64,000 nt of DNA from Chloroflexota bacterium. GTDB lineage: Bacteria > Chloroflexota > Chloroflexia > Chloroflexales > Herpetosiphonaceae. Made by a program: the position numbers and the translations under genes. The stretch lies in contig JAIUOC010000005.1 of assembly GCA_020161265.1 (NCBI GenBank), positions 310,001 through 374,000 on the forward strand. The letters run 5' to 3'. This document shows positions 1 through 64,000 of the stretch, piece by piece; positions within the stretch are counted from its first letter, which is position 1; the number at the start of each line of letters is the position of its first letter. The notes under the pieces were generated by a model. That model did not search any database. It had not been told where the DNA came from and was given only the letters and a program-made list of their open reading frames with translations.

Positions 1-1273
1 AGTCGATTACCAACGGCAATTCAACGCCCATGGTTAATTTTTTGAGCAACTTTTGCATTTGCTCTTTTTCATCGGGGCGTTCGGTCATTGCAACACACAC
101 ATCGAGTGCGTGCGAGCCACTATCGGCCTGCTCACGAGCAATTTGCAACACACCATCATAATCATCTTTGAGCAACAACTTTTTAACTTTGCGTGAACCG
201 ACCGAGTTGACTCGTTCGCCAATGATAAATGGACCTGGATCTTGATTGAGCTGCAAGGAGCGCATGGCTGATGAAACTTGGGGAACCGTAGGAGCTTGAT
301 TGGGTTTTGGTGGGCAATCGTTGCCGATTGAATCGACCAACGCCCGCAGGTGAGCCGGAGTTGTACCACAACAACCACCAACGACGCGCACGCCCAAATC
401 CTTGACAAACTCAGTCAAGCTTTTGGCAAAGCCTTCTGGCTCTAATGGAAAGACGGTTTCGCCATTGACTTCCATTGGCAAACCAGCGTTTGGTATACAC
501 GAAATTGGCAATTTGGAATTAGCGGCGAGGTAGGTGATGGCGGGCCGCATATGTTCGGGGCCAGTCGAACAATTCAAGCCAATCACATCAACATCGGCCA
601 AAGCTTCGAGTGTAACCATCGTGGCCTGAATATCAGTGCCTAGCAACATCCGCCCTGAGAGATCCAAAAAGACTTGGGCTTGAATCGCAATATCAGGGCG
701 TTTGAGTTCGGCCAAGCCGCGGCGAATACCATCGATTGCCGCTTTGACTTCGAGAATATCGACGCTGGTTTCAACCAAGAGCACATCAACCCCACCTTCC
801 ACTAAGGCGATGGTTTGCTCTTTGAAGGTATCAGAGAGTGCATCCCAGGTAATATTTGAGAGGGTTGGGTCGTCGGATGAAGGTAAAAAGCCGGTTGGCC
901 CCATCGAGCCAGCCACGAAACGTTTGCGACCATCTTTGGCTTGGTAGCGGTCGGCGACACTGCGGGCTAGTTGGGCAGCTTTGAAATTTTGCTCGTAAGT
1001 TTTATCAGCCAAGCCCCATTCATGCAAGCGAATGCGGGTTGATTGGAAGGTATTGGTTTCCAACACATCAACCCCAGCTTCCATAAACGAGCTATGAATT
1101 TGTTCGATGATATCGGGGCGCGTCAAGGCGAGATAATCGCGTGCGCCGAAGTACTGTTCGCCGCCAAAATCCTCAGGCTTGAGATCGTACAAATCCAAGC
1201 TAGTACCCATTGCGCCGTCGTAAATCAGAACACGTTTCGCCAATTCGGCGACGTAAGGTTTTATGCTGGTCAT
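1..1273 (-). CDS. metH: Cobalamin-dependent methionine synthase, N-terminal part
   Basis: The protein transfers a methyl group from methyltetrahydrofolate to homocysteine to make methionine in the cytoplasm. The gene starts at the ATG at 1273 and runs off the left edge, so only about 424 N-terminal residues are visible. The first ~320 residues are a homocysteine-binding barrel, with the start motif YDGAMGTSL and the zinc-ligand motif VVGGCCGTTPAHLRAL. Next comes the start of the pterin-binding domain (FIIGERVNSVGSRKVKKLL, then DVCVAMTERPDE). That second domain argues for MetH rather than the shorter YitJ-type homocysteine methyltransferase/MTHFR fusion. A SAM-I riboswitch and a terminator precede the gene, so it should be switched off when S-adenosylmethionine is plentiful. 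The cobalamin-binding and activation domains lie outside the window. Confidence 0.93.
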   Translation of the reverse strand, partial: MTSIKPYVAELAKRVLIYDGAMGTSLDLYDLKPEDFGGEQYFGARDYLALTRPDIIEQIHSSFMEAGVDVLETNTFQSTRIRLHEWGLADKTYEQNFKAAQLARSVADRYQAKDGRKRFVAGSMGPTGFLPSSDDPTLSNITWDALSDTFKEQTIALVEGGVDVLLVETSVDILEVKAAIDGIRRGLAELKRPDIAIQAQVFLDLSGRMLLGTDIQATMVTLEALADVDVIGLNCSTGPEHMRPAITYLAANSKLPISCIPNAGLPMEVNGETVFPLEPEGFAKSLTEFVKDLGVRVVGGCCGTTPAHLRALVDSIGNDCPPKPNQAPTVPQVSSAMRSLQLNQDPGPFIIGERVNSVGSRKVKKLLLKDDYDGVLQIAREQADSGSHALDVCVAMTERPDEKEQMQKLLKKLTMGVELPLVID

Positions 1274-1325
1274 GACGCATTCCCTTATTGGTATGGCCTG
1301 CGCTGCCAAAGCGCAAAACCAAGGT

Positions 1326-1355
1326 TAAAAAAAACTCCTCGCGCACTGGCGAGGG
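1326..1355 (-). terminator. Intrinsic terminator of the SAM riboswitch
   Basis: Read on the minus strand, a CCTCG...CGAGG stem is followed by a run of seven T. It lies between the riboswitch aptamer and the metH start, where the expression platform of a transcriptional-OFF S-box leader is expected. Confidence 0.75.
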
Positions 1356-1375
1356 CTTCAATCATTGAGTTGCCA

Positions 1376-1475
1376 CTCATCTATCAGCGCGATTGCTGCT
1401 GGAAGAAGCACCTTTCTCGGCGAGACGGTTGCTGGAGTGTCATCGGGCCAGATCCCTCGACTCCTCGTGATGAGG
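1376..1475 (-). promoter_or_regulatory. SAM-I (S-box) riboswitch aptamer
   Basis: The minus strand carries the S-box landmarks in order. A P1 5' strand (CTCATC) is followed by GAGGGATCTGGCCCGATGAC, then CAGCAACC, then AAAGGTGCTTCTTCCAGCA, and a P1 3' strand GATGAG. These match the conserved core of the SAM-I aptamer: the GA-rich kink-turn side, GGCCCGATGA, GCAACC and GGTGC-TTCC-GC. It lies 100-200 nt upstream of metH with a terminator in between, so SAM binding should cause early termination. The match was made by eye; a covariance-model search with the Rfam SAM model would settle it. Confidence 0.92.
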
Positions 1476-1589
1476 TATTCAATTATGGGCAGTATAGCAA
1501 ATCTTAGTTAAAAAGCAAAAAACCACGAATAAAGTAGGGGTGATAGTACGCATGAGGATGTGGTTTGGTGGAGATAGGCGAGTGGTTAA

Positions 1590-1665
1590 TGGTGGGCCAT
1601 GAGGGATTCGAACCCCCAACCAAGCGGGTATGAGCCGCGTGCTCTAACCGTTGAGCTAATGGCCC
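1590..1665 (-). tRNA. tRNA with CAU anticodon (tRNA-Ile2 or elongator tRNA-Met)
   Basis: The minus strand folds as a cloverleaf with acceptor arms GGGCCAT and ATGGCCC, a D arm GCTC...GAGC, an anticodon loop CTCATAC (anticodon CAT) and a T arm with GGTTCGAATCC. CCA is encoded at the 3' end. The short D loop and the CGCTTGGT segment after the anticodon arm resemble tRNA-Ile2, whose C34 is modified to lysidine, more than elongator tRNA-Met. This identity is inferred; TilS identity elements would decide it. It lacks the features expected of an initiator tRNA. Confidence 0.93.
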
Positions 1666-1834
1666 TTCTCACCGGAGTGTATAGTACCACACTTTTTAGA
1701 CAATGGTGCAGTATTTCAAGCACAAATTCAGAGGAACGCAGGGTTTTCGTCCTACGTTCCTCTCGATTGTAATGTGGTGGATTCTAAAGGCTCTAACCAT
1801 TGAACTCTGAACCCCGAATCCTGAACCCTACTCC

Positions 1835-3721
1835 CTAGAGATGTTGGCTGAAAAAGTCGGTGATGCGGTTGTAGCAAGTCACTTTGTTGGCATACTTCAG
1901 CACATCGTGGCCTTCGTCGCTGAATAACAGATAATCGACATTTTTACCCAAGGCTTGCAATTCGTGCACCACTTCGCTCGATTCACGCTCAATCACCCGT
2001 GGATCGTTGGCTCCTTGAGTCACCAACAATGGGCACGCTAAGTTGTGCATATAGGTTTTGGGCGAGCGCTCGACCAAGAAATCATGTTCGGTTACAGGAT
2101 CGCCAACTTGGGTTGCCATGTAACTCTTCCAAGTTTCAGGCACTCGCGCCGAAAAGGTGTGTAAATCGTAGGGGCCAAACATATCGATGCCTGCTCGCCA
2201 AAGCTCAGGGTGACGGCCAAGTAAGGTCAGGGTCATAAAACCGCCATATGAGCGCCCCATAACTCCGGCTCGTTTGGTGTCAATCAACGGGTCATTGACT
2301 AAAACCTTGGTCATGGCATGCACATGATCAAGCCGATCTTGGCCGCCCCAATCGTGGGTAACGTGGTTCATATACTTAAAGCCATAGCCACTGCTGCCAC
2401 GCACATTGGGTACAAATACTGCAAAGCCCTTCAAGGTCAAAAATTGAATCAAGGGCATCGAGAACCAGGCGAAGTCGGGGCGTTCTTGGCCTTGCGGGCC
2501 ACCATGGATGTAATAAACCAAGGGGCGTGGGCCTTCGTAACCCAAAGCTGGAGCTGGGCGATAGAGTCGCGCCGAAATGCGCAAACCGTCGTGTGAGTTG
2601 AATGCAGCATCTTCGCCAGCCGCTAAATGCTCAACTGGAATGCCCAAAACTCGTTCGTTGGTGTGCTGTTGCAGCTCTTGGCTGGGCTTAATTGTGTAGA
2701 TTTGGGTTGGAGCAATCGCAGTCGAGAACGAAAGCGCAAAGCTATCACTCGCTTCATCATAGTCGATCGACTCTAAAACGCCGTTGTCGAGCGGTGCTTG
2801 GCCAACCAAAACCTTGGTGACAAGCATGCGCTTGCCAGCTAAATCAAGCTCAGCTTCGTAGCACCACGAACAGCCATCGATATTGTAGCCAATCAAAAAG
2901 CGCTGCTCAGTTAGGTGCAGCAAACGATCGAACTCGCCTTGACCAGTATGCACCAAGCCCTCGATCGTCACAGAATCCAAACTTTGTGAGCCATCAAGGC
3001 GCAACAAGGCTAAACTGTAACAATCATCAAAGATGCTGGTGCTCACCAAGGCAACCTGATCATTGACCCATTCAGCAAAGCCCATGCCATTTGGCTCGAT
3101 CGTGGTTGTACGTTGCTCCATGGGTGTGCCGAAAACCACCGAACGCTCAGTGCTGCCAAGCTGCTGGCGATAAATCACGCTATCACCAATGCCATAGCCA
3201 TCGACCGTCAAAATTGTTTGTTGATCCGCTGCTGAGGTTGCATAAAATGGGCCATCTGGGCCAGTATAAAGCAGTGTGCTGCTGCCCGTTAGCACATTAA
3301 TTTGATAGCAACTAAGTTCAGGTCGAACACGTGAAGCAACATTCAAATAGCCGATCCCTGTGCTTGGGTCAAGCTTGGAGAGGTTGGTTTGGGCATCAGC
3401 AAATTGGTCGCCAAAAACTGGCTCAGGGAAGCCACCAGTCAAGGGGATGCGCAGCGGTTGGTAGTTTTCATCGCCATCTTTATCGATCATGACCACAATT
3501 TGATTGTATTCGGCCAGCACCACAAACGATTTTCCGCCCATATGATGCGGCGTTTGCAAGGCAATATCGGGCGGCAGCAATGGCTCAGGCACACTGCCAG
3601 TCAGCAACATTCGATACAAACTCAGGCGGCCATTCAAATCACTAATAAAATAAAGATAATCGCCAGCGCGTTGCGGAACAACAAATTGACGAGCGGCAAG
3701 CAAGGCTTCGATGCGTGGCAT
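1835..3721 (-). CDS. S9-family (prolyl oligopeptidase-like) serine peptidase
   Basis: A 628-residue cytoplasmic peptidase without a signal peptide. The N-terminal ~370 residues are beta-propeller-like, as in acylaminoacyl-peptidases. The C-terminal ~250 residues form the alpha/beta-hydrolase domain, with the oxyanion-hole motif YYIHGGPQGQERP, nucleophile motif GRSYGGF (Ser491), Asp573 in GANDPR and His605 in DEGHD. The order Ser-Asp-His and the length fit the S9C/S9A group, which trims short peptides. It is divergent from the MalT-like regulator gene, with a ~135-bp intergenic region. Which peptides it cleaves cannot be told from the sequence. Confidence 0.9.
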   Translation of the reverse strand: MPRIEALLAARQFVVPQRAGDYLYFISDLNGRLSLYRMLLTGSVPEPLLPPDIALQTPHHMGGKSFVVLAEYNQIVVMIDKDGDENYQPLRIPLTGGFPEPVFGDQFADAQTNLSKLDPSTGIGYLNVASRVRPELSCYQINVLTGSSTLLYTGPDGPFYATSAADQQTILTVDGYGIGDSVIYRQQLGSTERSVVFGTPMEQRTTTIEPNGMGFAEWVNDQVALVSTSIFDDCYSLALLRLDGSQSLDSVTIEGLVHTGQGEFDRLLHLTEQRFLIGYNIDGCSWCYEAELDLAGKRMLVTKVLVGQAPLDNGVLESIDYDEASDSFALSFSTAIAPTQIYTIKPSQELQQHTNERVLGIPVEHLAAGEDAAFNSHDGLRISARLYRPAPALGYEGPRPLVYYIHGGPQGQERPDFAWFSMPLIQFLTLKGFAVFVPNVRGSSGYGFKYMNHVTHDWGGQDRLDHVHAMTKVLVNDPLIDTKRAGVMGRSYGGFMTLTLLGRHPELWRAGIDMFGPYDLHTFSARVPETWKSYMATQVGDPVTEHDFLVERSPKTYMHNLACPLLVTQGANDPRVIERESSEVVHELQALGKNVDYLLFSDEGHDVLKYANKVTCYNRITDFFSQHL

Positions 3722-3857
3722 TCTTCCAACTCCTTGGTAACAGCAATTTCATACTATTGTAGAGCGCATTGCGCTGATCAAGCTTCATTCAAAAGGTGTA
3801 GCCACAAGGTGTAGTTGGCTGTGGTAGACTGACAAGTAGGCCTTGAGGGATTGTGTT

Positions 3858-6440
3858 ATGCTCCAACTCATCCAAACTAAATTAGTTGTGCCGCCACCAC
3901 GCGAACGGGTGGTCAAACGTTCGCGCCTCTATCAGCGGCTTGATGCTGGGCGTAACCAACGCCTAACCTTGATCAGTGCTCCAGCTGGCTTTGGCAAAAC
4001 GACCTTAGTGAGTGCTTGGTTGCACACTACCAAACAGCAACATTGTGTTTGGCTCACCCTCAATAACCACGATAACGATCCCTTACGCTTTGCCCAATAT
4101 CTGCAACAAGGCTTTCAGGCTCAACTGCCGCAGTTCAATTGGCAATGGCTGGAGCTACTCGGCCATCAAGTGTTAATCAATGTGGTTACTACTCTGATCA
4201 ACCAACTCCACGAGCAAGTTGATCAATGGGTATTGGTGCTCGATGATTATCAAATGATCGATCATCCAGTCATTCATGAAGCGCTTACCATGTTGATTGA
4301 GCATTGCCCGCCGCAATTGCATATCGTGTTGACGTGTCGTCAACAACCAGCCTTACCTTTGGCCCGCTGGCGAGCACGCAATTGGCTAACCACCGTTGGC
4401 GTAGCCGATTTACGTTTTACCGATTATGAGGGCGGTGAGTTTCTGCGCGATGTCATGCACGTTCGGCTAAATCAGCAGATTGAAAGTCAAGTGCTGCATC
4501 AAAGTGCTGGTTGGATTGCTGGCCTGCAACTGGCCGCCTTAGCCTTATCCGAAGCGCCTAGCCCTGAGCATGGTTTACGGGCGCTCAATTCGGGTCAAGC
4601 GAGCGATATTAGCGTTTATTTGCTCGAAGAAGTTTTTCAGCAACAACCAACATCAATTCAGCAAGCTCTGTTGGCTTTGGCTCCGCTTGATCGCTTTAAT
4701 CGCTCGTTGGCCGATTTTATGCATCAACAACGGGAACTTGGCTCAAGTCAACTTGATCAGATTATCGAACGCCAGCTGTTTATCGGGGCGCTTGACCAGG
4801 AGTGGTGGCAATTACACCCGCTGTTTCGTGATTTTCTGCTGCAACACGCCAATTTGATCGATCCTGAACTACGCAATCGTGTTTTGGCAATCGCCGCCGA
4901 ATGGTGTCGCGACCAACATTATATTCACGATGCAATGCACTATGCCTTGCAAGCCCAAGCGCATCAGTTAGCGGCGGCAATTCTTACGCCGTGGGTTGGC
5001 CAATTTGTGCGCGAAGCGGCCTTTTATACCTTACGGCCATGGCTCGATCAATTGCCAATTAATATCATCTGGAATGAGCCACGTTTGTGCATTGCTCAAA
5101 TGTGGATTTTGATAACCTTGCGCAATGGCGAGGGCATTCAAGGCTATCTCGAACGGATCAGCCAGTTGGTTGGCAGTAACGAACCAAATCCTTTGGCTGC
5201 TGAGGCCTTGGCGTTGGGTGCATTGGCCGCAACCATGACCTCAAAGCTTGAGCAAGCTACCTTATGGGGTGAACAAGCCAAACGCCTGAATACGAGCAAC
5301 GATCCGACGATTCAAGGGGTGATGACCTTTTGTTTAGCAGTGGTAGCCCATTTTCAGGGTGATGCTCAACAGGCCGAAATGTTCTATCAACAAACTGAAA
5401 CTTTAGGCCAAACGATTAATAGTCGCTTTTTATCAACGGTTGGTGCGGTAAATCGCGCTGGTTTATTGCACGATGTCGGCCAATTTAGCCGCGCCGAACA
5501 GATTTGCTTGAGTTTGATCGAACAAGCGCAAGCCTTGCCAGCACCCCGCCCATTTATGGCTGGCATGTATTGGATGTTGTCACGCATTTATCATCAGCGC
5601 CATCAATTGCCCGAAGCCTTGGCGGCGGTCGATCAAAGCCTCAACAACAGCAAAATAATGGATAATCGCCAAATGTGGTGTGTGGCCCAAGCGCAGCGGG
5701 TGGCAATTTTGCAATCGCAGAATGATTATCCCCAAGCAGTACACTGCTTACTCCAGCTTGAGGAATATGCGATTGGCCATGATAATGCCAAAATTCGCCT
5801 GATTATTCAACAAACCCGCTGCTTGCTGGCGATTGAGCAGCACGATTTAGCCCAAGCCAGCCTATGGTTGGCTTTGATCAACGCCGACCCTGAGGATTTA
5901 AATAACCCGATTAATCAATGGTTGGGCGGTTTGCTAGCTTTGCGTCAAGCAGCGCTGGATCAAGCATCCAGCTTATTAAATCAAGCCCTAACTACCGCTG
6001 AACGGATTAATTTTGTACCGCTCTTAGTCAGTATCTACGCCACCTTGGCCATGGTTTTGGCTCGCCAAGGCCAACTGCCTAAGGCGCTTGAGCAACTCCA
6101 ACATGCCTTGACAATTGCCGAGCCAGAGTCAATTATTCAACCGTTGCTCGATTTACAGGCTGGGTTGATTCCATTATTGCAACAATTGCCAAGTAGCCCG
6201 TTAGTTTTGCGCTTGCTGCACCACAATCGACTAGAGACTGTTGATTTGGCGATAACCCCCCGTGAACATGAGATTTTGCGTTACTTGGCGGCTGGCTTGG
6301 GCAATCGCGCGATCGCTGAAGCCTTGGTGATTGCCGAAAGCACCCTTAAACGCCATATTAGCAATTTGTACCTCAAGCTCGATGTACATAACCGTACTGC
6401 CGCAATTGTGAAAGCTCGCGAACAAGGCTTAATCGATTAA
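3858..6440 (+). CDS. MalT-like LuxR-family ATP-dependent transcriptional regulator
   Basis: A large (860-residue) STAND-type regulator. Near the N-terminus is the family opening LIQTKLVVPPPRERVV, then a P-loop SAPAGFGKTTL at about residues 41-51 and a Walker-B-like WVLVLDDY. The middle is a long alpha-helical TPR-like sensor region. The C-terminal ~65 residues are a LuxR helix-turn-helix (LTPRE-type start, NRAIAEALVIAESTLKRHIS, LDVHNRTAAI). ATP and an unknown inducer should promote oligomerisation and DNA binding. I chose the ATG at 3858, not the in-frame TTG at 3843, because MLQLIQTKL is the usual start and TGAGGG lies just upstream. The target genes are unknown. Confidence 0.9.
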   Translation: MLQLIQTKLVVPPPRERVVKRSRLYQRLDAGRNQRLTLISAPAGFGKTTLVSAWLHTTKQQHCVWLTLNNHDNDPLRFAQYLQQGFQAQLPQFNWQWLELLGHQVLINVVTTLINQLHEQVDQWVLVLDDYQMIDHPVIHEALTMLIEHCPPQLHIVLTCRQQPALPLARWRARNWLTTVGVADLRFTDYEGGEFLRDVMHVRLNQQIESQVLHQSAGWIAGLQLAALALSEAPSPEHGLRALNSGQASDISVYLLEEVFQQQPTSIQQALLALAPLDRFNRSLADFMHQQRELGSSQLDQIIERQLFIGALDQEWWQLHPLFRDFLLQHANLIDPELRNRVLAIAAEWCRDQHYIHDAMHYALQAQAHQLAAAILTPWVGQFVREAAFYTLRPWLDQLPINIIWNEPRLCIAQMWILITLRNGEGIQGYLERISQLVGSNEPNPLAAEALALGALAATMTSKLEQATLWGEQAKRLNTSNDPTIQGVMTFCLAVVAHFQGDAQQAEMFYQQTETLGQTINSRFLSTVGAVNRAGLLHDVGQFSRAEQICLSLIEQAQALPAPRPFMAGMYWMLSRIYHQRHQLPEALAAVDQSLNNSKIMDNRQMWCVAQAQRVAILQSQNDYPQAVHCLLQLEEYAIGHDNAKIRLIIQQTRCLLAIEQHDLAQASLWLALINADPEDLNNPINQWLGGLLALRQAALDQASSLLNQALTTAERINFVPLLVSIYATLAMVLARQGQLPKALEQLQHALTIAEPESIIQPLLDLQAGLIPLLQQLPSSPLVLRLLHHNRLETVDLAITPREHEILRYLAAGLGNRAIAEALVIAESTLKRHISNLYLKLDVHNRTAAIVKAREQGLID

Positions 6441-6486
6441 ATTCCATCAAGCTCAGCATTTTGCCCAAACCCTTCAACTTTGGGGC

Positions 6487-6514
6487 TTGACAGGCTGCTG
6501 TTTCGGTTTATACT
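6487..6514 (+). promoter_or_regulatory. Sigma-70-type promoter of the TetR/quinone reductase operon
   Basis: A consensus -35 box TTGACA (6487-6492) and a -10 box TATACT (6509-6514) are separated by 16 bp. They lie 28 bp upstream of the TetR start codon. Confidence 0.8.
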
Positions 6515-6524
6515 TCGATGTATA
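6509..6524 (+). promoter_or_regulatory. Probable TetR-family operator
   Basis: A nearly perfect 16-bp palindrome, TATAC-T-TCGA-T-GTATA, covers the -10 box. The arms TATAC/GTATA and the centre TCGA are symmetric and only one base pair position breaks symmetry. Its place over the promoter of a tetR-type gene fits autorepression of the two-gene operon; this role is inferred. Confidence 0.7.
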
Positions 6525-6541
6525 CAGACCTGTGAGGATAT

Positions 6542-7150
6542 ATGCAAGCATCACCAATCAAAGGCCATGCCCGAAGCCATATTCTGGCAACGGCTGCAAG
6601 CTTATTTTACCGCCAAGGGATTCGAGCTACCGGAATTGACCAAATTATTGCGGAGACTGGAATTACCAAAAAAACCTTCTACTACCATTTTGCCTCGAAG
6701 GATGCCTTGATTTTGGCCTATATTGAGCAGCGCGATGCTGAATGGCGCTCATCGTTGCCAGCCAATGTGGCGGCTCGCGCTAATACTCCAGTTGGCCAAC
6801 TCTTAGCCTTGTTCGATGTATTAGCTGATCGATTTACGGCGGCAGATTTTCGTGGCTGTGCCTTTACCAACACGATTGTCGAAACCGCTGATCGCGAGCA
6901 TCCAGCGCATACAGCGGCGTTGGCGCATAAAGATTTCTATCGCGGCTACATTAATCAACTTTTGGCTGCGGCTGGAATTACTGATCCACAGTTGGCTTAT
7001 GGGTTATTGCTCTTAGTTGATGGCGCGTTGGTAACGGCGTTGCGCGAGGGTACACCCACAGCAGCCTTGATGGCCAAACATGCCGCCCGAATTTTGTTGC
7101 ATGCAGCGGGCTTAAATGTACCGTTGGAAACTGATCCGACGCTTGTTTAA
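6542..7150 (+). CDS. TetR/AcrR-family transcriptional regulator
   Basis: A 202-residue repressor. The N-terminal ~60 residues are the TetR DNA-binding domain (ILATAASLFYRQGIRATGID, then ITKKTFYYHFASKDAL). The rest is the helical ligand-binding and dimerisation domain, of the type that includes a conserved RGCAFTN segment. It follows a strong promoter overlapped by a palindrome, and is followed after 15 bp by a quinone-oxidoreductase gene that it probably controls. The ligand is unknown; the partner enzyme suggests a quinone or an electrophile. Confidence 0.9.
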   Translation: MQASPIKGHARSHILATAASLFYRQGIRATGIDQIIAETGITKKTFYYHFASKDALILAYIEQRDAEWRSSLPANVAARANTPVGQLLALFDVLADRFTAADFRGCAFTNTIVETADREHPAHTAALAHKDFYRGYINQLLAAAGITDPQLAYGLLLLVDGALVTALREGTPTAALMAKHAARILLHAAGLNVPLETDPTLV

Positions 7151-7165
7151 CCAAGGATTTAAACG

Positions 7166-8137
7166 ATGAAAGCAATTCAAATTGATCAATTCGGGGCCGC
7201 CAATGTCTTAACTTACACCGATGTTGCCATGCCTCAACTCCAACCGGGCGAAGTTCTAGTACGCAATCAAGCAGTTGGGGTTAATTTTGTTGATATCTAT
7301 CAACGCAGTGGGCGGATTGCGGGCATTGGCTTGCCCACAATTTTGGGTATGGAAGGAGCGGGAGTTATTGCCGAACTTGGCGCTGGCGTTGAGGGTTGGG
7401 AAGTTGGCATGCCCGTGGCCTATGTCAACATTCGCGGAGCCTACGCCGAATATATCAGCATTCCTGCTGATCGTTTGATTCGCTTGCCTGAGGGTATCGA
7501 GCCAGCCATTGCCACGGCAGTGCTTGAGCAAGGCATCACAGCGCATTATCTTGCCCACGATTCATATCCGATTAAAGCTGGCGATACGGTTTTGGTGCAT
7601 GCTGGCGCTGGTGGCACAGGGCTATTGCTAACCCAAATGGCCAAACAATTGGGTGCGACCGTGATCACGACGGTTTCAACCGAGGCCAAAGCTGGCTTAT
7701 CGTATCAAGCAGGGGCAGATCATGTGGTTATATATGCTGATGGAGCGTTTGCTGAAGCAGTTTTAGCCTATACCCAGCAACGTGGCGTAGCAGCTGTTTA
7801 CGATTCAGTTGGTGCGGCAACCTTTGAACAAAGCCTCAAGGTATTGCAACGTCGTGGAACCTTGGTCCTCTTTGGTGCTTCGAGCGGCCCAGCCCCAGCC
7901 TTTGACCCACAACGCTTAATTCAAGGCTCATACATGCTCACGCGGCCTAGCATTGGCCATTTTATCGTCGATTCAGCTGAGCTAGCCTATCGTAGTAATG
8001 CAGTTTTCAATGGCATTTTGGATGGATCACTCACCTTACATCACTATACTTGCTATAGTTTGTCCGATGCGCAACAAGCTCATCAAGCTTTGGAGCAACG
8101 TCAAACAACAGGTAAATTGCTATTATTGCCAGCTTAA
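7166..8137 (+). CDS. Zinc-independent NAD(P)H:quinone oxidoreductase (MDR family)
   Basis: A 323-residue medium-chain dehydrogenase/reductase of the QOR type. The N-terminal GroES-like domain carries VGVNFVDIYQRSG and LGMEGAGVIAELG. The cofactor domain has the nucleotide-binding motif VHAGAGGTGLLLTQMAKQLGA. The cysteine and histidine zinc ligands of alcohol dehydrogenases are absent. It should reduce quinones or related alkenals using NADPH. The start ATG follows AAGGATTTAAACG, 15 bp after the tetR-type gene, so the two form an operon. Confidence 0.9.
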   Translation: MKAIQIDQFGAANVLTYTDVAMPQLQPGEVLVRNQAVGVNFVDIYQRSGRIAGIGLPTILGMEGAGVIAELGAGVEGWEVGMPVAYVNIRGAYAEYISIPADRLIRLPEGIEPAIATAVLEQGITAHYLAHDSYPIKAGDTVLVHAGAGGTGLLLTQMAKQLGATVITTVSTEAKAGLSYQAGADHVVIYADGAFAEAVLAYTQQRGVAAVYDSVGAATFEQSLKVLQRRGTLVLFGASSGPAPAFDPQRLIQGSYMLTRPSIGHFIVDSAELAYRSNAVFNGILDGSLTLHHYTCYSLSDAQQAHQALEQRQTTGKLLLLPA

Positions 8138-8148
8138 ATAACAAAAAG

Positions 8149-8175
8149 CCCCTCTCCTGCCTAGCGGGAGAGGGG
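8149..8175 (-). terminator. Terminator between convergent genes
   Basis: A 9-bp stem CCCCTCTCC/GGAGAGGGG with a 9-nt loop. Read on the minus strand it is followed by GCTTTTTG, so it best serves the histidine phosphatase gene, and it may also stop transcripts from the quinone reductase operon. Confidence 0.75.
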
Positions 8176-8192
8176 TTGGGGTGAGGGTATTT

Positions 8193-8834
8193 TTAGAGGG
8201 CGGTTTGGTTTTCGCGCACGGTAGCCAATTTGCCAAGGTGGCAAGCTTCGCTCAAGCTCACCAAATAAGGCAAATCTTCGCCATATTCGATCACGCTAAT
8301 CGAGGCATTGGTAATCCACAAGCGATTGATCCGATCCATATTGATTCCAAGTGCATCGGCAACCAAAATTTTGACAACTACATCGTGGGTTGAAAAAATC
8401 ACAGTTTCGTTGGGGCGTTCGCTCAAAACCCGTTCTTTAAAGTCAATCACGCGCTTGAGGATGTTCGAGAAGCTTTCGCCATTAGGCATTTGCGAACGAG
8501 TTGGGAAATATTGCCATTCGCGTAATTCAGCGCCATATTGAGCTTTAACATCGGGGCTATACAACCCTTGCCAATCGCCATGATGAATTTCAAGCAAAGC
8601 TGGATCGTCGATAAATGGTACTTCGGGGTGAAATTCGGCAATTGCGCGAGCAGTGTTGTTGGCTCGTTGCAAGGGGCTAGCGTAAATCACATCAAGCTTT
8701 TCGCGCTTGAGGCGTTGGGCTAAGGCTTGGGCTTGTTGTTGGCCCAGTTCGCTCAAGGGCGCATCTTCTTGGCCTTGATAGCGACCGATTTTATTCCACT
8801 CACTCTCACCGTGGCGCACCAAAATTAACCGCAT
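8193..8834 (-). CDS. Histidine phosphatase family (phosphoglycerate-mutase-like) protein
   Basis: A 213-residue branch-1 histidine phosphatase. The phosphohistidine motif LVRHGESEWN is at residues 5-14, a GRYQGQEDAPLSELG segment follows, and the second catalytic histidine is in IFSTHDVVVK. Family members are broad phosphatases, cofactor-dependent phosphoglycerate mutases or alpha-ribazole phosphatases, and the exact substrate cannot be assigned. The gene is monocistronic, with its own terminator at 8149-8175. Confidence 0.9.
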   Translation of the reverse strand: MRLILVRHGESEWNKIGRYQGQEDAPLSELGQQQAQALAQRLKREKLDVIYASPLQRANNTARAIAEFHPEVPFIDDPALLEIHHGDWQGLYSPDVKAQYGAELREWQYFPTRSQMPNGESFSNILKRVIDFKERVLSERPNETVIFSTHDVVVKILVADALGINMDRINRLWITNASISVIEYGEDLPYLVSLSEACHLGKLATVRENQTAL

Positions 8835-9174
8835 AAAGCCTCCAAATGTAAGGATGAAGGATGAGGGTTGAAGGATGAACGATCCTCACCTAGGCGATTC
8901 AGCATTCAACAAAATCCTTCATGGTTGCAGGGTTGTGCGTCGTTGCAGTGGGTGAGCAGCATTGCTCTACGGCGTTGTATCATACCAGATCTTGCGAAGT
9001 TGGTGGCTAGTGGGTTGAAGCCTGATGTGTTCTTAACCAAAATATTACAATTATGTTATAGTACGATAAATAAGCCCCCGTAGCATCAACCCAGCCCATT
9101 TTTTGTGGTTACACTCGTCAATAACCTGACAGATTCTCTTGCATTGTGGTCTAGCTTGCTAGGAGATTTAAACC
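8835..9174 (+). other. Intergenic region upstream of the ABC operon
   Basis: No gene is visible in these 340 bp. The left end (about 8849-8880) holds loose copies of the dispersed 'ggatgaagg/ggatgagg' repeat. The right end carries an AT-rich segment (about 9040-9075) likely to contain the ABC operon promoter, and AGGAGATTTAAACC just before the ATG at 9175 as ribosome binding site. No known riboswitch was recognised. Confidence 0.5.
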
Positions 9175-10347
9175 ATGGCTCAATCGAAGCTTGGCGCTTT
9201 TCGGCTACGTGCTGCTAAATTAGCGGCCTTATTTCTCGTTGTTTCGTTGATGATTAGTGCGTGTGGCTCAGCCGCTAGCGAAAGTACCACCGCCCCAACC
9301 GCTGGCTCAGGTGGCACATCATCAACGATGGATGCTTTGATTGCTGCTGCCAAAGCCGAAGGCGAATTAACTGTGATCGCCTTGCCCCACAATTGGCTCA
9401 ACTACGGCGAAATGATCGAAAACTTCTCGAAAAAATATGGCATCAAGATCAACGAACTGAATCCTGATGCTGGTTCGGGCGATGAAATCGAAGCAATCAA
9501 GGCCAATAAAGATAACAAAGGCCCACAAGCCCCCGATGTGATCGACGTTGGCTTTGCGTTTGGCCCTTCATCAAAGCAAGAAAATCTCTTGCAGCCCTAT
9601 AAAGTTTCAACCTGGGATACGATTCCTAACGAGTTGAAAGATCCAGAAGGCTATTGGTTTGGCGATTACTACGGTGTGTTGGCATTTGCCGTCAACAAAG
9701 ATGTCGTCAAAAATGTGCCCCAAGATTGGGCCGACCTCTTGAAGCCCGAATACAAAGGCCAAGTCGCCTTGGCAGGCGATCCACGGGTCTCGAACTTGGC
9801 GATTCAGTCAGTCTATGCCGCAGCGCTTGCTAATGGCGGCAGCTTGGATAACGTCCAACCTGGATTGGATTTCTTCAGCAAATTGAACCAAGCTGGTAAC
9901 TTTGTGCCAGTTATTGCTAAACAAGGCACCTTGGCTCAAGGCGAAACCCCAATCATGATCACGTGGGACTATTTGGCAATCAGCGCTCGCGATGAGTTGG
10001 GTGGCAACCCTGAAATCGAAGTGGTTGTGCCAAAATCAGGCGTACTTGGTGGCGTGTATGTCCAAGCGATCAGCGCTTATGCTCCGCACCCAAATGCCGC
10101 CAAATTGTGGATGGAATACCTCTACTCCGACGAAGGCCAATTGACTTGGCTCAAAGGTGGCGGCCACCCAGTGCGCTACAACGATTTGGTTGCTCGCAAT
10201 GTAATTCCAGCCGAAATTGCTGAAAAATTGCCACCAGCCGAACTCTATGCCAATGCTGTATTCCCAACGTTGGCACAGCTTGAAGCCGCCAAAAAAGTTA
10301 TCGTCGATGGTTGGGACACCACGGTCAACGTCGATGTCAAGGAATAA
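9175..10347 (+). CDS. ABC transporter substrate-binding lipoprotein
   Basis: A 390-residue periplasm-side solute-binding protein. Residues 1-30 are a lipoprotein signal with a basic start, a hydrophobic stretch and a lipobox ISAC ending at Cys30. A low-complexity Ser/Thr/Gly linker follows. The mature part is a type II binding fold like the AfuA/PotD group (KAEGELTVIALPHNW, YYGVLAFAVNKDVVKNVPQDWADLLKPEYKG, SDEGQLTWLKGGG). It heads a four-gene importer operon. The family takes up ferric iron, polyamines, thiamine or phosphonates; the ligand cannot be called here. Confidence 0.9.
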   Translation: MAQSKLGAFRLRAAKLAALFLVVSLMISACGSAASESTTAPTAGSGGTSSTMDALIAAAKAEGELTVIALPHNWLNYGEMIENFSKKYGIKINELNPDAGSGDEIEAIKANKDNKGPQAPDVIDVGFAFGPSSKQENLLQPYKVSTWDTIPNELKDPEGYWFGDYYGVLAFAVNKDVVKNVPQDWADLLKPEYKGQVALAGDPRVSNLAIQSVYAAALANGGSLDNVQPGLDFFSKLNQAGNFVPVIAKQGTLAQGETPIMITWDYLAISARDELGGNPEIEVVVPKSGVLGGVYVQAISAYAPHPNAAKLWMEYLYSDEGQLTWLKGGGHPVRYNDLVARNVIPAEIAEKLPPAELYANAVFPTLAQLEAAKKVIVDGWDTTVNVDVKE

Positions 10348-10368
10348 TTAAGGAAGGATCGCCGCTCT

Positions 10369-11268
10369 GTGGCAGAACAAGCTTCAGAACGTGGTCGGGG
10401 TGCGCAATGGCAGCACCTCGACCTTCGTCGCATTAATTGGAGTTGGCTGGGCACGGTGCCATTTTTCCTCTTTGCTTGTGCCTTTTTGGTGCTTCCGTCG
10501 GCCTCGCTAGTAATTGGTAGCTTTCAGGATAACGCGGGCAACTTTACCCTGCAAAATATCACCGATCTCGGCCAGCCAAGCATTGTCAATGCCTATCTGC
10601 TCAGCGTGCAGGTGAGCGGCGTTACGGCTTTGCTTGGCACGTTGGTTGGCGGTTTGTTGGCTTGGGCCATGGTGCTGGGTCGTTTGCCGCGCTTTGTGCG
10701 AGCTTTTTTGATTCCCTTCTCTGGTGTGGCCTCGAACTTTGCTGGTGTGCCCTTGGCTTTTGCCTTTATTGCTACCTTGGGTCGGGTGGGCTTTGTCACC
10801 GTTTTGCTCAAAAATTTGGGCTTTGATTTGTATGACAAAGGCTTTAATCTCTATAGCTTTTGGGGCTTGAGCGCGACCTATCTCTATTTTCAAATTCCCT
10901 TGGTAGTGTTGATTTTAACTCCCGCTTTTGAGGCACTTCGCCCGCAATGGCGTGAGGCGGCTGAAAGTTTAGGTGCTTCGGGCGGCTACTACTGGCGAAG
11001 CGTCGCCTTGCCAATTTTAACTCCGGCCCTGTTGAGTACCGTCGTTTTGCTCTTTGGCAATGCCTTTGGCGCGTATGCCACGGCCTATGCCTTAACTGGC
11101 GGCTCATTGAATATTGTGCCGATTATGATTGGAGCACAAATTCAGGGCGATATTTTACATAATCCTAATTTGGGCTATGCCTTGGCATTTGGCATGATGG
11201 TGATTATGACCTTGGTTTTGGCGCTCTATAGCTGGCTTCAGCGCCGATCGGCACGGTGGTTGCAATGA
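10369..11268 (+). CDS. ABC transporter permease
   Basis: A 299-residue inner-membrane permease with about six hydrophobic segments. The EAA loop that contacts the ATPase is visible as EAAESLGASGGYYWRSVALPILTPAL. It starts with GTG at 10369 after AAGGAAGG, 21 bp downstream of the binding-protein gene. Its 3' end overlaps the second permease gene by 4 bp (ATGA), so the two are translationally coupled and probably form a heterodimer. Confidence 0.9.
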   Translation: MAEQASERGRGAQWQHLDLRRINWSWLGTVPFFLFACAFLVLPSASLVIGSFQDNAGNFTLQNITDLGQPSIVNAYLLSVQVSGVTALLGTLVGGLLAWAMVLGRLPRFVRAFLIPFSGVASNFAGVPLAFAFIATLGRVGFVTVLLKNLGFDLYDKGFNLYSFWGLSATYLYFQIPLVVLILTPAFEALRPQWREAAESLGASGGYYWRSVALPILTPALLSTVVLLFGNAFGAYATAYALTGGSLNIVPIMIGAQIQGDILHNPNLGYALAFGMMVIMTLVLALYSWLQRRSARWLQ

Positions 11269-12050
11269 AAAAACGTTCGTCATTGGTTGCGTGGCTGTTT
11301 ATCATCGTTGGCACAAGCTATTTCTTGTTGCCGCTGATTGCCACGTTTCTGTTTTCGCTGCGAGCCAAAAAAGATACTTTAGGCTTTACTGCCTATCAAC
11401 GGGTTTTTGCTGATAGTAGTTTTTATGAAACGTTCCTATTTTCAGCATTAATGGCTTTGTTGACAATTATCGCCAGCCTGCTTTTGCTGGTTCCCACGGT
11501 GTACTGGGCCTATTTGCGACATCCCCGTTTACACCGCTTGATCGAGTTGGTCTCGCTGATGCCATTTGTGATTCCACCAATTGTGTTGGTGTTTGGTTTG
11601 ATCAAATCGTATAGCCGCCCGCCAGTGATTTTGGTGCAAAGTCGCGGCTTGCTGATCGCCGGTTATATGGTGCTAACGCTGCCCTATATGTACCGAGCGA
11701 TTGATGCTGGCCTACGGGCGACCAACGTCAAAACTCTGACCGAAGCTGCCCAAAGCCTTGGCGCTGGCTGGCCGCGAATTATTTGGCAAGTGATTGTGCC
11801 GAATGTACGGGGTGCCTTGGTGAATGGCGCATTTTTGACCTTTGCTACGGTGCTGGGCGAATTGACCTTAGCCCAATATTTGGCTTGGCCTGCCTTCGGT
11901 CCATACCTTGCCCGCATCAGTCAAAATAAAGCCTACGAACCAGCAGCGCTTACAATCATTAGTTTTGCCCTAACTTGGGTGATTTTTGGGATTGTGCTGT
12001 TGGTCAATAGCAAAGATCAGCAACAGACTCAATTTGGTGGAACACACTAA
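11265..12050 (+). CDS. ABC transporter permease
   Basis: A second six-helix permease of about 261 residues. The EAA loop is EAAQSLGAGWPRIIWQVIVPNVRGALV. I chose the ATG at 11265, which overlaps the previous stop codon as ATGA, rather than the GTG at 11256. It should pair with the upstream permease to form the membrane channel of the importer. Confidence 0.9.
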   Translation: MKKRSSLVAWLFIIVGTSYFLLPLIATFLFSLRAKKDTLGFTAYQRVFADSSFYETFLFSALMALLTIIASLLLLVPTVYWAYLRHPRLHRLIELVSLMPFVIPPIVLVFGLIKSYSRPPVILVQSRGLLIAGYMVLTLPYMYRAIDAGLRATNVKTLTEAAQSLGAGWPRIIWQVIVPNVRGALVNGAFLTFATVLGELTLAQYLAWPAFGPYLARISQNKAYEPAALTIISFALTWVIFGIVLLVNSKDQQQTQFGGTH

Positions 12051-12059
12051 GGAACTGCC

Positions 12060-13121
12060 ATGGCTTTTATCGAATTACACAATTTAACCAAGCAATTTGG
12101 CCCAACGACGGTGGTTTCGCCGCTCAATTTGGTGGTCGAGCGTGGCGAATTTTTGTCGGTGCTCGGTCCCAGCGGTTGTGGCAAAACCACAACGTTACGC
12201 ATGATCGCAGGCTTCGAGGCTCCCAGCGGTGGTTCAATCAAAATCGACGGCAACGATATTACCCAAACGCCGCCTAGCAAACGCAATATTGGGATTGTGT
12301 TTCAATCGTATGCGTTGTTTCCGAATATGAGCGTAGCCCAGAATATCGGCTATGGTTTGCGTATCGCCAAACTCAGCAAGCAAGCGATTGAGCAGCGGGT
12401 CAACGAGATGCTGGCGATTATCCATATGCAAGAATTTGTCAATCGCTATCCGCATCAGCTTTCTGGTGGCCAACAACAGCGGGTTGCGCTGGCACGGGCC
12501 TTGGCAATTCGCCCACAAGTGCTGCTGCTCGATGAGCCACTTTCAGCGCTTGATGCCAAGATTCGGGTTTCGTTGCGCCAAGATATTCGGGCCATTCAGC
12601 GCGAATTAGGCATTACAGCGATTTACGTTACCCACGATCAAGAAGAGGCACTTTCGCTTTCGGATCGGGTGCTGATTATGCAAAAGGGCGAAGTTGAGCA
12701 ACTTGGCACGCCTGCCGAAATTTACAACAACCCCAAAACCAGCTTTGTGGCCCATTTTGTCGGCACACTCAACACGCTAGAAGCCTCGCTCCACGACCCC
12801 AAGCAAGGCATTTTACATTTTGGCAAACAACAATTTAGCGTCAGCGATAGCTTTGATCCATCGCTACAAGGCAGTAAAGTGCGGGTTGCCTTGCGGCCTG
12901 AACGCTTGAGCCTCGACGGCGCTGCCGCCCAAAATCAACTACACGGTGTGGTCAAAGAGCAAATGCTATTGGGGCCAATTGTGCGTTTTCACGTTGAAAT
13001 CGAGCAACAATTGCTGTTTGTCGATGTCTTCAACGATAATCACGTCAGCAACTTGCCCAATCGCGGCGAGGCGGTGGTGGTCAATTTTGCGCCCCACGAT
13101 TGTTTGGTACTTGAAAGCTAA
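12060..13121 (+). CDS. ABC transporter ATP-binding protein (FbpC/PotA type)
   Basis: A 353-residue ATPase that powers the importer. Walker A is GPSGCGKTTTL, the Q loop is in FQSYALFPNMSV, the signature is LSGGQQQRVALARAL, Walker B is VLLLDEPLSALD and the switch histidine is in YVTHDQEEA. The last ~110 residues are a TOBE-type regulatory domain. These features place it in the Fe3+/polyamine importer group. It ends the operon just before a hairpin at 13124-13153. Confidence 0.92.
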   Translation: MAFIELHNLTKQFGPTTVVSPLNLVVERGEFLSVLGPSGCGKTTTLRMIAGFEAPSGGSIKIDGNDITQTPPSKRNIGIVFQSYALFPNMSVAQNIGYGLRIAKLSKQAIEQRVNEMLAIIHMQEFVNRYPHQLSGGQQQRVALARALAIRPQVLLLDEPLSALDAKIRVSLRQDIRAIQRELGITAIYVTHDQEEALSLSDRVLIMQKGEVEQLGTPAEIYNNPKTSFVAHFVGTLNTLEASLHDPKQGILHFGKQQFSVSDSFDPSLQGSKVRVALRPERLSLDGAAAQNQLHGVVKEQMLLGPIVRFHVEIEQQLLFVDVFNDNHVSNLPNRGEAVVVNFAPHDCLVLES

Positions 13122-13123
13122 AA

Positions 13124-13153
13124 CTTCAAACGGCCCATTGGGGCCGCTTGAAG
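13124..13153 (+). terminator. Hairpin at the end of the ABC operon
   Basis: A stem CTTCAA-A-CGGCCC / GGGCCG-C-TTGAAG with a 4-nt loop begins 2 nt after the ATPase stop codon. There is no T run after it, so it may be a weak or factor-assisted terminator, or a 3'-end stabiliser. Confidence 0.55.
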
Positions 13154-13517
13154 GAGAGAAGAGTGTGTGTGAGGAGGAAGGATTTGTTTCGAGTATCGCA
13201 AGTATAGCTTACGATCAACCTAACAAACAATCCACCTCATACTCCTATCCTCAATTACCCACATGGCCTATGCAACCAAATGCCGATTTATGCCCCACAA
13301 TAAAAAACAGTCATCAACCTCAAGGTTTAATTTTGTAAATAGATAGATATCTACAAATGCTACTTAAATGCGCCAAAACGGAAAATTTTAGCCGCAATTG
13401 GATCAATTAAATAGGGTAATTGGCATAAATCGAACAGATATTCGTTTATGCAGCGCACAAATATGCGCAACCCATCAGCTAAAGTAAGCCATCGTTAGCG
13501 TGCTACAAGGAGGTTGT
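13154..13517 (+). other. Intergenic leader of the type III-A cas operon
   Basis: About 360 bp with no gene. It must hold the cas operon promoter, but I could not pick clear -35/-10 boxes. At 13332-13357 an inverted repeat TTTGTA...TACAAA encloses TAGATATCTA and could be an operator. AAGGAGG at 13507-13513 is a strong ribosome binding site and fixes the cas10 start at 13518. No remnant of an HD nuclease domain is visible here. Confidence 0.5.
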
Positions 13518-15728
13518 ATGAGTGATCCCCCAGTCATACGGGCATTGAAGAGTATGACAAACTCGGTCAAGGCTTGGGATACTACGCCACTGCATTCGAT
13601 CTTCAATCAAATTGCTCCATCAGCCGAGCCGAACGGCCAAACTTCAACGCCCTATTTTCTCCAAGCGCAACGTTTTAGCCTCACCGAATCTGCGCTTTTT
13701 CCAATCACTGAACGTCCGCCAGTTTCAGCCGATTTACAAACTCAATTCATTCAAGCGATTGAGCAATGCAATGCCGAGCCAAGCATTCGTTTGGCGCAGA
13801 TGCTGAGCCTGTTTCACGATTATGCTTGGGCCGTTAGCTATCAGCCAACTGCTGGCGAAGTAGCCGATCCGGTCGTGTCGCTCTACGATTATGCTCGCAC
13901 CAAAGCCGCATTAGCCGCCGCTGGCGAGCAAGCCATGTTAGTTGGTGGCGATCTTTCGGGCGTGCAGGATTTTATCTACACCATCGCGGCCAATCGTGCG
14001 GCCAAAAGCCTGCGCGGTCGCTCATTCTATTTGCAAATGCTGACCGATGCTTTGGCTGGTTGGGTGTTGCAGCAAGCAGGCATGCCTAGCACCAATTTGC
14101 TCTATAGCGGTGGTGGGCGTTTTTATGTGATTGTGCCAGCCGCTTGTTACGAACAATTGGCACAGTGGCGACGGGCGCTTGGTCAATTTTTGCTGAATGT
14201 CCACGATGGCGAGTTGTATATCGCCTTGGGTGGCGCGACCATCGCCGATGCCGAGCACAATTTTGAGGCCTTGTTTCGCGCCGTCAACGACCAAGTAACC
14301 GCTGATAAACGTCGCCGTTTTGCAACCCTCGATAGCCAAGAGCTGCGAGCCAAATTGTTCACGCCACGCGGCCATCGCGGCAACGAGGATGATCGTTGCG
14401 CAACCTGTGGCTATATGGGCTCAACCCAGCTATTTCTCAAAGAGCAGGTTGAACAAGGTGAGCAACCGAGCAAAATCTGCCGGCTTTGCGAAAGCACAAT
14501 TAAGCTGGGATTCAGCTTGCACGATGCCCAATTTCTCTGCATCAGCCAGCCGCAGCCCAATCTCGCTGCCGTCAAAGGCCGCACAAACGCCAAGGATATT
14601 TTGGCGGGCTTGGGTTTGCAGGCAGAAATTTGTTTCGATCAGCAGGAATTGCTCACTTATCTCAACCGAAATTCAGCACAATCAATCCATGTGCAGATTA
14701 TTCGGCCCTTTGCGGGCGATCTGGCCATGCTGAGCCAACTCCGCGCCGATTATCGCCAGCATGTCTTTAGCATGCGCCCAATTGTTAATGTGACACCTAA
14801 AGCTCCTAACGGCGAGGTCAAATCGTTTGATCAGCTGGCCAAAGCGAGTCGGGGTATCAAGCGTTTTGGGGTACTACGCATGGATGTTGATGATCTTGGC
14901 GATATTTTTGGCTATAGCCTTGCCAAAGCCTCGTTGGCCCGGATTTCTAGCCTAAGCGCCGCCTTTTCACGCTTTTTCGAGGGCTGGGTTGGCGAAATTT
15001 GTCGCGACCAGAATATTGCCACCGCAATCTACCAGCCAGAGCAAGCGAGCAATCAAGCAACCAGCCATGAACAAATTTACAGCGTCTATTCAGGCGGCGA
15101 CGATTTGTTTTTAGTTGGCAGTTGGGATGTGCTGGCCCATATCGCCAATCGGATTCAGCACGATCTTCAACGCTATACGGGCTATAACCGATTAATCCAT
15201 GTTTCGGCGGGATTGACCTTGCACACCGAGAAATTCCCCTTATATCAAGCGGCCAAACTAGCCCATCATGCGCTTGATCAGGCCAAAGATGCTGTGCCAC
15301 GCCAAGCAATTCGCAAAAACGCCTTGGATTTCCTCGATCAAACGATTGCCTGGGAAGCCTACCCCGCCTTGCTCAACTGGCATCAACGCTTATGGCGGCT
15401 CTATCAAGGCGAGCATGGCATGGTGCGTTCGCTGTTGCAAGTGCTGATGGAGTTGTATAGCCAATATCATGAGCATAGCCAGCAACGCCAAAAATCAGGC
15501 AAAGGCCACACCGCCTATGGCCCATGGATTTGGCGTGGCAAATATCAACTAGCCCGCATTCGCCAACGCCATCATACCAATCAATCACTCCAAACCCTAC
15601 TCGATGATATCGACGAGCTTTTGTTTAAGGGCTTTGATGATCCGCATCGGATCAGTTTACGCACAATCGAGCAGCTTGGCTTAGCCGCTCGTTGGACACA
15701 GTTATTAATTCGTGAGCAAGGAGATTAA
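13518..15728 (+). CDS. cas10: Type III-A CRISPR Cas10 (Csm1) lacking the HD domain
   Basis: The large subunit of the Csm complex, which makes cyclic oligoadenylates when target RNA is bound. At 736 residues it has the first palm start GGDLSGVQDFIYTI, a zinc ribbon (CATCGYMG ... CRLC), the second palm with FGVLRMDVDDLGDIF, and the cyclase motif YSGGDDLFLVG (GGDD at about residues 526-529). The first ~100 residues contain no His-Asp nuclease motif. The protein begins at the TPLHSIF segment that normally follows the HD domain, so ssDNA cleavage is probably absent. The ATG at 13518 is chosen over the ORF start at 13500 because AAGGAGG lies 4 nt upstream. Confidence 0.93.
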   Translation: MSDPPVIRALKSMTNSVKAWDTTPLHSIFNQIAPSAEPNGQTSTPYFLQAQRFSLTESALFPITERPPVSADLQTQFIQAIEQCNAEPSIRLAQMLSLFHDYAWAVSYQPTAGEVADPVVSLYDYARTKAALAAAGEQAMLVGGDLSGVQDFIYTIAANRAAKSLRGRSFYLQMLTDALAGWVLQQAGMPSTNLLYSGGGRFYVIVPAACYEQLAQWRRALGQFLLNVHDGELYIALGGATIADAEHNFEALFRAVNDQVTADKRRRFATLDSQELRAKLFTPRGHRGNEDDRCATCGYMGSTQLFLKEQVEQGEQPSKICRLCESTIKLGFSLHDAQFLCISQPQPNLAAVKGRTNAKDILAGLGLQAEICFDQQELLTYLNRNSAQSIHVQIIRPFAGDLAMLSQLRADYRQHVFSMRPIVNVTPKAPNGEVKSFDQLAKASRGIKRFGVLRMDVDDLGDIFGYSLAKASLARISSLSAAFSRFFEGWVGEICRDQNIATAIYQPEQASNQATSHEQIYSVYSGGDDLFLVGSWDVLAHIANRIQHDLQRYTGYNRLIHVSAGLTLHTEKFPLYQAAKLAHHALDQAKDAVPRQAIRKNALDFLDQTIAWEAYPALLNWHQRLWRLYQGEHGMVRSLLQVLMELYSQYHEHSQQRQKSGKGHTAYGPWIWRGKYQLARIRQRHHTNQSLQTLLDDIDELLFKGFDDPHRISLRTIEQLGLAARWTQLLIREQGD

Positions 15729-15730
15729 TC

Positions 15731-16165
15731 ATGCCTGAGATTACCGAACAAGAACGTGAAGCAATTATTGCTGGCGATGATGTTGAAAAATTGGTTGAAG
15801 CCGCCCAAAAAATTGGTGAGAAGTTGGCGCGAAATCGCTTAACTACCAGCCAAATTCGCGGCATTTTCGGCACAGTCCGCCGCATCGAGATGGATTGGGT
15901 GATGCCCAGTTTGCAACAACAACGGGCTGAGGCAGTGCGGCGTGCTCAACGCGAATTTGCCTTGCTGCAACCACGCTTGGCCTACCAAGCCAAACGTGAG
16001 CGTGGCGGCGCGGTTCAAGCACTCAGCGATGAATTAACGCCAGCGATCAAGTTGGTACTGAAAGCAAAAGCTGATAAGCCAGATATCTTCTACCAGCGCT
16101 TTCGCAACTTTGTCGATTTCTTTGAGGCAATTCTGGCCTATCATCGATCATTTGGCGGCCAATAG
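15731..16165 (+). CDS. csm2: Csm2 (Cas11), type III-A small subunit
   Basis: A 144-residue helical protein that lines the crRNA-target duplex within the Csm complex. Family-like segments are LTTSQIRGIFGTVRRIE in the first half and FYQRFRNFVDFFEAILAYH at the C-terminus. It starts 2 nt after cas10 with AAGGAGATTAATC as ribosome binding site and precedes csm3, the usual III-A order. Size, position and C-terminal motif all agree. Confidence 0.92.
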   Translation: MPEITEQEREAIIAGDDVEKLVEAAQKIGEKLARNRLTTSQIRGIFGTVRRIEMDWVMPSLQQQRAEAVRRAQREFALLQPRLAYQAKRERGGAVQALSDELTPAIKLVLKAKADKPDIFYQRFRNFVDFFEAILAYHRSFGGQ

Positions 16166-16211
16166 TTCTCATCAGCGAAGCTCGATTTTTTGCAAATAAG
16201 GAAGAAAAATT

Positions 16212-16979
16212 ATGTCAGATCAAACACCCAAAATCAAAATTGTTGGCCGAATTTTCGTCAATTTTGAAATTCATGCCTTAACTGGCTTACATATTGGTGG
16301 CGCAGCTGGCACATTGGCGATTGGCAACGTCGATAATCCGGTCATTCGTAATCCCTTCAACAGCGAACCTTACGTGCCAGGCTCATCGTTGCGCGGCAAA
16401 ATGCGCTCGCAATTAGAAAAATTATATGGTTTGGCCCAAAATACTTCGATTGGCCGCGATGTTTCAATTCACTCGGCCAAAACTCAGGCTGAGTATGATA
16501 ACAGCCCAGTGCTGCACATTTTTGGAATTCCTGCTAGTGATTTTCTGACCGAGCCAACCCGCTTGATTGTGCGCGATGCTGCCTTGAGTGAACAAACTCG
16601 TAACGCCTTCCGTGATGCCCGCACCGACTTGCCCTACACCGAAGTCAAATGGGAAGCCGCGATCGATCGGGTAACCTCAGCCGCCACACCGCGTCAACAA
16701 GAACGGGTTCCAGCGGGAGCAATTTTCGATGGCGCGTTGACCTTCACGCTCTACAACGATCAAGATACTAAGCTATTCAATACGGTTATTCGTGGGCTTG
16801 AGTTGGTCGAAGAAGATTATTTAGGCGGCCAAGGTGCGCGTGGTAGTGGCCAAGTTGCCTTCAAAAATATCATGATTCGCTTTCAGCATCACGAGCAGCC
16901 TGTGCTTGAAAAAGGCGAAATTGGTTCGTTGGCCGAGCTACGGGCTTTGTGGGCGGCTCAAGGCTACGCTGCCAAATAA
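16212..16979 (+). CDS. csm3: Csm3 (Cas7), backbone RNase subunit
   Basis: A 255-residue RAMP protein forming the backbone of the Csm complex and cutting target RNA every six nucleotides. It carries GLHIGG near residue 25, then VDNPVIRNPF and the signature YVPGSSLRGKMRSQLE. Asp41 in the VDNPV motif aligns with the catalytic Asp33 of Streptococcus thermophilus Csm3, so target-RNA cleavage should be intact. A C-terminal glycine-rich loop GGQGARGSGQVAF closes the RAMP fold. AAGGAAGAAAAATT precedes the ATG. Confidence 0.94.
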   Translation: MSDQTPKIKIVGRIFVNFEIHALTGLHIGGAAGTLAIGNVDNPVIRNPFNSEPYVPGSSLRGKMRSQLEKLYGLAQNTSIGRDVSIHSAKTQAEYDNSPVLHIFGIPASDFLTEPTRLIVRDAALSEQTRNAFRDARTDLPYTEVKWEAAIDRVTSAATPRQQERVPAGAIFDGALTFTLYNDQDTKLFNTVIRGLELVEEDYLGGQGARGSGQVAFKNIMIRFQHHEQPVLEKGEIGSLAELRALWAAQGYAAK

Positions 16980-16991
16980 GAGGAGAGCAGC

Positions 16992-18017
16992 ATGGAATTT
17001 AATCTGATTCGGCTCAAGCCACAAGCTGCGTTTCACTTTGGCATGCAAGGCATCGATATGGAAGTGGTCAGCGAAACTTGCCCATCCGATACGCTGTATG
17101 CAGCTTTATTTTGGCAGGCATTGCAACAAGGCCAGCGTTGGGCCAACGAGCCAAGCCATCCGCCATTCACAATCTCGTCGTGTTTTCCCTATGTTGATGG
17201 AATTCAACTATTGCCTGTGCCAATGCTACCACCCTTGCCCAGCGATCAGCAAAACCCGGGCGAGCGCAAGCAATTCAAAAAAGTGCGGTTTGTTTCCAGC
17301 GAGATTTTTATTAATCTGCTGGCCGGAACCCACTCGCTGAGCCATTATTTTCAGCCAACCAACGGCGTTGCTTTGCAAAATGGCAGTGTCTTGGTCAGCC
17401 AAGCTGAATTTAGCGCCAACAAATGGGCTGTAGCCGATCCGCTTTGGAAAATCGAGTCGATTCCGCATGTGGCAGTTGATCGCTGGAGCAATGCTTCGGC
17501 CTATTACGAAACGGGCCAAGTACGCTTTGCCGAGGGCTGTGGCTTAGCAATCTTGGCGCTTGGTGATATCAAACAACTCATGTCGCTCTTGGTACAAGTT
17601 GGCATCGATGGCTTAGGCGGGCGGCGCAGCAAGGGGGTTGGGATGTTTGAGCCAGAGCTACAAACCACTAGCCTTAATTTACCAGCCGCTACCAGCGATT
17701 CGGTAATTGTGCTCTCGCGCTATTTGCCGAGCGCAGCCGAGCTTGCGGCAGGGGTGCTCGATCTACCAGCAGCCTATAGTTTAGAGGATGTGACTGGCTG
17801 GATGTATTCGCCCGCTGCCAAAGCCCAACGCCGCAAAGCCATTTGGATGATTGGGGTTGGCTCGCGCTTGAATCGCGCAGGCTTAGCCCATTCGATCGTT
17901 GGCTCAAGCGTCGATGTGGCCCCAACCTACGACACCCCCAACGCTGGCGTGAATCACCCCGTTTGGCGGCATGGGCTAGCGCTCACGGTCGGTTGTAGCG
18001 TAGGAGATTCGCAATGA
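16992..18017 (+). CDS. csm4: Csm4 (Cas5), crRNA 5'-handle-binding subunit
   Basis: A 341-residue Cas5-type RAMP protein that holds the 5' handle of the crRNA and contacts Cas10. The N-terminus has the typical RLKPQAAFHFG strand, and the C-terminal half has the glycine-rich loop DGLGGRRSKGVGMF. The start follows AAGAGGAGAGCAGC, 12 bp after csm3. It overlaps csm5 by 4 bp (ATGA), indicating coupled translation. Confidence 0.9.
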   Translation: MEFNLIRLKPQAAFHFGMQGIDMEVVSETCPSDTLYAALFWQALQQGQRWANEPSHPPFTISSCFPYVDGIQLLPVPMLPPLPSDQQNPGERKQFKKVRFVSSEIFINLLAGTHSLSHYFQPTNGVALQNGSVLVSQAEFSANKWAVADPLWKIESIPHVAVDRWSNASAYYETGQVRFAEGCGLAILALGDIKQLMSLLVQVGIDGLGGRRSKGVGMFEPELQTTSLNLPAATSDSVIVLSRYLPSAAELAAGVLDLPAAYSLEDVTGWMYSPAAKAQRRKAIWMIGVGSRLNRAGLAHSIVGSSVDVAPTYDTPNAGVNHPVWRHGLALTVGCSVGDSQ

Positions 18018-19105
18018 CCAATTATGGATTAACGATTGAAACGCTCTCGCCAGTGCATATCGGCGCTGGCGGGCCAGATTTGCGCCGCAACATCGATTTT
18101 GCGATCTTCAACAATATTCTTTATCTGCTCAATGTCGATGCGGTGCTTGAACAGATTTTGCCTGAAAACCCCAACGATCGGCTATATCAGCAAATTTTGA
18201 ATACGCCCGATTTAGGCAGCTTCTTAACAGCAGACCTGCTGAACAAGCAGCCTGAATTGTATTACTACAAACTTGAGGGCGTTTCTAAGCTAGAAACTAT
18301 GCGGCCTGTGATCAAACAATGGACGCATGCGCCCTACATTCCAGGCAGTAGCCTTAAAGGTGCTTTGCGCAGCGCATGGGTCCGTCAACACTATCAGCAG
18401 CGCAACCTAAGCCTCGATATGCAGCAATTAAGCGATCGGCGCGAATGGGCTTTTCAGGCTCAGGAAGCACGTTTGCTTAGCCCTAAAGCATCACGCCCAA
18501 GCCAAAATCCCAACTATGACCTGTTTCGGGCAATTCAGGTCAGCGATAGCCAGCCCGCGCCTGATGATGCGCTCCGGCTCTACAACGCTGTAGTGTTCCC
18601 AGCCGCTAATCAAGGGATTCCGCTTGATTTGGAGGCGATTAAGCCGCGTGTAGCTTTGCAAGCTCGGATCAAATTCGATGATTACATCTTGGATAAGCAG
18701 GCCAAACAATTCGGGGTACAGGAGCAAGGATTTAGCGTCGAGGCATTAAAACAGGCTTGGCGCGAACAAGGGCTAGCGCGGATTCAGCAAGAATTAACGT
18801 TCTGGACTGGCCGCCGTGAGGGCGAGCATCTCCAGCAATTCTTTAGCAACCTTGCCCAACAGGCCAATGCTGCTCCCGATAACTGCTTCTACATCGACAT
18901 TGGCTGGGGCACTGGCTGGAAGAGCAAAACCCTTGGCGATATTATCAAAACGCCGCAACTTGCTCAGTTGATGCGCCGCTATCGGCTGAGTCGCAAGGAG
19001 TATCGTGAAGGCGATCGCTTTCCGAAAACCCGCCGCGCCGCTCGCGATAGCAAAGGTGCGTTGCGCGTCCCATTTGGTTGGGTAAGAATAACTATGCAAT
19101 CATAA
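18014..19105 (+). CDS. csm5: Csm5 (Cas7-like), 3'-end backbone subunit
   Basis: A 363-residue RAMP protein that caps the backbone at the 3' end of the crRNA and helps its maturation. Motifs are LSPVHIGAGG at the N-terminus and PYIPGSSLKGALRSAWVR at about residue 110. The C-terminus ends in a basic segment and LRVPFGWVRI, as in the family. It is the last gene of the core effector module; a 19-bp perfect inverted repeat follows it. Confidence 0.92.
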   Translation: MTNYGLTIETLSPVHIGAGGPDLRRNIDFAIFNNILYLLNVDAVLEQILPENPNDRLYQQILNTPDLGSFLTADLLNKQPELYYYKLEGVSKLETMRPVIKQWTHAPYIPGSSLKGALRSAWVRQHYQQRNLSLDMQQLSDRREWAFQAQEARLLSPKASRPSQNPNYDLFRAIQVSDSQPAPDDALRLYNAVVFPAANQGIPLDLEAIKPRVALQARIKFDDYILDKQAKQFGVQEQGFSVEALKQAWREQGLARIQQELTFWTGRREGEHLQQFFSNLAQQANAAPDNCFYIDIGWGTGWKSKTLGDIIKTPQLAQLMRRYRLSRKEYREGDRFPKTRRAARDSKGALRVPFGWVRITMQS

Positions 19106-19149
19106 ATTTTTGAACTAGAACAAGATTTATCCTAATTAATCTCTTTACA

Positions 19150-19206
19150 TTTATCTCAATCATATCAAGTTTAAGAAAATTAAAGATTTGATATGATTGA
19201 GATAAA
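19150..19206 (+). promoter_or_regulatory. 19-bp perfect inverted repeat between csm5 and the AT-rich gene
   Basis: TTTATCTCAATCATATCAA (19150-19168) is exactly repeated in inverted form at 19188-19206, with a 19-nt AT-rich loop that can extend the stem. It ends 12 nt before the next ATG and has no T run. It could be an attenuator or transcript-processing hairpin, an operator for a repressor, or the edge of an inserted segment. Confidence 0.85.
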
Positions 19207-19218
19207 GAAAGGTATATA

Positions 19219-20022
19219 ATGAGCGATTTCTTGGATTATGTTTTTTCTATAAATCTCTTAGAAGCAACTCAAAGAAATATAAGAACCCTTCGGTTAAAGG
19301 CAGCAAAATACGGAATAGATATTCCATTGCATATAGATAATGAAATAAATATAGAAATAGAAAAATTTTATTCAATAAAATCTGATGTTACTGCTAGAGA
19401 GTCAGAGATATTATTACTATTCAATAACTATATAAATAGCATCAGTGATCAAAAACCAATCTATACATTTAGATTTACCCAAAACAATCTGTCGATTGAG
19501 ATGGATAATTTACTAAACGATATAAAAGCAAATAGGAATAACTATATTCATATAAATAATAGTAATTTTGAATCATATTTCACGGAATTATTACATTATA
19601 TATTAATTGCAGTAAAACAAATAGATATGATACCTATATACATAGATTTCTCTAGTAAAAGAATTAAGGACATTAATAGATTTATACGAGAAAATATCCA
19701 TAATTTATTAGGAGTACGAAGAAAAGATGTTTTTTATATTCTAGAACGAAGATGTAATGATTATGATATTGATTTTATACCAAAAATTTATTTTATTTTT
19801 TGTAATATAGATGAAATACAAAAAATTAAAAAAGATAATTCCATTAATAAAATCAAAAACTTTCTTAGCACTTTATATAGGCCATGTGTATTTATATATA
19901 AAGATGAGATTAAATATAAGTCGGTATTCAACTTTCAGAAAATATATAATATCAAGGATGTTATTCAAGAATTTATTGAACAAGAAGAAAGTATTGTTGT
20001 TGAACGGGATGATAATTTTTAA
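19219..20022 (+). CDS. AT-rich unknown protein in the cas operon, possible effector-associated domain
   Basis: A 267-residue protein I cannot assign. Its base composition is far more AT-rich than its neighbours (many ATA and AAA codons), which suggests recent transfer. Residues ~13-45 (LLEATQRNIRTLRLKAAKYG, then IDIPLHIDNEI) resemble the short helical effector-associated motif found in Chloroflexota TIR, CHAT and NACHT proteins. The later part has an alternation (IPIYIDFSS, KIYFIFCNIDEIQ, CVFIYKDE) that recalls a STAND/NACHT core, but no P-loop is visible, so this is a weak inference. It sits between csm5 and two csm6-like genes, with its own inverted repeat upstream. A role as an accessory to cyclic-nucleotide signalling is possible but unproven. 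Confidence 0.6.
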   Translation: MSDFLDYVFSINLLEATQRNIRTLRLKAAKYGIDIPLHIDNEINIEIEKFYSIKSDVTARESEILLLFNNYINSISDQKPIYTFRFTQNNLSIEMDNLLNDIKANRNNYIHINNSNFESYFTELLHYILIAVKQIDMIPIYIDFSSKRIKDINRFIRENIHNLLGVRRKDVFYILERRCNDYDIDFIPKIYFIFCNIDEIQKIKKDNSINKIKNFLSTLYRPCVFIYKDEIKYKSVFNFQKIYNIKDVIQEFIEQEESIVVERDDNF

Positions 20023-20039
20023 TATATAAGGAGCTTAAT

Positions 20040-21482
20040 ATGCAACGAATTGCATTTTGTAATGTTGGTAATAGCGATGTCGCAGTCCAAGGGGCGATTA
20101 TTCGGCCATCGCGACCAGCTGGCGAACACCATTGGCAAACCTATAACGAACATCAATTTAGCGCACCAATTATCGATGCCTTTGCTCGTTATTTTCAGTA
20201 TCGTCAGCTTGTGATTGATCGATTAATCATGTTCGACACCGATCAAGCCGATACACCTGCCAGTAGCGTGAAAGATCGCAATGGCGTGAGTTTGCGCGAT
20301 AAAGACACGCTTTGGTTTGGCATGATTTTGGAGCGCTATATTCAAGAACATTGGAGCCATGTGATTCGCATGGTCGAGCGCCGCACAATTTACGATGTTA
20401 ACCCAAGTTTATACGATGATGCGATGCAAGCATTTGGCCAACAATTAGCGAATATCAAGCATCAACCTGAAACTGAATATTATATTTTAGCGGCTGGCGG
20501 AACCCAAGCGTTCAATAATGCGCTCCAATTCAAGGCCATTGCCCGTTTTCGCGAAGCCTGCTTTGTGCTCTATAAATCTGAGCACGATCAATGGCCTTAT
20601 TCGCTGAATATTCGTAAACAATTGCTCAATTCATTTAATATTTCAACGGCGATTCAATTGATTCAGCAGCATAATTTTCTTGGGGCAATTACCTTGCTCG
20701 AAGGCTCAGTTGATGCAGGGATTATCGGATTGTTGCGCTATGCTAAGTATCGTGAAGATTTCGATTTTGATTCAGCTCAGCAAATTTTAGCTCAAATTCA
20801 ATTTGATGTTGATGGTTCGTTGCGTGATCTAGTTCGTTCAATTCAACATACTGCGTATCAGATCGATCAAGCTGACTTGAAATTTCTCTTGGTTGAACTT
20901 TATTATAATGCCCAAATTGCCTATACCAATGGCCGCTATGCCGATTTCTTGGGGCGTATGTTTCGCTTCCAAGAAACAGTCTTGCGCTATTTGGTTGAAA
21001 CAACCTTCAATATTTCAACTGATTATAGTAAAGCGCACAAAGCTGAGAATCTTGCCAAATTCGATCAATTGTTGGCCGATGATCCAGCACTCCACGCATA
21101 TCTTGAGCAAGCAACGCTGGGTGATCAAAAGCTCGATTATCAACATTTTTCAGTGCCAGTTTTGATCGCCATGCTTAATTTTGCCAGCGAAAAAGCTGGG
21201 CAACGCTACCTCAACAAACAACAAGCAGGCCTGTACATCGGCATCCTCAAAAATCTCTATAAAATTACCAATTTAGCTCAAATGCGCAACCAGAGCATCA
21301 TTGCCCATGGCTTTCAAGGCGTTTCCAAGGAAAAAATTAACGAGGCAATGCAACTCAAACCTGAGCAAACCCCCTTGGATTTGTTACACGATACGTTGAG
21401 CAAAATGCAGATCGATATCCATGAATCGCCGTTTCAGCAGATTCAAACGATATTAACTCAAAAATTGTATAGCTTGATCTAG
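20040..21482 (+). CDS. csm6: Csm6-like CARF-HEPN protein, copy 1 (Rx6H variant)
   Basis: A 480-residue protein with an N-terminal CARF domain (RIAFCNVGNSDVAV, then YYILAAGGTQAFNNALQFKA as the ligand-binding loop) and a helical C-terminal HEPN-like domain. The HEPN motif is R416-NQSIIA-H423 (R-x6-H), longer than the common R-x4-H. Cyclic oligoadenylate made by Cas10 should bind the CARF domain and switch on RNase activity in the dimer. AAGGAG lies just upstream. It is a paralogue of the next gene, with the same fold order but low identity. Confidence 0.88.
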   Translation: MQRIAFCNVGNSDVAVQGAIIRPSRPAGEHHWQTYNEHQFSAPIIDAFARYFQYRQLVIDRLIMFDTDQADTPASSVKDRNGVSLRDKDTLWFGMILERYIQEHWSHVIRMVERRTIYDVNPSLYDDAMQAFGQQLANIKHQPETEYYILAAGGTQAFNNALQFKAIARFREACFVLYKSEHDQWPYSLNIRKQLLNSFNISTAIQLIQQHNFLGAITLLEGSVDAGIIGLLRYAKYREDFDFDSAQQILAQIQFDVDGSLRDLVRSIQHTAYQIDQADLKFLLVELYYNAQIAYTNGRYADFLGRMFRFQETVLRYLVETTFNISTDYSKAHKAENLAKFDQLLADDPALHAYLEQATLGDQKLDYQHFSVPVLIAMLNFASEKAGQRYLNKQQAGLYIGILKNLYKITNLAQMRNQSIIAHGFQGVSKEKINEAMQLKPEQTPLDLLHDTLSKMQIDIHESPFQQIQTILTQKLYSLI

Positions 21483-21493
21483 GAGTGAATAGT

Positions 21494-22855
21494 ATGACCA
21501 GATTATTGATTTGTAATATTGGCAATCGCGATGTTTTATTGCCAATGGAATTGCTGCCAGTAGAATTACACAAAGCCAGCCATCGCGATAAAATTAAGTA
21601 TATTCGCACCAATAAAACCAAGATTGGCTCTAACCTTCAAATTACGATGATCAAAAAAGTTATTGATTATCTTGAGGCTGATTCGATCGATTGGATTCTT
21701 TTATTTGGAACCCAACAATCTAATCCAAACTATCAGCCGACCGATACCTTTGAAGCCGCCGAACTCGTGCGTGAATTATTGATCGAACGTTGGAATTTTC
21801 GGCCTGAACACGTTTTGGCGCATGTTGTGCCAGTTAATCCAACTCGCCAAAACGAGCTTATTCGATTTTATGAGGCCCAATTAACCAAGTATGATAGCCA
21901 AATTAAGCCAAGCCAGGTTTTTTTGGAGGTAACTGGCGGCACTCCAGCTATGTCGAATGCACTGCAATTAGCTGGCACTGAAATGTTTCAGGCCCGCGCG
22001 ATTGCCTTGTATGTTACGCCTGATAGTATGCTTCCAGAACGCTTATCGATTGGGCGGCGGATTCTGGGCGGCCCTTTGCGCAAGCTGATTCAGGCCAATC
22101 TGACCACGTTTCAATATCATGCAGCGCTGGAGAGTTGGCATTTGTATCGGCCTTATTTTACCGATTTGCAAAGCGAAAGTAGTGCCAAAGTGATTGAGGG
22201 GATGTTGGCGCATGCGGCTGCGCGAGTCAATCTCGATGTGCCTCAGGCAATTTTGGCAATTCGCGATTTGGTTGGTTTGGCCGATGGGTTGTATGATGTG
22301 ATGATTCACGAATTGTACAATGCGCTAACCCCGCTATCGCATGAAAATGCCTTAGCCGAGGTTTTAGCGCTGGCCGAAATTCGCTTGCAAAGCAATAATT
22401 ATGCCGATTTTCTGACCCAATTAGTACGTTATGTCGAAAATAGTTTACGCTTGGTTTGCCTAAATTTAAATATTCCATTCATTAATTGGCAGGGCCAAGC
22501 AGACCCGCATGGAGCCAAAGTTGATGCTGGTTGGCTGCGTCAACAGCGCATTGAAAAAATTACTGTAGGTCAGTCGGGTTTACAACGCTTGCTGAGTATG
22601 TATGCACCGAACGATCCACAAGTTCAGTTAGTTTTGAAATTCGCCAAAACTTGCCAGCCATTAATTGAATTACGTAACGAAATTACCCATAGTTTGGGTG
22701 GTGTTTCGCAAATGCAAATTGAACAAGCATTTGGCGATTCAGCAAGTGGAATATTGAGCTACATTCACCATAATTATCAACAACTAACCCAGCGATCGCT
22801 AAATCAAAATCCATATCACGCGATCAACCAATGGATTAATCAATTATTGCAATAA
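21494..22855 (+). CDS. csm6: Csm6-like CARF-HEPN RNase, copy 2 (canonical Rx4H)
   Basis: A 453-residue CARF-HEPN protein. The CARF domain has RLLICNIGNRDVLL at the start and FLEVTGGTPAMSNALQLAG as the ligand loop. The HEPN motif is R394-NEIT-H399, the standard R-x4-H of HEPN RNases. I chose the ATG at 21494 over the GTG at 21485 because AGGAG sits 8 nt upstream of the ATG. It lies 11 bp after its paralogue. This copy is the more likely active collateral RNase of the pair. Confidence 0.9.
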   Translation: MTRLLICNIGNRDVLLPMELLPVELHKASHRDKIKYIRTNKTKIGSNLQITMIKKVIDYLEADSIDWILLFGTQQSNPNYQPTDTFEAAELVRELLIERWNFRPEHVLAHVVPVNPTRQNELIRFYEAQLTKYDSQIKPSQVFLEVTGGTPAMSNALQLAGTEMFQARAIALYVTPDSMLPERLSIGRRILGGPLRKLIQANLTTFQYHAALESWHLYRPYFTDLQSESSAKVIEGMLAHAAARVNLDVPQAILAIRDLVGLADGLYDVMIHELYNALTPLSHENALAEVLALAEIRLQSNNYADFLTQLVRYVENSLRLVCLNLNIPFINWQGQADPHGAKVDAGWLRQQRIEKITVGQSGLQRLLSMYAPNDPQVQLVLKFAKTCQPLIELRNEITHSLGGVSQMQIEQAFGDSASGILSYIHHNYQQLTQRSLNQNPYHAINQWINQLLQ

Positions 22856-22878
22856 TCGTTAGGATGAGGGATTTTCAG

Positions 22879-23688
22879 ATGCCAATGGCGTTAATGCTCC
22901 AAATTCGACCGCTTAGCAATGCAACGGTTCAGCCTAGTTTGGCTCGGGCAGCGCATGCAGCAATCTTGAATATCATTCGCGAGGCTAACCCTGATTTAGC
23001 CCAACAGGTACACGATGAAGTTGGCGCGAAGCCGCTGACCGTCTCGAATGTGCTGGGCATGCATGCGCAGGGCAACCAGGCTACGGTGCAAACCAGTGAA
23101 GATTATGGCTTGCGCATAAGCTTGTTGACCCCAGCTTTAGAGCAGCTGGCTCAAACTTGGCAACCAGAGCAACTGGGATTATTGAATCTTGATGGCAGCT
23201 CATGGCGAATTGAAGCTATTTTGCGCCAAGAGCACGAACACCCTTGGGTTGGGCAGCGCAGTTATAGTGAATTGCTGGCTCCCAGCATGGCCCAAGATTC
23301 GATTGCCTACCGCTGGACATTCCAATTTCACTCGCCAGTAACTTTTCGTCAACGGGGCTTGAATCAGCCGATGCCAACCCCCGATTTGGTATTTGGCAGT
23401 TTGCTGGATAAATGGAATGCAGTTGCACCGCTGACATTCCCCGATGAAGTGAAGCGCTTTGCTAGCGAATGCATGGCGACCAGTTATTTTGAATTACGCT
23501 CACAGCGCGAGCCAACCAAAAACCAAGCCATCCAAATTGGTGCGGTTGGCCATTGCACCTACACCGCAACCTCGCGTGATCGCTATTGGTGTTCATGTAT
23601 TGACACCTTGGCGCGGTTTGCTTTTTGGAGCGGAGTTGGGGCTGGAACGACGCGCGGTTTAGGCCGCGCCCGCTTAGTTGAACGCTAA
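22879..23688 (+). CDS. cas6: Cas6 CRISPR RNA endoribonuclease
   Basis: A ~269-residue RAMP endonuclease that cuts the pre-crRNA within each repeat and leaves the 5' handle. The N-terminal ferredoxin fold begins at the LMLQIRPLSNATVQPS segment. The C-terminal glycine-rich loop is FWSGVGAGTTRGLGRARL, the hallmark of the Cas6 family. A histidine-containing segment near the N-terminus (ARAAHAAILNII) may supply the general acid/base. The first ATG is at 22864; I prefer 22879 because the AGGATGAGGG there can serve as ribosome binding site. It lies between csm6 and cas1. Confidence 0.88.
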   Translation: MPMALMLQIRPLSNATVQPSLARAAHAAILNIIREANPDLAQQVHDEVGAKPLTVSNVLGMHAQGNQATVQTSEDYGLRISLLTPALEQLAQTWQPEQLGLLNLDGSSWRIEAILRQEHEHPWVGQRSYSELLAPSMAQDSIAYRWTFQFHSPVTFRQRGLNQPMPTPDLVFGSLLDKWNAVAPLTFPDEVKRFASECMATSYFELRSQREPTKNQAIQIGAVGHCTYTATSRDRYWCSCIDTLARFAFWSGVGAGTTRGLGRARLVER

Positions 23689-23700
23689 GGAGTGGGAATT

Positions 23701-24720
23701 ATGGCAACGCTTTATGTTCTCGAACAAGGTGCAGAAATTCGCTGTGACGGTGAACGGCTAGCAATTTGGCAAACTGATCAAGAGCTGGGCAACGTGCCAA
23801 TGGCCAAACTCGAAGATATTGTAGTGATGGGCAATATTGGGTTTAGTACGCCTGCAATCAAGCGCCTGTTGGATCAACAGATTGAAGTAACATTTTTGAC
23901 GATTCACGGGCGCTACCATGGGCGGTTGATTGGTGAAGTGACCGCCCATGTGGCCTTGCGGCGCAACCAATATCGCCGAGCAGACGATGAGACTTGGGCT
24001 TTGGCGATGGCTCAAGCCTGTGTTAGCGGCAAATTACGCAATTGCCGGGCTGTATTGCAACGCTTCGCCCGCAACCGCCAACAGGTCGAAAAAGAGGTTT
24101 TAGAATCGATTGAAGCCTTAGACCATTTTATTGATCGGGTTGATCGCACCACCAAAATCAGCTCATTGGTTGGGGTTGAAGGTAGCGGCTCGGCAGCCTA
24201 TTTTGGTGGTTTGCGCAGCTTATTTGATAGCGAATGGATGTTCAATAATCGTAATCGCCGCCCACCAACCGACCCAGTTAATGTATTATTATCGTTGGGC
24301 TATACCCTTTTGGTGCATAAAACCCTTGGCGCAGTTCAGGCGGTAGGGTTCGATCCTTATCAAGGATTTTTACATCAACTCGATTACAATCGACCATCGT
24401 TAGTGCTTGATTTGATCGAAGAATTTCGGCCAATTTTGGTCGATGCCTTGGTGATTCGCTGCTGTAATGATGGCAGGCTGACGGCCAATGATTTCAGCCC
24501 GAGTGATGATCCCAAGCACCCAATTTTACTCAGCAATGAGGGCAAAAAACGCTTTGTAGCGGCTTTTGAAGAACGTATGCGCACTGAAGTCACCCATCCC
24601 GATGGTGCAGACGGACGGCCTGGCAAAGTCAGCTATTGGCGTTGTATTGAGCTTCAAGCCCGCTTATTGGCTCGCGCAATCCAGACTGGCACAAGCTACC
24701 AAGCCTGGACAACCCGTTAG
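23701..24720 (+). CDS. cas1: Cas1 CRISPR integrase
   Basis: A 339-residue metal-dependent integrase that inserts new spacers at the leader end. The N-terminal beta domain has MATLYVLEQGAEIRC and EDIVVMGNIGFSTPAIKRLL. The helical domain has the catalytic glutamate in LVGVEGSGSAAYF, a histidine in GFLHQLDYNRPSLVLDLIEEFRP and the following acidic residues. The ATG at 23701 is preferred over the GTG at 23692, with AAGGAG 8 nt upstream. Length and motifs indicate a full, active protein. Confidence 0.95.
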   Translation: MATLYVLEQGAEIRCDGERLAIWQTDQELGNVPMAKLEDIVVMGNIGFSTPAIKRLLDQQIEVTFLTIHGRYHGRLIGEVTAHVALRRNQYRRADDETWALAMAQACVSGKLRNCRAVLQRFARNRQQVEKEVLESIEALDHFIDRVDRTTKISSLVGVEGSGSAAYFGGLRSLFDSEWMFNNRNRRPPTDPVNVLLSLGYTLLVHKTLGAVQAVGFDPYQGFLHQLDYNRPSLVLDLIEEFRPILVDALVIRCCNDGRLTANDFSPSDDPKHPILLSNEGKKRFVAAFEERMRTEVTHPDGADGRPGKVSYWRCIELQARLLARAIQTGTSYQAWTTR

Positions 24721-24728
24721 GAGCACGT

Positions 24729-25010
24729 ATGCTGTACTTGATCTCCTACGATATTGCGGTTGATAAGCGGCGCACCAAAATTGCCAAAATTCTTGAAGGC
24801 TTTGGCCAGCGGGTGCAATATAGCGTCTTTGAATGCGACTTGACCGCCAAGCAATACACCAAATTGCGCGGCAAATTGCATAAAGTGCTGCGGCCAGAAG
24901 ATGGCGATAATCTGCGGACATATCGCATTTGTGCTGCCTGTGCCCCAAATACCGAAATTGTGGGCAATGGGCCAGCGCTTGAAACCAGCGTTACGATTTA
25001 CATTTTTTGA
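24729..25010 (+). CDS. cas2: Cas2 adaptation protein
   Basis: A 93-residue ferredoxin-fold protein that bridges two Cas1 dimers during spacer integration. The start LYLISYDIAVDKRRTKIAKIL and the later RVQYSVFECDLT are diagnostic. It begins 8 bp after cas1 with TAGGAG overlapping the cas1 stop codon. It is the last cas gene; the leader and array follow directly. Confidence 0.95.
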   Translation: MLYLISYDIAVDKRRTKIAKILEGFGQRVQYSVFECDLTAKQYTKLRGKLHKVLRPEDGDNLRTYRICAACAPNTEIVGNGPALETSVTIYIF

Positions 25011-25211
25011 ATTTCGGCATAGCAAAGCGCTAAATCGATGGTTATCCACAATTTAACTTTTTCAACATGCCGCGCGATCCCATTCTGAAGGGTAGAAAGC
25101 GACTTATCCACATGGAAATTTGCTTAAAAAGCGAGTTAAAACTGCCCCAAAAAATCGGACCGCGCAAACCGCGCGTTTTAGCGCCTTGCAAAGCCATGAA
25201 AAGTAGGGTAT
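25011..25211 (+). promoter_or_regulatory. CRISPR leader
   Basis: About 200 bp between the cas2 stop and the first repeat, with no gene. The cas genes sit on this side and the repeats decay at the far side, so this is the integration and transcription-start end. It contains two TTATCCACA motifs and a GC-rich CCGCGC...CCGCGCG segment near 25160-25175. The last 20 bp before the first repeat (AAAGTAGGGTAT region) would contain the anchor seen by Cas1-Cas2. The array promoter could not be pinned down. Confidence 0.75.
25042..25112 (+). promoter_or_regulatory. Two DnaA-box-like motifs in the CRISPR leader
   Basis: TTATCCACA occurs at 25042-25050 and again at 25104-25112, in the same orientation and 62 bp apart (about six helical turns). 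Each is a perfect match to the bacterial DnaA-box consensus. Whether DnaA binds here, or the motif is a leader element for Cas1-Cas2 or transcription, is unknown. Confidence 0.7.
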
Positions 25212-28200
25212 ATTCAAATAACCAAAATCCTCGGAAGGGGATTAAAACCTCGAATTGGATCAACACCAAACGGCGCAACGCACGCTAGATTCAAATAACC
25301 AAAATCCTCGGAAGGGGATTAAAACTACAACGAGTGGGATCGCCTACAGGAGAAGTACGGTGCATTCAAATAACCAAAATCCTCGGAAGGGGATTAAAAC
25401 GCCGAAAGACCCACTCGCGGTCTGGTGCTGGCAGGTAGCATTCAAATAACCAAAATCCTCGGAAGGGGATTAAAACCAGCGAGGGAACCGAAGAAGAAGG
25501 AATGAGTATTGAGGAAATTCAAATAACCAAAATCCTCGGAAGGGGATTAAAACTGGCGTAACGTGCGCTTGGCTGGCTGAAGCTCAATAAATGCATTCAA
25601 ATAACCAAAATCCTCGGAAGGGGATTAAAACCCCATACCTTTTGCGATAAAAGATAGCGATATGGTGCGTTGTGAATTCAAATAACCAAAATCCTCGGAA
25701 GGGGATTAAAACCTAGCAGTTTTATAGTGTAGGTATCTACATATCTAGAATTCAAATAACCAAAATCCTCGGAAGGGGATTAAAACCAACGAGCGCCTTC
25801 TCCGATTTGCCGACAGTTTCGTTGAGATTCAAATAACCAAAATCCTCGGAAGGGGATTAAAACGTACACGATCTGGATTCAACGTTCGCTGGAAACATTC
25901 AAATAACCAAAATCCTCGGAAGGGGATTAAAACCGATTGGTCGCTCATCCAATAGCGCAGCTAACTTCCATTCAAATAACCAAAATCCTCGGAAGGGGAT
26001 TAAAACAATGTCTTCTATAATCAACATGTTCGACTGCTTACGCCATTCAAATAACCAAAATCCTCGGAAGGGGATTAAAACACTATGGTATGACCGCGTT
26101 TATCCTGTCGCAACCAACACAATTCAAATAACCAAAATCCTCGGAAGGGGATTAAAACGCATCTCCGGTGCGCCAATGGCGGTCATAAATTCGCCATTCA
26201 AATAACCAAAATCCTCGGAAGGGGATTAAAACTGGTGAATTGCGTTCGCAGCACCTTCAGCTGCGTCATGGCATTCAAATAACCAAAATCCTCGGAAGGG
26301 GATTAAAACATGCCGAAGCCGATCCCTCACTCAAGAAGCGCCAAACGATTCAAATAACCAAAATCCTCGGAAGGGGATTAAAACATCATATGGGAAGGAA
26401 TATAGACGCGAGCGCCTTCTTCCATTCAAATAACCAAAATCCTCGGAAGGGGATTAAAACGTTGTTTTCTCGACCTTGGGCAAAGAATCGGGCTACTGCA
26501 TTCAAATAACCAAAATCCTCGGAAGGGGATTAAAACGGTATAGCGCCCGCAGCGATGCGGGCTTAGGAGATACATCATATTCAAATAACCAAAATCCTCG
26601 GAAGGGGATTAAAACTAAGAATGTGCCAACGCCAATCAAGTCCGAACTATATTCAAATAACCAAAATCCTCGGAAGGGGATTAAAACATTGACCATCTCT
26701 TTCCCGACGTTTTTGAACCAATTGTAGATTCAAATAACCAAAATCCTCGGAAGGGGATTAAAACTTAACTCATAATTGAAGGTGATGCGCATGCCGATCG
26801 ATATTCAAATAACCAAAATCCTCGGAAGGGGATTAAAACACAAAACGAGCGCTGGACGACATCACCTTTGGTATTCAAATAACCAAAATCCTCGGAAGGG
26901 GATTAAAACATGTAAAGATTTTCAGTTTGATGTCGAAGAGTTGTTGTTGAATTCAAATAACCAAAATCCTCGGAAGGGGATTAAAACCAATTTAGCAGAA
27001 CAATCGTCACAATTACTGATAATTTATTCAAATAACCAAAATCCTCGGAAGGGGATTAAAACTTTATTGGCCCTACTTTGTAAGTAAATAACTTGTTATA
27101 TTCAAATAACCAAAATCCTCGGAAGGGGATTAAAACTCAACTTAACTTCTATTATGATGTTGTCATGCAGTATGTATTCAAATAACCAAAATCCTCGGAA
27201 GGGGATTAAAACTTATCTGAAAGATTCCAGCTACTGCAACAAGTAATGGATTCAAATAACCAAAATCCTCGGAAGGGGATTAAAACTGATCGGGCGGTTC
27301 TTAGGGCAGCCACGGGCCGTGATTCAGATTCAAATAACCAAAATCCTCGGAAGGGGATTAAAACACTTCATCGCGTAAAACCGTCGATGGTGATTGAATG
27401 CCATTCAAATAACCAAAATCCTCGGAAGGGGATTAAAACGAACAGTAACAGAATTGGCTACTACGAATGAAACTGTGGCCATTCAAATAACCAAAATCCT
27501 CGGAAGGGGATTAAAACTCACCTGATCCGCGTGTTCGTTTGGCACGTGCTGGAAATTCAAATAACCAAAATCCTCGGAAGGGGATTAAAACTATTCCAGT
27601 GTTGATTGGGGTGATTGAGAAAACCCGCATTCAAATAACCAAAATCCTCGGAAGGGGATTAAAACAGGATTGCTGGTCGCTCCATACGGGCTGCATCCTT
27701 ATTATTCAAATAACCAAAATCCTCGGAAGGGGATTAAAACCTTTGGGTATTTGATCTGCTTAGCGCCCGATGCACTCGCATTCAAATAACCAAAATCCTC
27801 GGAAGGGGATTAAAACACGGCGGCGGCGGCGCTCAAAATCGTTCATAACACCATTCAAATAACCAAAATCCTCGGAAGGGGATTAAAACCGGTTGAAAGC
27901 GTATCATAGAGTGTGGTTTGTGGAATTTATTCAAATAACCAAAATCCTCGGAAGGGGATTAAAACGTAGGTTGGATGGTCAAGGCCGAAGCGCCCGAAGG
28001 CGATTCAAATAACCAAAATCCTCGGAAGGGGATTAAAACGGATATGTTTTTAGCCATTTGTCCTGGCAGTAATCAATTATTCAAATAACCAAAATCCTCG
28101 GAAGGGGATTAAAACGCATGGCCGCACCAATGCGATATCAGCCAACGCCCAAACGCCATTCAAATAACCAAAATCCTCGGAAGGGGATTAAAACTATCGC

Positions 28201-31200
28201 CTCGCGAGAGGCAGGAAGGCAGCATATGAACCCATTCAAATAACCAAAATCCTCGGAAGGGGATTAAAACAACGTGATTGTGTGGGATAAGGGCGGCGGC
28301 GGCATGGGTGATTCAAATAACCAAAATCCTCGGAAGGGGATTAAAACAAATACTGACAACGGTGTAATCATTGATGCGTCCCCAGATTCAAATAACCAAA
28401 ATCCTCGGAAGGGGATTAAAACGGCTCACGATTGTAGCGAATATATTCCATATGCTCATGAATTCAAATAACCAAAATCCTCGGAAGGGGATTAAAACCG
28501 GCTGTGCCCCGTGATGAGAACGATCTCGAAGTCTTAGATTCAAATAACCAAAATCCTCGGAAGGGGATTAAAACCAACGAATACCCGCCAAGGGTATGTC
28601 GCCAGTTTAACATTCAAATAACCAAAATCCTCGGAAGGGGATTAAAACAAAGTTAGCTTTTTGGCGGTCTGTCAACGTTCCTTTAAATTCAAATAACCAA
28701 AATCCTCGGAAGGGGATTAAAACGCGCTCAATGTCGATATCGATTGGGATGCTGTTGCTCGATTCAAATAACCAAAATCCTCGGAAGGGGATTAAAACAT
28801 TACTTTTTCGTCGCAAGTCGCGGTCTTTACCTTCTCGATTCAAATAACCAAAATCCTCGGAAGGGGATTAAAACGGTACGCGCTACGATCCCTGCGAAAA
28901 CTCGCGCAACTGGATTCAAATAACCAAAATCCTCGGAAGGGGATTAAAACTTAACAATACCTGTGCGCGTACTGATTAGGTCAATAAACAATTCAAATAA
29001 CCAAAATCCTCGGAAGGGGATTAAAACAATGCCACCAACAAAAAACGGGTTGCCGCCGTTGATAAAAATATTCAAATAACCAAAATCCTCGGAAGGGGAT
29101 TAAAACCAAAGGATTAGACGAAAGCATCGTGTATGTTAAATTCAAATAACCAAAATCCTCGGAAGGGGATTAAAACTGATTGGGGCTTGTTAGACGATCT
29201 TACAGGCAATATTGCATTCAAATAACCAAAATCCTCGGAAGGGGATTAAAACTGCAATTCCAAGCGCATCTTTGGCCGCGTCAATGATACATTCAAATAA
29301 CCAAAATCCTCGGAAGGGGATTAAAACTGAATAATACCGAGCTTGTATGAAGTACGTCCCGTATTTTCAATTCAAATAACCAAAATCCTCGGAAGGGGAT
29401 TAAAACGGGATTATCGGTAACTAATTCATGAAAAAAGTTATCAATTCAAATAACCAAAATCCTCGGAAGGGGATTAAAACGCATTTCTTAATAACACACT
29501 CAATCACCCTCAAATGATGATTCAAATAACCAAAATCCTCGGAAGGGGATTAAAACGGCATGGATCGGCGCAGAGACTATTGCAGCAGCCTATCGATTCA
29601 AATAACCAAAATCCTCGGAAGGGGATTAAAACTTTGGACTCCCATACGACTAAATCCTCGATCCCACTATCGAGATTCAAATAACCAAAATCCTCGGAAG
29701 GGGATTAAAACCTTCATCGTTGCGCCTCCACTGCCTGTTTCAGTATCTGCATCAATTCAAATAACCAAAATCCTCGGAAGGGGATTAAAACTCTATATCC
29801 CACTTCTTTTCATTCGGCAGTTTGTAATAATTCAAATAACCAAAATCCTCGGAAGGGGATTAAAACAGCAGGATACACAGGCTCATTCGGATCATCTTCC
29901 CACATTCAAATAACCAAAATCCTCGGAAGGGGATTAAAACCCCCACGCACCCCACGCTCGTTCTGCCTCGGCATTCTTGATTCAAATAACCAAAATCCTC
30001 GGAAGGGGATTAAAACCCCTTTGGCACAGAACCAGGGTGTTGGTGCTGGCCTGAGTATATTCAAATAACCAAAATCCTCGGAAGGGGATTAAAACACAAA
30101 CCCCAAATTGCCAATATTGGCAAAAGATCCCCCTATTCAAATAACCAAAATCCTCGGAAGGGGATTAAAACCGCGGGTCAACCGGCTAGAAAACCCAAAG
30201 GGGGAGCCAATGAATTCAAATAACCAAAATCCTCGGAAGGGGATTAAAACGCACTAATGCTACTCTAGGCCTACTTACCCTTGCGGTATTCATTCAAATA
30301 ACCAAAATCCTCGGAAGGGGATTAAAACTAGCCTTGCCCCACTTCAAAAGCTCAACCCGATTGGTATTCAAATAACCAAAATCCTCGGAAGGGGATTAAA
30401 ACGCACCGCCATAGCGGTCGCTATCGTAAACCCGAAAGTCATTCAAATAACCAAAATCCTCGGAAGGGGATTAAAACAAAAAATGACCGTCTATCAGTGT
30501 CGTTATGAAGATCGTATAGATTCAAATAACCAAAATCCTCGGAAGGGGATTAAAACAGCGCTTTTTCTTGGCCTTGCTCGTCCCTCCGGTGGCCATTCAA
30601 ATAACCAAAATCCTCGGAAGGGGATTAAAACGCTTTCAATAATTTGGCGACCGTCCTCGGTCAATTCGATTCAAATAACCAAAATCCTCGGAAGGGGATT
30701 AAAACACGCTAGGCGCAACTTCGACAGTAGCAGCTTGACCAACGTATTCAAATAACCAAAATCCTCGGAAGGGGATTAAAACCTTGATTGCGAAGGCGGC
30801 GCAAAAGCCCAAGTTGGTGCGAATTCAAATAACCAAAATCCTCGGAAGGGGATTAAAACGTTGGCTTCGCGTTTGGTGTTTGGCCCGCGTGTGGTGATTG
30901 ATTCAAATAACCAAAATCCTCGGAAGGGGATTAAAACCGTCACTTCACACAAGTTGCCTTGACTGTCAATAAATTCAAATAACCAAAATCCTCGGAAGGG
31001 GATTAAAACGTATAGGAATGGCGGATGCGATCAAACTCAATCCACGTCCATTCAAATAACCAAAATCCTCGGAAGGGGATTAAAACGCCAAGAATGGCTG
31101 GCGAATCTCAGGCTCATCTTCGTCGATTCAAATAACCAAAATCCTCGGAAGGGGATTAAAACCGATAGGCAACGTTGCCCATACTGTCTAACCAAATTTG

Positions 31201-34200
31201 GATAAATTCAAATAACCAAAATCCTCGGAAGGGGATTAAAACACTGCTCGTCGCGGTATTCGAACTCGTAATCAGCGAATTCAAATAACCAAAATCCTCG
31301 GAAGGGGATTAAAACCGAAATTAATACTTGACAGACCAAGCCCGTTTTTTTCTCAATTCAAATAACCAAAATCCTCGGAAGGGGATTAAAACCTATTCTT
31401 TCTCGGCTGGATGGTTCCAATTCTGGTTATTCAAATAACCAAAATCCTCGGAAGGGGATTAAAACAGCGAAAAAAGTGGATCATGGTTCTCAGGAATATA
31501 CTATTCAAATAACCAAAATCCTCGGAAGGGGATTAAAACCGAACGATGCTTACTGTTTTGTTTGGCAACCATGAATTCAAATAACCAAAATCCTCGGAAG
31601 GGGATTAAAACCCAATTGGTTGATACCGATTCCAATGGTAATCTTTACGTTTATTCAAATAACCAAAATCCTCGGAAGGGGATTAAAACGGGGATTGCTA
31701 CCTATTACGATGTTAAAAATGTTATCTTCCATTCAAATAACCAAAATCCTCGGAAGGGGATTAAAACGGTGATCATAAGTGGGCTATAAAGATCATCGAC
31801 AAGAGCATTCAAATAACCAAAATCCTCGGAAGGGGATTAAAACTTAAGCTCTTGCTTGGTTAGGCTTGGCAGGTAGCGATCAAAATTCAAATAACCAAAA
31901 TCCTCGGAAGGGGATTAAAACAGAAGTTTGGCTTGATCCAAAGGGTGCGCCAACGCAAGTCATTCAAATAACCAAAATCCTCGGAAGGGGATTAAAACTC
32001 TAACAGGTGGTGTAACTCTCGCACCTCCTCTTTTTCATTCAAATAACCAAAATCCTCGGAAGGGGATTAAAACAATCGAGCACCTTGACCGGTAAGGTCG
32101 AGGTCGTGAGTATATTCAAATAACCAAAATCCTCGGAAGGGGATTAAAACAAGTTAGCACCGCAAGCAAAGGGCAAATCCGTTTGGTGCATTCAAATAAC
32201 CAAAATCCTCGGAAGGGGATTAAAACCTATACACAAATAGATACACAACAAACAATAGCACAACATTCAAATAACCAAAATCCTCGGAAGGGGATTAAAA
32301 CCAAGGTCAAACCATCCGGTTTCCAGGGCAAACGTCCCTAAATATTCAAATAACCAAAATCCTCGGAAGGGGATTAAAACGCCCGATGTCAAATAAGGGA
32401 TCAACGCGAAGGGTTTTGATTCAAATAACCAAAATCCTCGGAAGGGGATTAAAACAAACACTCGCAACGGTCTTCTTCGTACTCCGGGTAATAAGCATTC
32501 AAATAACCAAAATCCTCGGAAGGGGATTAAAACGTATCTGTCTAACTTGCCCAAACGCGCCTAGTGGCATTCAAATAACCAAAATCCTCGGAAGGGGATT
32601 AAAACGGCATAGCAGGCCTTGGCAAGCTGGCCGATAGGGATACATTCAAATAACCAAAATCCTCGGAAGGGGATTAAAACGTACATAGGATTGACTCAAC
32701 CCATGCGCGTTGGCGAAGATTCAAATAACCAAAATCCTCGGAAGGGGATTAAAACAAACCCCCATGGGGATTCCTTTCTATCTATGTGATTCAAATAACC
32801 AAAATCCTCGGAAGGGGATTAAAACACATCGAGGTCAATACCTGCCCGCACTGTGGCAGTAAATTCAAATAACCAAAATCCTCGGAAGGGGATTAAAACC
32901 AACTGCTTCTTGCCCGCTGCTACCGTTGACGAGAATCTAAGATTCAAATAACCAAAATCCTCGGAAGGGGATTAAAACTTACATTTTCGCGTTGGCAGAT
33001 TTCGGACATAGCGTCCATTCAAATAACCAAAATCCTCGGAAGGGGATTAAAACGCTTTGGATATGTACACGATTCAATCAGTCGCAAAATATTCAAATAA
33101 CCAAAATCCTCGGAAGGGGATTAAAACGATAGAAACGCCGTGATTGAGGCATGGCAAGCGTACAAGCCATTCAAATAACCAAAATCCTCGGAAGGGGATT
33201 AAAACGAATTGCTCAATGAGGCAGTGTATGGGGTCGCGGGTGGGCAATTCAAATAACCAAAATCCTCGGAAGGGGATTAAAACTCAATTCTACGGAATGC
33301 CTATGTCGGGGAATATCTTAAATTCAAATAACCAAAATCCTCGGAAGGGGATTAAAACATAATCTTACCCTGACCGCCCCAAGAGCCTTGCAGCATTCAA
33401 ATAACCAAAATCCTCGGAAGGGGATTAAAACCTATTGCAGCGTTGCCTATTTCTAGGGCAAGGCTAAAAGCATTCAAATAACCAAAATCCTCGGAAGGGG
33501 ATTAAAACCAAGCGCTGCCAAGGCCACGGCCACCAGTGGGCGGCATTCAAATAACCAAAATCCTCGGAAGGGGATTAAAACTCATAGCTCATAGCATTTA
33601 TCCTTTTGGTGAATAATGGATTCAAATAACCAAAATCCTCGGAAGGGGATTAAAACCTGTAGCACCTTTGACGACCTTGATCGAACCATTTTCATTCAAA
33701 TAACCAAAATCCTCGGAAGGGGATTAAAACTCCGGAGCTGGGCACGGTGGACAAACCATAGTTCATTCAAATAACCAAAATCCTCGGAAGGGGATTAAAA
33801 CATAGTCGATAACGCTATCGGGTGTTCGCATAATACGAATTCAAATAACCAAAATCCTCGGAAGGGGATTAAAACTCTATTTCGATTCGTGAAACACCCA
33901 TGCGTGTTGGTGAAATTCAAATAACCAAAATCCTCGGAAGGGGATTAAAACTATAGTAATCCGACTCCTGCGATATCATTGTAAACATTTATTCAAATAA
34001 CCAAAATCCTCGGAAGGGGATTAAAACCGTTTTGTGGCTTCTGTATCAAGGTTATCAAATGATTCAAATAACCAAAATCCTCGGAAGGGGATTAAAACTG
34101 TACCTGCGAGGTCGGCGGCTGTGCCCATACCGCTCGATTCAAATAACCAAAATCCTCGGAAGGGGATTAAAACTCTAAATCTTTAGGCTCACCTTGCCCC

Positions 34201-37200
34201 AAATTTTGATAATTCAAATAACCAAAATCCTCGGAAGGGGATTAAAACGGTTTGAATGGTGGATTTTATATTGGTACAGGAACTCCATTCAAATAACCAA
34301 AATCCTCGGAAGGGGATTAAAACTCACAACCGTTTCAACGGTCACGTTTGCGCCTGCGGTACTGGCAACCATTCAAATAACCAAAATCCTCGGAAGGGGA
34401 TTAAAACTGAGCGCGACGTTCGTCACCAATCCCAATGGTGACTTAATTCAAATAACCAAAATCCTCGGAAGGGGATTAAAACAGTTTGAGCTGCGGCAAC
34501 GCCGCAAGCTCAGCACAATATGTATTCAAATAACCAAAATCCTCGGAAGGGGATTAAAACCTACAAACTCCGACACGGGATCACTCACGTAGTGATTGAC
34601 ATTCAAATAACCAAAATCCTCGGAAGGGGATTAAAACGCTGGGGTGGCGATAGGTCACTCCCCGCCAGTACCGTTCATTCAAATAACCAAAATCCTCGGA
34701 AGGGGATTAAAACCTAGTGCCAGTGGCCCCGCCGCCTGAGTCACCAACGTACATTCAAATAACCAAAATCCTCGGAAGGGGATTAAAACAGTTTGTAGCC
34801 TTCGCAGAAACGAACGAACTAAAATACATTCAAATAACCAAAATCCTCGGAAGGGGATTAAAACATTGACTTAAGCTTTATCTCTCGTTTCTGTTGATCA
34901 TTCAAATAACCAAAATCCTCGGAAGGGGATTAAAACTACAATAACCACTCTCACAGCCAGAATCTTCATAACCTATTCAAATAACCAAAATCCTCGGAAG
35001 GGGATTAAAACCATAATAAAACATGCAATTTTGCGCCTTTGAACCGATGCAAATTCAAATAACCAAAATCCTCGGAAGGGGATTAAAACCCAGTCGTGGC
35101 CCTCGCGCTTCTGGAGAGATGGTTAACATTCAAATAACCAAAATCCTCGGAAGGGGATTAAAACAACATATTCGTCGCATGCCACTCCGCGTGCTCACAC
35201 TCAATTCAAATAACCAAAATCCTCGGAAGGGGATTAAAACAGAATACTTCGCTTGAAGCCTAACAAGGTGAATACATTCAAATAACCAAAATCCTCGGAA
35301 GGGGATTAAAACGAAGCTCCGAAGGCGACCAAACCATTTCGGTAAGTTCTTTATTCAAATAACCAAAATCCTCGGAAGGGGATTAAAACCTTCGTATGCC
35401 GCTTTACGCTCGGCGCTGAGCTGGTCGATTCAAATAACCAAAATCCTCGGAAGGGGATTAAAACCGTCAATCACATTCCACATGAGACAGTTGAAATCAA
35501 TCGTATTCAAATAACCAAAATCCTCGGAAGGGGATTAAAACAAAAAGCGTCCTATTCTCTTGGCGGTCAAGCGTTATATTCAAATAACCAAAATCCTCGG
35601 AAGGGGATTAAAACGGTCGATGACGACGGCGCAACCCGCTACAGAACCGAGATTATTCAAATAACCAAAATCCTCGGAAGGGGATTAAAACCTTGCATTT
35701 CGCGATATTTGGGAAAAGGAACAATATACGCATTCAAATAACCAAAATCCTCGGAAGGGGATTAAAACCCGCATGTTTTGCCCTTCGTTGGTGTAGCCCC
35801 GATCAATATTCAAATAACCAAAATCCTCGGAAGGGGATTAAAACGCAACATGGACATGCTGTTGATTGACCGTGCCCTCATGGATTCAAATAACCAAAAT
35901 CCTCGGAAGGGGATTAAAACACAATCAACGGTGTAAAATCCGGCGGCTACTTCTGGTAAATTCAAATAACCAAAATCCTCGGAAGGGGATTAAAACGAAA
36001 TTTAGCACCCAGCTTGGGATTTGAGCTGTATTGATATTCAAATAACCAAAATCCTCGGAAGGGGATTAAAACCGACGAGCTTGGGCGTCCAGTAGCTCGG
36101 CGCCGTGGCGAATTCAAATAACCAAAATCCTCGGAAGGGGATTAAAACTTTGAATTTCTCGGTTGCCGCGCCCAGACTGATATAGCATTCAAATAACCAA
36201 AATCCTCGGAAGGGGATTAAAACGCAGATCTGCCTCGGCTTTGGGGCTGAGGCGGAATGCCTTTATTCAAATAACCAAAATCCTCGGAAGGGGATTAAAA
36301 CTCCCTTTACGGTTTTCTGTAATATCAATCAAAACTTGCATTCAAATAACCAAAATCCTCGGAAGGGGATTAAAACTCAACTAATGCCATTGACTTATTG
36401 CAAGGAATAAGCAACATTCAAATAACCAAAATCCTCGGAAGGGGATTAAAACGAACAAGTCTTCCCAACACTGCGATTGTGTGTCGATTGCATTCAAATA
36501 ACCAAAATCCTCGGAAGGGGATTAAAACTTGTCCGTTGGCGCAAGCACAGGCGCAGCGACTGGGAAGATTCAAATAACCAAAATCCTCGGAAGGGGATTA
36601 AAACGTAAAAACTGTACCAATAATAGGCACACTTGAGAGGCAAAATTCAAATAACCAAAATCCTCGGAAGGGGATTAAAACTCTACCACCTCTACTAGAA
36701 GTTGCGCGGCTGATTGTATTTATTCAAATAACCAAAATCCTCGGAAGGGGATTAAAACTGTTAACGCTGTGTTAGCGAATAACTGACCGATTAGTCAATT
36801 CAAATAACCAAAATCCTCGGAAGGGGATTAAAACGATCTTGATACAGACGCTTACGCGGTCGGCCTTGGAAGTTTATTCAAATAACCAAAATCCTCGGAA
36901 GGGGATTAAAACCGTTTCTCTCGCATCGGCTCGTTTGGCGGTATCCCACGATTCAAATAACCAAAATCCTCGGAAGGGGATTAAAACCCCGATGGTTTGG
37001 CATATACCGCATTCGTGTATCCTCCATTCAAATAACCAAAATCCTCGGAAGGGGATTAAAACGGCAGCAGGCCGAGCAGCAGTCCAGTACTGTGATAGCA
37101 ATTCAAATAACCAAAATCCTCGGAAGGGGATTAAAACTTTCTTCGTCGTACCCGCCGAAGTCGGTTCGGAACGAGATTCAAATAACCAAAATCCTCGGAA

Positions 37201-38012
37201 GGGGATTAAAACGATCGCGTGGATGCTCAGCAAGCATAAGATCGATACATTCAAATAACCAAAATCCTCGGAAGGGGATTAAAACCTCCAAAGGATAGCG
37301 ACAATTGTGTTGCGTCCTACATGGATTCAAATAACCAAAATCCTCGGAAGGGGATTAAAACTAAAGAGCCAATGAAACTCTTTAGGGATAGACCCTAAAA
37401 TTCAAATAACCAAAATCCTCGGAAGGGGATTAAAACAAATTCCCACTAGCTCACCAAGTTTGCAAAGGCTGTAACAGATTCAAATAACCAAAATCCTCGG
37501 AAGGGGATTAAAACTTGTCAGCTTCGAAAATACGGAACGAGCGGCGGAGATTAATTCAAATAACCAAAATCCTCGGAAGGGGATTAAAACCTTTCGTGAC
37601 ATCCATTGTTTTCGCATTATCGTGTATATTCAAATAACCAAAATCCTCGGAAGGGGATTAAAACATCAAATCGACCTTGCATCGTGGTGAGTTCACGTTG
37701 CAATTCAAATAACCAAAATCCTCGGAAGGGGATTAAAACATAGTGGCTTGAATCATCAGTGCATAGGTAGCCAACCATTCAAATAACCAAAATCCTCGGA
37801 AGGGGATTAAAACCCATAACTGTGTCATATAACCAAAATCCTCGGAAGGGGATTAAAACCGCACGACCGTGAAGGTTTTCCTGTACAAATTCTGGCGCAT
37901 TCAAAGAACGACAATCCTCGGAAGGGGATTAAAACCCTTCGGCAATCGTTTCATGCGCCTCGCGCGTGTGCTTGCATTCAAAGAACTACAATCCTCGGAA
38001 GGGGATTAAAAA
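25212..38012 (+). CRISPR. Very long type III-A CRISPR array, about 170 repeats
   Basis: A single 12.8-kb array of a 37-nt repeat that starts ATTCAAATAACC, has a central hairpin AATCCTC-GGAA-GGGGATT (7 bp with a GNRA-type loop, one G-T pair) and ends in TTAAAAC. A hand count gives about 170 repeats with spacers mostly of 35-42 nt. Nearly all repeats are identical. The last three are mutated, which places the old end at 38.0 kb and the leader end at 25.2 kb. Cas6 should cut at the hairpin base and leave an eight-nt handle ATTAAAAC. Long open frames through the array (repeating SNNQNPRKGIKT or QITKILGRGLK) are artefacts of the repeat. Confidence 0.99.
37823..37859 (+). repeat. Mutated CRISPR repeat after a 9-nt spacer
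   Basis: This repeat has changes in its first six bases (TGTCAT instead of ATTCAA) and is otherwise intact. Only 9 nt (37814-37822) separate it from the previous repeat, against about 38 elsewhere, so most of that spacer has been deleted. The next two repeats (about 37900 and 37976) share ATTCAAAGAAC and further substitutions. Confidence 0.85.
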
Positions 38013-38047
38013 ATTTTTTCTATTCCAACATCTTTCAAGATCATGGA

Positions 38048-38084
38048 ATAAAAAGAACTTTCATTCTTGGAAGGAGATCAAAGC
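38048..38084 (+). repeat. Fossil CRISPR repeat beyond the array end
   Basis: An ungapped 37-nt alignment to the last mutated repeat gives 27 identical positions, including AAAGAACT, TTGGAAGG and GAT.AAA. It starts 35 nt after the last recognisable repeat, exactly one spacer length. It is probably an old repeat decayed by mutation. Confidence 0.65.
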
Positions 38085-38114
38085 TTTGTGTAGCTTGATG
38101 TCAATACGGCAGTC

Positions 38115-38151
38115 ATTTGAATATCATAAATCCTCGCAATTGATTGAATTC
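38115..38151 (+). repeat. Second fossil CRISPR repeat
   Basis: An ungapped alignment to the array consensus gives 25 of 37 identical positions, with the core AAATCCTCG preserved. It lies 30 nt after the first fossil repeat, close to one spacer length. This spacing supports a common origin more than the identity alone. Confidence 0.5.
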
Positions 38152-38199
38152 TTTAATAAATTCCTAGAGCTTGATTGGAATAATTTTGCTGAATTGATA

Positions 38200-38227
38200 T
38201 TGACATAATAAGGAAGTATGGTATAGA
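38200..38227 (+). promoter_or_regulatory. Promoter of the glycosyltransferase gene
   Basis: TTGACA (38200-38205) and TATAGA (38222-38227) are separated by 16 bp. It lies about 125 bp upstream of the chosen glycosyltransferase start, just beyond the fossil CRISPR repeats. Confidence 0.6.
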
Positions 38228-38352
38228 TTAAGCCTCAAATCTTGCAGCCGCGAGATGTGCTAAGGGTGAGAATGACGTTTGGATAATGCTAAAAGTGAGG
38301 TATGTTATACTCGCTGAAGAATCGCTTATTTGTAGTTTTAGAAATTGAGTTT

Positions 38353-39480
38353 ATGCATTTTACAATTAATGGGCATTTGCTCTCATTTGATAGCTCTTTT
38401 CGACAGGCTGGGGTTTCTAATCACACCCGTTTTTTGATTGAAAATCTGGCCAAACTCGATCACGATAACCAATACACCTTGTTTGTTGGGCCAAATGTGC
38501 GCCAACACCTCAATTTGCCCGCCAATTGGGAAATTGTCGAATCGCGCTTGCCGACGATTCAGCCCAAATATCGCATTCCTTGGGAGCAGTTGATTGCGCC
38601 ATGGTTATTAGCCAAACGCCGGGTCAATTTGTTTCATGGCTTGTTGAATATCTCGCCGTTGCTTTCGCCAGTACCCACCATCGTTACCATTCACGATTTG
38701 GCATTTATGGATGTGACTGGCTCACATCGCAAGGCCAATCGGCGTTATCTTGCGGCGGCAACCCGCCAAGGTGTGCGTCAAGCTGCCCATCTATTTGCAG
38801 TTTCTGAGTATACCAAGGCTGCGATGGTTGATCGGCTTGGGCTTGATCCGACGAAGATTAGTATTGCCTATAATGCTGCTGGAGCGCAATATCACCCGCG
38901 TTCGACCGCTGAGATTAATGCTTGGAAGCAGCAAAAGCAACTGCCTGAGCAATTTCTACTGTATCTTGGCACCTTAGAGCCACGCAAAAATATCCCCAAT
39001 TTGCTGCGAGCTTATGCCAAAGTTAAACACGAAATTGGCATGCCGTTGTTAATTGGTGGTGGCAAAGGCTGGAATTTTGACGAAATTTTCAGTACTTACG
39101 AGCAATTACAATTGCACGATAGTGTCAGTTTCTTGGGCTATGTGCCAAGCGAGGAATTGCCGCTGTGGTATAACGCCGCGACAGCCTTTATCTATCCATC
39201 GCGCTACGAAGGCTTTGGCATTCCGCCGCTTGAGGCGATGGCTTCGGGCACACCTGTGCTGACCACCAATGCCACCAGCATTCCTGAAGTCGTGGGCGAT
39301 GCAGCGATTCAAGTTGACCCCGACGATCTTGAGCAGATGGCTCAAGGATTAGTGCGGATTGCCAACGATGCCAACTTGCGCGACGATCTGCGTGAACGCG
39401 GTTTGCTACGTGCCCAAGCCTTCTCGTGGGAGAATTTAGCCAAAGCCACGCTTGAGGTTTATCGTAAGGTTGGGGGCTAA
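38353..39480 (+). CDS. Glycosyltransferase family 4 protein
   Basis: A 375-residue GT-B glycosyltransferase. The N-terminal domain has the acceptor-side loop FRQAGVSNHTRFLIENLA. The C-terminal domain has LYLGTLEPRKNIPNLLRAY, the donor-binding motif SRYEGFGIPPLEAMASGTPV and a final SWENLAKATLEVY. It probably transfers a sugar from a nucleotide donor to a cell-envelope or exopolysaccharide acceptor at the cytoplasmic face. I chose the ATG at 38353 because MHFTINGHLL begins the family alignment; the earlier ATG at 38302 would add 17 unlikely residues. An HD-domain gene follows 4 bp later. Confidence 0.9.
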   Translation: MHFTINGHLLSFDSSFRQAGVSNHTRFLIENLAKLDHDNQYTLFVGPNVRQHLNLPANWEIVESRLPTIQPKYRIPWEQLIAPWLLAKRRVNLFHGLLNISPLLSPVPTIVTIHDLAFMDVTGSHRKANRRYLAAATRQGVRQAAHLFAVSEYTKAAMVDRLGLDPTKISIAYNAAGAQYHPRSTAEINAWKQQKQLPEQFLLYLGTLEPRKNIPNLLRAYAKVKHEIGMPLLIGGGKGWNFDEIFSTYEQLQLHDSVSFLGYVPSEELPLWYNAATAFIYPSRYEGFGIPPLEAMASGTPVLTTNATSIPEVVGDAAIQVDPDDLEQMAQGLVRIANDANLRDDLRERGLLRAQAFSWENLAKATLEVYRKVGG

Positions 39481-39484
39481 TAGA

Positions 39485-40129
39485 ATGTTGGATTTGAACC
39501 AATGGCAAGCGCGGTTTGCAACCTGGATTGAGCAAGAGCTTGGTCAGGCTGACGTTTCGCACGATCCTGAACATATTCGGCGGGTGGTGCGCAATGCTCA
39601 ATTAATTCAAGCTGAAGCAGGCGGCGATTTGGCAATCATTATTCCGGCAGCCTGGTTGCATGATTGTGTGGTTGTTTCTAAGGCCTCGCCGTTACGCAGC
39701 CAAGCCTCGCGCATGGCCGCCGAACACGCAACCCAATGGCTGGCCAGCCAAGGCTATCCCGAACAGTATTTACCAGCGATCAGCCATGCGATTGCTGCTC
39801 ACAGCTTCTCGGGCAACATTCAGCCAGAAACTTTAGAGGCGCAAATCGTCCAAGATGCCGATCGGCTTGATTCGCTCGGCGCGATTGGCTTAGCCCGTTG
39901 TTTAATGCTCAGTGTTGAGCTTGGCCGCCGACTCTACGATCCGCAGCAGCCAATTCCGCGCACCCGCCCAGCCGATGATCAAATTAACAGCATCGACCAT
40001 TTTTATACCAAACTCTTAAAACTGCCACAAACAATGCAAACAGCCACAGGCCGTGCATTAGCAGAACAACGAACTGGCATTCTTAACCAATTCTTAGATC
40101 AATTAGCGCAAGAAGTTGGGGAATCGTAG
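39485..40129 (+). CDS. HD-domain metal-dependent phosphohydrolase
   Basis: A 214-residue HD-superfamily hydrolase. The metal-binding residues are in DVSHDPEHIRRVV (first His), AAWLHDCV (His-Asp pair), AIAAHSFSG and IVQDADRLDSLGAIGLAR (distal Asp). This resembles the YedJ-like group that cuts nucleotides. The ATG at 39485 is chosen because the earlier ATG at 39452 overlaps the glycosyltransferase gene. It is co-transcribed with that gene; the substrate is unknown. Confidence 0.88.
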   Translation: MLDLNQWQARFATWIEQELGQADVSHDPEHIRRVVRNAQLIQAEAGGDLAIIIPAAWLHDCVVVSKASPLRSQASRMAAEHATQWLASQGYPEQYLPAISHAIAAHSFSGNIQPETLEAQIVQDADRLDSLGAIGLARCLMLSVELGRRLYDPQQPIPRTRPADDQINSIDHFYTKLLKLPQTMQTATGRALAEQRTGILNQFLDQLAQEVGES

Positions 40130-40161
40130 CAATGATTCTCTCTTTGGTTTAGCTTTGCTCG

Positions 40162-40217
40162 ATTAGCAGCAGTGTGGGTAGAACACAACACAACCCGTAC
40201 TACCCACCCGTGCTAAT
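40162..40217. terminator. Terminator-like structure between convergent genes
   Basis: A compound inverted repeat: ATTAGC pairs with GCTAAT as the outer stem, and GTGGGTAG (40174-40181) with CTACCCAC (40200-40207) as the inner stem. It lies between the HD gene and the zinc-finger gene, which converge here, and slightly overlaps the end of the latter. Confidence 0.6.
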
Positions 40218-40848
40218 TGAGAATTTTGATCTTCAAACGAGCCAATTCTTCAATCGGAATCCGATCAAACAAGACAAACCCATCGGCATCGGTTGTGCCA
40301 TTATTTTCATAGGTTGGCGAAACCACCATGACTTGGGTTCCAGCTTGATCAAAGGGATCACGCTCAGGCACTTGAATGTAGCAGTGCAAAACCGCATGTT
40401 TAGGCTGCATACTCTCATACATTTCAATCGTCACATCGGGAATGCTCACTGATGATTGACGATAGGTGCCGATCAGGCGTTGGCCGCGCATTTGGCCCGT
40501 ATATTGCAATTGAATTTGCATGTGTTTGAGCATCTCGTCGGAGAACTCAATCATAAAACGGTAGCCAACGGTTTCGGGCGCAGCGCTGGTGATCAGCGAA
40601 TGCTGGCGCAAGAACTTCAATGACGGCGCGGGAATGTTATCGACCAGCGACAGCGAATTGCTGTATAAAGCATAACTCGCATCCAAGGCATCAAACAACT
40701 CGGCGCGACAGCTTGCACATGTTTCAACATGGTCGGCGACGACTTGGAGCGCGGCATCAAGTGGCGCACCGAGCGCAACAGCATGGGCATACTCAACAAG
40801 ACGTTGACGCATAATCTCGTGAGATGCGGTCGGAAGTGGCGTGTTCAT
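40213..40848 (-). CDS. Zinc-finger (zf-HC2) anti-sigma-like protein
   Basis: A 211-residue protein with an N-terminal HxxxCxxC zinc-binding motif (DHVETCASCRAELFDAL, residues ~39-55), as in anti-sigma factors that hold ECF sigma factors. No membrane segment is visible, so it would be a soluble anti-sigma factor. The C-terminal ~100 residues are beta-rich (IPDVTIEMYES, VLHCYIQVPERDP, DADGFVLFDRIP). It follows the sigma factor gene by 21 bp and is the last gene of the CHAT-sigma-anti-sigma operon. It probably binds the adjacent sigma factor; whether the CHAT protease cleaves it is unknown. Confidence 0.8.
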   Translation of the reverse strand: MNTPLPTASHEIMRQRLVEYAHAVALGAPLDAALQVVADHVETCASCRAELFDALDASYALYSNSLSLVDNIPAPSLKFLRQHSLITSAAPETVGYRFMIEFSDEMLKHMQIQLQYTGQMRGQRLIGTYRQSSVSIPDVTIEMYESMQPKHAVLHCYIQVPERDPFDQAGTQVMVVSPTYENNGTTDADGFVLFDRIPIEELARLKIKILN

Positions 40849-40869
40849 GGTAGTTCCTCACCAAAATAG

Positions 40870-41658
40870 TTATTCGTAAGCAATCCCTAGATCGGTGGCA
40901 ACAGCTTGCCAGCGAGGATCGTCACGCAACCGCTTGATTGCTCGGCTGCGCAGGGTATGCACATGGCTTACGGTAGTTTCCAACGTCCGGCTAATCGCAT
41001 TGTCATCAAGGCCAGTGATATATTTGAGCCACAATGCGGCTAATTGATTGTGTGAACGTGGGTGTTCACGTAGATAGGCATTTAAACAGGCTGAGATTCG
41101 CTCCTTGGTTTCATGTTGAATCACCACCGTTGCGGGAGCGATGCTTTGGGTGTCTTCCAATACATCGTAACGGTTTTGACCCTCATCATTCATACTCGGT
41201 TGATCTAATGAATCAGCGGGATATTTTGTCCAACGGCGTAAGCTGCGCAAGGCATTGTTCATTTGTAAACGCACAAACTCCCAAAATGCGCCAGGCTTGC
41301 GGCAATCGTCAAAATGTTTGAGGACACGTTCGATCGTAGCTTGGGCGATTTCCTCGGCTGGTTCAAAACGTTTAAGCATGGCATAGCTATAGACCATGCG
41401 GAAAAGCTCCGTATAGCCATCCTCGCGCCGACTTAAGCCTTCGCGCCCAGAACAGGCATCGTATAACGACACCATGTAGGTGCAAATCAAGGCTTGATCA
41501 AGGGTTCCTTGAAAATCGGTCGCGCGACGGCGCACAGTTCGTTGTACCAGCTCGTCGATTGAGAGCAGTGTCCATCCATATTTTTTGATGAGAAGAGTTG
41601 CACGTTCGGTATAGAGCTGCTCGCTATCAGATAATTGGGTCTCGAACATGGTGCGCAC
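40870..41658 (-). CDS. ECF-like RNA polymerase sigma factor
   Basis: A 262-residue sigma-70-family protein. Region 2 is in the middle (MVYSYAMLKRFEPAEEIAQA, then CRKPGAFWEFVRLQMNNALRSLRRW). Region 4 is at the C-terminus (LAALWLKYITGLDDNAISRT, then TTVSHVHTLRSRAIKRLR). It has an N-terminal extension compared with minimal ECF factors. It lies between a TPR-CHAT gene and a zinc-finger anti-sigma-like gene on the same strand. It should direct transcription of an unknown regulon once released. Confidence 0.88.
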   Translation of the reverse strand: MRTMFETQLSDSEQLYTERATLLIKKYGWTLLSIDELVQRTVRRRATDFQGTLDQALICTYMVSLYDACSGREGLSRREDGYTELFRMVYSYAMLKRFEPAEEIAQATIERVLKHFDDCRKPGAFWEFVRLQMNNALRSLRRWTKYPADSLDQPSMNDEGQNRYDVLEDTQSIAPATVVIQHETKERISACLNAYLREHPRSHNQLAALWLKYITGLDDNAISRTLETTVSHVHTLRSRAIKRLRDDPRWQAVATDLGIAYE

Positions 41659-41736
41659 CTTTGCTTTCAGGCGGATGCTTCGAGAAGCATCGTAAACAGT
41701 TATACAATGGTCGAACGAACAATGGCGACTTACACT

Positions 41737-44379
41737 TTAGGCTTTGCCAATCACCATAAAGCCAGCCCAAAAGCGCGGGTCTGCCAAGGGGCTTTCGCTG
41801 TGCTGGCCGTCTGGTTCAAGCGGAATTGCGCTAGCTGGTAGCTGCCAAAGCTGGAACTGTTTAATAATATCAGCCCGCGTCAAGTCGCGTACAGCAATCA
41901 CGGCGTGTTTAAGTGCTATGGCAATCCGTATTCCGGCCTGCAATTCACGGTAAAAGCGATCCATCACGAACAACGCCGCGACATCCGAGGCGTTCCACAA
42001 CGAGCAGAGCAAACTACGGGTTCCGGCATATAAAAATGCCCGTTGCAAGCCATATTGATCATCGCTGACAGCCACAAAACTGCGCCCGCTGACGCAAGCG
42101 CTCAGCACCACCAAATCTGTGTCGATTTCAACCTGATCCATAATTGTTTGGGCGCTCAGCGTTTCGTGGCCAAGAATCAGATGTGAGTTTAACGGTTGTT
42201 GGGCATCGTACACACAGTGCGAGGCAATGTGAATAATTCGCGCATCGTGGGCATAGCGCAAAAATTGATCGGTGGCTAATGCGCCTGTCCAAGCCTGCCC
42301 ACCCACTAATTTGGCAATTTCTTGGGCTTCGTGTTCAGCATAGGTCAGGGCTTCGGCTCCAATGCTGTTGTAACCAAAACAATAATGCTCAGTTTGGCTG
42401 CTGGCGGCGCGACCTAGGGCATAACGCACCAAAATAGTGGCACTCGGAGCCAAGGCGATCGCCGGGTTTTCATCGCGCACCAACCAATTGCCGTCGCTGG
42501 TTTGCAAAGCCATAAATGGCACATCGTGCAGCGGACCATGCGGCACAACATACACTAAATCAACCGTTGCCAACATGGCTTCGTATGGCTCAATCAAGGC
42601 TTGCGAAATTGCCTTCAAAATCCGTGGTTGCAGCAAGCGATGATGCCCACCATGGCCGCGCGTCAGATTCAGTGGATTAAAGCTATGCTGCTGAATTGTG
42701 GCGTTGTTGGCCGTAATTGCTACGCTATACAAGGCTGGATCAAGGCTGAAATGATGTAGAATTGGCGATTTACGTTCGGCCAACGCTGCCAAGAAACGCA
42801 ATGATCGACCCAATACGCCAACCGTAAAGTATTCGATCACCGCTGTGCGTTGGTCAAGTTGGGCTTGAATTTCGGCCAAATTGGCACATTGCTGCGAAAG
42901 CTCAATTGCGGTACTTTCATCGCCAGCTTGCAGCGCATCGAGGAAGGCTCGCGAACGTGCTCGCTCGATATAATTGACTGCTTGAGCCGCATCGCCGCGC
43001 TCGATGCACAACACAACCATATGCTCATAAACCTGTTGGGCCGTGCTAATTAAGCCCAATTTCGTATCTTCATCGCCGAACGAGGTGCGTAAATCTTCAA
43101 TAATTGCGATTGATTCGGCAAACGCTGCAAATGCTGCATCAATTGCTCCGCTCCGCCGTTCAGCATCGCCGCGCTGATTGAGAATGAGGGCTAATTCATG
43201 GCGATTGTTGTGTTGGCGGGCCAAGGCCTCGGCTTGGGCATAAATTTCCAAGGCCGCTTGATAATCGTGCATACTGCAATAGAGCAAGCCCAAAAATGCC
43301 AATGAATCGCGCAGGCTATCATCATTGGGCACAACGCTGGCCCGCGCCGCCTCAATACTAATTTGATACGCTTGTTCGCTGGCCGGCAAATCGCCTGCTA
43401 AATGCTTCAAAAAGCCAATATGCCAATACAAATTGGCCAAATCGCCGATTGTATCGAGGGTTTCATAGAGCGCTGCCGAGCGTGAAAAATAGCTATCGGC
43501 CTCATCCCAACGGCACAAATAGAGCAAATTCGAGCCAACTTCGTAGAGCGCATGAGCCTCGCGATAGCGATTGCCGGCCCGTTGCAAGGCTTCGAGCGCT
43601 TGCAAACTTAGCTCCAAGGCATATTCTGGGCGTTGCAATTGATTGGATAAAATGCTCTGATTGAGCAAACTATGGCCTTGATACAGCCAATTTTGCACGT
43701 GCTGAGCGTGTTGATGTTGCTCAATATAATGTTGAATTGCCTGATCGTAGGCTCCGCGAAACCATGCTAACGTGCCCATACTGTTGATCACCATCGGCAC
43801 TAAATCGGCTTCGAGCTGGATATCATCGCGTAATTGTTGTAATAAGCTTTGGGCGGTATCATACTGGCGTTCAAGCCGCATGGTGATAATCGCCTTGTAG
43901 AGCATTAGTAGTTGCTGTTGGCGCAGATTGGCGTGTGGAATGCTGGTGGCTTTTTCGAGCACTGCGGCGATGGTTGACCAATCGCGGCGAGCCGAAAGCA
44001 CTTCCAAATATTCCTCAAGGTAGTAGAGCCAGCGTTGTAGCTCAAATTGCCAGGCCTCAGCCTCTAGACGATTGAGTTGTTGCTGGCTATACTCAAAGGC
44101 GGCAGCAAAGACTTCGTGCTCACGATAGGGTCGTTCATTTAAGCTGGGTGCTTCGCGGAGTTGATACCAACCATGATGGGGGTGTTCGATAACCAAGGCA
44201 CTTTGCCAAAAACGTTCGATCTGTTCGGGTGAATAAGGCGTTAGGCTAGCCAACTGAGCCGAATCACACCAACGCAGGAGCCAGATGTAAGAAGTAAGTG
44301 CCGGTGTAACCGTTGATTCGAAGGCATCATCAAGTAAAACCATACCATCACCCTTGGTGTATGCAACGCCATCCAGCAT
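41737..44379 (-). CDS. TPR-CHAT caspase-like protease
   Basis: An 880-residue protein. The first ~480 residues are helical TPR-type repeats (EALYEVGSNLLYLCRWDEAD and similar). The C-terminal ~330 residues are a CHAT domain of the caspase-like clan, with the catalytic dyad His721 in IIHIASHCVYD and Cys762 in LVVLSACVSGR. It ends with the family's LWNASDVAALFVMDRFYREL and WAGFMVIG. It is the first gene of an operon with a sigma factor and an anti-sigma-like protein. By analogy with other TPR-CHAT proteins, a signal sensed by the TPR part should open the protease. The substrate is unknown; the zinc-finger protein is a candidate. Confidence 0.9.
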   Translation of the reverse strand: MLDGVAYTKGDGMVLLDDAFESTVTPALTSYIWLLRWCDSAQLASLTPYSPEQIERFWQSALVIEHPHHGWYQLREAPSLNERPYREHEVFAAAFEYSQQQLNRLEAEAWQFELQRWLYYLEEYLEVLSARRDWSTIAAVLEKATSIPHANLRQQQLLMLYKAIITMRLERQYDTAQSLLQQLRDDIQLEADLVPMVINSMGTLAWFRGAYDQAIQHYIEQHQHAQHVQNWLYQGHSLLNQSILSNQLQRPEYALELSLQALEALQRAGNRYREAHALYEVGSNLLYLCRWDEADSYFSRSAALYETLDTIGDLANLYWHIGFLKHLAGDLPASEQAYQISIEAARASVVPNDDSLRDSLAFLGLLYCSMHDYQAALEIYAQAEALARQHNNRHELALILNQRGDAERRSGAIDAAFAAFAESIAIIEDLRTSFGDEDTKLGLISTAQQVYEHMVVLCIERGDAAQAVNYIERARSRAFLDALQAGDESTAIELSQQCANLAEIQAQLDQRTAVIEYFTVGVLGRSLRFLAALAERKSPILHHFSLDPALYSVAITANNATIQQHSFNPLNLTRGHGGHHRLLQPRILKAISQALIEPYEAMLATVDLVYVVPHGPLHDVPFMALQTSDGNWLVRDENPAIALAPSATILVRYALGRAASSQTEHYCFGYNSIGAEALTYAEHEAQEIAKLVGGQAWTGALATDQFLRYAHDARIIHIASHCVYDAQQPLNSHLILGHETLSAQTIMDQVEIDTDLVVLSACVSGRSFVAVSDDQYGLQRAFLYAGTRSLLCSLWNASDVAALFVMDRFYRELQAGIRIAIALKHAVIAVRDLTRADIIKQFQLWQLPASAIPLEPDGQHSESPLADPRFWAGFMVIGKA

Positions 44380-44509
44380 GCCTAGGTTTGTGAGAGGCCA
44401 GGCAAACTATCCGCGTAATTGAAGCAACATTCTAGTGCTACTATACTCGATTTTGATCGGCTTTGCTACCAGAGTAGCCCTTGTTTTGTGACATTGGGGG
44501 AATGCGATC

Positions 44510-46540
44510 ATGTCCACACCACATGCCCAAGTTTATTTCAACCGCTACAATCTTTTTAACACTACGCCCAACCCAGCCCCAAGCGGCAATACCGATTGGT
44601 ACACCAACCAACCAATTATGCAACTGAGCAACCCGCAATTGACCCAACGCGTGCCAAGCCAAACAGCGTTGCTGACCAATTGGTCGTTGCCAAGCGCCAA
44701 TTTGCTCGGACTGCAAGACCTCAATTGGGCTTTTTGTGTTTATGATCTTCAACAACAATTAGCTACGAGCGCCAGTGCCGATGATTTGCCAAATGCGCCG
44801 CTGGCCTATGCCCAAGTCCAAGCAACCCACAATACCACCCAAAGCACGACTGCAACCAAAGTTTGTTTATTTAATGTGTTAGTGGCGATCGAATGGGTGC
44901 CGAGTGCCAATGAACTCAATCAATTGCAATGGGCTTTTCGGCGAGCCTCTGATTTCTTGTTCGATGTGAGCAACGGCACGATGGCTTTTGGTCAGGTGGT
45001 TTTTGGCGGCGTGCAGCATATGCGAGCTGCCGATATTCAAATTCTAGCTTCAAACCGCTATCACCCCCGCAGTTGGCGCGAAGGCCTCTACACCGATGCC
45101 AAGCATATGCCGATTCGCTTGGGGCGTGGTATGTGGGAGCGCCAAGGCAGCTTTAGTATTCCTTGGCACGAGCCAGAAGGCTATCGCGTGATTGTCCACG
45201 AATGGATGCATTACGCAATTGGCTTGCGCGATCAATATATTAATTCAAATAATGCTGAGCACCCAGATTTGGCCTTGCCTTCGTTCAACCCAACGGCTGA
45301 GTCGATTATGGCCCACTTGGTTGGTTCGAGCGAAGTGATGCGCATTGAGGGTGGCGATGATGTTTGGCAGCCATTTCGCGCCCAAACTGGCGCTGGTTTG
45401 CCCTATAGCGCTATGGCAACGGCCCCATTTGATCAGCCACGAGTCGGCCCCGAACGCCTGCCTTTGCCACTGCCGTTGTTTCAGCATAGTTTTGGCAGCA
45501 ATCCAACTGCTGAAGTGATCAGCTTACCAATTGCTGAAACGCCATTGGCTGGACTCAAGCATGGCTGGGTGTATGTGTTGCGCGGCAGCCTGAACGATCC
45601 CAGCACAATTATTCCTCAGGGTAGCCTTGATTCACGGGTGAATTCGCAGGGTTTCAAGTTGCTGGGCGCAAATTCCGATGATTATGTGGTGGTAATTGGC
45701 GATCAAGCGAATGGTTCCACGGCGGTCTATGTCGCGCAGCTTGAGGGTAATCCACCTGAATGCAACTGGCTTGAATGCACGCCCAGTCAATTTCCGCTGG
45801 TGGCGGTGATGCCCTATGGCTCAGTAACGCAAGGCTCGTATAGCGTCAAAGTTGTAACTGAATCGGGCCTAACTCCAACGGCGATTTATGTTGCCGCTGC
45901 TGGCGAGCAAACCGCCTATGCCGTTGATGTCAATGGTGTAGTCAGTAATTTGCCCTCGCTTGATGGCACAGCCTTGCTGGTTTTTGAAGGCCAAACTGGG
46001 ATTCAACTGGCTGTCGCAGCCTATTCTGAGGGCGGCAATCCACCTAGCCACAATCCAACCGCGCCGATTCCATTAACTGCTGGCTCCTCGGAAGGCAACT
46101 TGATGGTCTTTTTCAATCAAGCCGCCGAAAGCCGTGCCAGCGAGCTTAACCATTTACGGGTGATTACCACCACAATGTATGGTTCATGTAGTAATTTGCC
46201 CAATGCCACTGGTGGCGCTCTAAGTCGTGGCTATATTTTTGCCTTGGCGAGCAATGCCGCCTTGCCCAGCGATGTGGGTGCGAGTGTGCCACTCAAGCCA
46301 ACTCTGGTGTTGAACTACGATAATGCAGCCTTGCTCAGCCTTGGTACAACCGCTGGAATCGCTGGAGTTTTGAAGGTGTACAGTGCTAATGGAGCCACGC
46401 CGCAAGCCGAAGCTTCCAAGCATTTTGTTGATCGTGGGTATGTGGCTTTGGCATTGAACGCTACCAGTGCTAGCGGTTTATTCGCTAGCAACCCAACGCC
46501 TGAATTCTTCCGATTGTATGGCCAGCAATTTACCATCTAA
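44510..46540 (+). CDS. Putative zinc metalloprotease with HEWMH motif
   Basis: A 676-residue protein I can only partly place. Around residue 235 it carries HEWMHYAIGLRDQY, a HExxHxxxGLxDxY motif like that of CLCA-type and related metallohydrolases. The two histidines would bind zinc with the glutamate as catalyst. The rest is rich in Ala, Ser, Thr and Asn and looks like beta-sandwich repeats. No N-terminal signal peptide is visible, so export is uncertain. The ATG at 44510 follows GGGGGAATGCGATC. It is divergent from the CHAT operon and convergent with the next gene. Confidence 0.6.
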   Translation: MSTPHAQVYFNRYNLFNTTPNPAPSGNTDWYTNQPIMQLSNPQLTQRVPSQTALLTNWSLPSANLLGLQDLNWAFCVYDLQQQLATSASADDLPNAPLAYAQVQATHNTTQSTTATKVCLFNVLVAIEWVPSANELNQLQWAFRRASDFLFDVSNGTMAFGQVVFGGVQHMRAADIQILASNRYHPRSWREGLYTDAKHMPIRLGRGMWERQGSFSIPWHEPEGYRVIVHEWMHYAIGLRDQYINSNNAEHPDLALPSFNPTAESIMAHLVGSSEVMRIEGGDDVWQPFRAQTGAGLPYSAMATAPFDQPRVGPERLPLPLPLFQHSFGSNPTAEVISLPIAETPLAGLKHGWVYVLRGSLNDPSTIIPQGSLDSRVNSQGFKLLGANSDDYVVVIGDQANGSTAVYVAQLEGNPPECNWLECTPSQFPLVAVMPYGSVTQGSYSVKVVTESGLTPTAIYVAAAGEQTAYAVDVNGVVSNLPSLDGTALLVFEGQTGIQLAVAAYSEGGNPPSHNPTAPIPLTAGSSEGNLMVFFNQAAESRASELNHLRVITTTMYGSCSNLPNATGGALSRGYIFALASNAALPSDVGASVPLKPTLVLNYDNAALLSLGTTAGIAGVLKVYSANGATPQAEASKHFVDRGYVALALNATSASGLFASNPTPEFFRLYGQQFTI

Positions 46541-46549
46541 ACAGCATAA

Positions 46550-46577
46550 AGCGCCCATGATGTTGGTCATGGGCGCT
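46550..46577. terminator. Hairpin terminator between convergent genes
   Basis: An 11-bp perfect stem AGCGCCCATGA/TCATGGGCGCT with a 6-nt loop. It starts 9 nt after the metalloprotease stop codon and could serve both strands. Confidence 0.7.
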
Positions 46578-46603
46578 CGGTTTATGCAGATTGTTGGCGA
46601 GAT

Positions 46604-47308
46604 TTAGAGCGTGCGCACGCTCCGAACTGGCTCATTAGCCCCAAGCAAACTCATTGGCTGCTGCTGATTATTTGGATTATTGGGCTTACTGGCACTAGCA
46701 ACTGTGCGTCGCAACCGCCATTGCAATGCGGCAATTTCTTCGGAGATCGCCCGCAAACTCTCGACCTCATCACGTAAATCCTCGACGACTGCTGAAGAAC
46801 CAAACTCAACTCGCTGTGGTTCGCGCAACAGGCGGCGCGGGCGCTGCTGCGAAACATCGCCAAGTTGATCTTGCATCGTACCCAACAAACTCATTAAATA
46901 GGCCCATGATTCGTTTTCTTGCTGACTGACTTGCTTTGAATGTTGGCGGCGTTCGTTCATCCAGCCATCAAGTTGGCAATGTAAATTGTTCAGCCGATTA
47001 TCAAGGTGCTCGATCAGCGGGCGACTAAAATCGGCAGGCTGAGCCGCTAATTTGGCAACCGTAGCCGGAAACGAAGTGTGCAGGGTTTCCAATTGGTCTT
47101 GTAAATGACCAAGCGATGAGCCGAGTTGGGCTTGACGACGTGCCACCACTTCTTGCTCGCCCAAAACATCGCTTAACAACGCCTTGAGTTGCTGGGTTTC
47201 TTGCTTAGCGCGATGTTCTTGCTGGCCCAGTAAATGCGGCACAAACCACAAAAGCAGTACCGCCAAGAGCAATAATGCTCCACTCATCAATAAAAAGACA
47301 ATCTGCAT
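46604..47308 (-). CDS. Membrane-anchored coiled-coil protein of unknown function
   Basis: A 234-residue protein with one N-terminal membrane helix (MQIVFLLMSGALLLLAVLLLW, then FVPHLL), followed by a long charged, glutamine-rich coiled coil. The C-terminus is basic and low in complexity. The ATG at 47308 is preferred over 47332 because GGAGG lies 6 nt upstream. The layout recalls small anchored structural or RmuC-like proteins, but no catalytic motif is seen. No function can be assigned. Confidence 0.7.
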   Translation of the reverse strand: MQIVFLLMSGALLLLAVLLLWFVPHLLGQQEHRAKQETQQLKALLSDVLGEQEVVARRQAQLGSSLGHLQDQLETLHTSFPATVAKLAAQPADFSRPLIEHLDNRLNNLHCQLDGWMNERRQHSKQVSQQENESWAYLMSLLGTMQDQLGDVSQQRPRRLLREPQRVEFGSSAVVEDLRDEVESLRAISEEIAALQWRLRRTVASASKPNNPNNQQQPMSLLGANEPVRSVRTL

Positions 47309-47443
47309 AACCAACCTCCATAGCAATAGCATCTGGCTTCATTATAGAAAAAAGCCTGCTCGCTGAGAGGATGCAGGGGTTACAGCTTGATGACAGGTCT
47401 GTAAAGTCAAAAGGCAGAAATCAAAAGACAAAATGATCAATAA

Positions 47444-47504
47444 AGCGCACGAACGACGAAAGCGCGAAGCGCACGAGAACTGGGTATCCCAACGTTCGTG
47501 CGCT
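47444..47504. repeat. REP-like structured intergenic element
   Basis: AGCGCACGAACG (47444-47455) is inverted at 47493-47504 as CGTTCGTGCGCT. A second copy AGCGCACGAGAAC lies near 47468-47480 and can pair with the same 3' arm, with TGGG/CCCA inside. The two alternative hairpins lie downstream of the add gene and upstream of the coiled-coil gene. Confidence 0.65.
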
Positions 47505-47526
47505 GCGCGGTTAACGTTAAAAAGGG

Positions 47527-48567
47527 CTATAAATCGAGTTCACGCCGCAGTTGGGCTTGTTGTTGATCAAATTCTTGGAGCAATTGTTGGCGCTGTTCGG
47601 CGGGCAAGAAGGCGGCTTTGGCGCTTTGGCGGGCCACTTTACAAATATCATCAACTGTGAAATCGTAGCGTTCGGCGGCCAGCAAAAACTCGCCAGTCAC
47701 CGTCGTATCGAACAAGACTGGATCATCGGAGTTGAGGGTGATTGGCAAACCAGCATCGAGCATTTGGCGTAAGGGATGCTGATCGAACGAAGCGATCACG
47801 CCAGTCCGAATATTGCTGGTTGGGCAAACATCAAAGGTAATATCACCACGGCGAGCCAGAAATTGGGTTAATTCGGCATCCTCAAGCACCCGAAAGCCAT
47901 GGCCAATTCGATCTACGCCCAGCATTTCGACCGCGCCGCGCACGCTGTTGGCTCCAGCGACCTCGCCAGCATGAGCCATAACGTGTAGCCCAACCGCCTT
48001 GGCCAAGGCAAAAACCTCAACAAACGGCTCAGGTGGATAGTTGGCCTCATCGCCGCCAATTGAAAAAGCTACGACCCCATATTGCATGCCAGCTTGCGCC
48101 AACTCGACCGCTCGGAGGGCTTGATCAAGGCTAAACTGCCGGCCAAAATCGAAAGCTGGCCGGCAAACAATGCCTGTCTCGCGCTCAGCACGAGCAAACC
48201 CAGCCGCAACACCACCAAGAATCTCATCGAAATCCATGTTGCGGAGCATGTGCTGAGCAGGCGAGAGCATTACTTCGGCATACCGCACCTGCTGCTGAGC
48301 CAAATCGATTGCTAATTCATAGGCAACCCGCTCAAAATCCTCACCGTGGATCAAACAACGAGCACAGGTGCGATACACATCCAAAAAACCTAGGAAGTGT
48401 TCATATTGAAACATGCGCTCGACCCCGGCCAAATCGCTAGCAGGCAGACTAATGCCATTTTTCGTCGCCAGCTCCAAAAGCGTCTTGGGGGTAATCGAGC
48501 CTTCTAAGTGAACATGAAGCTCACATTTGGGCATGCGGCGAATAAATTCAGCAAGCGGCGAGTGCAT
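47527..48567 (-). CDS. add: Adenosine deaminase
   Basis: A 346-residue zinc-dependent deaminase that turns adenosine into inosine in purine salvage. The metal-binding HxH is in CELHVHLEGSITP, the substrate loop FSIGGDEANYP follows, then HAGE (catalytic Glu), DRIGHGFR and the C-terminal aspartate pair in TLNSDDPVLF. Length and motif order are typical. It starts 11 bp after prfA, with TAGGAG overlapping the prfA stop, so the two are one operon. Confidence 0.95.
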   Translation of the reverse strand: MHSPLAEFIRRMPKCELHVHLEGSITPKTLLELATKNGISLPASDLAGVERMFQYEHFLGFLDVYRTCARCLIHGEDFERVAYELAIDLAQQQVRYAEVMLSPAQHMLRNMDFDEILGGVAAGFARAERETGIVCRPAFDFGRQFSLDQALRAVELAQAGMQYGVVAFSIGGDEANYPPEPFVEVFALAKAVGLHVMAHAGEVAGANSVRGAVEMLGVDRIGHGFRVLEDAELTQFLARRGDITFDVCPTSNIRTGVIASFDQHPLRQMLDAGLPITLNSDDPVLFDTTVTGEFLLAAERYDFTVDDICKVARQSAKAAFLPAEQRQQLLQEFDQQQAQLRRELDL

Positions 48568-48578
48568 GCAACAAACTC

Positions 48579-49676
48579 CTAGGCTCCCATACCCAAGGCC
48601 TTAAGCCGTTCGGCGTTGTCGAAGGTAACCAGCGCATCGATCAAGCGATCAAGCGCTCCATCAAGCACAACCGGCAGGTTTGAGATGTTTTGGCCAATCC
48701 GATGATCGGTAATGCGGTCTTGAGGATAGTTGTAGGTGCGCATTTTTTCAGCTCGCTCACCGCTACCAACCTGAGCCAAGCGCGATTCCCCAAGCTCTTT
48801 TTGGCGTTTTTCTTGCTCACGCGCGTATAAGCGTGCCCGCAACACGTTCAAGGCACTTTCACGATTTTTAATTTGTGAACGAGTGTCTTGACAAACGACC
48901 ACAATTTCTTCGGGTGTACCAGCCTTGTAGACGATCCGCACGGCTGAGTCGGTGGTGTTAACCCCTTGGCCACCGTGACCGCCTGAGCGATACACGTCGA
49001 TGCGATAATCTTCTTGCTTGATTTCAACGGCAGTTTCTTCGACTTCGGGCAACACCGCCACCGTAATTGTGCTGGTATGAATCCGGCCACGAGCCTCAGT
49101 TGCTGGAACGCGTTGGACGCGATGCACACCGCCCTCATATTTAAGCCGACTCCAAGCACCTTGGCCTTGGACTTCAAAAATCACTTCTTTGAAGCCGCCG
49201 ATACCGTTTTCGCTGAGCGACATGACTTCGGTTTTCCAGCCACGGGTTTCAGCATAGCGTTGGTACATGCGGTAGACATCGGCTCCAAATAAAGCTGCTT
49301 CATCACCACCTTCGCCTTGGCGAATTTCGATGATCACGTTCTTTTCGTCGTTGGGGTCGCGTGGCAACAGCAAAATCCGTACTTCAGCCCCAATTGCTTC
49401 CATGCGAGCCGAAAGCTCATCGATCTCCAATTGAGCCATTTCGCGCAGCTCAGGATCATTTTCCTCGCGCAAAAGGGCTTTGGCTTCTTCGACCGATTTC
49501 TCAGCTTGCATAAACTCGCGATACCGCCCAACTAATTCGCCAAGTTCGGTTTGTTCGCGGGCCAAGGTGGTTAAACGCACATGGTCGCTCAACACATCGG
49601 GCTGAGTCATCTCATCATTGAGTTCGATATATCGCGCCTCGACACGAGCGAGACGAGCTAAAATTTCTGGTTCCAT
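48579..49676 (-). CDS. prfA: Peptide chain release factor 1
   Basis: A 365-residue translation termination factor that reads UAA and UAG and releases the peptide on the ribosome. The codon-reading PAT motif is in VPATEARGRIHTS and the catalytic GGQ is at residues 235-237 (SGGHGGQGVNTTDSAVRI). An N-terminal helical domain with an EGGDEAALFGADVYRMYQRYA segment and the C-terminal RITDHRIG complete the fold. The P-A-T tripeptide separates it from RF2, which has SPF. Confidence 0.97.
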   Translation of the reverse strand: MEPEILARLARVEARYIELNDEMTQPDVLSDHVRLTTLAREQTELGELVGRYREFMQAEKSVEEAKALLREENDPELREMAQLEIDELSARMEAIGAEVRILLLPRDPNDEKNVIIEIRQGEGGDEAALFGADVYRMYQRYAETRGWKTEVMSLSENGIGGFKEVIFEVQGQGAWSRLKYEGGVHRVQRVPATEARGRIHTSTITVAVLPEVEETAVEIKQEDYRIDVYRSGGHGGQGVNTTDSAVRIVYKAGTPEEIVVVCQDTRSQIKNRESALNVLRARLYAREQEKRQKELGESRLAQVGSGERAEKMRTYNYPQDRITDHRIGQNISNLPVVLDGALDRLIDALVTFDNAERLKALGMGA

Positions 49677-49824
49677 AGTTGTATGGATGTTCCTTGTCTT
49701 GGTGGTGTATCTGCGCCATTATAGCATAAGGCGTTTACAAAGAGCATCGAACAAAGAACATCTAACATAGTAGAGGATGCGTGATTAATCCACGCAGGAT
49801 ATGAAGATCATTAAGTTGAGGATC

Positions 49825-49852
49825 TAGGCGATAGCCAAAAGCCTATCGCCTA
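49825..49852 (-). terminator. Terminator of the membrane protein gene
   Basis: A 10-bp perfect stem TAGGCGATAG/CTATCGCCTA with an 8-nt loop lies just past the stop codon of the minus-strand gene at 49866. The rest of 49677-49824 holds a copy of the dispersed 'caaagaacat' repeat and nothing else I can name. Confidence 0.7.
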
Positions 49853-49865
49853 ATTAAGGCAAACC

Positions 49866-50903
49866 TTAGCGAATACCGAAGATCTTGACGATATGCGGCG
49901 TATCAATGATCACATGGGGCGCAATCGTATGATAGCCTAGGGCATGGACCCAAGCATTGCCTGTGCGGAGCGTCAAGACTGTTTTGATCATTCCTGCACC
50001 AAAATAGCTGATCAACACAAATATAATCGAGATCAATCCATTGGTTGGGGTGCTAAAATTTGTCCAAGCCTCGGCCATGTGAACGACGGCATAACTTACC
50101 CCACCCAGCAATACGGTTGTAATCGCTGAACCAGTAATTTTGAGAAAGCGCGGAATTAGAATTGAATAGATTAAGATCATGGTTGGTAAGACTGTTCCCA
50201 AGCCATAAATGACCAGTGAAAGTGGTAAGCCCAAGGCCAATTGACTAAAGCTTAGGCGATTGAGGCTTGTACCCAAGGTAGTTAGTTCAAACAGTGATTC
50301 CGAGATCGCAATTACGGCAATTACCAAAAAATCGTTGCGGCGATTAGTTGAGACTAAATTAAGTTGGACGGCGCTGTAGCGGCGGCGAAACCATAGATAT
50401 GGAACGACTGCATAGAACCCAAAATTGTAGATGGCCCAACTCCATACTTCGGCAATCGATAAATCGCCATGCCCACCAACCAAGGTTCCCGCCAAGTGAA
50501 AACTAAACGGCTGAAAGCCTAACAGTGGCCCTAAAACCCATCCCAACGCCTGACCAAATACGGCATAAGCCACTAAACCAAGCGTTTCCCGCAGGGCTTG
50601 GCTACGTTCAGGGGCACGCGCCGCTACATCTATGACTGGGCGATTACGGGTCAGCATATAGCCCAAGCCCATCAGTACAAATATTTCTAGCATCATGACG
50701 CTTGGTACAAACATCTGAAGCACAAAGGGACTTCCCGCAAAGGCTGGTCGATCAAATGGTAGCGCACCATCGCTTAGAAGAATAATTAAACCATGGCCTA
50801 TGATCCACAAAAAAATCGTTAATTGAACCCCACGATGACTTAATAGATTTAATAGCCATGATCGTTGGGCTTGGACTGGTTTAGTTGGCGCTTGAGTTGC
50901 CAT
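49866..50903 (-). CDS. Multi-pass membrane protein of unknown function
   Basis: A 345-residue protein with about nine hydrophobic segments after a short basic N-terminus. Conserved-looking polar spots sit in the last membrane helices (YAVVHMAEAW and WVHALGYHTIAPHV), a pattern that recalls CPBP-type intramembrane proteases, but their EExxxR motif is not seen. I therefore leave the function open. AAGGAG lies 7 nt before the ATG. It is a single gene with its own terminator. Confidence 0.7.
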   Translation of the reverse strand: MATQAPTKPVQAQRSWLLNLLSHRGVQLTIFLWIIGHGLIILLSDGALPFDRPAFAGSPFVLQMFVPSVMMLEIFVLMGLGYMLTRNRPVIDVAARAPERSQALRETLGLVAYAVFGQALGWVLGPLLGFQPFSFHLAGTLVGGHGDLSIAEVWSWAIYNFGFYAVVPYLWFRRRYSAVQLNLVSTNRRNDFLVIAVIAISESLFELTTLGTSLNRLSFSQLALGLPLSLVIYGLGTVLPTMILIYSILIPRFLKITGSAITTVLLGGVSYAVVHMAEAWTNFSTPTNGLISIIFVLISYFGAGMIKTVLTLRTGNAWVHALGYHTIAPHVIIDTPHIVKIFGIR

Positions 50904-50980
50904 TGTATTGCTCCTTATGAAACACAGATTTTATAGATTGACCATAAAGCCTGACACAATGGCAGAGTCAAGCAGCAATT

Positions 50981-51022
50981 ATGAGGGATGAGGGATGAGG
51001 GATGAGGGATGAGGGATGAGGG
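50981..51022. repeat. Six tandem copies of the heptamer ATGAGGG
   Basis: The 7-bp unit ATGAGGG is repeated six times without interruption. The same unit occurs in looser form at about 8849-8880 and 55749-55760, so it belongs to a dispersed intergenic family. Because 7 is not a multiple of 3 it is not coding. Confidence 0.9.
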
Positions 51023-51033
51023 ATGACATTTTG

Positions 51034-51073
51034 CTGCAAAAGACATGAAGCGTCGTTTTCATGTCTTTTGCAG
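51034..51073. terminator. Perfect 16-bp hairpin downstream of the methyltransferase operon
   Basis: CTGCAAAAGACATGAA (51034-51049) is exactly inverted at 51058-51073, with an 8-nt loop. It starts 28 nt past the stop of the minus-strand methyltransferase gene and probably ends the three-gene operon, although there is no T run. Confidence 0.75.
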
Positions 51074-51101
51074 TTCGAACTAGCCGCTGGCTGCTCAAGC
51101 C

Positions 51102-51908
51102 CTAGATCAAACCAAACTCACGGGCTAATATTTGATCAAGCTGAGCCTCACCATAGGCTGGCACATACAAGGTGGCATAGGCCGAAACGTGCTGTTCAGC
51201 CAAATCTTTGAGCAGCACACGCCGAATGCTTGGTTCTTCAATTGGCAAAATTGCCGCTTGATAGATCGTCACTTCATGCTGAGCAGGGTAAAATGTTTGT
51301 AAATGGGCTACCAAACGGGCTAAGCCAGCCCGTGAATCAAGCTGATCGTGCACCACCTTGAAATAGCCAATCACTCCAATTTGCCATAAAACCAAGGGTG
51401 TGCTGGGGTCGAAGCGCCGTGGGCGTACCAAAAAATCGCTGGCCTCATAACTTTGATAGCCATGCAACCCTGGATCGATTGCCAAATCGGCAAACAAACA
51501 AGCCTCAGCTGAAATACCCGGCAATATGTTGACCCGTAGGCCTTCGCGCTGCCCGCGCTGCACCAAATCGCTGGTTGGGGTCACAAAGACGCTTGGATGG
51601 CCATAAAATGCCACACAAACCCGCAACCCCTGACAGACTGCGGCCCAAATATGCTCGACCATGGCTGCATAAACCTGCTCACGTGGCTGATCAGCTTGAT
51701 AAAAATGCGCTAACGATTCGGCCTGCGGATTCAGCTTGTGAATCCATTCATCGGCCAGCGGATGCATCACCAAGTAAAAAGTTTGGTCGGCTTTGCTGAT
51801 CCAGGCATGGGCTTCATTGGTTAAATGCGCGATCATGGTGATGCCTGTGCCAACAATTGTCAGCGAACCTTGTTTCACTGCTAATCCCATGCTATTGTGG
51901 TTGCTCAT
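51102..51908 (-). CDS. Borosin-type peptide alpha-N-methyltransferase
   Basis: A 268-residue SAM-dependent methyltransferase of the tetrapyrrole-methylase fold. It matches fungal OphMA along its length: GSLTIVGTGI, AFYGHPSVFVTP, ILPGISAEACLFADLAIDP, YEASDFLVR and LWQIGVIGY. Residues Tyr70, Arg76, Tyr80 and Tyr102 sit at a constant offset of four from the OphMA active-site Tyr66, Arg72, Tyr76 and Tyr98 as I recall them. This family methylates backbone amides of a peptide. Unlike OphMA it has no fused core peptide, so it is a split form acting on a separate substrate. Its start overlaps the end of the upstream gene by 17 bp; the ATG at 51890, one base after that stop, is an alternative start. 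Confidence 0.85.
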   Translation of the reverse strand: MSNHNSMGLAVKQGSLTIVGTGITMIAHLTNEAHAWISKADQTFYLVMHPLADEWIHKLNPQAESLAHFYQADQPREQVYAAMVEHIWAAVCQGLRVCVAFYGHPSVFVTPTSDLVQRGQREGLRVNILPGISAEACLFADLAIDPGLHGYQSYEASDFLVRPRRFDPSTPLVLWQIGVIGYFKVVHDQLDSRAGLARLVAHLQTFYPAQHEVTIYQAAILPIEEPSIRRVLLKDLAEQHVSAYATLYVPAYGEAQLDQILAREFGLI

Positions 51909-52488
51909 CGAAGGCTATTTCAAATAATGGTGGCTGATCATCTCTTTGGCGATGATAGACAAAATTCGTTAATTTTGTATGAACTGGGCGAGTTCTACCG
52001 ACCAAAATATAATTATTGGCTGGAATATGTAACTCAATTGGGATATTGGCACAATTGTAGGTTGGTTGTTCGATTTGGTTTTTGCTGCGAATATAAAAAA
52101 CCTGGGGAATATCATCAGGGTCGTTTGGGTCAACATAGCAAACATGTAAATCGAAATAAGGATTACCATTATCATCTTCGATCATATAGCTATGATTGAG
52201 CAGCCAACAGGTCACGTTATAATCTTTGGATTTATCGGCGGCTTCGATAAATACATTCATATACGATGAAACTGTGACCGGAACATCTTGATAAGCTTGG
52301 GTTTCTGTTTGGGCAACAGTGCCAACACTTCGCAAGGTCATCACGGTGGTAACTTCTTGAATTGGGTCTGCTTTGGCGAGTTTTTGCCCAAGCCCTAGTT
52401 GTTGCAAAAAGCCCTGAGGATTTTGCTTGAACGAGGCTAAACGGCTTGGGTCATCGACGAGGGTTTGGACGAAATCGACCATATCCAT
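51892..52488 (-). CDS. Candidate borosin substrate protein with N-terminal binding domain
   Basis: A 198-residue protein without a clear family. Residues 4-34 (VDFVQTLVDDPSRLASF, then KQNPQGFLQQLGLG) resemble the helical borosin-binding domain of split-borosin precursors such as SonA of Shewanella, which has a similar DF..L..D...YKQNP....GL pattern. The remaining ~160 residues are beta-rich and hydrophilic, with no short hydrophobic tail; a Thr/Val-rich stretch EVTTVMTLRSVGTVAQT follows the helices. It is translated from GGAGG overlapping the regulator's stop codon and overlaps the methyltransferase gene. I infer it is the methylation substrate or a partner; the modified residues are unknown. 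Confidence 0.65.
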   Translation of the reverse strand: MDMVDFVQTLVDDPSRLASFKQNPQGFLQQLGLGQKLAKADPIQEVTTVMTLRSVGTVAQTETQAYQDVPVTVSSYMNVFIEAADKSKDYNVTCWLLNHSYMIEDDNGNPYFDLHVCYVDPNDPDDIPQVFYIRSKNQIEQPTYNCANIPIELHIPANNYILVGRTRPVHTKLTNFVYHRQRDDQPPLFEIAFDEQPQ

Positions 52489-52499
52489 GAATATTCCTC

Positions 52500-55400
52500 C
52501 TAATAAACCGCAATACTCTGGCTTTGCTCAATTTGGGTTAAGCAAAGGGCTACATAGCGTTCAATTCCTGACAGTTCAACCTCAACCATCGGCCTGCTTT
52601 GGCCTGCGGAATGTTGGTGCAACTGTAAACGATTGAGCAAGCTTTTGGTTTCGGCGCTACAGGCTGGATGTTGGCTCAAGCTATGCCATAGTTTGAACCA
52701 ATGGCTTGGCTCGCCATCGCAAACTGCCGCCCAAAATTGCAAAACCGTTGCATAACATTCGAGCAATAAGGGTATTTCTTGGCGTTGCTGGGCTACCATA
52801 ATCGCCCGCGCTAACCATGGCTGCACATATTGAAAATTACGTTGCGCCAATTCGAGTTGGGCTAGGTGAATCGCCGCCCGCCCAATCATAGCCTCCACCC
52901 CAAGTTCTTGAAAAATGGCAAAGGCTTTATGCAAATAGCCCGCACTTTGGGAAAAATCTTCGCGGCGCAGCGCCAACATGCCCATTTGATCGCGAATTAA
53001 TGCCTCGCCAAGCGGGGTCTTGAGTTGGTAGGCCAAATCAAGGCTGGCCTCAAAATGATGTTGCGCCAGATCATAATTGGCCTGCGCCAGCGCCACCACC
53101 CCCAAAAAGCGTTGACTATGGCATAAACCCCACAGATGTTTTTGGGCTTGATAGTGATCGCTACAGGTCTGAAAGGCTTGTTCGGCGGCTTGCCAATTGC
53201 CTTGCGCCAACAACACCGCGCCCATTGATAACCATGTATCGCTGACTTTAATTGGATCATTGACGTTTTCAGCTTGAGCCAAACAGCGTTGTAACAGATC
53301 AAGGGCGCGGGTATATTCGCCTCGGCGTTGGGTAATTACCCCAAGTTGCTTATAAATAAACAGCAATTCAGCTACATTCTGCAATTGCATTCGATACAAG
53401 ATATCGATACACTGTTGTAATAATGCCTCAGAACGTGCTAATTCGCCCAAAATATAATGAAACTCGGCGTAGCATGAAACAATTCGCACTACAATTAAAA
53501 CGATCTCAGTCTCAACATCCTGATGATCAAGTGTGCTTAATAACGCTGCGGCTGGAGCAAAAAGCTGTTGGCCTTCGATCTCACGGTTGCGAATTGCAAA
53601 GAAATCGTGTAAAGCAATACAATAATCGCCTAAAATGTGAATTTGTTGAGCTTGAACTGCCCAGAGCCAGCCACCCCGAATATTATCAAGCTCTTGTTCT
53701 AAGAGCATTAACCCTTGCTGGCTGGCGTTGCCATGAATTAATTGCTCTTGCTGACGGCTAAATTGGCCGAAGTAACGAGCATGGCGTTGATACAACGTTT
53801 GCTGATCGGCGGCCAAGCTTTGGAGTTTGGTTTGGGCAAATTGGTGCAGTAATGGATGTAAGGCATAGCGGGTTTGTTGTTGCAAAATTTCAAGCGTGAG
53901 CAACGATTTGGCGCGTAAATTGGCCAGCACGTTCAAATCGACCTCGGCAATGATTGTGGCGGTTTCAGCATTAAAGCTACTAGGAAATACCGCCAAGCGT
54001 GCTAAACAAGCCTGTTCATGTGGATCAAGCAATTGCCACGAATAATCAAATGCGGCCTGAATGCTGCGATGGCGGGTTGGAATATCGACTACATCGCTAT
54101 GAAAAAGCTGCATGTCATTGCTGAGTGCTGCGACAATTTCATTGCCACTGCGAATCGTCATCCATGGGGCAATCAATTCAATTGCCAAGGGCAAGCCATG
54201 GACCATCTGGCAAATTTGGCCAATCGCTTGACGATCTGCATGGCCATAATCGGCTAAATCGCCCGATTTGCCTTGACGCTGCAAACAATGTACAAATAAA
54301 TCGACCGCTGCAAAATGCTGAAGTTGCTCGGCCAACAACGGCGAATAGCCTGAATCATCATTAATCTGGGGATAGGCCAAGCCTGCTAATTCCAAGACAT
54401 ATTCGTTTTGCAGGCGCATGCGCTCACGTGAGCCAATAATGAAGCGTAATTGCGGAATATGTTGAATCAGACTGCTGAGGGCTAAGCGAGCGCTGGTTGC
54501 CAATAATTCGCCATTATCAATGATGATGATCAGTTCATGCTGTTGCAATTGGAGAATCAGGTGTTCAACCAGATCGTTGGTGCGTGGTGGTGGTAGGGTC
54601 AAAGCCTGCATAATTGCCAACAACACAGGTTCAGCATCCAATAGGCGCGGCTGTTGATCGGCGCTGACCAAGGAAATATAAAAAACTCCGTTGCTCGAAG
54701 CCCCTAAATATTCGTTGACCACCTTCCAGCCAAAGGTCAGAGCTAATTGGGTTTTGCCGCTACCGCCAGCGCCCATAATCGTCAGCAATTGGTTGCGTTC
54801 AGCCGCCAGCCAATGGGTGATGCGTTCTAGCTCGGCTTGGCGACCATAGAGCATTGGGGTTGGCCGAATCAAACGCTGCGGACGTTGGGCGGGTGTTGCC
54901 ATAATCTGGCGTTGTAAAGCCTCGCTCGCTGGCTCGGGTTTTAATCCATACTCACGCTCTAAAACTTGTTCGAGCAGCCGATATTGGCGCAGGGCCGTGT
55001 GACGTTGGCCAGTGCGCATCAAGAGTAACATCAACTGGCGATGGGCGACCTCATCACATTCATCAAGCGTCACCAAGCGCTGAAGCCAACGAATTGCCTC
55101 GTTGTAGTTGCTTACCACGCTATAGCGTTCGATCAGGCGGCGAATCGCGACCAGGGCTTGTTGTCGCCAATATTCCACCTGTTGGAGTTGCCAGCTGCTG
55201 AAGCCATCGGCATCGCGGAGATAAAACCCATTGAGAAAATCGCCTTGATAGTGTTCGATCGCGCTGGCTAATTCGTTGGTTGGGCTAGCTGGGTTGTCGA
55301 AAATTTGGGTGCAATGCTGAAGGTCGAGCCAATAACGGGCTTGGGGGTGTAATCCGATCGTATGGCGCGTGACCTCAATAAACGGGTCCATCACTTTACG

Positions 55401-55655
55401 TAATTGATTGAGTGTGAGGCGTAAGTTGCCCGCTGTGCGTTCTGCCGATAAATCATTCCATAACAATTGTGCCAAAACCTCACGTTCGTGGGGGTAAGGA
55501 TTGACTACAAGGTAGATCAGCAGTGCTTCCACTTTGCGCGTTGCCAGATCACTAATACGTTGATTGTCGATAAAGATCCGCAAGCCGCCAAAAACGTGAA
55601 TCCGTAAACTTGGCACCGATTGAGCCGAATCATCAGGCTGATGCGTGACATTCAC
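52500..55655 (-). CDS. SARP-type regulator with NB-ARC ATPase and TPR repeats
   Basis: A 1051-residue regulator. Residues ~15-110 are an OmpR-like winged helix (LRIHVFGGLRIFIDNQRISD, then LATRKVEALLIYLVVNP). Residues ~110-250 are a BTAD domain (FLNGFYLRDADGFSSWQLQQ). A P-loop IMGAGGSGKTQLALTF lies at about residues 292-307, with the rest of an NB-ARC-like ATPase after it. The last ~350 residues are TPR repeats. Such AfsR-like proteins often activate secondary-metabolite genes. Its stop codon forms part of the ribosome binding site of the next gene, so it is tied to the borosin-like pair. The signal it senses is unknown. Confidence 0.9.
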   Translation of the reverse strand: MNVTHQPDDSAQSVPSLRIHVFGGLRIFIDNQRISDLATRKVEALLIYLVVNPYPHEREVLAQLLWNDLSAERTAGNLRLTLNQLRKVMDPFIEVTRHTIGLHPQARYWLDLQHCTQIFDNPASPTNELASAIEHYQGDFLNGFYLRDADGFSSWQLQQVEYWRQQALVAIRRLIERYSVVSNYNEAIRWLQRLVTLDECDEVAHRQLMLLLMRTGQRHTALRQYRLLEQVLEREYGLKPEPASEALQRQIMATPAQRPQRLIRPTPMLYGRQAELERITHWLAAERNQLLTIMGAGGSGKTQLALTFGWKVVNEYLGASSNGVFYISLVSADQQPRLLDAEPVLLAIMQALTLPPPRTNDLVEHLILQLQQHELIIIIDNGELLATSARLALSSLIQHIPQLRFIIGSRERMRLQNEYVLELAGLAYPQINDDSGYSPLLAEQLQHFAAVDLFVHCLQRQGKSGDLADYGHADRQAIGQICQMVHGLPLAIELIAPWMTIRSGNEIVAALSNDMQLFHSDVVDIPTRHRSIQAAFDYSWQLLDPHEQACLARLAVFPSSFNAETATIIAEVDLNVLANLRAKSLLTLEILQQQTRYALHPLLHQFAQTKLQSLAADQQTLYQRHARYFGQFSRQQEQLIHGNASQQGLMLLEQELDNIRGGWLWAVQAQQIHILGDYCIALHDFFAIRNREIEGQQLFAPAAALLSTLDHQDVETEIVLIVVRIVSCYAEFHYILGELARSEALLQQCIDILYRMQLQNVAELLFIYKQLGVITQRRGEYTRALDLLQRCLAQAENVNDPIKVSDTWLSMGAVLLAQGNWQAAEQAFQTCSDHYQAQKHLWGLCHSQRFLGVVALAQANYDLAQHHFEASLDLAYQLKTPLGEALIRDQMGMLALRREDFSQSAGYLHKAFAIFQELGVEAMIGRAAIHLAQLELAQRNFQYVQPWLARAIMVAQQRQEIPLLLECYATVLQFWAAVCDGEPSHWFKLWHSLSQHPACSAETKSLLNRLQLHQHSAGQSRPMVEVELSGIERYVALCLTQIEQSQSIAVY

Positions 55656-55762
55656 GGAGCTACATCTCCAATAAAACGATTTTGAAACGCTGGGCCGCTA
55701 TGCTGTGAATTGTAGCAGACCTTGTAGCGGATATTCAATAGATAGTGAATGAAGGATGAGCT

Positions 55763-56374
55763 ATGAACAGCGAAGTTCGGAATCAAAACCATCACAGCGA
55801 AACAGTGGCATTACAACTCGTCGAACAAATTTGCCGAGGCGAACATGCAGCCATTTGGGAGTTGTATAGTTTGTACCACACTGAACTGTCACAGCAATGT
55901 TTGGTTTGGATGCATGGCAATCCCCACGATGCCGATGAAGCATTAAGCCGTTTGGTGCTCAAAGCGTGGGAATCGTTGCCACGCCATGCCTATAAAATTA
56001 CCAACGCCAAGGCTTGGCTCATGCGCATGGCCTACAACATTTGCATCGATATTCATCGCCAACAACAACGCGAACTCAAGCGGCTCCAACCGCTGGATAG
56101 CCTGCTGGGCAATGACGACAGCATGCCACATAGCGCAACGCCCTCGCCCGAAACGGCGTTGTTGAAGCGTGAAGTTTATGAAACGATCAATCAAGCCTTG
56201 CAAGCGTTATCGCCACGCTTGAATAGCACTTTTTCGTTATGGCTCTACAACGATATGTCGTGCGATGCGATTGCTCAGCATCAAGGAATTTCGTTGGCCA
56301 ATGTCTATAAACGCTTGCAACAAGCCCGCGATATGCTGCAACCACAATTACGCCCAAGCACTGTTGAGGGGTGA
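55763..56374 (+). CDS. RNA polymerase sigma factor, sigma-70 (ECF-type)
   Basis: A 203-residue sigma factor. Region 2 includes HAAIWELYSLYHTELSQQCL and the DNA-melting part NAKAWLMRMAYNICIDIHRQQ. Region 4 includes LSPRLNSTFSLWLYNDMSCD and ANVYKRLQQARDML. No anti-sigma gene is adjacent. It is divergent from the SARP-type regulator gene across a 107-bp gap, so it may belong to the same regulatory unit, but this is only positional. Confidence 0.88.
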   Translation: MNSEVRNQNHHSETVALQLVEQICRGEHAAIWELYSLYHTELSQQCLVWMHGNPHDADEALSRLVLKAWESLPRHAYKITNAKAWLMRMAYNICIDIHRQQQRELKRLQPLDSLLGNDDSMPHSATPSPETALLKREVYETINQALQALSPRLNSTFSLWLYNDMSCDAIAQHQGISLANVYKRLQQARDMLQPQLRPSTVEG

Positions 56375-56583
56375 ACGAACATAGAGCAAAGAACATAGAG
56401 CATAGTTGAGATTAGGGGCTAGGGATCAGGGGTTGGGATTCAGGCCTTGTAAGTAGAAGTCTTCGTGTCCTTCGTGGTTTGGTAACCTGAACCCTAGCCC
56501 CTGATCCCTGATTCCTCGCCCATTCATGCTCTTCGTGGTTTTGGTAATCTGAACCCTAGCCCCTGACAGCTAACCCCTGATGC
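56375..56583. repeat. Dispersed intergenic repeat cluster
   Basis: No gene is present. The segment holds two copies of CTGAACCCTAGCCCCTGA, a copy of CTTCGTGTCCTTCGTGGTTT with a shorter second copy, and AACATAGAGCAAAGAACATAGAG. Similar pieces occur at about 1800-1835, 49740-49770 and 62750-62880 in this window, so these are members of dispersed, probably non-coding repeat families. Confidence 0.75.
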
Positions 56584-58659
56584 CTATCCAATGGCCTGAA
56601 CTTCGACAATAATCCCATTCAAAGCGGCATTGCCACTTAGTGGATCGATTGCTTGATCATCGGTTAAATCGTTGATGCTGCTGCCAGCGTGGGCTTGGGC
56701 GATTTGGATTTTGGTATTAGGATAGCGATGCCCCCAGCCATGCGGCAAACTGACCACCCCAGGCATCATCAAATCGCTGACTTCCAGGGCAACCTCGATT
56801 GTGCCAACTCGTGAACTAAGTTTGACTTGCTGACCATGGTTCAGTTGGCGTTGCGCTGCATCAGCCGGATGGATTTGCAGAGTACAACGATCATCGCCTT
56901 TGACCAAGCGTTGGCTATTGTGCATCCATGAATTATTGCTGCGCAGTTGTCGGCGGCTAATTAAGCGCAGTTGCTTGGTTGGTGCTTGCTGTAACAATTC
57001 GGCTAGTCGATCCAAATCGTTGGCAATTGCTGGTGGCACAAGCTGAATCTGTTTATCTTCGGTGAAAAGCCGCTCTGGCAGGCGTGGTTGCAATGGCCCA
57101 AGATCGATGCCATGTGTTTGTTGGGCTAATTCGCTAAGTTGGATGGCATATGGCCCTGAGCGCAACCCACGCTCAAGCATGGCCTTTGGTGGGAAAATGC
57201 GCCCCTCTTTTTCGCTCATGCGCTGGGTTAATTCGCCGAAAATTTGCCAATCGTGACGAGCATCCTGATCGATCTCGAATAGCGCAGGGCTGTATTTAGC
57301 AGTGTTACGAATCGCCAAATTGTGAAATAGCACATCATAATGATCATGCTCTAAGGGCGAGCTTGGTGGCAAAATCAGGTGGGCATGGCGGGTGGTTTCA
57401 TTCAAATAAAAATCAATCGAGAGCATAAATTCAAGCCCAGCCAAGGCTTGATCAAGCTGTTGACCATTGGGCGTAGAAAGCACTGGATTGCCTGCCGAGG
57501 TGATTAACCCACGGATTTGGCCTTCGCCTGGGGTTAAAATCTCTTCGGCCAAGGCAGCTGAGGGCAGTTCACCAGCAAATTCGGGCAGCTGGCGCACGCG
57601 GGTATGCCAACGCCCAACATTACCTTTGCTACCTAGGGGCAAGGTATCGAAGGCTGGAGTAGTAAACATCGAACCGCCTTCACGATCCAAGTTGCCAGTA
57701 ATGATATTAAGTACCTGAATCAGCCACTGGCTGAGCGTGCCAAACTGCTGGACTGAAACCCCAATTCGGCCATAGCAAACAGCGCTGCTGGCATGGGCAA
57801 AATCGTGGGCTAATTGCAAAATCGTATCTGCAGCTACTCCCGTTGACTCGGCGACTGCCGCTGGGCTAAATCGTTCGAACAGCGATTCAAGCTGATCAAG
57901 CCCATTGGTAAAGCCAGCTAGCCGATCAGGATTAGCCCAACCTTCTTTGAGCATAGTATGAATCAGCGCTGCCAGCACCAAACCATCGCTACCAGGCTGA
58001 ATAAAATAATGTTGATCGGCTAATTGCGCTGTTTCGCTTTGGCGTGGGTCAAACACCACAATTTGGCCGCCGCGCTGCTGAATTGCTTTCAAACGGCGTT
58101 TAATATCGGGGGCACTCATAATGCTACCATTTGAAACCGCTGGATTCGCCCCAAAAATCAACAAAAATTGAGTTCGATCTAAGTCAGGAACCGGCAACAT
58201 TAATTGATGACCATACATGTGATAAACCACCAACTGATGCGGCAATTGATCGACCGAGCTAGCCGAGAAGCGATTTTTGGTGCGCAAACTGCGGACAAAT
58301 GCGCCAGCACCTAAAGCCGTGCCCAGATTATGCACCGAAGGATTGCCCTGATAAATGGCAATTGCATCGGGGCCATAGCGAGCCTGAAGTTGTTTTAATT
58401 GGGTAGCAGCATAATCAAAAGCCTCGTCCCAACCAATCTGATGCCAACCGTCAGCTCGGCGTTGAAGCGGCTGGCGCAAGCGATCGGGGTCGTGATGAAT
58501 ATCGCCGAGGGCACTACCTTTGGGGCAAATATGCCCACGACTGAGCGGATCAGCCTGATCGCCCCGAATCTGCTTGACTGCATTGTCGGCGACTGTAATC
58601 GCCAAGCCACACATCGCCTCACAGAGCGGGCAGGTTCGATAATGAATTTGTTCAGTCAT
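56584..58659 (-). CDS. Molybdopterin-dependent oxidoreductase with 4Fe-4S cluster
   Basis: A 691-residue member of the DMSO-reductase/formate-dehydrogenase family. The N-terminal iron-sulfur motif is Cys10-x2-Cys13-x3-Cys17-x27-Cys45. Then come the molybdopterin-binding domains (LLIFGANPAVSNGS, QIVVFDPRQSETAQLADQHY) and the C-terminal MGD-binding barrel (LQIHPADAAQRQLNHGQQVKL, VSLPHGWGHRYPNT). No twin-arginine signal is present, so it acts in the cytoplasm. The substrate is unclear; cytoplasmic nitrate reductase or formate dehydrogenase-like activity are both possible. AAGGAGG precedes the ATG. No partner subunit gene is adjacent. Confidence 0.88.
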   Translation of the reverse strand: MTEQIHYRTCPLCEAMCGLAITVADNAVKQIRGDQADPLSRGHICPKGSALGDIHHDPDRLRQPLQRRADGWHQIGWDEAFDYAATQLKQLQARYGPDAIAIYQGNPSVHNLGTALGAGAFVRSLRTKNRFSASSVDQLPHQLVVYHMYGHQLMLPVPDLDRTQFLLIFGANPAVSNGSIMSAPDIKRRLKAIQQRGGQIVVFDPRQSETAQLADQHYFIQPGSDGLVLAALIHTMLKEGWANPDRLAGFTNGLDQLESLFERFSPAAVAESTGVAADTILQLAHDFAHASSAVCYGRIGVSVQQFGTLSQWLIQVLNIITGNLDREGGSMFTTPAFDTLPLGSKGNVGRWHTRVRQLPEFAGELPSAALAEEILTPGEGQIRGLITSAGNPVLSTPNGQQLDQALAGLEFMLSIDFYLNETTRHAHLILPPSSPLEHDHYDVLFHNLAIRNTAKYSPALFEIDQDARHDWQIFGELTQRMSEKEGRIFPPKAMLERGLRSGPYAIQLSELAQQTHGIDLGPLQPRLPERLFTEDKQIQLVPPAIANDLDRLAELLQQAPTKQLRLISRRQLRSNNSWMHNSQRLVKGDDRCTLQIHPADAAQRQLNHGQQVKLSSRVGTIEVALEVSDLMMPGVVSLPHGWGHRYPNTKIQIAQAHAGSSINDLTDDQAIDPLSGNAALNGIIVEVQAIG

Positions 58660-58697
58660 CGCTACGCCTCCTTGCGTTAGGCTCTTCGGTTAACTCG

Positions 58698-59681
58698 CTA
58701 AAAGTATTGTTTAATGGCTGCGCTAATAACTTGGGCCAAAATGGGAGGGACTGCGTTACCGATTTGAGCATATTGGCTTGACTTGGAACCTAAAAACTCG
58801 AATGAATCGGGAAAAGATTGGATTCGCGCAGATTCGCGAATATTAAGCCGTCGAACTCCCTCAACTTTGCCAACATAGGGCTTACCACCTTGGATCAAGT
58901 GCTGATGATAGGCTAAAAGAATACCGTGCGGGTCGAGAATGTGAGTTCGATTGCCGCCAGCCGTTGCAGGGATCGTTTGACTGGGGGTATTTGGATTGAT
59001 AGGGCGGCCTTGACCATTTACCAACATTCCAGCCCAAGGGCTTGGTCGAAGCACAGGATTTTTGGCATAGGTGACAATTGCCTTGTTTGGTTCACAATCT
59101 GGCACATCAATTAATACTGTGCTTGAGTTAATATAGGGATTTGGGGCTGAAATACCATGAGTTGGGGCCGGAAATTGAAAATCAAGCTTTTTTTTAAATC
59201 CAATAAACAAGATTCTTTCGCGTTTTTGCGCAACACCGTAATCAGCAGCATTTACCTTTTTTATAGAAAGGTCATAACCTAAATCATTGAGTTGGTTGAT
59301 AATTTTCTGGCTATAATCAGCATTTTTAGCCGCAATAAGCCCTGGAACATTTTCTAACAAAAATGCTTTAGGCTGGGCTTCGGTAATGGCCCGAATAAAC
59401 TCTGGAATCATATCACGCCCATCAGATCCCGCTAATTGTTTTCCTGCAACCGAAAAAGGCTGGCATGGCGGGCCACCTGCCAGTAAATCAATGTTTTTAA
59501 ATGCACGAAAATCTATTTCTCTTACATCACCAAAGAGTTTTGTACTGGGGAAATTGAGATGATGTGTTTGAGCAGCTGACTGATCGATCTCGCAAGCTGC
59601 AACAACATCCCAGCCTGCCCTTGTCAAACCTAAGGATAAACCGCCAGCGCCAGCAAAGAGATCGATTGCTTGAAGTTGCAT
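58698..59681 (-). CDS. Type II DNA (cytosine-5) methyltransferase
   Basis: A 327-residue m5C methyltransferase that protects host DNA. Motif I is DLFAGAGGLSLGL, motif IV is GGPPCQPFSVAG with catalytic Cys73, motif VI is LLENVPGL, motif VIII is AQKRERILFIGF and motif X is IGNAVPPILAQVI. The target-recognition region lies between VIII and IX (around SPWAGMLVNGQGRPI and TAGGNRTHI). The start is at 59681 (MQLQAIDLFAG), not the far upstream 59777, which would run through the divergent promoter. It is divergent from a controller gene, and the endonuclease gene follows that; the recognition site is unknown. Confidence 0.95.
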   Translation of the reverse strand: MQLQAIDLFAGAGGLSLGLTRAGWDVVAACEIDQSAAQTHHLNFPSTKLFGDVREIDFRAFKNIDLLAGGPPCQPFSVAGKQLAGSDGRDMIPEFIRAITEAQPKAFLLENVPGLIAAKNADYSQKIINQLNDLGYDLSIKKVNAADYGVAQKRERILFIGFKKKLDFQFPAPTHGISAPNPYINSSTVLIDVPDCEPNKAIVTYAKNPVLRPSPWAGMLVNGQGRPINPNTPSQTIPATAGGNRTHILDPHGILLAYHQHLIQGGKPYVGKVEGVRRLNIRESARIQSFPDSFEFLGSKSSQYAQIGNAVPPILAQVISAAIKQYF

Positions 59682-59683
59682 AG

Positions 59684-59737
59684 AGTACCTAAAGTATGTT
59701 AATTTATGCCTGATAGGTATAGTTTTTGAAACATACC
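59684..59737. promoter_or_regulatory. Divergent promoter region with candidate C-protein operator
   Basis: The 89 bp between the methyltransferase and controller starts hold an inverted repeat GGTAT (59716-59720) / ATACC (59733-59737) with a 12-bp centre. A related GTACC...GTATG element lies at about 59685-59699. They are candidate controller-protein sites that could balance methyltransferase and endonuclease expression; this is inferred from position. Confidence 0.5.
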
Positions 59738-59770
59738 AGCAGAACGTTTGTTTGTCAAGCAGAGCAGATA

Positions 59771-60067
59771 ATGTCAAATATTACCCCAAAACTCGATGCA
59801 TTGCCTAGACTGCGCGTGAATGAATGCTTTATAACGCTGTTTGCTCCCCGAATCCGTGAACAGCGAATTACAAAGGGTTTAAGCCAGCACAGGCTATGTA
59901 TTTGCCTGCAAACGTATGGTATTTATGTATCTCAAGGATATATCTCACGACTTGAATCAGGTCAGCGCAAAGATCCAAGTATCGCCATTATTATTGCCTT
60001 ATCAATAATTCTTGATATTTCAATAGACCAGATCATTAATTTAACAAGGGATTTAATGAATGAATAG
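59771..60067 (+). CDS. XRE-family controller (C) protein of a restriction-modification system
   Basis: A 98-residue helix-turn-helix protein. The HTH is at residues ~28-75 (RIREQRITKGLSQHRLC, then VSQGYISRLESGQRKDPS), followed by a hydrophobic dimerisation helix. Size and position match C proteins that delay endonuclease expression until DNA is methylated. The ATG at 59771 is used; the upstream TTG at 59726 overlaps the operator region. Its end overlaps the endonuclease gene by 8 bp, which couples the two. Confidence 0.88.
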   Translation: MSNITPKLDALPRLRVNECFITLFAPRIREQRITKGLSQHRLCICLQTYGIYVSQGYISRLESGQRKDPSIAIIIALSIILDISIDQIINLTRDLMNE

Positions 60068-61160
60068 CTCAGATCAACGCGAACAGTACATTATAAAAGG
60101 ATTGATTGAATTTATTACGGAGGTTCAACAAGGCTTATTTATTGCCGATGAAGAGTTACAATCAAAAATCGAAATCCTATTTAATACTAGAGCTTGGGGA
60201 TTTCGTGAGGTTGTTTTAGTTGTCGCAGTTGCAACGTGGCTTGATCCGACATTTGATGCTTCGATTGATTTTTATGCATGTCATCCACGGCCATTGTATG
60301 AAAAAGCAATTCATTATGTACTGGATCTCTATGCAATACCTTGCCGCCAATCAGGCCCATTAAATGTTGCGAAAGGTGCAGAAGCCTTGAATGAGCAATG
60401 GGCTGCTCGACGTGAACCACAAGCTGTTGCAAATCAAGTAGTGTTGCTTGTACAATTAATAAAAAATATGGATGGAAAATCACTTCATAATTTTATAAAG
60501 CTTTTGCTGTATCGGTTTCTCCAAGAGGCTATTATTGTCCAAATTAGCTATGTTCAGCTTGAAATAAATGTTGATATCGAATATCTATATACAATTTGTA
60601 AAACGTTAATTGAGAAAACACCTGATGCTGGTAATACACCACAAAGAATTATCGGCTATTTATTATCAAGCTATCATGAAATTTTTGAGACGAGTATTTC
60701 TGTTTTTGGACATCTTAGTCATGCTTCAACTACAAGTACCACAAGTAATAAAATTGGCGATATAACCGAAATCAATAGCAAAGATATGCTGATAATTTAT
60801 GAGATAACAGTGAAGAAATTTAATGATCAGCGGATTAGAGAGGCTTATAATGCGATTAAAGCCTACCAACAAAAATATACTTTTCGATTTTTAGAGCCAA
60901 TCGAAATATTGGTGTTATGTCGTAAAAAAGATGCACCATTGTTTGAACATTCACCTCAAACATCAATCTACCTTGGTAAGATTCTATATCGTGATACGCT
61001 ATTTCACTTTATTGATATCTACGAGTGGATTATGGCTCAATTATTACGCATGAATGAACCGATGCGGGTTGCATTTTTCAATCAACTTCAAGCATATATT
61101 GGCCATAAAAATACCAGCCGTGCAGTCAAAGAAGTCTGGGGTAACTTTTATCATTCATGA
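60060..61160 (+). CDS. Probable type II restriction endonuclease
   Basis: A 366-residue protein assigned mainly by context: it overlaps the C-protein gene and lies next to an m5C methyltransferase. A possible PD-(D/E)xK core is KIGDITEINSKDMLIIYEITVKK, with Asp234, Glu248 and Lys252, so the final spacing is E-x3-K rather than E-x-K. The rest is helical and unlike families I recognise. It should cut the sequence protected by the adjacent methyltransferase. It is AT-richer than the flanking genes, as often seen in mobile restriction systems. Confidence 0.75.
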   Translation: MNSSDQREQYIIKGLIEFITEVQQGLFIADEELQSKIEILFNTRAWGFREVVLVVAVATWLDPTFDASIDFYACHPRPLYEKAIHYVLDLYAIPCRQSGPLNVAKGAEALNEQWAARREPQAVANQVVLLVQLIKNMDGKSLHNFIKLLLYRFLQEAIIVQISYVQLEINVDIEYLYTICKTLIEKTPDAGNTPQRIIGYLLSSYHEIFETSISVFGHLSHASTTSTTSNKIGDITEINSKDMLIIYEITVKKFNDQRIREAYNAIKAYQQKYTFRFLEPIEILVLCRKKDAPLFEHSPQTSIYLGKILYRDTLFHFIDIYEWIMAQLLRMNEPMRVAFFNQLQAYIGHKNTSRAVKEVWGNFYHS

Positions 61161-61351
61161 GCCATTATCGCATAGCAAAATCAGTCGTGCGAGGGATGAG
61201 CCATGGCCAAACCTATGCTAGAGTATCAGCAAAGAGCAACCACAGCGATTCCTTGGTGAAAGGCGGAACCCAAATGATAAAGATATGGTAAAAGAGCAGA
61301 TTTGTTGTTTTGTAGTAAGCTACGCTGTGGTCACGAAATTTAAGGAGATCT

Positions 61352-62686
61352 ATGAGTAATTCTGTCCGTGAACGGATGCATGTCACCGCCAAACCCAAGG
61401 AACGCGCCCTATTAGTCGGGGGCGATATCTATAACAATCGCGAAGCTTGGCACATCGACGATTCACTTGATGAATTGGCCTTGCTGGCTGATACCGCTGG
61501 TCTTGAGGTGGTAGGTACAGTTTCGCAAAAGCTTGATCATCCCAATCCTAAAACCTATATCGGGCCAGGTAAAGTGCGTGAAGTCGCTGATTTGCGTTCG
61601 GAAACGCCCTATGATGTGGTGATTTTCGATGAGGAGCTTTCGCCTTCGCAAGCCCGTAACCTCGAAGAAGCAATCAAAGTTAAAGTGATCGATCGCACAA
61701 CCTTGATTTTGGATATTTTTGCCCAACACGCTCGCACCCGCGAAGGGAGCTTGCAGGTGGAGTTGGCGCAATACGATTATCTGTTACCGCGTTTGCGCCG
61801 CGCTTGGACTCACCTTGAGCGCCAATCTGGCGGCGGTGGCGGTGGTTCGGGGGTTGGGGTTGGTTTGCGCGGGCCTGGTGAAACCCAGCTCGAAAGTGAC
61901 CAACGGATTATTGGCAAACGCATCGCCTTGTTAAAAGAACAATTGGCTGATGTGCATCGCCATCGCGAGTTGTATCGCCAAAACCGCCAAGAATCGGGCT
62001 TGCCAATTATCTCAGTGGTTGGCTACACCAACGCTGGCAAATCAACCTTGCTCAATCGTTTGGCTCAAGCCGATGTGCTGGCCGCCGATATGCTGTTTGC
62101 CACGCTTGACCCAACCACGCGCAAAGTGGCCTTGCCTGGCGGTCGCGCAGTCTTGATGACTGATACTGTCGGGTTTATTCAACGCTTACCAACTGCCTTA
62201 GTCGCAGCTTTCCGCGCAACCTTGGAAGAAATTGCCGAAGCCGATGTGTTGTTGCACGTTTTGGATCTGACCCATGCTAACGTTGAAGAACAATTTAAAA
62301 CCGTGATCGATACGCTCAGCGAACTCAAAGTTCAGGATAAACCAATTCTGACCGTGTTCAACAAAATCGACAAGATTGATAGTCCCAGCGATACCGAAAT
62401 TGTGCGCATGATCACCGAATTGGGCCTGCCGATCGATCGCTGGGTGGCGATTTCGGCCCAACAAAACATTGGAATTGAGCGCTTACAAACGGCGATTGAA
62501 CAGATGTTGATGGAGCGTATGGTTAAATTTGAGGTCATGATTCCCTATCGCGCCAACGAGCTAGTGGCGCTTTGGCATGAACGTGGGATGATCGAAAGCG
62601 AGGAATTTGGAGCTGAAGGCACAACCTTACGTGGTGCAGTGCCCCGCCAATTTGCCCATCGCTTCGAGCCATATCGCGTCAAATAA
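61352..62686 (+). CDS. hflX: HflX ribosome-associated GTPase
   Basis: A 444-residue GTPase that splits or rescues stalled 70S ribosomes under stress. The N-terminal HflX domain includes YIGPGKVREVADL and QVELAQYDYLLPRLRRAWTHLERQ with the glycine-rich GGGGGGSGVGVGLRGPGE linker. G1 is GYTNAGKSTL at about residue 224, G3 is DTVGF and G4 is FNKIDK. The start ATG is preceded by AAGGAGATCT. A strong terminator follows at 62701-62740, so it is a single-gene unit. The 190 bp upstream show no gene. Confidence 0.96.
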   Translation: MSNSVRERMHVTAKPKERALLVGGDIYNNREAWHIDDSLDELALLADTAGLEVVGTVSQKLDHPNPKTYIGPGKVREVADLRSETPYDVVIFDEELSPSQARNLEEAIKVKVIDRTTLILDIFAQHARTREGSLQVELAQYDYLLPRLRRAWTHLERQSGGGGGGSGVGVGLRGPGETQLESDQRIIGKRIALLKEQLADVHRHRELYRQNRQESGLPIISVVGYTNAGKSTLLNRLAQADVLAADMLFATLDPTTRKVALPGGRAVLMTDTVGFIQRLPTALVAAFRATLEEIAEADVLLHVLDLTHANVEEQFKTVIDTLSELKVQDKPILTVFNKIDKIDSPSDTEIVRMITELGLPIDRWVAISAQQNIGIERLQTAIEQMLMERMVKFEVMIPYRANELVALWHERGMIESEEFGAEGTTLRGAVPRQFAHRFEPYRVK

Positions 62687-62700
62687 GCCGATTCACATGC

Positions 62701-62740
62701 TGCTGTGTTAGATTAATCGTCGATCTAACACAGCATTTTT
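62701..62740 (+). terminator. Intrinsic terminator of hflX
   Basis: A 13-bp perfect stem TGCTGTGTTAGAT/ATCTAACACAGCA with a 9-nt loop, followed directly by TTTTT. It starts 15 nt after the hflX stop codon. Confidence 0.95.
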
Positions 62741-62749
62741 AATAATAAT

Positions 62750-62881
62750 TCGCGACGGTTTGAAACCGCGAAGAACACGAAGGTCACGAAGATTTTTTAG
62801 CCACGAATAATCTTCTGATCCCTAGCCCCTGAGACCTGAACCCTGCTTCAACTATGTTCTATGTTCTTTGCTCTATGTTCT
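62750..62881. repeat. Dispersed intergenic repeats
   Basis: This non-coding stretch holds CGAAGAACACGAAGGTCACGAAG, CCCTAGCCCCTGAGACCTGAACCCT-type units and CTATGTTCTATGTTCTTTGCTCTATGTTC-type units. They are inverted or direct relatives of the pieces at 56375-56583. No gene is visible. Confidence 0.7.
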
Positions 62882-63235
62882 TTACTCTCCGAGCACATCG
62901 CTCACCGCCATCAACAATTGTTCACGGCGAAACGGCTTACGAATATACATCAACACATTGGGCGTGCCTGCCACGATGTAATGCGTCGAGGCCGACATCA
63001 TAATGCGCGGAATCTGGCGTAGGCGAGGGTTGTGCTCAAGGCTGTGGCAAAACTCATGGCCTCGCATATCGGGCAGCAATTCATCAATTAATAACAGGTC
63101 GGGGATGCTTGTTTCAAGCAGCAGCAGCGCTTGGCCGACGCTTGAGGCAATTAAAATTGTATAATCAGCGCCCAAGAAATGGCGAATCAAGGCGCAAACC
63201 GTGGTATCGTCATCAACAGCAAGAATGGTTGGCAT
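62882..63235 (-). CDS. Single-domain response regulator (CheY-like)
   Basis: A 117-residue receiver domain with no output domain. The acidic pocket is in ILAVDDDTTV, the phosphorylation site is the aspartate of LLLIDELLPDMRG (about residue 51), the switch serine is in IPRIMMSAST and the conserved lysine is in YIRKPFRREQLL. It probably relays a signal from an unlinked histidine kinase. It is divergent from the partial gene at 63316. Confidence 0.92.
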   Translation of the reverse strand: MPTILAVDDDTTVCALIRHFLGADYTILIASSVGQALLLLETSIPDLLLIDELLPDMRGHEFCHSLEHNPRLRQIPRIMMSASTHYIVAGTPNVLMYIRKPFRREQLLMAVSDVLGE

Positions 63236-63315
63236 GGAAACCCTTCATAACAATGGTAGTGTGATCGATCAGCTTCAACGATGGGACAACCGCGATCGGT
63301 ACAAAGGATTGGGTA

Positions 63316-64000
63316 ATGCGATGGTTTAGAGTGTTGTTTGTGCTATTGATTGTAGCAGGATTTAGCTTGGCATGGTATCTTTTGCGGCCCCAAAATAGCC
63401 TTGTTTGGCAAACATTCACCCCTACGGTTATCCCGCTGGAACAGGCTGAGTTGGCCAATCCTGGGCGCGGGCTGTATCAATGGCGTGGCCAAACCATGAT
63501 CTGCCCTAGCGAATTGATTTCGAATCGTGAACGCTACGATCGCTGGACATGGGCCGAACTTGAGCCAAGCGAAAATGACTACGATTGGCGAGAAATTCAT
63601 CAATTGCTCGATATGGCTGAGCAGAATGGTCAGCGGGTTTGGCTGGGTTTGGGGGCAAGTGCTGGGCCGAGCAATAATGACCCGTTTTTACCAAATTATT
63701 TGCAACAGCCCGAATTTGGCGCAAGCTTTGAAGGCGATTGGTATCCAAATTACAATCATCCTTTTGTGCAAACCCGCCTCGAAGCTTTGCTAGCAGCCTT
63801 TGTAGCCGAATTTGCGGGCGATCAGCGGATTTTGGGTGTGCAGATGCGCAGTTATGGCCGTTATGGCGAGGGCTATTTGCCATGGAACGCCGATAAAAGC
63901 CATGGAATGTGGGCCAGCGAAAGTACGGCACGCTGGCTGGTTGATGCTTGGCATACCCGTCTTAGCCAGCATTTTCTGATTTCGATTCCGCTGAGCAATA
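63316..64000 (+). CDS. Putative secreted glycoside-hydrolase-like protein, 5' part
   Basis: The first ~228 residues of a protein that runs off the right edge. Residues ~1-22 (MRWFRVLFVLLIVAGFSLAW, then YLL) form a signal peptide or membrane anchor. A NPGRGLYQWRG segment follows, and RYDRWTWAELEPSENDYDW resembles the start of TIM-barrel glycosidases. The glutamate in QMRSYGRYGEGYLPW could be the acid/base. The family cannot be fixed from the visible part. Confidence 0.65.
   Translation, partial: MRWFRVLFVLLIVAGFSLAWYLLRPQNSLVWQTFTPTVIPLEQAELANPGRGLYQWRGQTMICPSELISNRERYDRWTWAELEPSENDYDWREIHQLLDMAEQNGQRVWLGLGASAGPSNNDPFLPNYLQQPEFGASFEGDWYPNYNHPFVQTRLEALLAAFVAEFAGDQRILGVQMRSYGRYGEGYLPWNADKSHGMWASESTARWLVDAWHTRLSQHFLISIPLSN

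Follow-up and report, generated by a model that had tools for sequence, protein, structure and literature searches.

A putative split-borosin-type substrate with a conserved, predicted all-beta body encoded beside a SonM-like methyltransferase in Herpetosiphon

Introduction

As of 2021, no ribosomal pathways other than those of the borosins were known to carry out backbone alpha-N-methylation (PMC8429565); EreM is a non-borosin enzyme for this modification (PMC11285071). In borosins of types I-III (viz. OphMA, dbOphMA and MroMA) the enzyme and its substrate form one chain. In the type IV system of Shewanella oneidensis (SonM-SonA) they are separate; SonA, which is about 71 residues long, has five helices and a core at its C-terminus, methylated at L63 and I65, and its borosin binding domain (BBD) wraps around the loop 208-216 of SonM (PMC8429565). 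The split borosins of types V-X (Imani et al., Cho et al.), as they are described in the papers citing this work (PMC11285071, PMC11395268), show varied architectures of BBD, core and enzyme, either separate or fused. Since BBD-like domains also cap unrelated dioxygenases (PMC8429565), the presence of a BBD alone is no proof that the protein carrying it is methylated.

The locus described here lies in a stretch of 64,000 nucleotides (the window) from a Chloroflexota bacterium of the Herpetosiphonaceae (contig JAIUOC010000005.1). The source organism is a soil bacterium. An earlier note on this DNA had proposed that an open reading frame at positions 51892-52488 encodes an unusually large substrate of a borosin methyltransferase, and this reading holds in outline, viz. 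the protein appears to be a split-borosin-type substrate with an unusual architecture.

Results and Discussion

Gene order and features of the locus

The open reading frame is real and its coordinates were given correctly: it begins with ATG on the minus strand and encodes 198 aa. Its start lies 11 nt past the stop of a gene for a 1051-aa regulator, and it overlaps the methyltransferase ORF by 17 nt. The features to which the following sections refer are listed below.

52500..55655, minus strand: BTAD / NB-ARC-like ATPase / TPR regulator of 1051 aa, encoded first in the cassette
51892..52488, minus strand: 198-aa BBD-bearing protein, putative methyltransferase substrate (ATG start, BBD profile tests, homology)
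52369..52482, minus strand: BBD-like N-terminus, residues 3-40 (profiles and model)
52327..52356, minus strand: strand-like segment EVTTVMTLRS, residues 45-54, candidate methylated segment (conserved; position of the site proposed)
52264..52317, minus strand: most variable stretch, residues 58-75, between the candidate core and the main body (dN/dS)
51895..52317, minus strand: all-beta body as modelled, residues 58-198, of which residues 76-198 are the strongly conserved part
51102..51908, minus strand: SonM-like peptide backbone alpha-N-methyltransferase, 268 aa (Pfam, PDB matches, alignment with SonM)

The adjacent gene encodes a borosin-type methyltransferase

The neighbour had been taken for a borosin-type alpha-N-methyltransferase, and the sequence comparisons bear this out. 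Its product matches Pfam TP_methylase (E 5e-18), and among PDB sequences its best match is SonM (E 7e-49); the fungal enzymes OphMA, dbOphMA and MroMA come next (E about 1e-41 to 1e-44). With these it shares a homologous methyltransferase fold and active site, whereas in the window enzyme and putative substrate are two chains. In an alignment with SonM and 82 relatives, the catalytic residues, whose roles are known from SonM (PMC8429565), are all present and identical, viz. Y70, R76, Y80, Y102, F108, W175 and Q176, corresponding respectively to Y58, R67, Y71, Y93, F99, W166 and Q167 of SonM. The BBD-docking loop of SonM (208-216, AANLPIQAP) likewise has a conserved counterpart in residues 218-226 (AAILPIEEP). 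In a methyltransferase tree the enzymes from Herpetosiphon and from a distant Chloroflexota metagenome-assembled genome (MAG) are joined with support 100/99, and their next neighbours (support 94/92) are gammaproteobacterial enzymes, including one from Legionella; two of these gammaproteobacterial enzymes are preceded by short ORFs, of 77 aa (L032) and 62 aa (L090).

The N-terminus resembles a borosin binding domain

That the N-terminus is BBD-like, as had been suggested, was confirmed with several profiles. To avoid circularity, one profile was built from 21 non-Chloroflexota precursors, with every Chloroflexota sequence excluded: with this profile the 198-aa ORF ranks first of the 775 ORFs in the window (E 3.8e-4, against 0.37 for the ORF in second place). 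Shuffling its N-terminus 2000 times gave at most 6.4 bits, against 18.9 for the real one. A second profile, combining the window protein with five homologues, was compared with all PDB sequences and gave seven matches, all of them SonA constructs aligning without gaps over residues 3-42; the single E-values are weak (0.7-1.0 each), and it is their unanimity that appears telling. Residues 3-34 also match the NCBIfam model IniB_NTERM (NF038175; E 1.3e-7, 31.5 bits), although this score is below the curated cut-off of 40 and the family takes its name from IniB-like proteins and not from methyltransferase substrates. The same model matches other precursors from borosin loci, several of them at E 3e-6 to 1e-4, and thus it recognises the helical family of BBDs.

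An iterated profile was applied to the ORFs surrounding 80 related methyltransferases, and 65 of these loci proved to have BBD ORFs. With a 25-row BBD alignment, which contains some sequences from the eight genomes that were searched with it, the sole BBD in seven of the eight was the protein adjoining the enzyme (one each), and no BBD was found in the eighth (G530). Two columns, P24 and L33, are conserved in at least 90% of the 25 BBDs. Based on these sequence comparisons, we infer that the N-terminal part of the protein (residues 3-42) is a borosin binding domain. It seems to be shortened, as the full-length model predicts three helices at low confidence (pLDDT 45-52), versus five in SonA.

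A substrate candidate of unusual length

In its separate alpha-N-methyltransferase, its adjacent gene for a BBD-bearing partner and its conserved docking loop the locus is like SonM-SonA. However, the core of SonA is C-terminal, whereas in the 198-aa protein the candidate core is internal and is followed by a conserved beta body of ~140 residues, and a large BTAD/NB-ARC/TPR regulator precedes the pair in the window. The short precursor (about 70-75 aa) with a C-terminal core that marks type IV is thus not seen here, and due to this the pair is classed as a variant and not as type IV. By this comparison, in which types V-X are known by the descriptions in citing papers, the system would work like a split borosin of unusual architecture.

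The protein had been called unusually large, and it is the combination of length and a globular body that stands out. About 158 residues follow the BBD match, against a median of 43 for 68 BBD ORFs found near methyltransferases. However, long BBD proteins as such are not unknown, and some have tails of low complexity: the equally long or longer ones are fusions with the enzyme (L046, L066) or have repeat-rich tails (L069, L075), and those of Herpetosiphon and the MAG are the long BBD proteins with a globular body. The fusions, from the genomes of a Streptomyces and a member of the Planctomycetales, have the BBD joined to the N-terminus of the methyltransferase (L046:5797-6822 and L066:5797-6801). 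Three BBD proteins, at L069:5123-5980, L075:5071-5892 and L077:2295-2807, end in long tails of tandem repeats (HPQIFPQ-like, APLSTR-like).

Protein and enzyme are inherited together

The earlier reading would be refuted by homologues occurring widely without a methyltransferase neighbour, but the protein and the adjoining enzyme stand together in all seven genomes in which the protein was found (six of Herpetosiphon and the distant Chloroflexota MAG), and neither gene is found alone among the relatives. Identity to the window protein is 81-100% in all six Herpetosiphon genomes sampled and 29% in the MAG. A search for the enzyme in 158 genomes of the class returned exactly the same seven genomes, and elsewhere in the samples of the order and class both are absent together. 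The protein was found in no further genome among 400 of the phylum, in none of 44 borosin-bearing genomes except the MAG's own (two more matches in this set, E 0.006 and 0.06, span only the BBD part), and not in the plasmids or viral contigs searched. There was no match in PHROGs, and Pfam gave only insignificant ones (DisA, E 0.04; LigA, E 0.02 on L021).

The C-terminal body is conserved and predicted to be all-beta

The large, beta-rich and hydrophilic C-terminal part described in the earlier note is real, and the tail is not hydrophobic. The same note had proposed looking for a variable core by comparison of homologues, but the C-terminal ~140 residues proved to be for the most part the most conserved. 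Calculated against the window protein within its Herpetosiphon relatives, dN/dS is 0.13-0.21 for residues 1-40 (BBD), 0.07-0.23 for residues 41-57, and 0.28-0.42 for residues 58-75; the body, taken from residue 76 onward, has 0.05-0.09 (0.08-0.10 in two further pairs). Purifying selection is thus strongest on the body, as expected of a conserved domain, and a reading of the C-terminus as a variable core was rejected because of the low dN/dS. Homology between the body of the window protein and that of its MAG counterpart is supported: the local score is 71, whereas shuffled sequences have a mean of 28 and reached 71 in 0 of 500 cases.

Structure prediction of the protein alone was successful for one part of the chain. 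With AlphaFold the full-length protein gave a poor model (pLDDT 39), with strands after residue 78 in addition to the three N-terminal helices, whereas the body alone (residues 58-198) was modelled with eleven strands and no helices (pLDDT 78.8, pTM 0.75). Foldseek matches of the full-length model were set aside because of its pLDDT. For the body, no convincing fold relative was found by Foldseek against PDB and BFVD or by VIA-align. Its top matches, SSB, PriB and Arcadin-1, have E 0.026 or worse and Z under 3, and the highly ranked SSB and PriB (OB-fold) chains have E 0.04 or worse and TM about 0.2. The body is hence predicted to be an all-beta domain without a recognised fold; the lack of a match should not be interpreted as proof of a new fold.

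These results bear on whether the protein is an ordinary RiPP precursor, in which the BBD would be the leader, the strand the core and the body a follower (for targeting, export or self-protection), a short N-methylated peptide being released by a protease encoded elsewhere. The BBD and the conserved strand do stand in precursor order, and the BBD proteins of L069 and L075 also carry core-like segments followed by long tails. Further, that few mature borosin compounds are known is attributed to the lack of a specific peptidase (PMC11395268), so that a missing protease does not exclude release. However, the presumed follower is the most conserved part of the protein, and the three-gene cassette has no recognised protease or exporter, although a protease could be encoded elsewhere. 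A membrane protein is encoded 200 bp downstream (49866-50903), but tblastn found no counterpart of it within the 6 kb that follow the enzyme at four Herpetosiphon loci (L017-L020), and it had no match in the other cassettes described below. As the body is conserved and not variable, a conventional released peptide is less likely than methylation of the protein itself, and we consider a precursor of this kind rather unlikely.

Related cassettes in other Chloroflexota

The gene order regulator, middle protein of 150-210 aa and methyltransferase recurs in further Chloroflexota, as listed below.

L026:2386-6777, Anaerolineae MAG: 156-aa BBD middle protein
L052:1938-6490, Caldilineaceae MAG: 181-aa BBD protein with a low-complexity tail
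L064:2307-6795, Ardenticatenaceae MAG: 200-aa beta-rich middle protein, no detectable BBD
L107:682-5302, same Ardenticatenaceae MAG as L064: 208-aa middle protein, no detectable BBD

When the window regulator was compared with these genomes, the regulators of the cassettes ranked first among 3 and among 13 matches, and took first and third place among 20; the association is therefore unlikely to be due to chance. The middle proteins differ between lineages, their bodies being unrelated or very distant: a shuffling test gave no sign that the window body is related to the bodies of L026 and L064, and the latter two proteins share just a weak GxFYVxDD-like stretch. The middle proteins of L064 and L107 have a GGxYVxDD stretch in common. 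Proteins resembling the window regulator are also seen near methyltransferases in several other phyla (L051, L053, L072, L074, L076, L085, L091).

The absence of a detectable BBD from the middle protein of two related cassettes indicates that its relation to the enzyme can differ, and accords with the protein being a regulatory or targeting subunit in place of a substrate, held on the enzyme by its BBD and bringing in the true target in trans through its beta body. The capping of other enzymes by BBD-like structures (PMC8429565) and the conservation of the body, similar to that of a binding domain, are also in accord with this. However, the BBD carrier itself serves as the substrate in SonM-SonA (PMC8429565), here the strand that follows the BBD is conserved, and the search of the genome yielded no second BBD protein. 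A role of this kind is in our view very unlikely.

Position of the putative methylated site

The segment EVTTVMTL (residues 45-52) of the window protein corresponds to EVSTVFTL in the 29%-identical MAG homologue. Among other BBD proteins, the hydrophobic 5-mer with the highest strand propensity mostly starts 25-32 residues past the conserved BBD leucine, and in the MAG protein such a 5-mer (TVFTL) starts at 23. The Herpetosiphon strand starts at about 13, because about eight residues are missing at the end of the BBD. That core-like segments lie farther from the BBD in most such proteins speaks against the explanation that we favour.

The site could instead lie inside the beta body or the linker, for example in VPVTV (residues 69-73), with the strand after the BBD serving as a structural connector. 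Residues 58-65 lie about as far from the BBD as cores usually do, and VPVTV slightly farther, at 36 past the leucine; further, the L064 and L107 cassettes have a beta-rich protein lacking a BBD before the enzyme. However, residues 58-75 vary more than any other part of the protein, and the model assigns some of them to strands of the body; we judge a site there to be unlikely. As EVTTVMTL is conserved and VPVTV is variable, residues 45-54, the strand between the BBD and the body, are our best guess for the methylated segment, and we hold it with moderate confidence.

Proposed explanation and its significance

It is probable, in our assessment, that the protein is a substrate methylated on this strand and that it retains its body, the product most likely being a backbone-methylated protein rather than a released peptide. 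The 198-aa protein would serve the borosin-type alpha-N-methyltransferase encoded next to it as a dedicated substrate in trans. The BBD of this protein would dock on the enzyme, as is suggested by the homology with SonA and the conserved docking loop, and docking would present EVTTVMTL to the active site, where, by analogy with SonM-SonA, one or more backbone amides of the strand would be N-methylated from S-adenosylmethionine. The conserved all-beta body would stay attached and do the biological work, which is consistent with the selection on it and with the cassette having no recognised protease, and the upstream BTAD/NB-ARC/TPR protein, judged by its domains and the gene order, is likely the switch that activates the operon.

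The cell may thus methylate the backbone of a whole protein, besides small peptides. More broadly, it is possible, and proposed here only tentatively, that Chloroflexota borosin-type methyltransferases modify the backbone of folded functional proteins, consisting of a BBD and an exchangeable beta body, with a dedicated ATPase regulator in control. If this is true, backbone N-methylation would be a regulatory or maturation mark on proteins, beyond peptide natural products. A substrate with a folded conserved domain would make it testable whether backbone alpha-N-methylation acts on whole proteins, and the shared cassette of regulator, body and enzyme supplies several further examples for such work. 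In addition, the BBD together with the strand would provide a natural enzyme-tag system by which folded cargo could be methylated.

Some other observations concern the surroundings of the locus and the wider distribution of the enzymes. A gene for an ECF sigma factor (55763-56374, plus strand) is divergently transcribed; it is kept in four other Herpetosiphon loci and was not found in the other cassettes. A short tandem repeat of GATGAGG is present at 50985-51027, between the methyltransferase gene and the membrane-protein gene. Borosin-type methyltransferases forming one clade (support 99/95) are also found in Thermoplasmata archaeal MAGs (L043, L048, L057, L062, L095), most of them with an adjacent BBD ORF.
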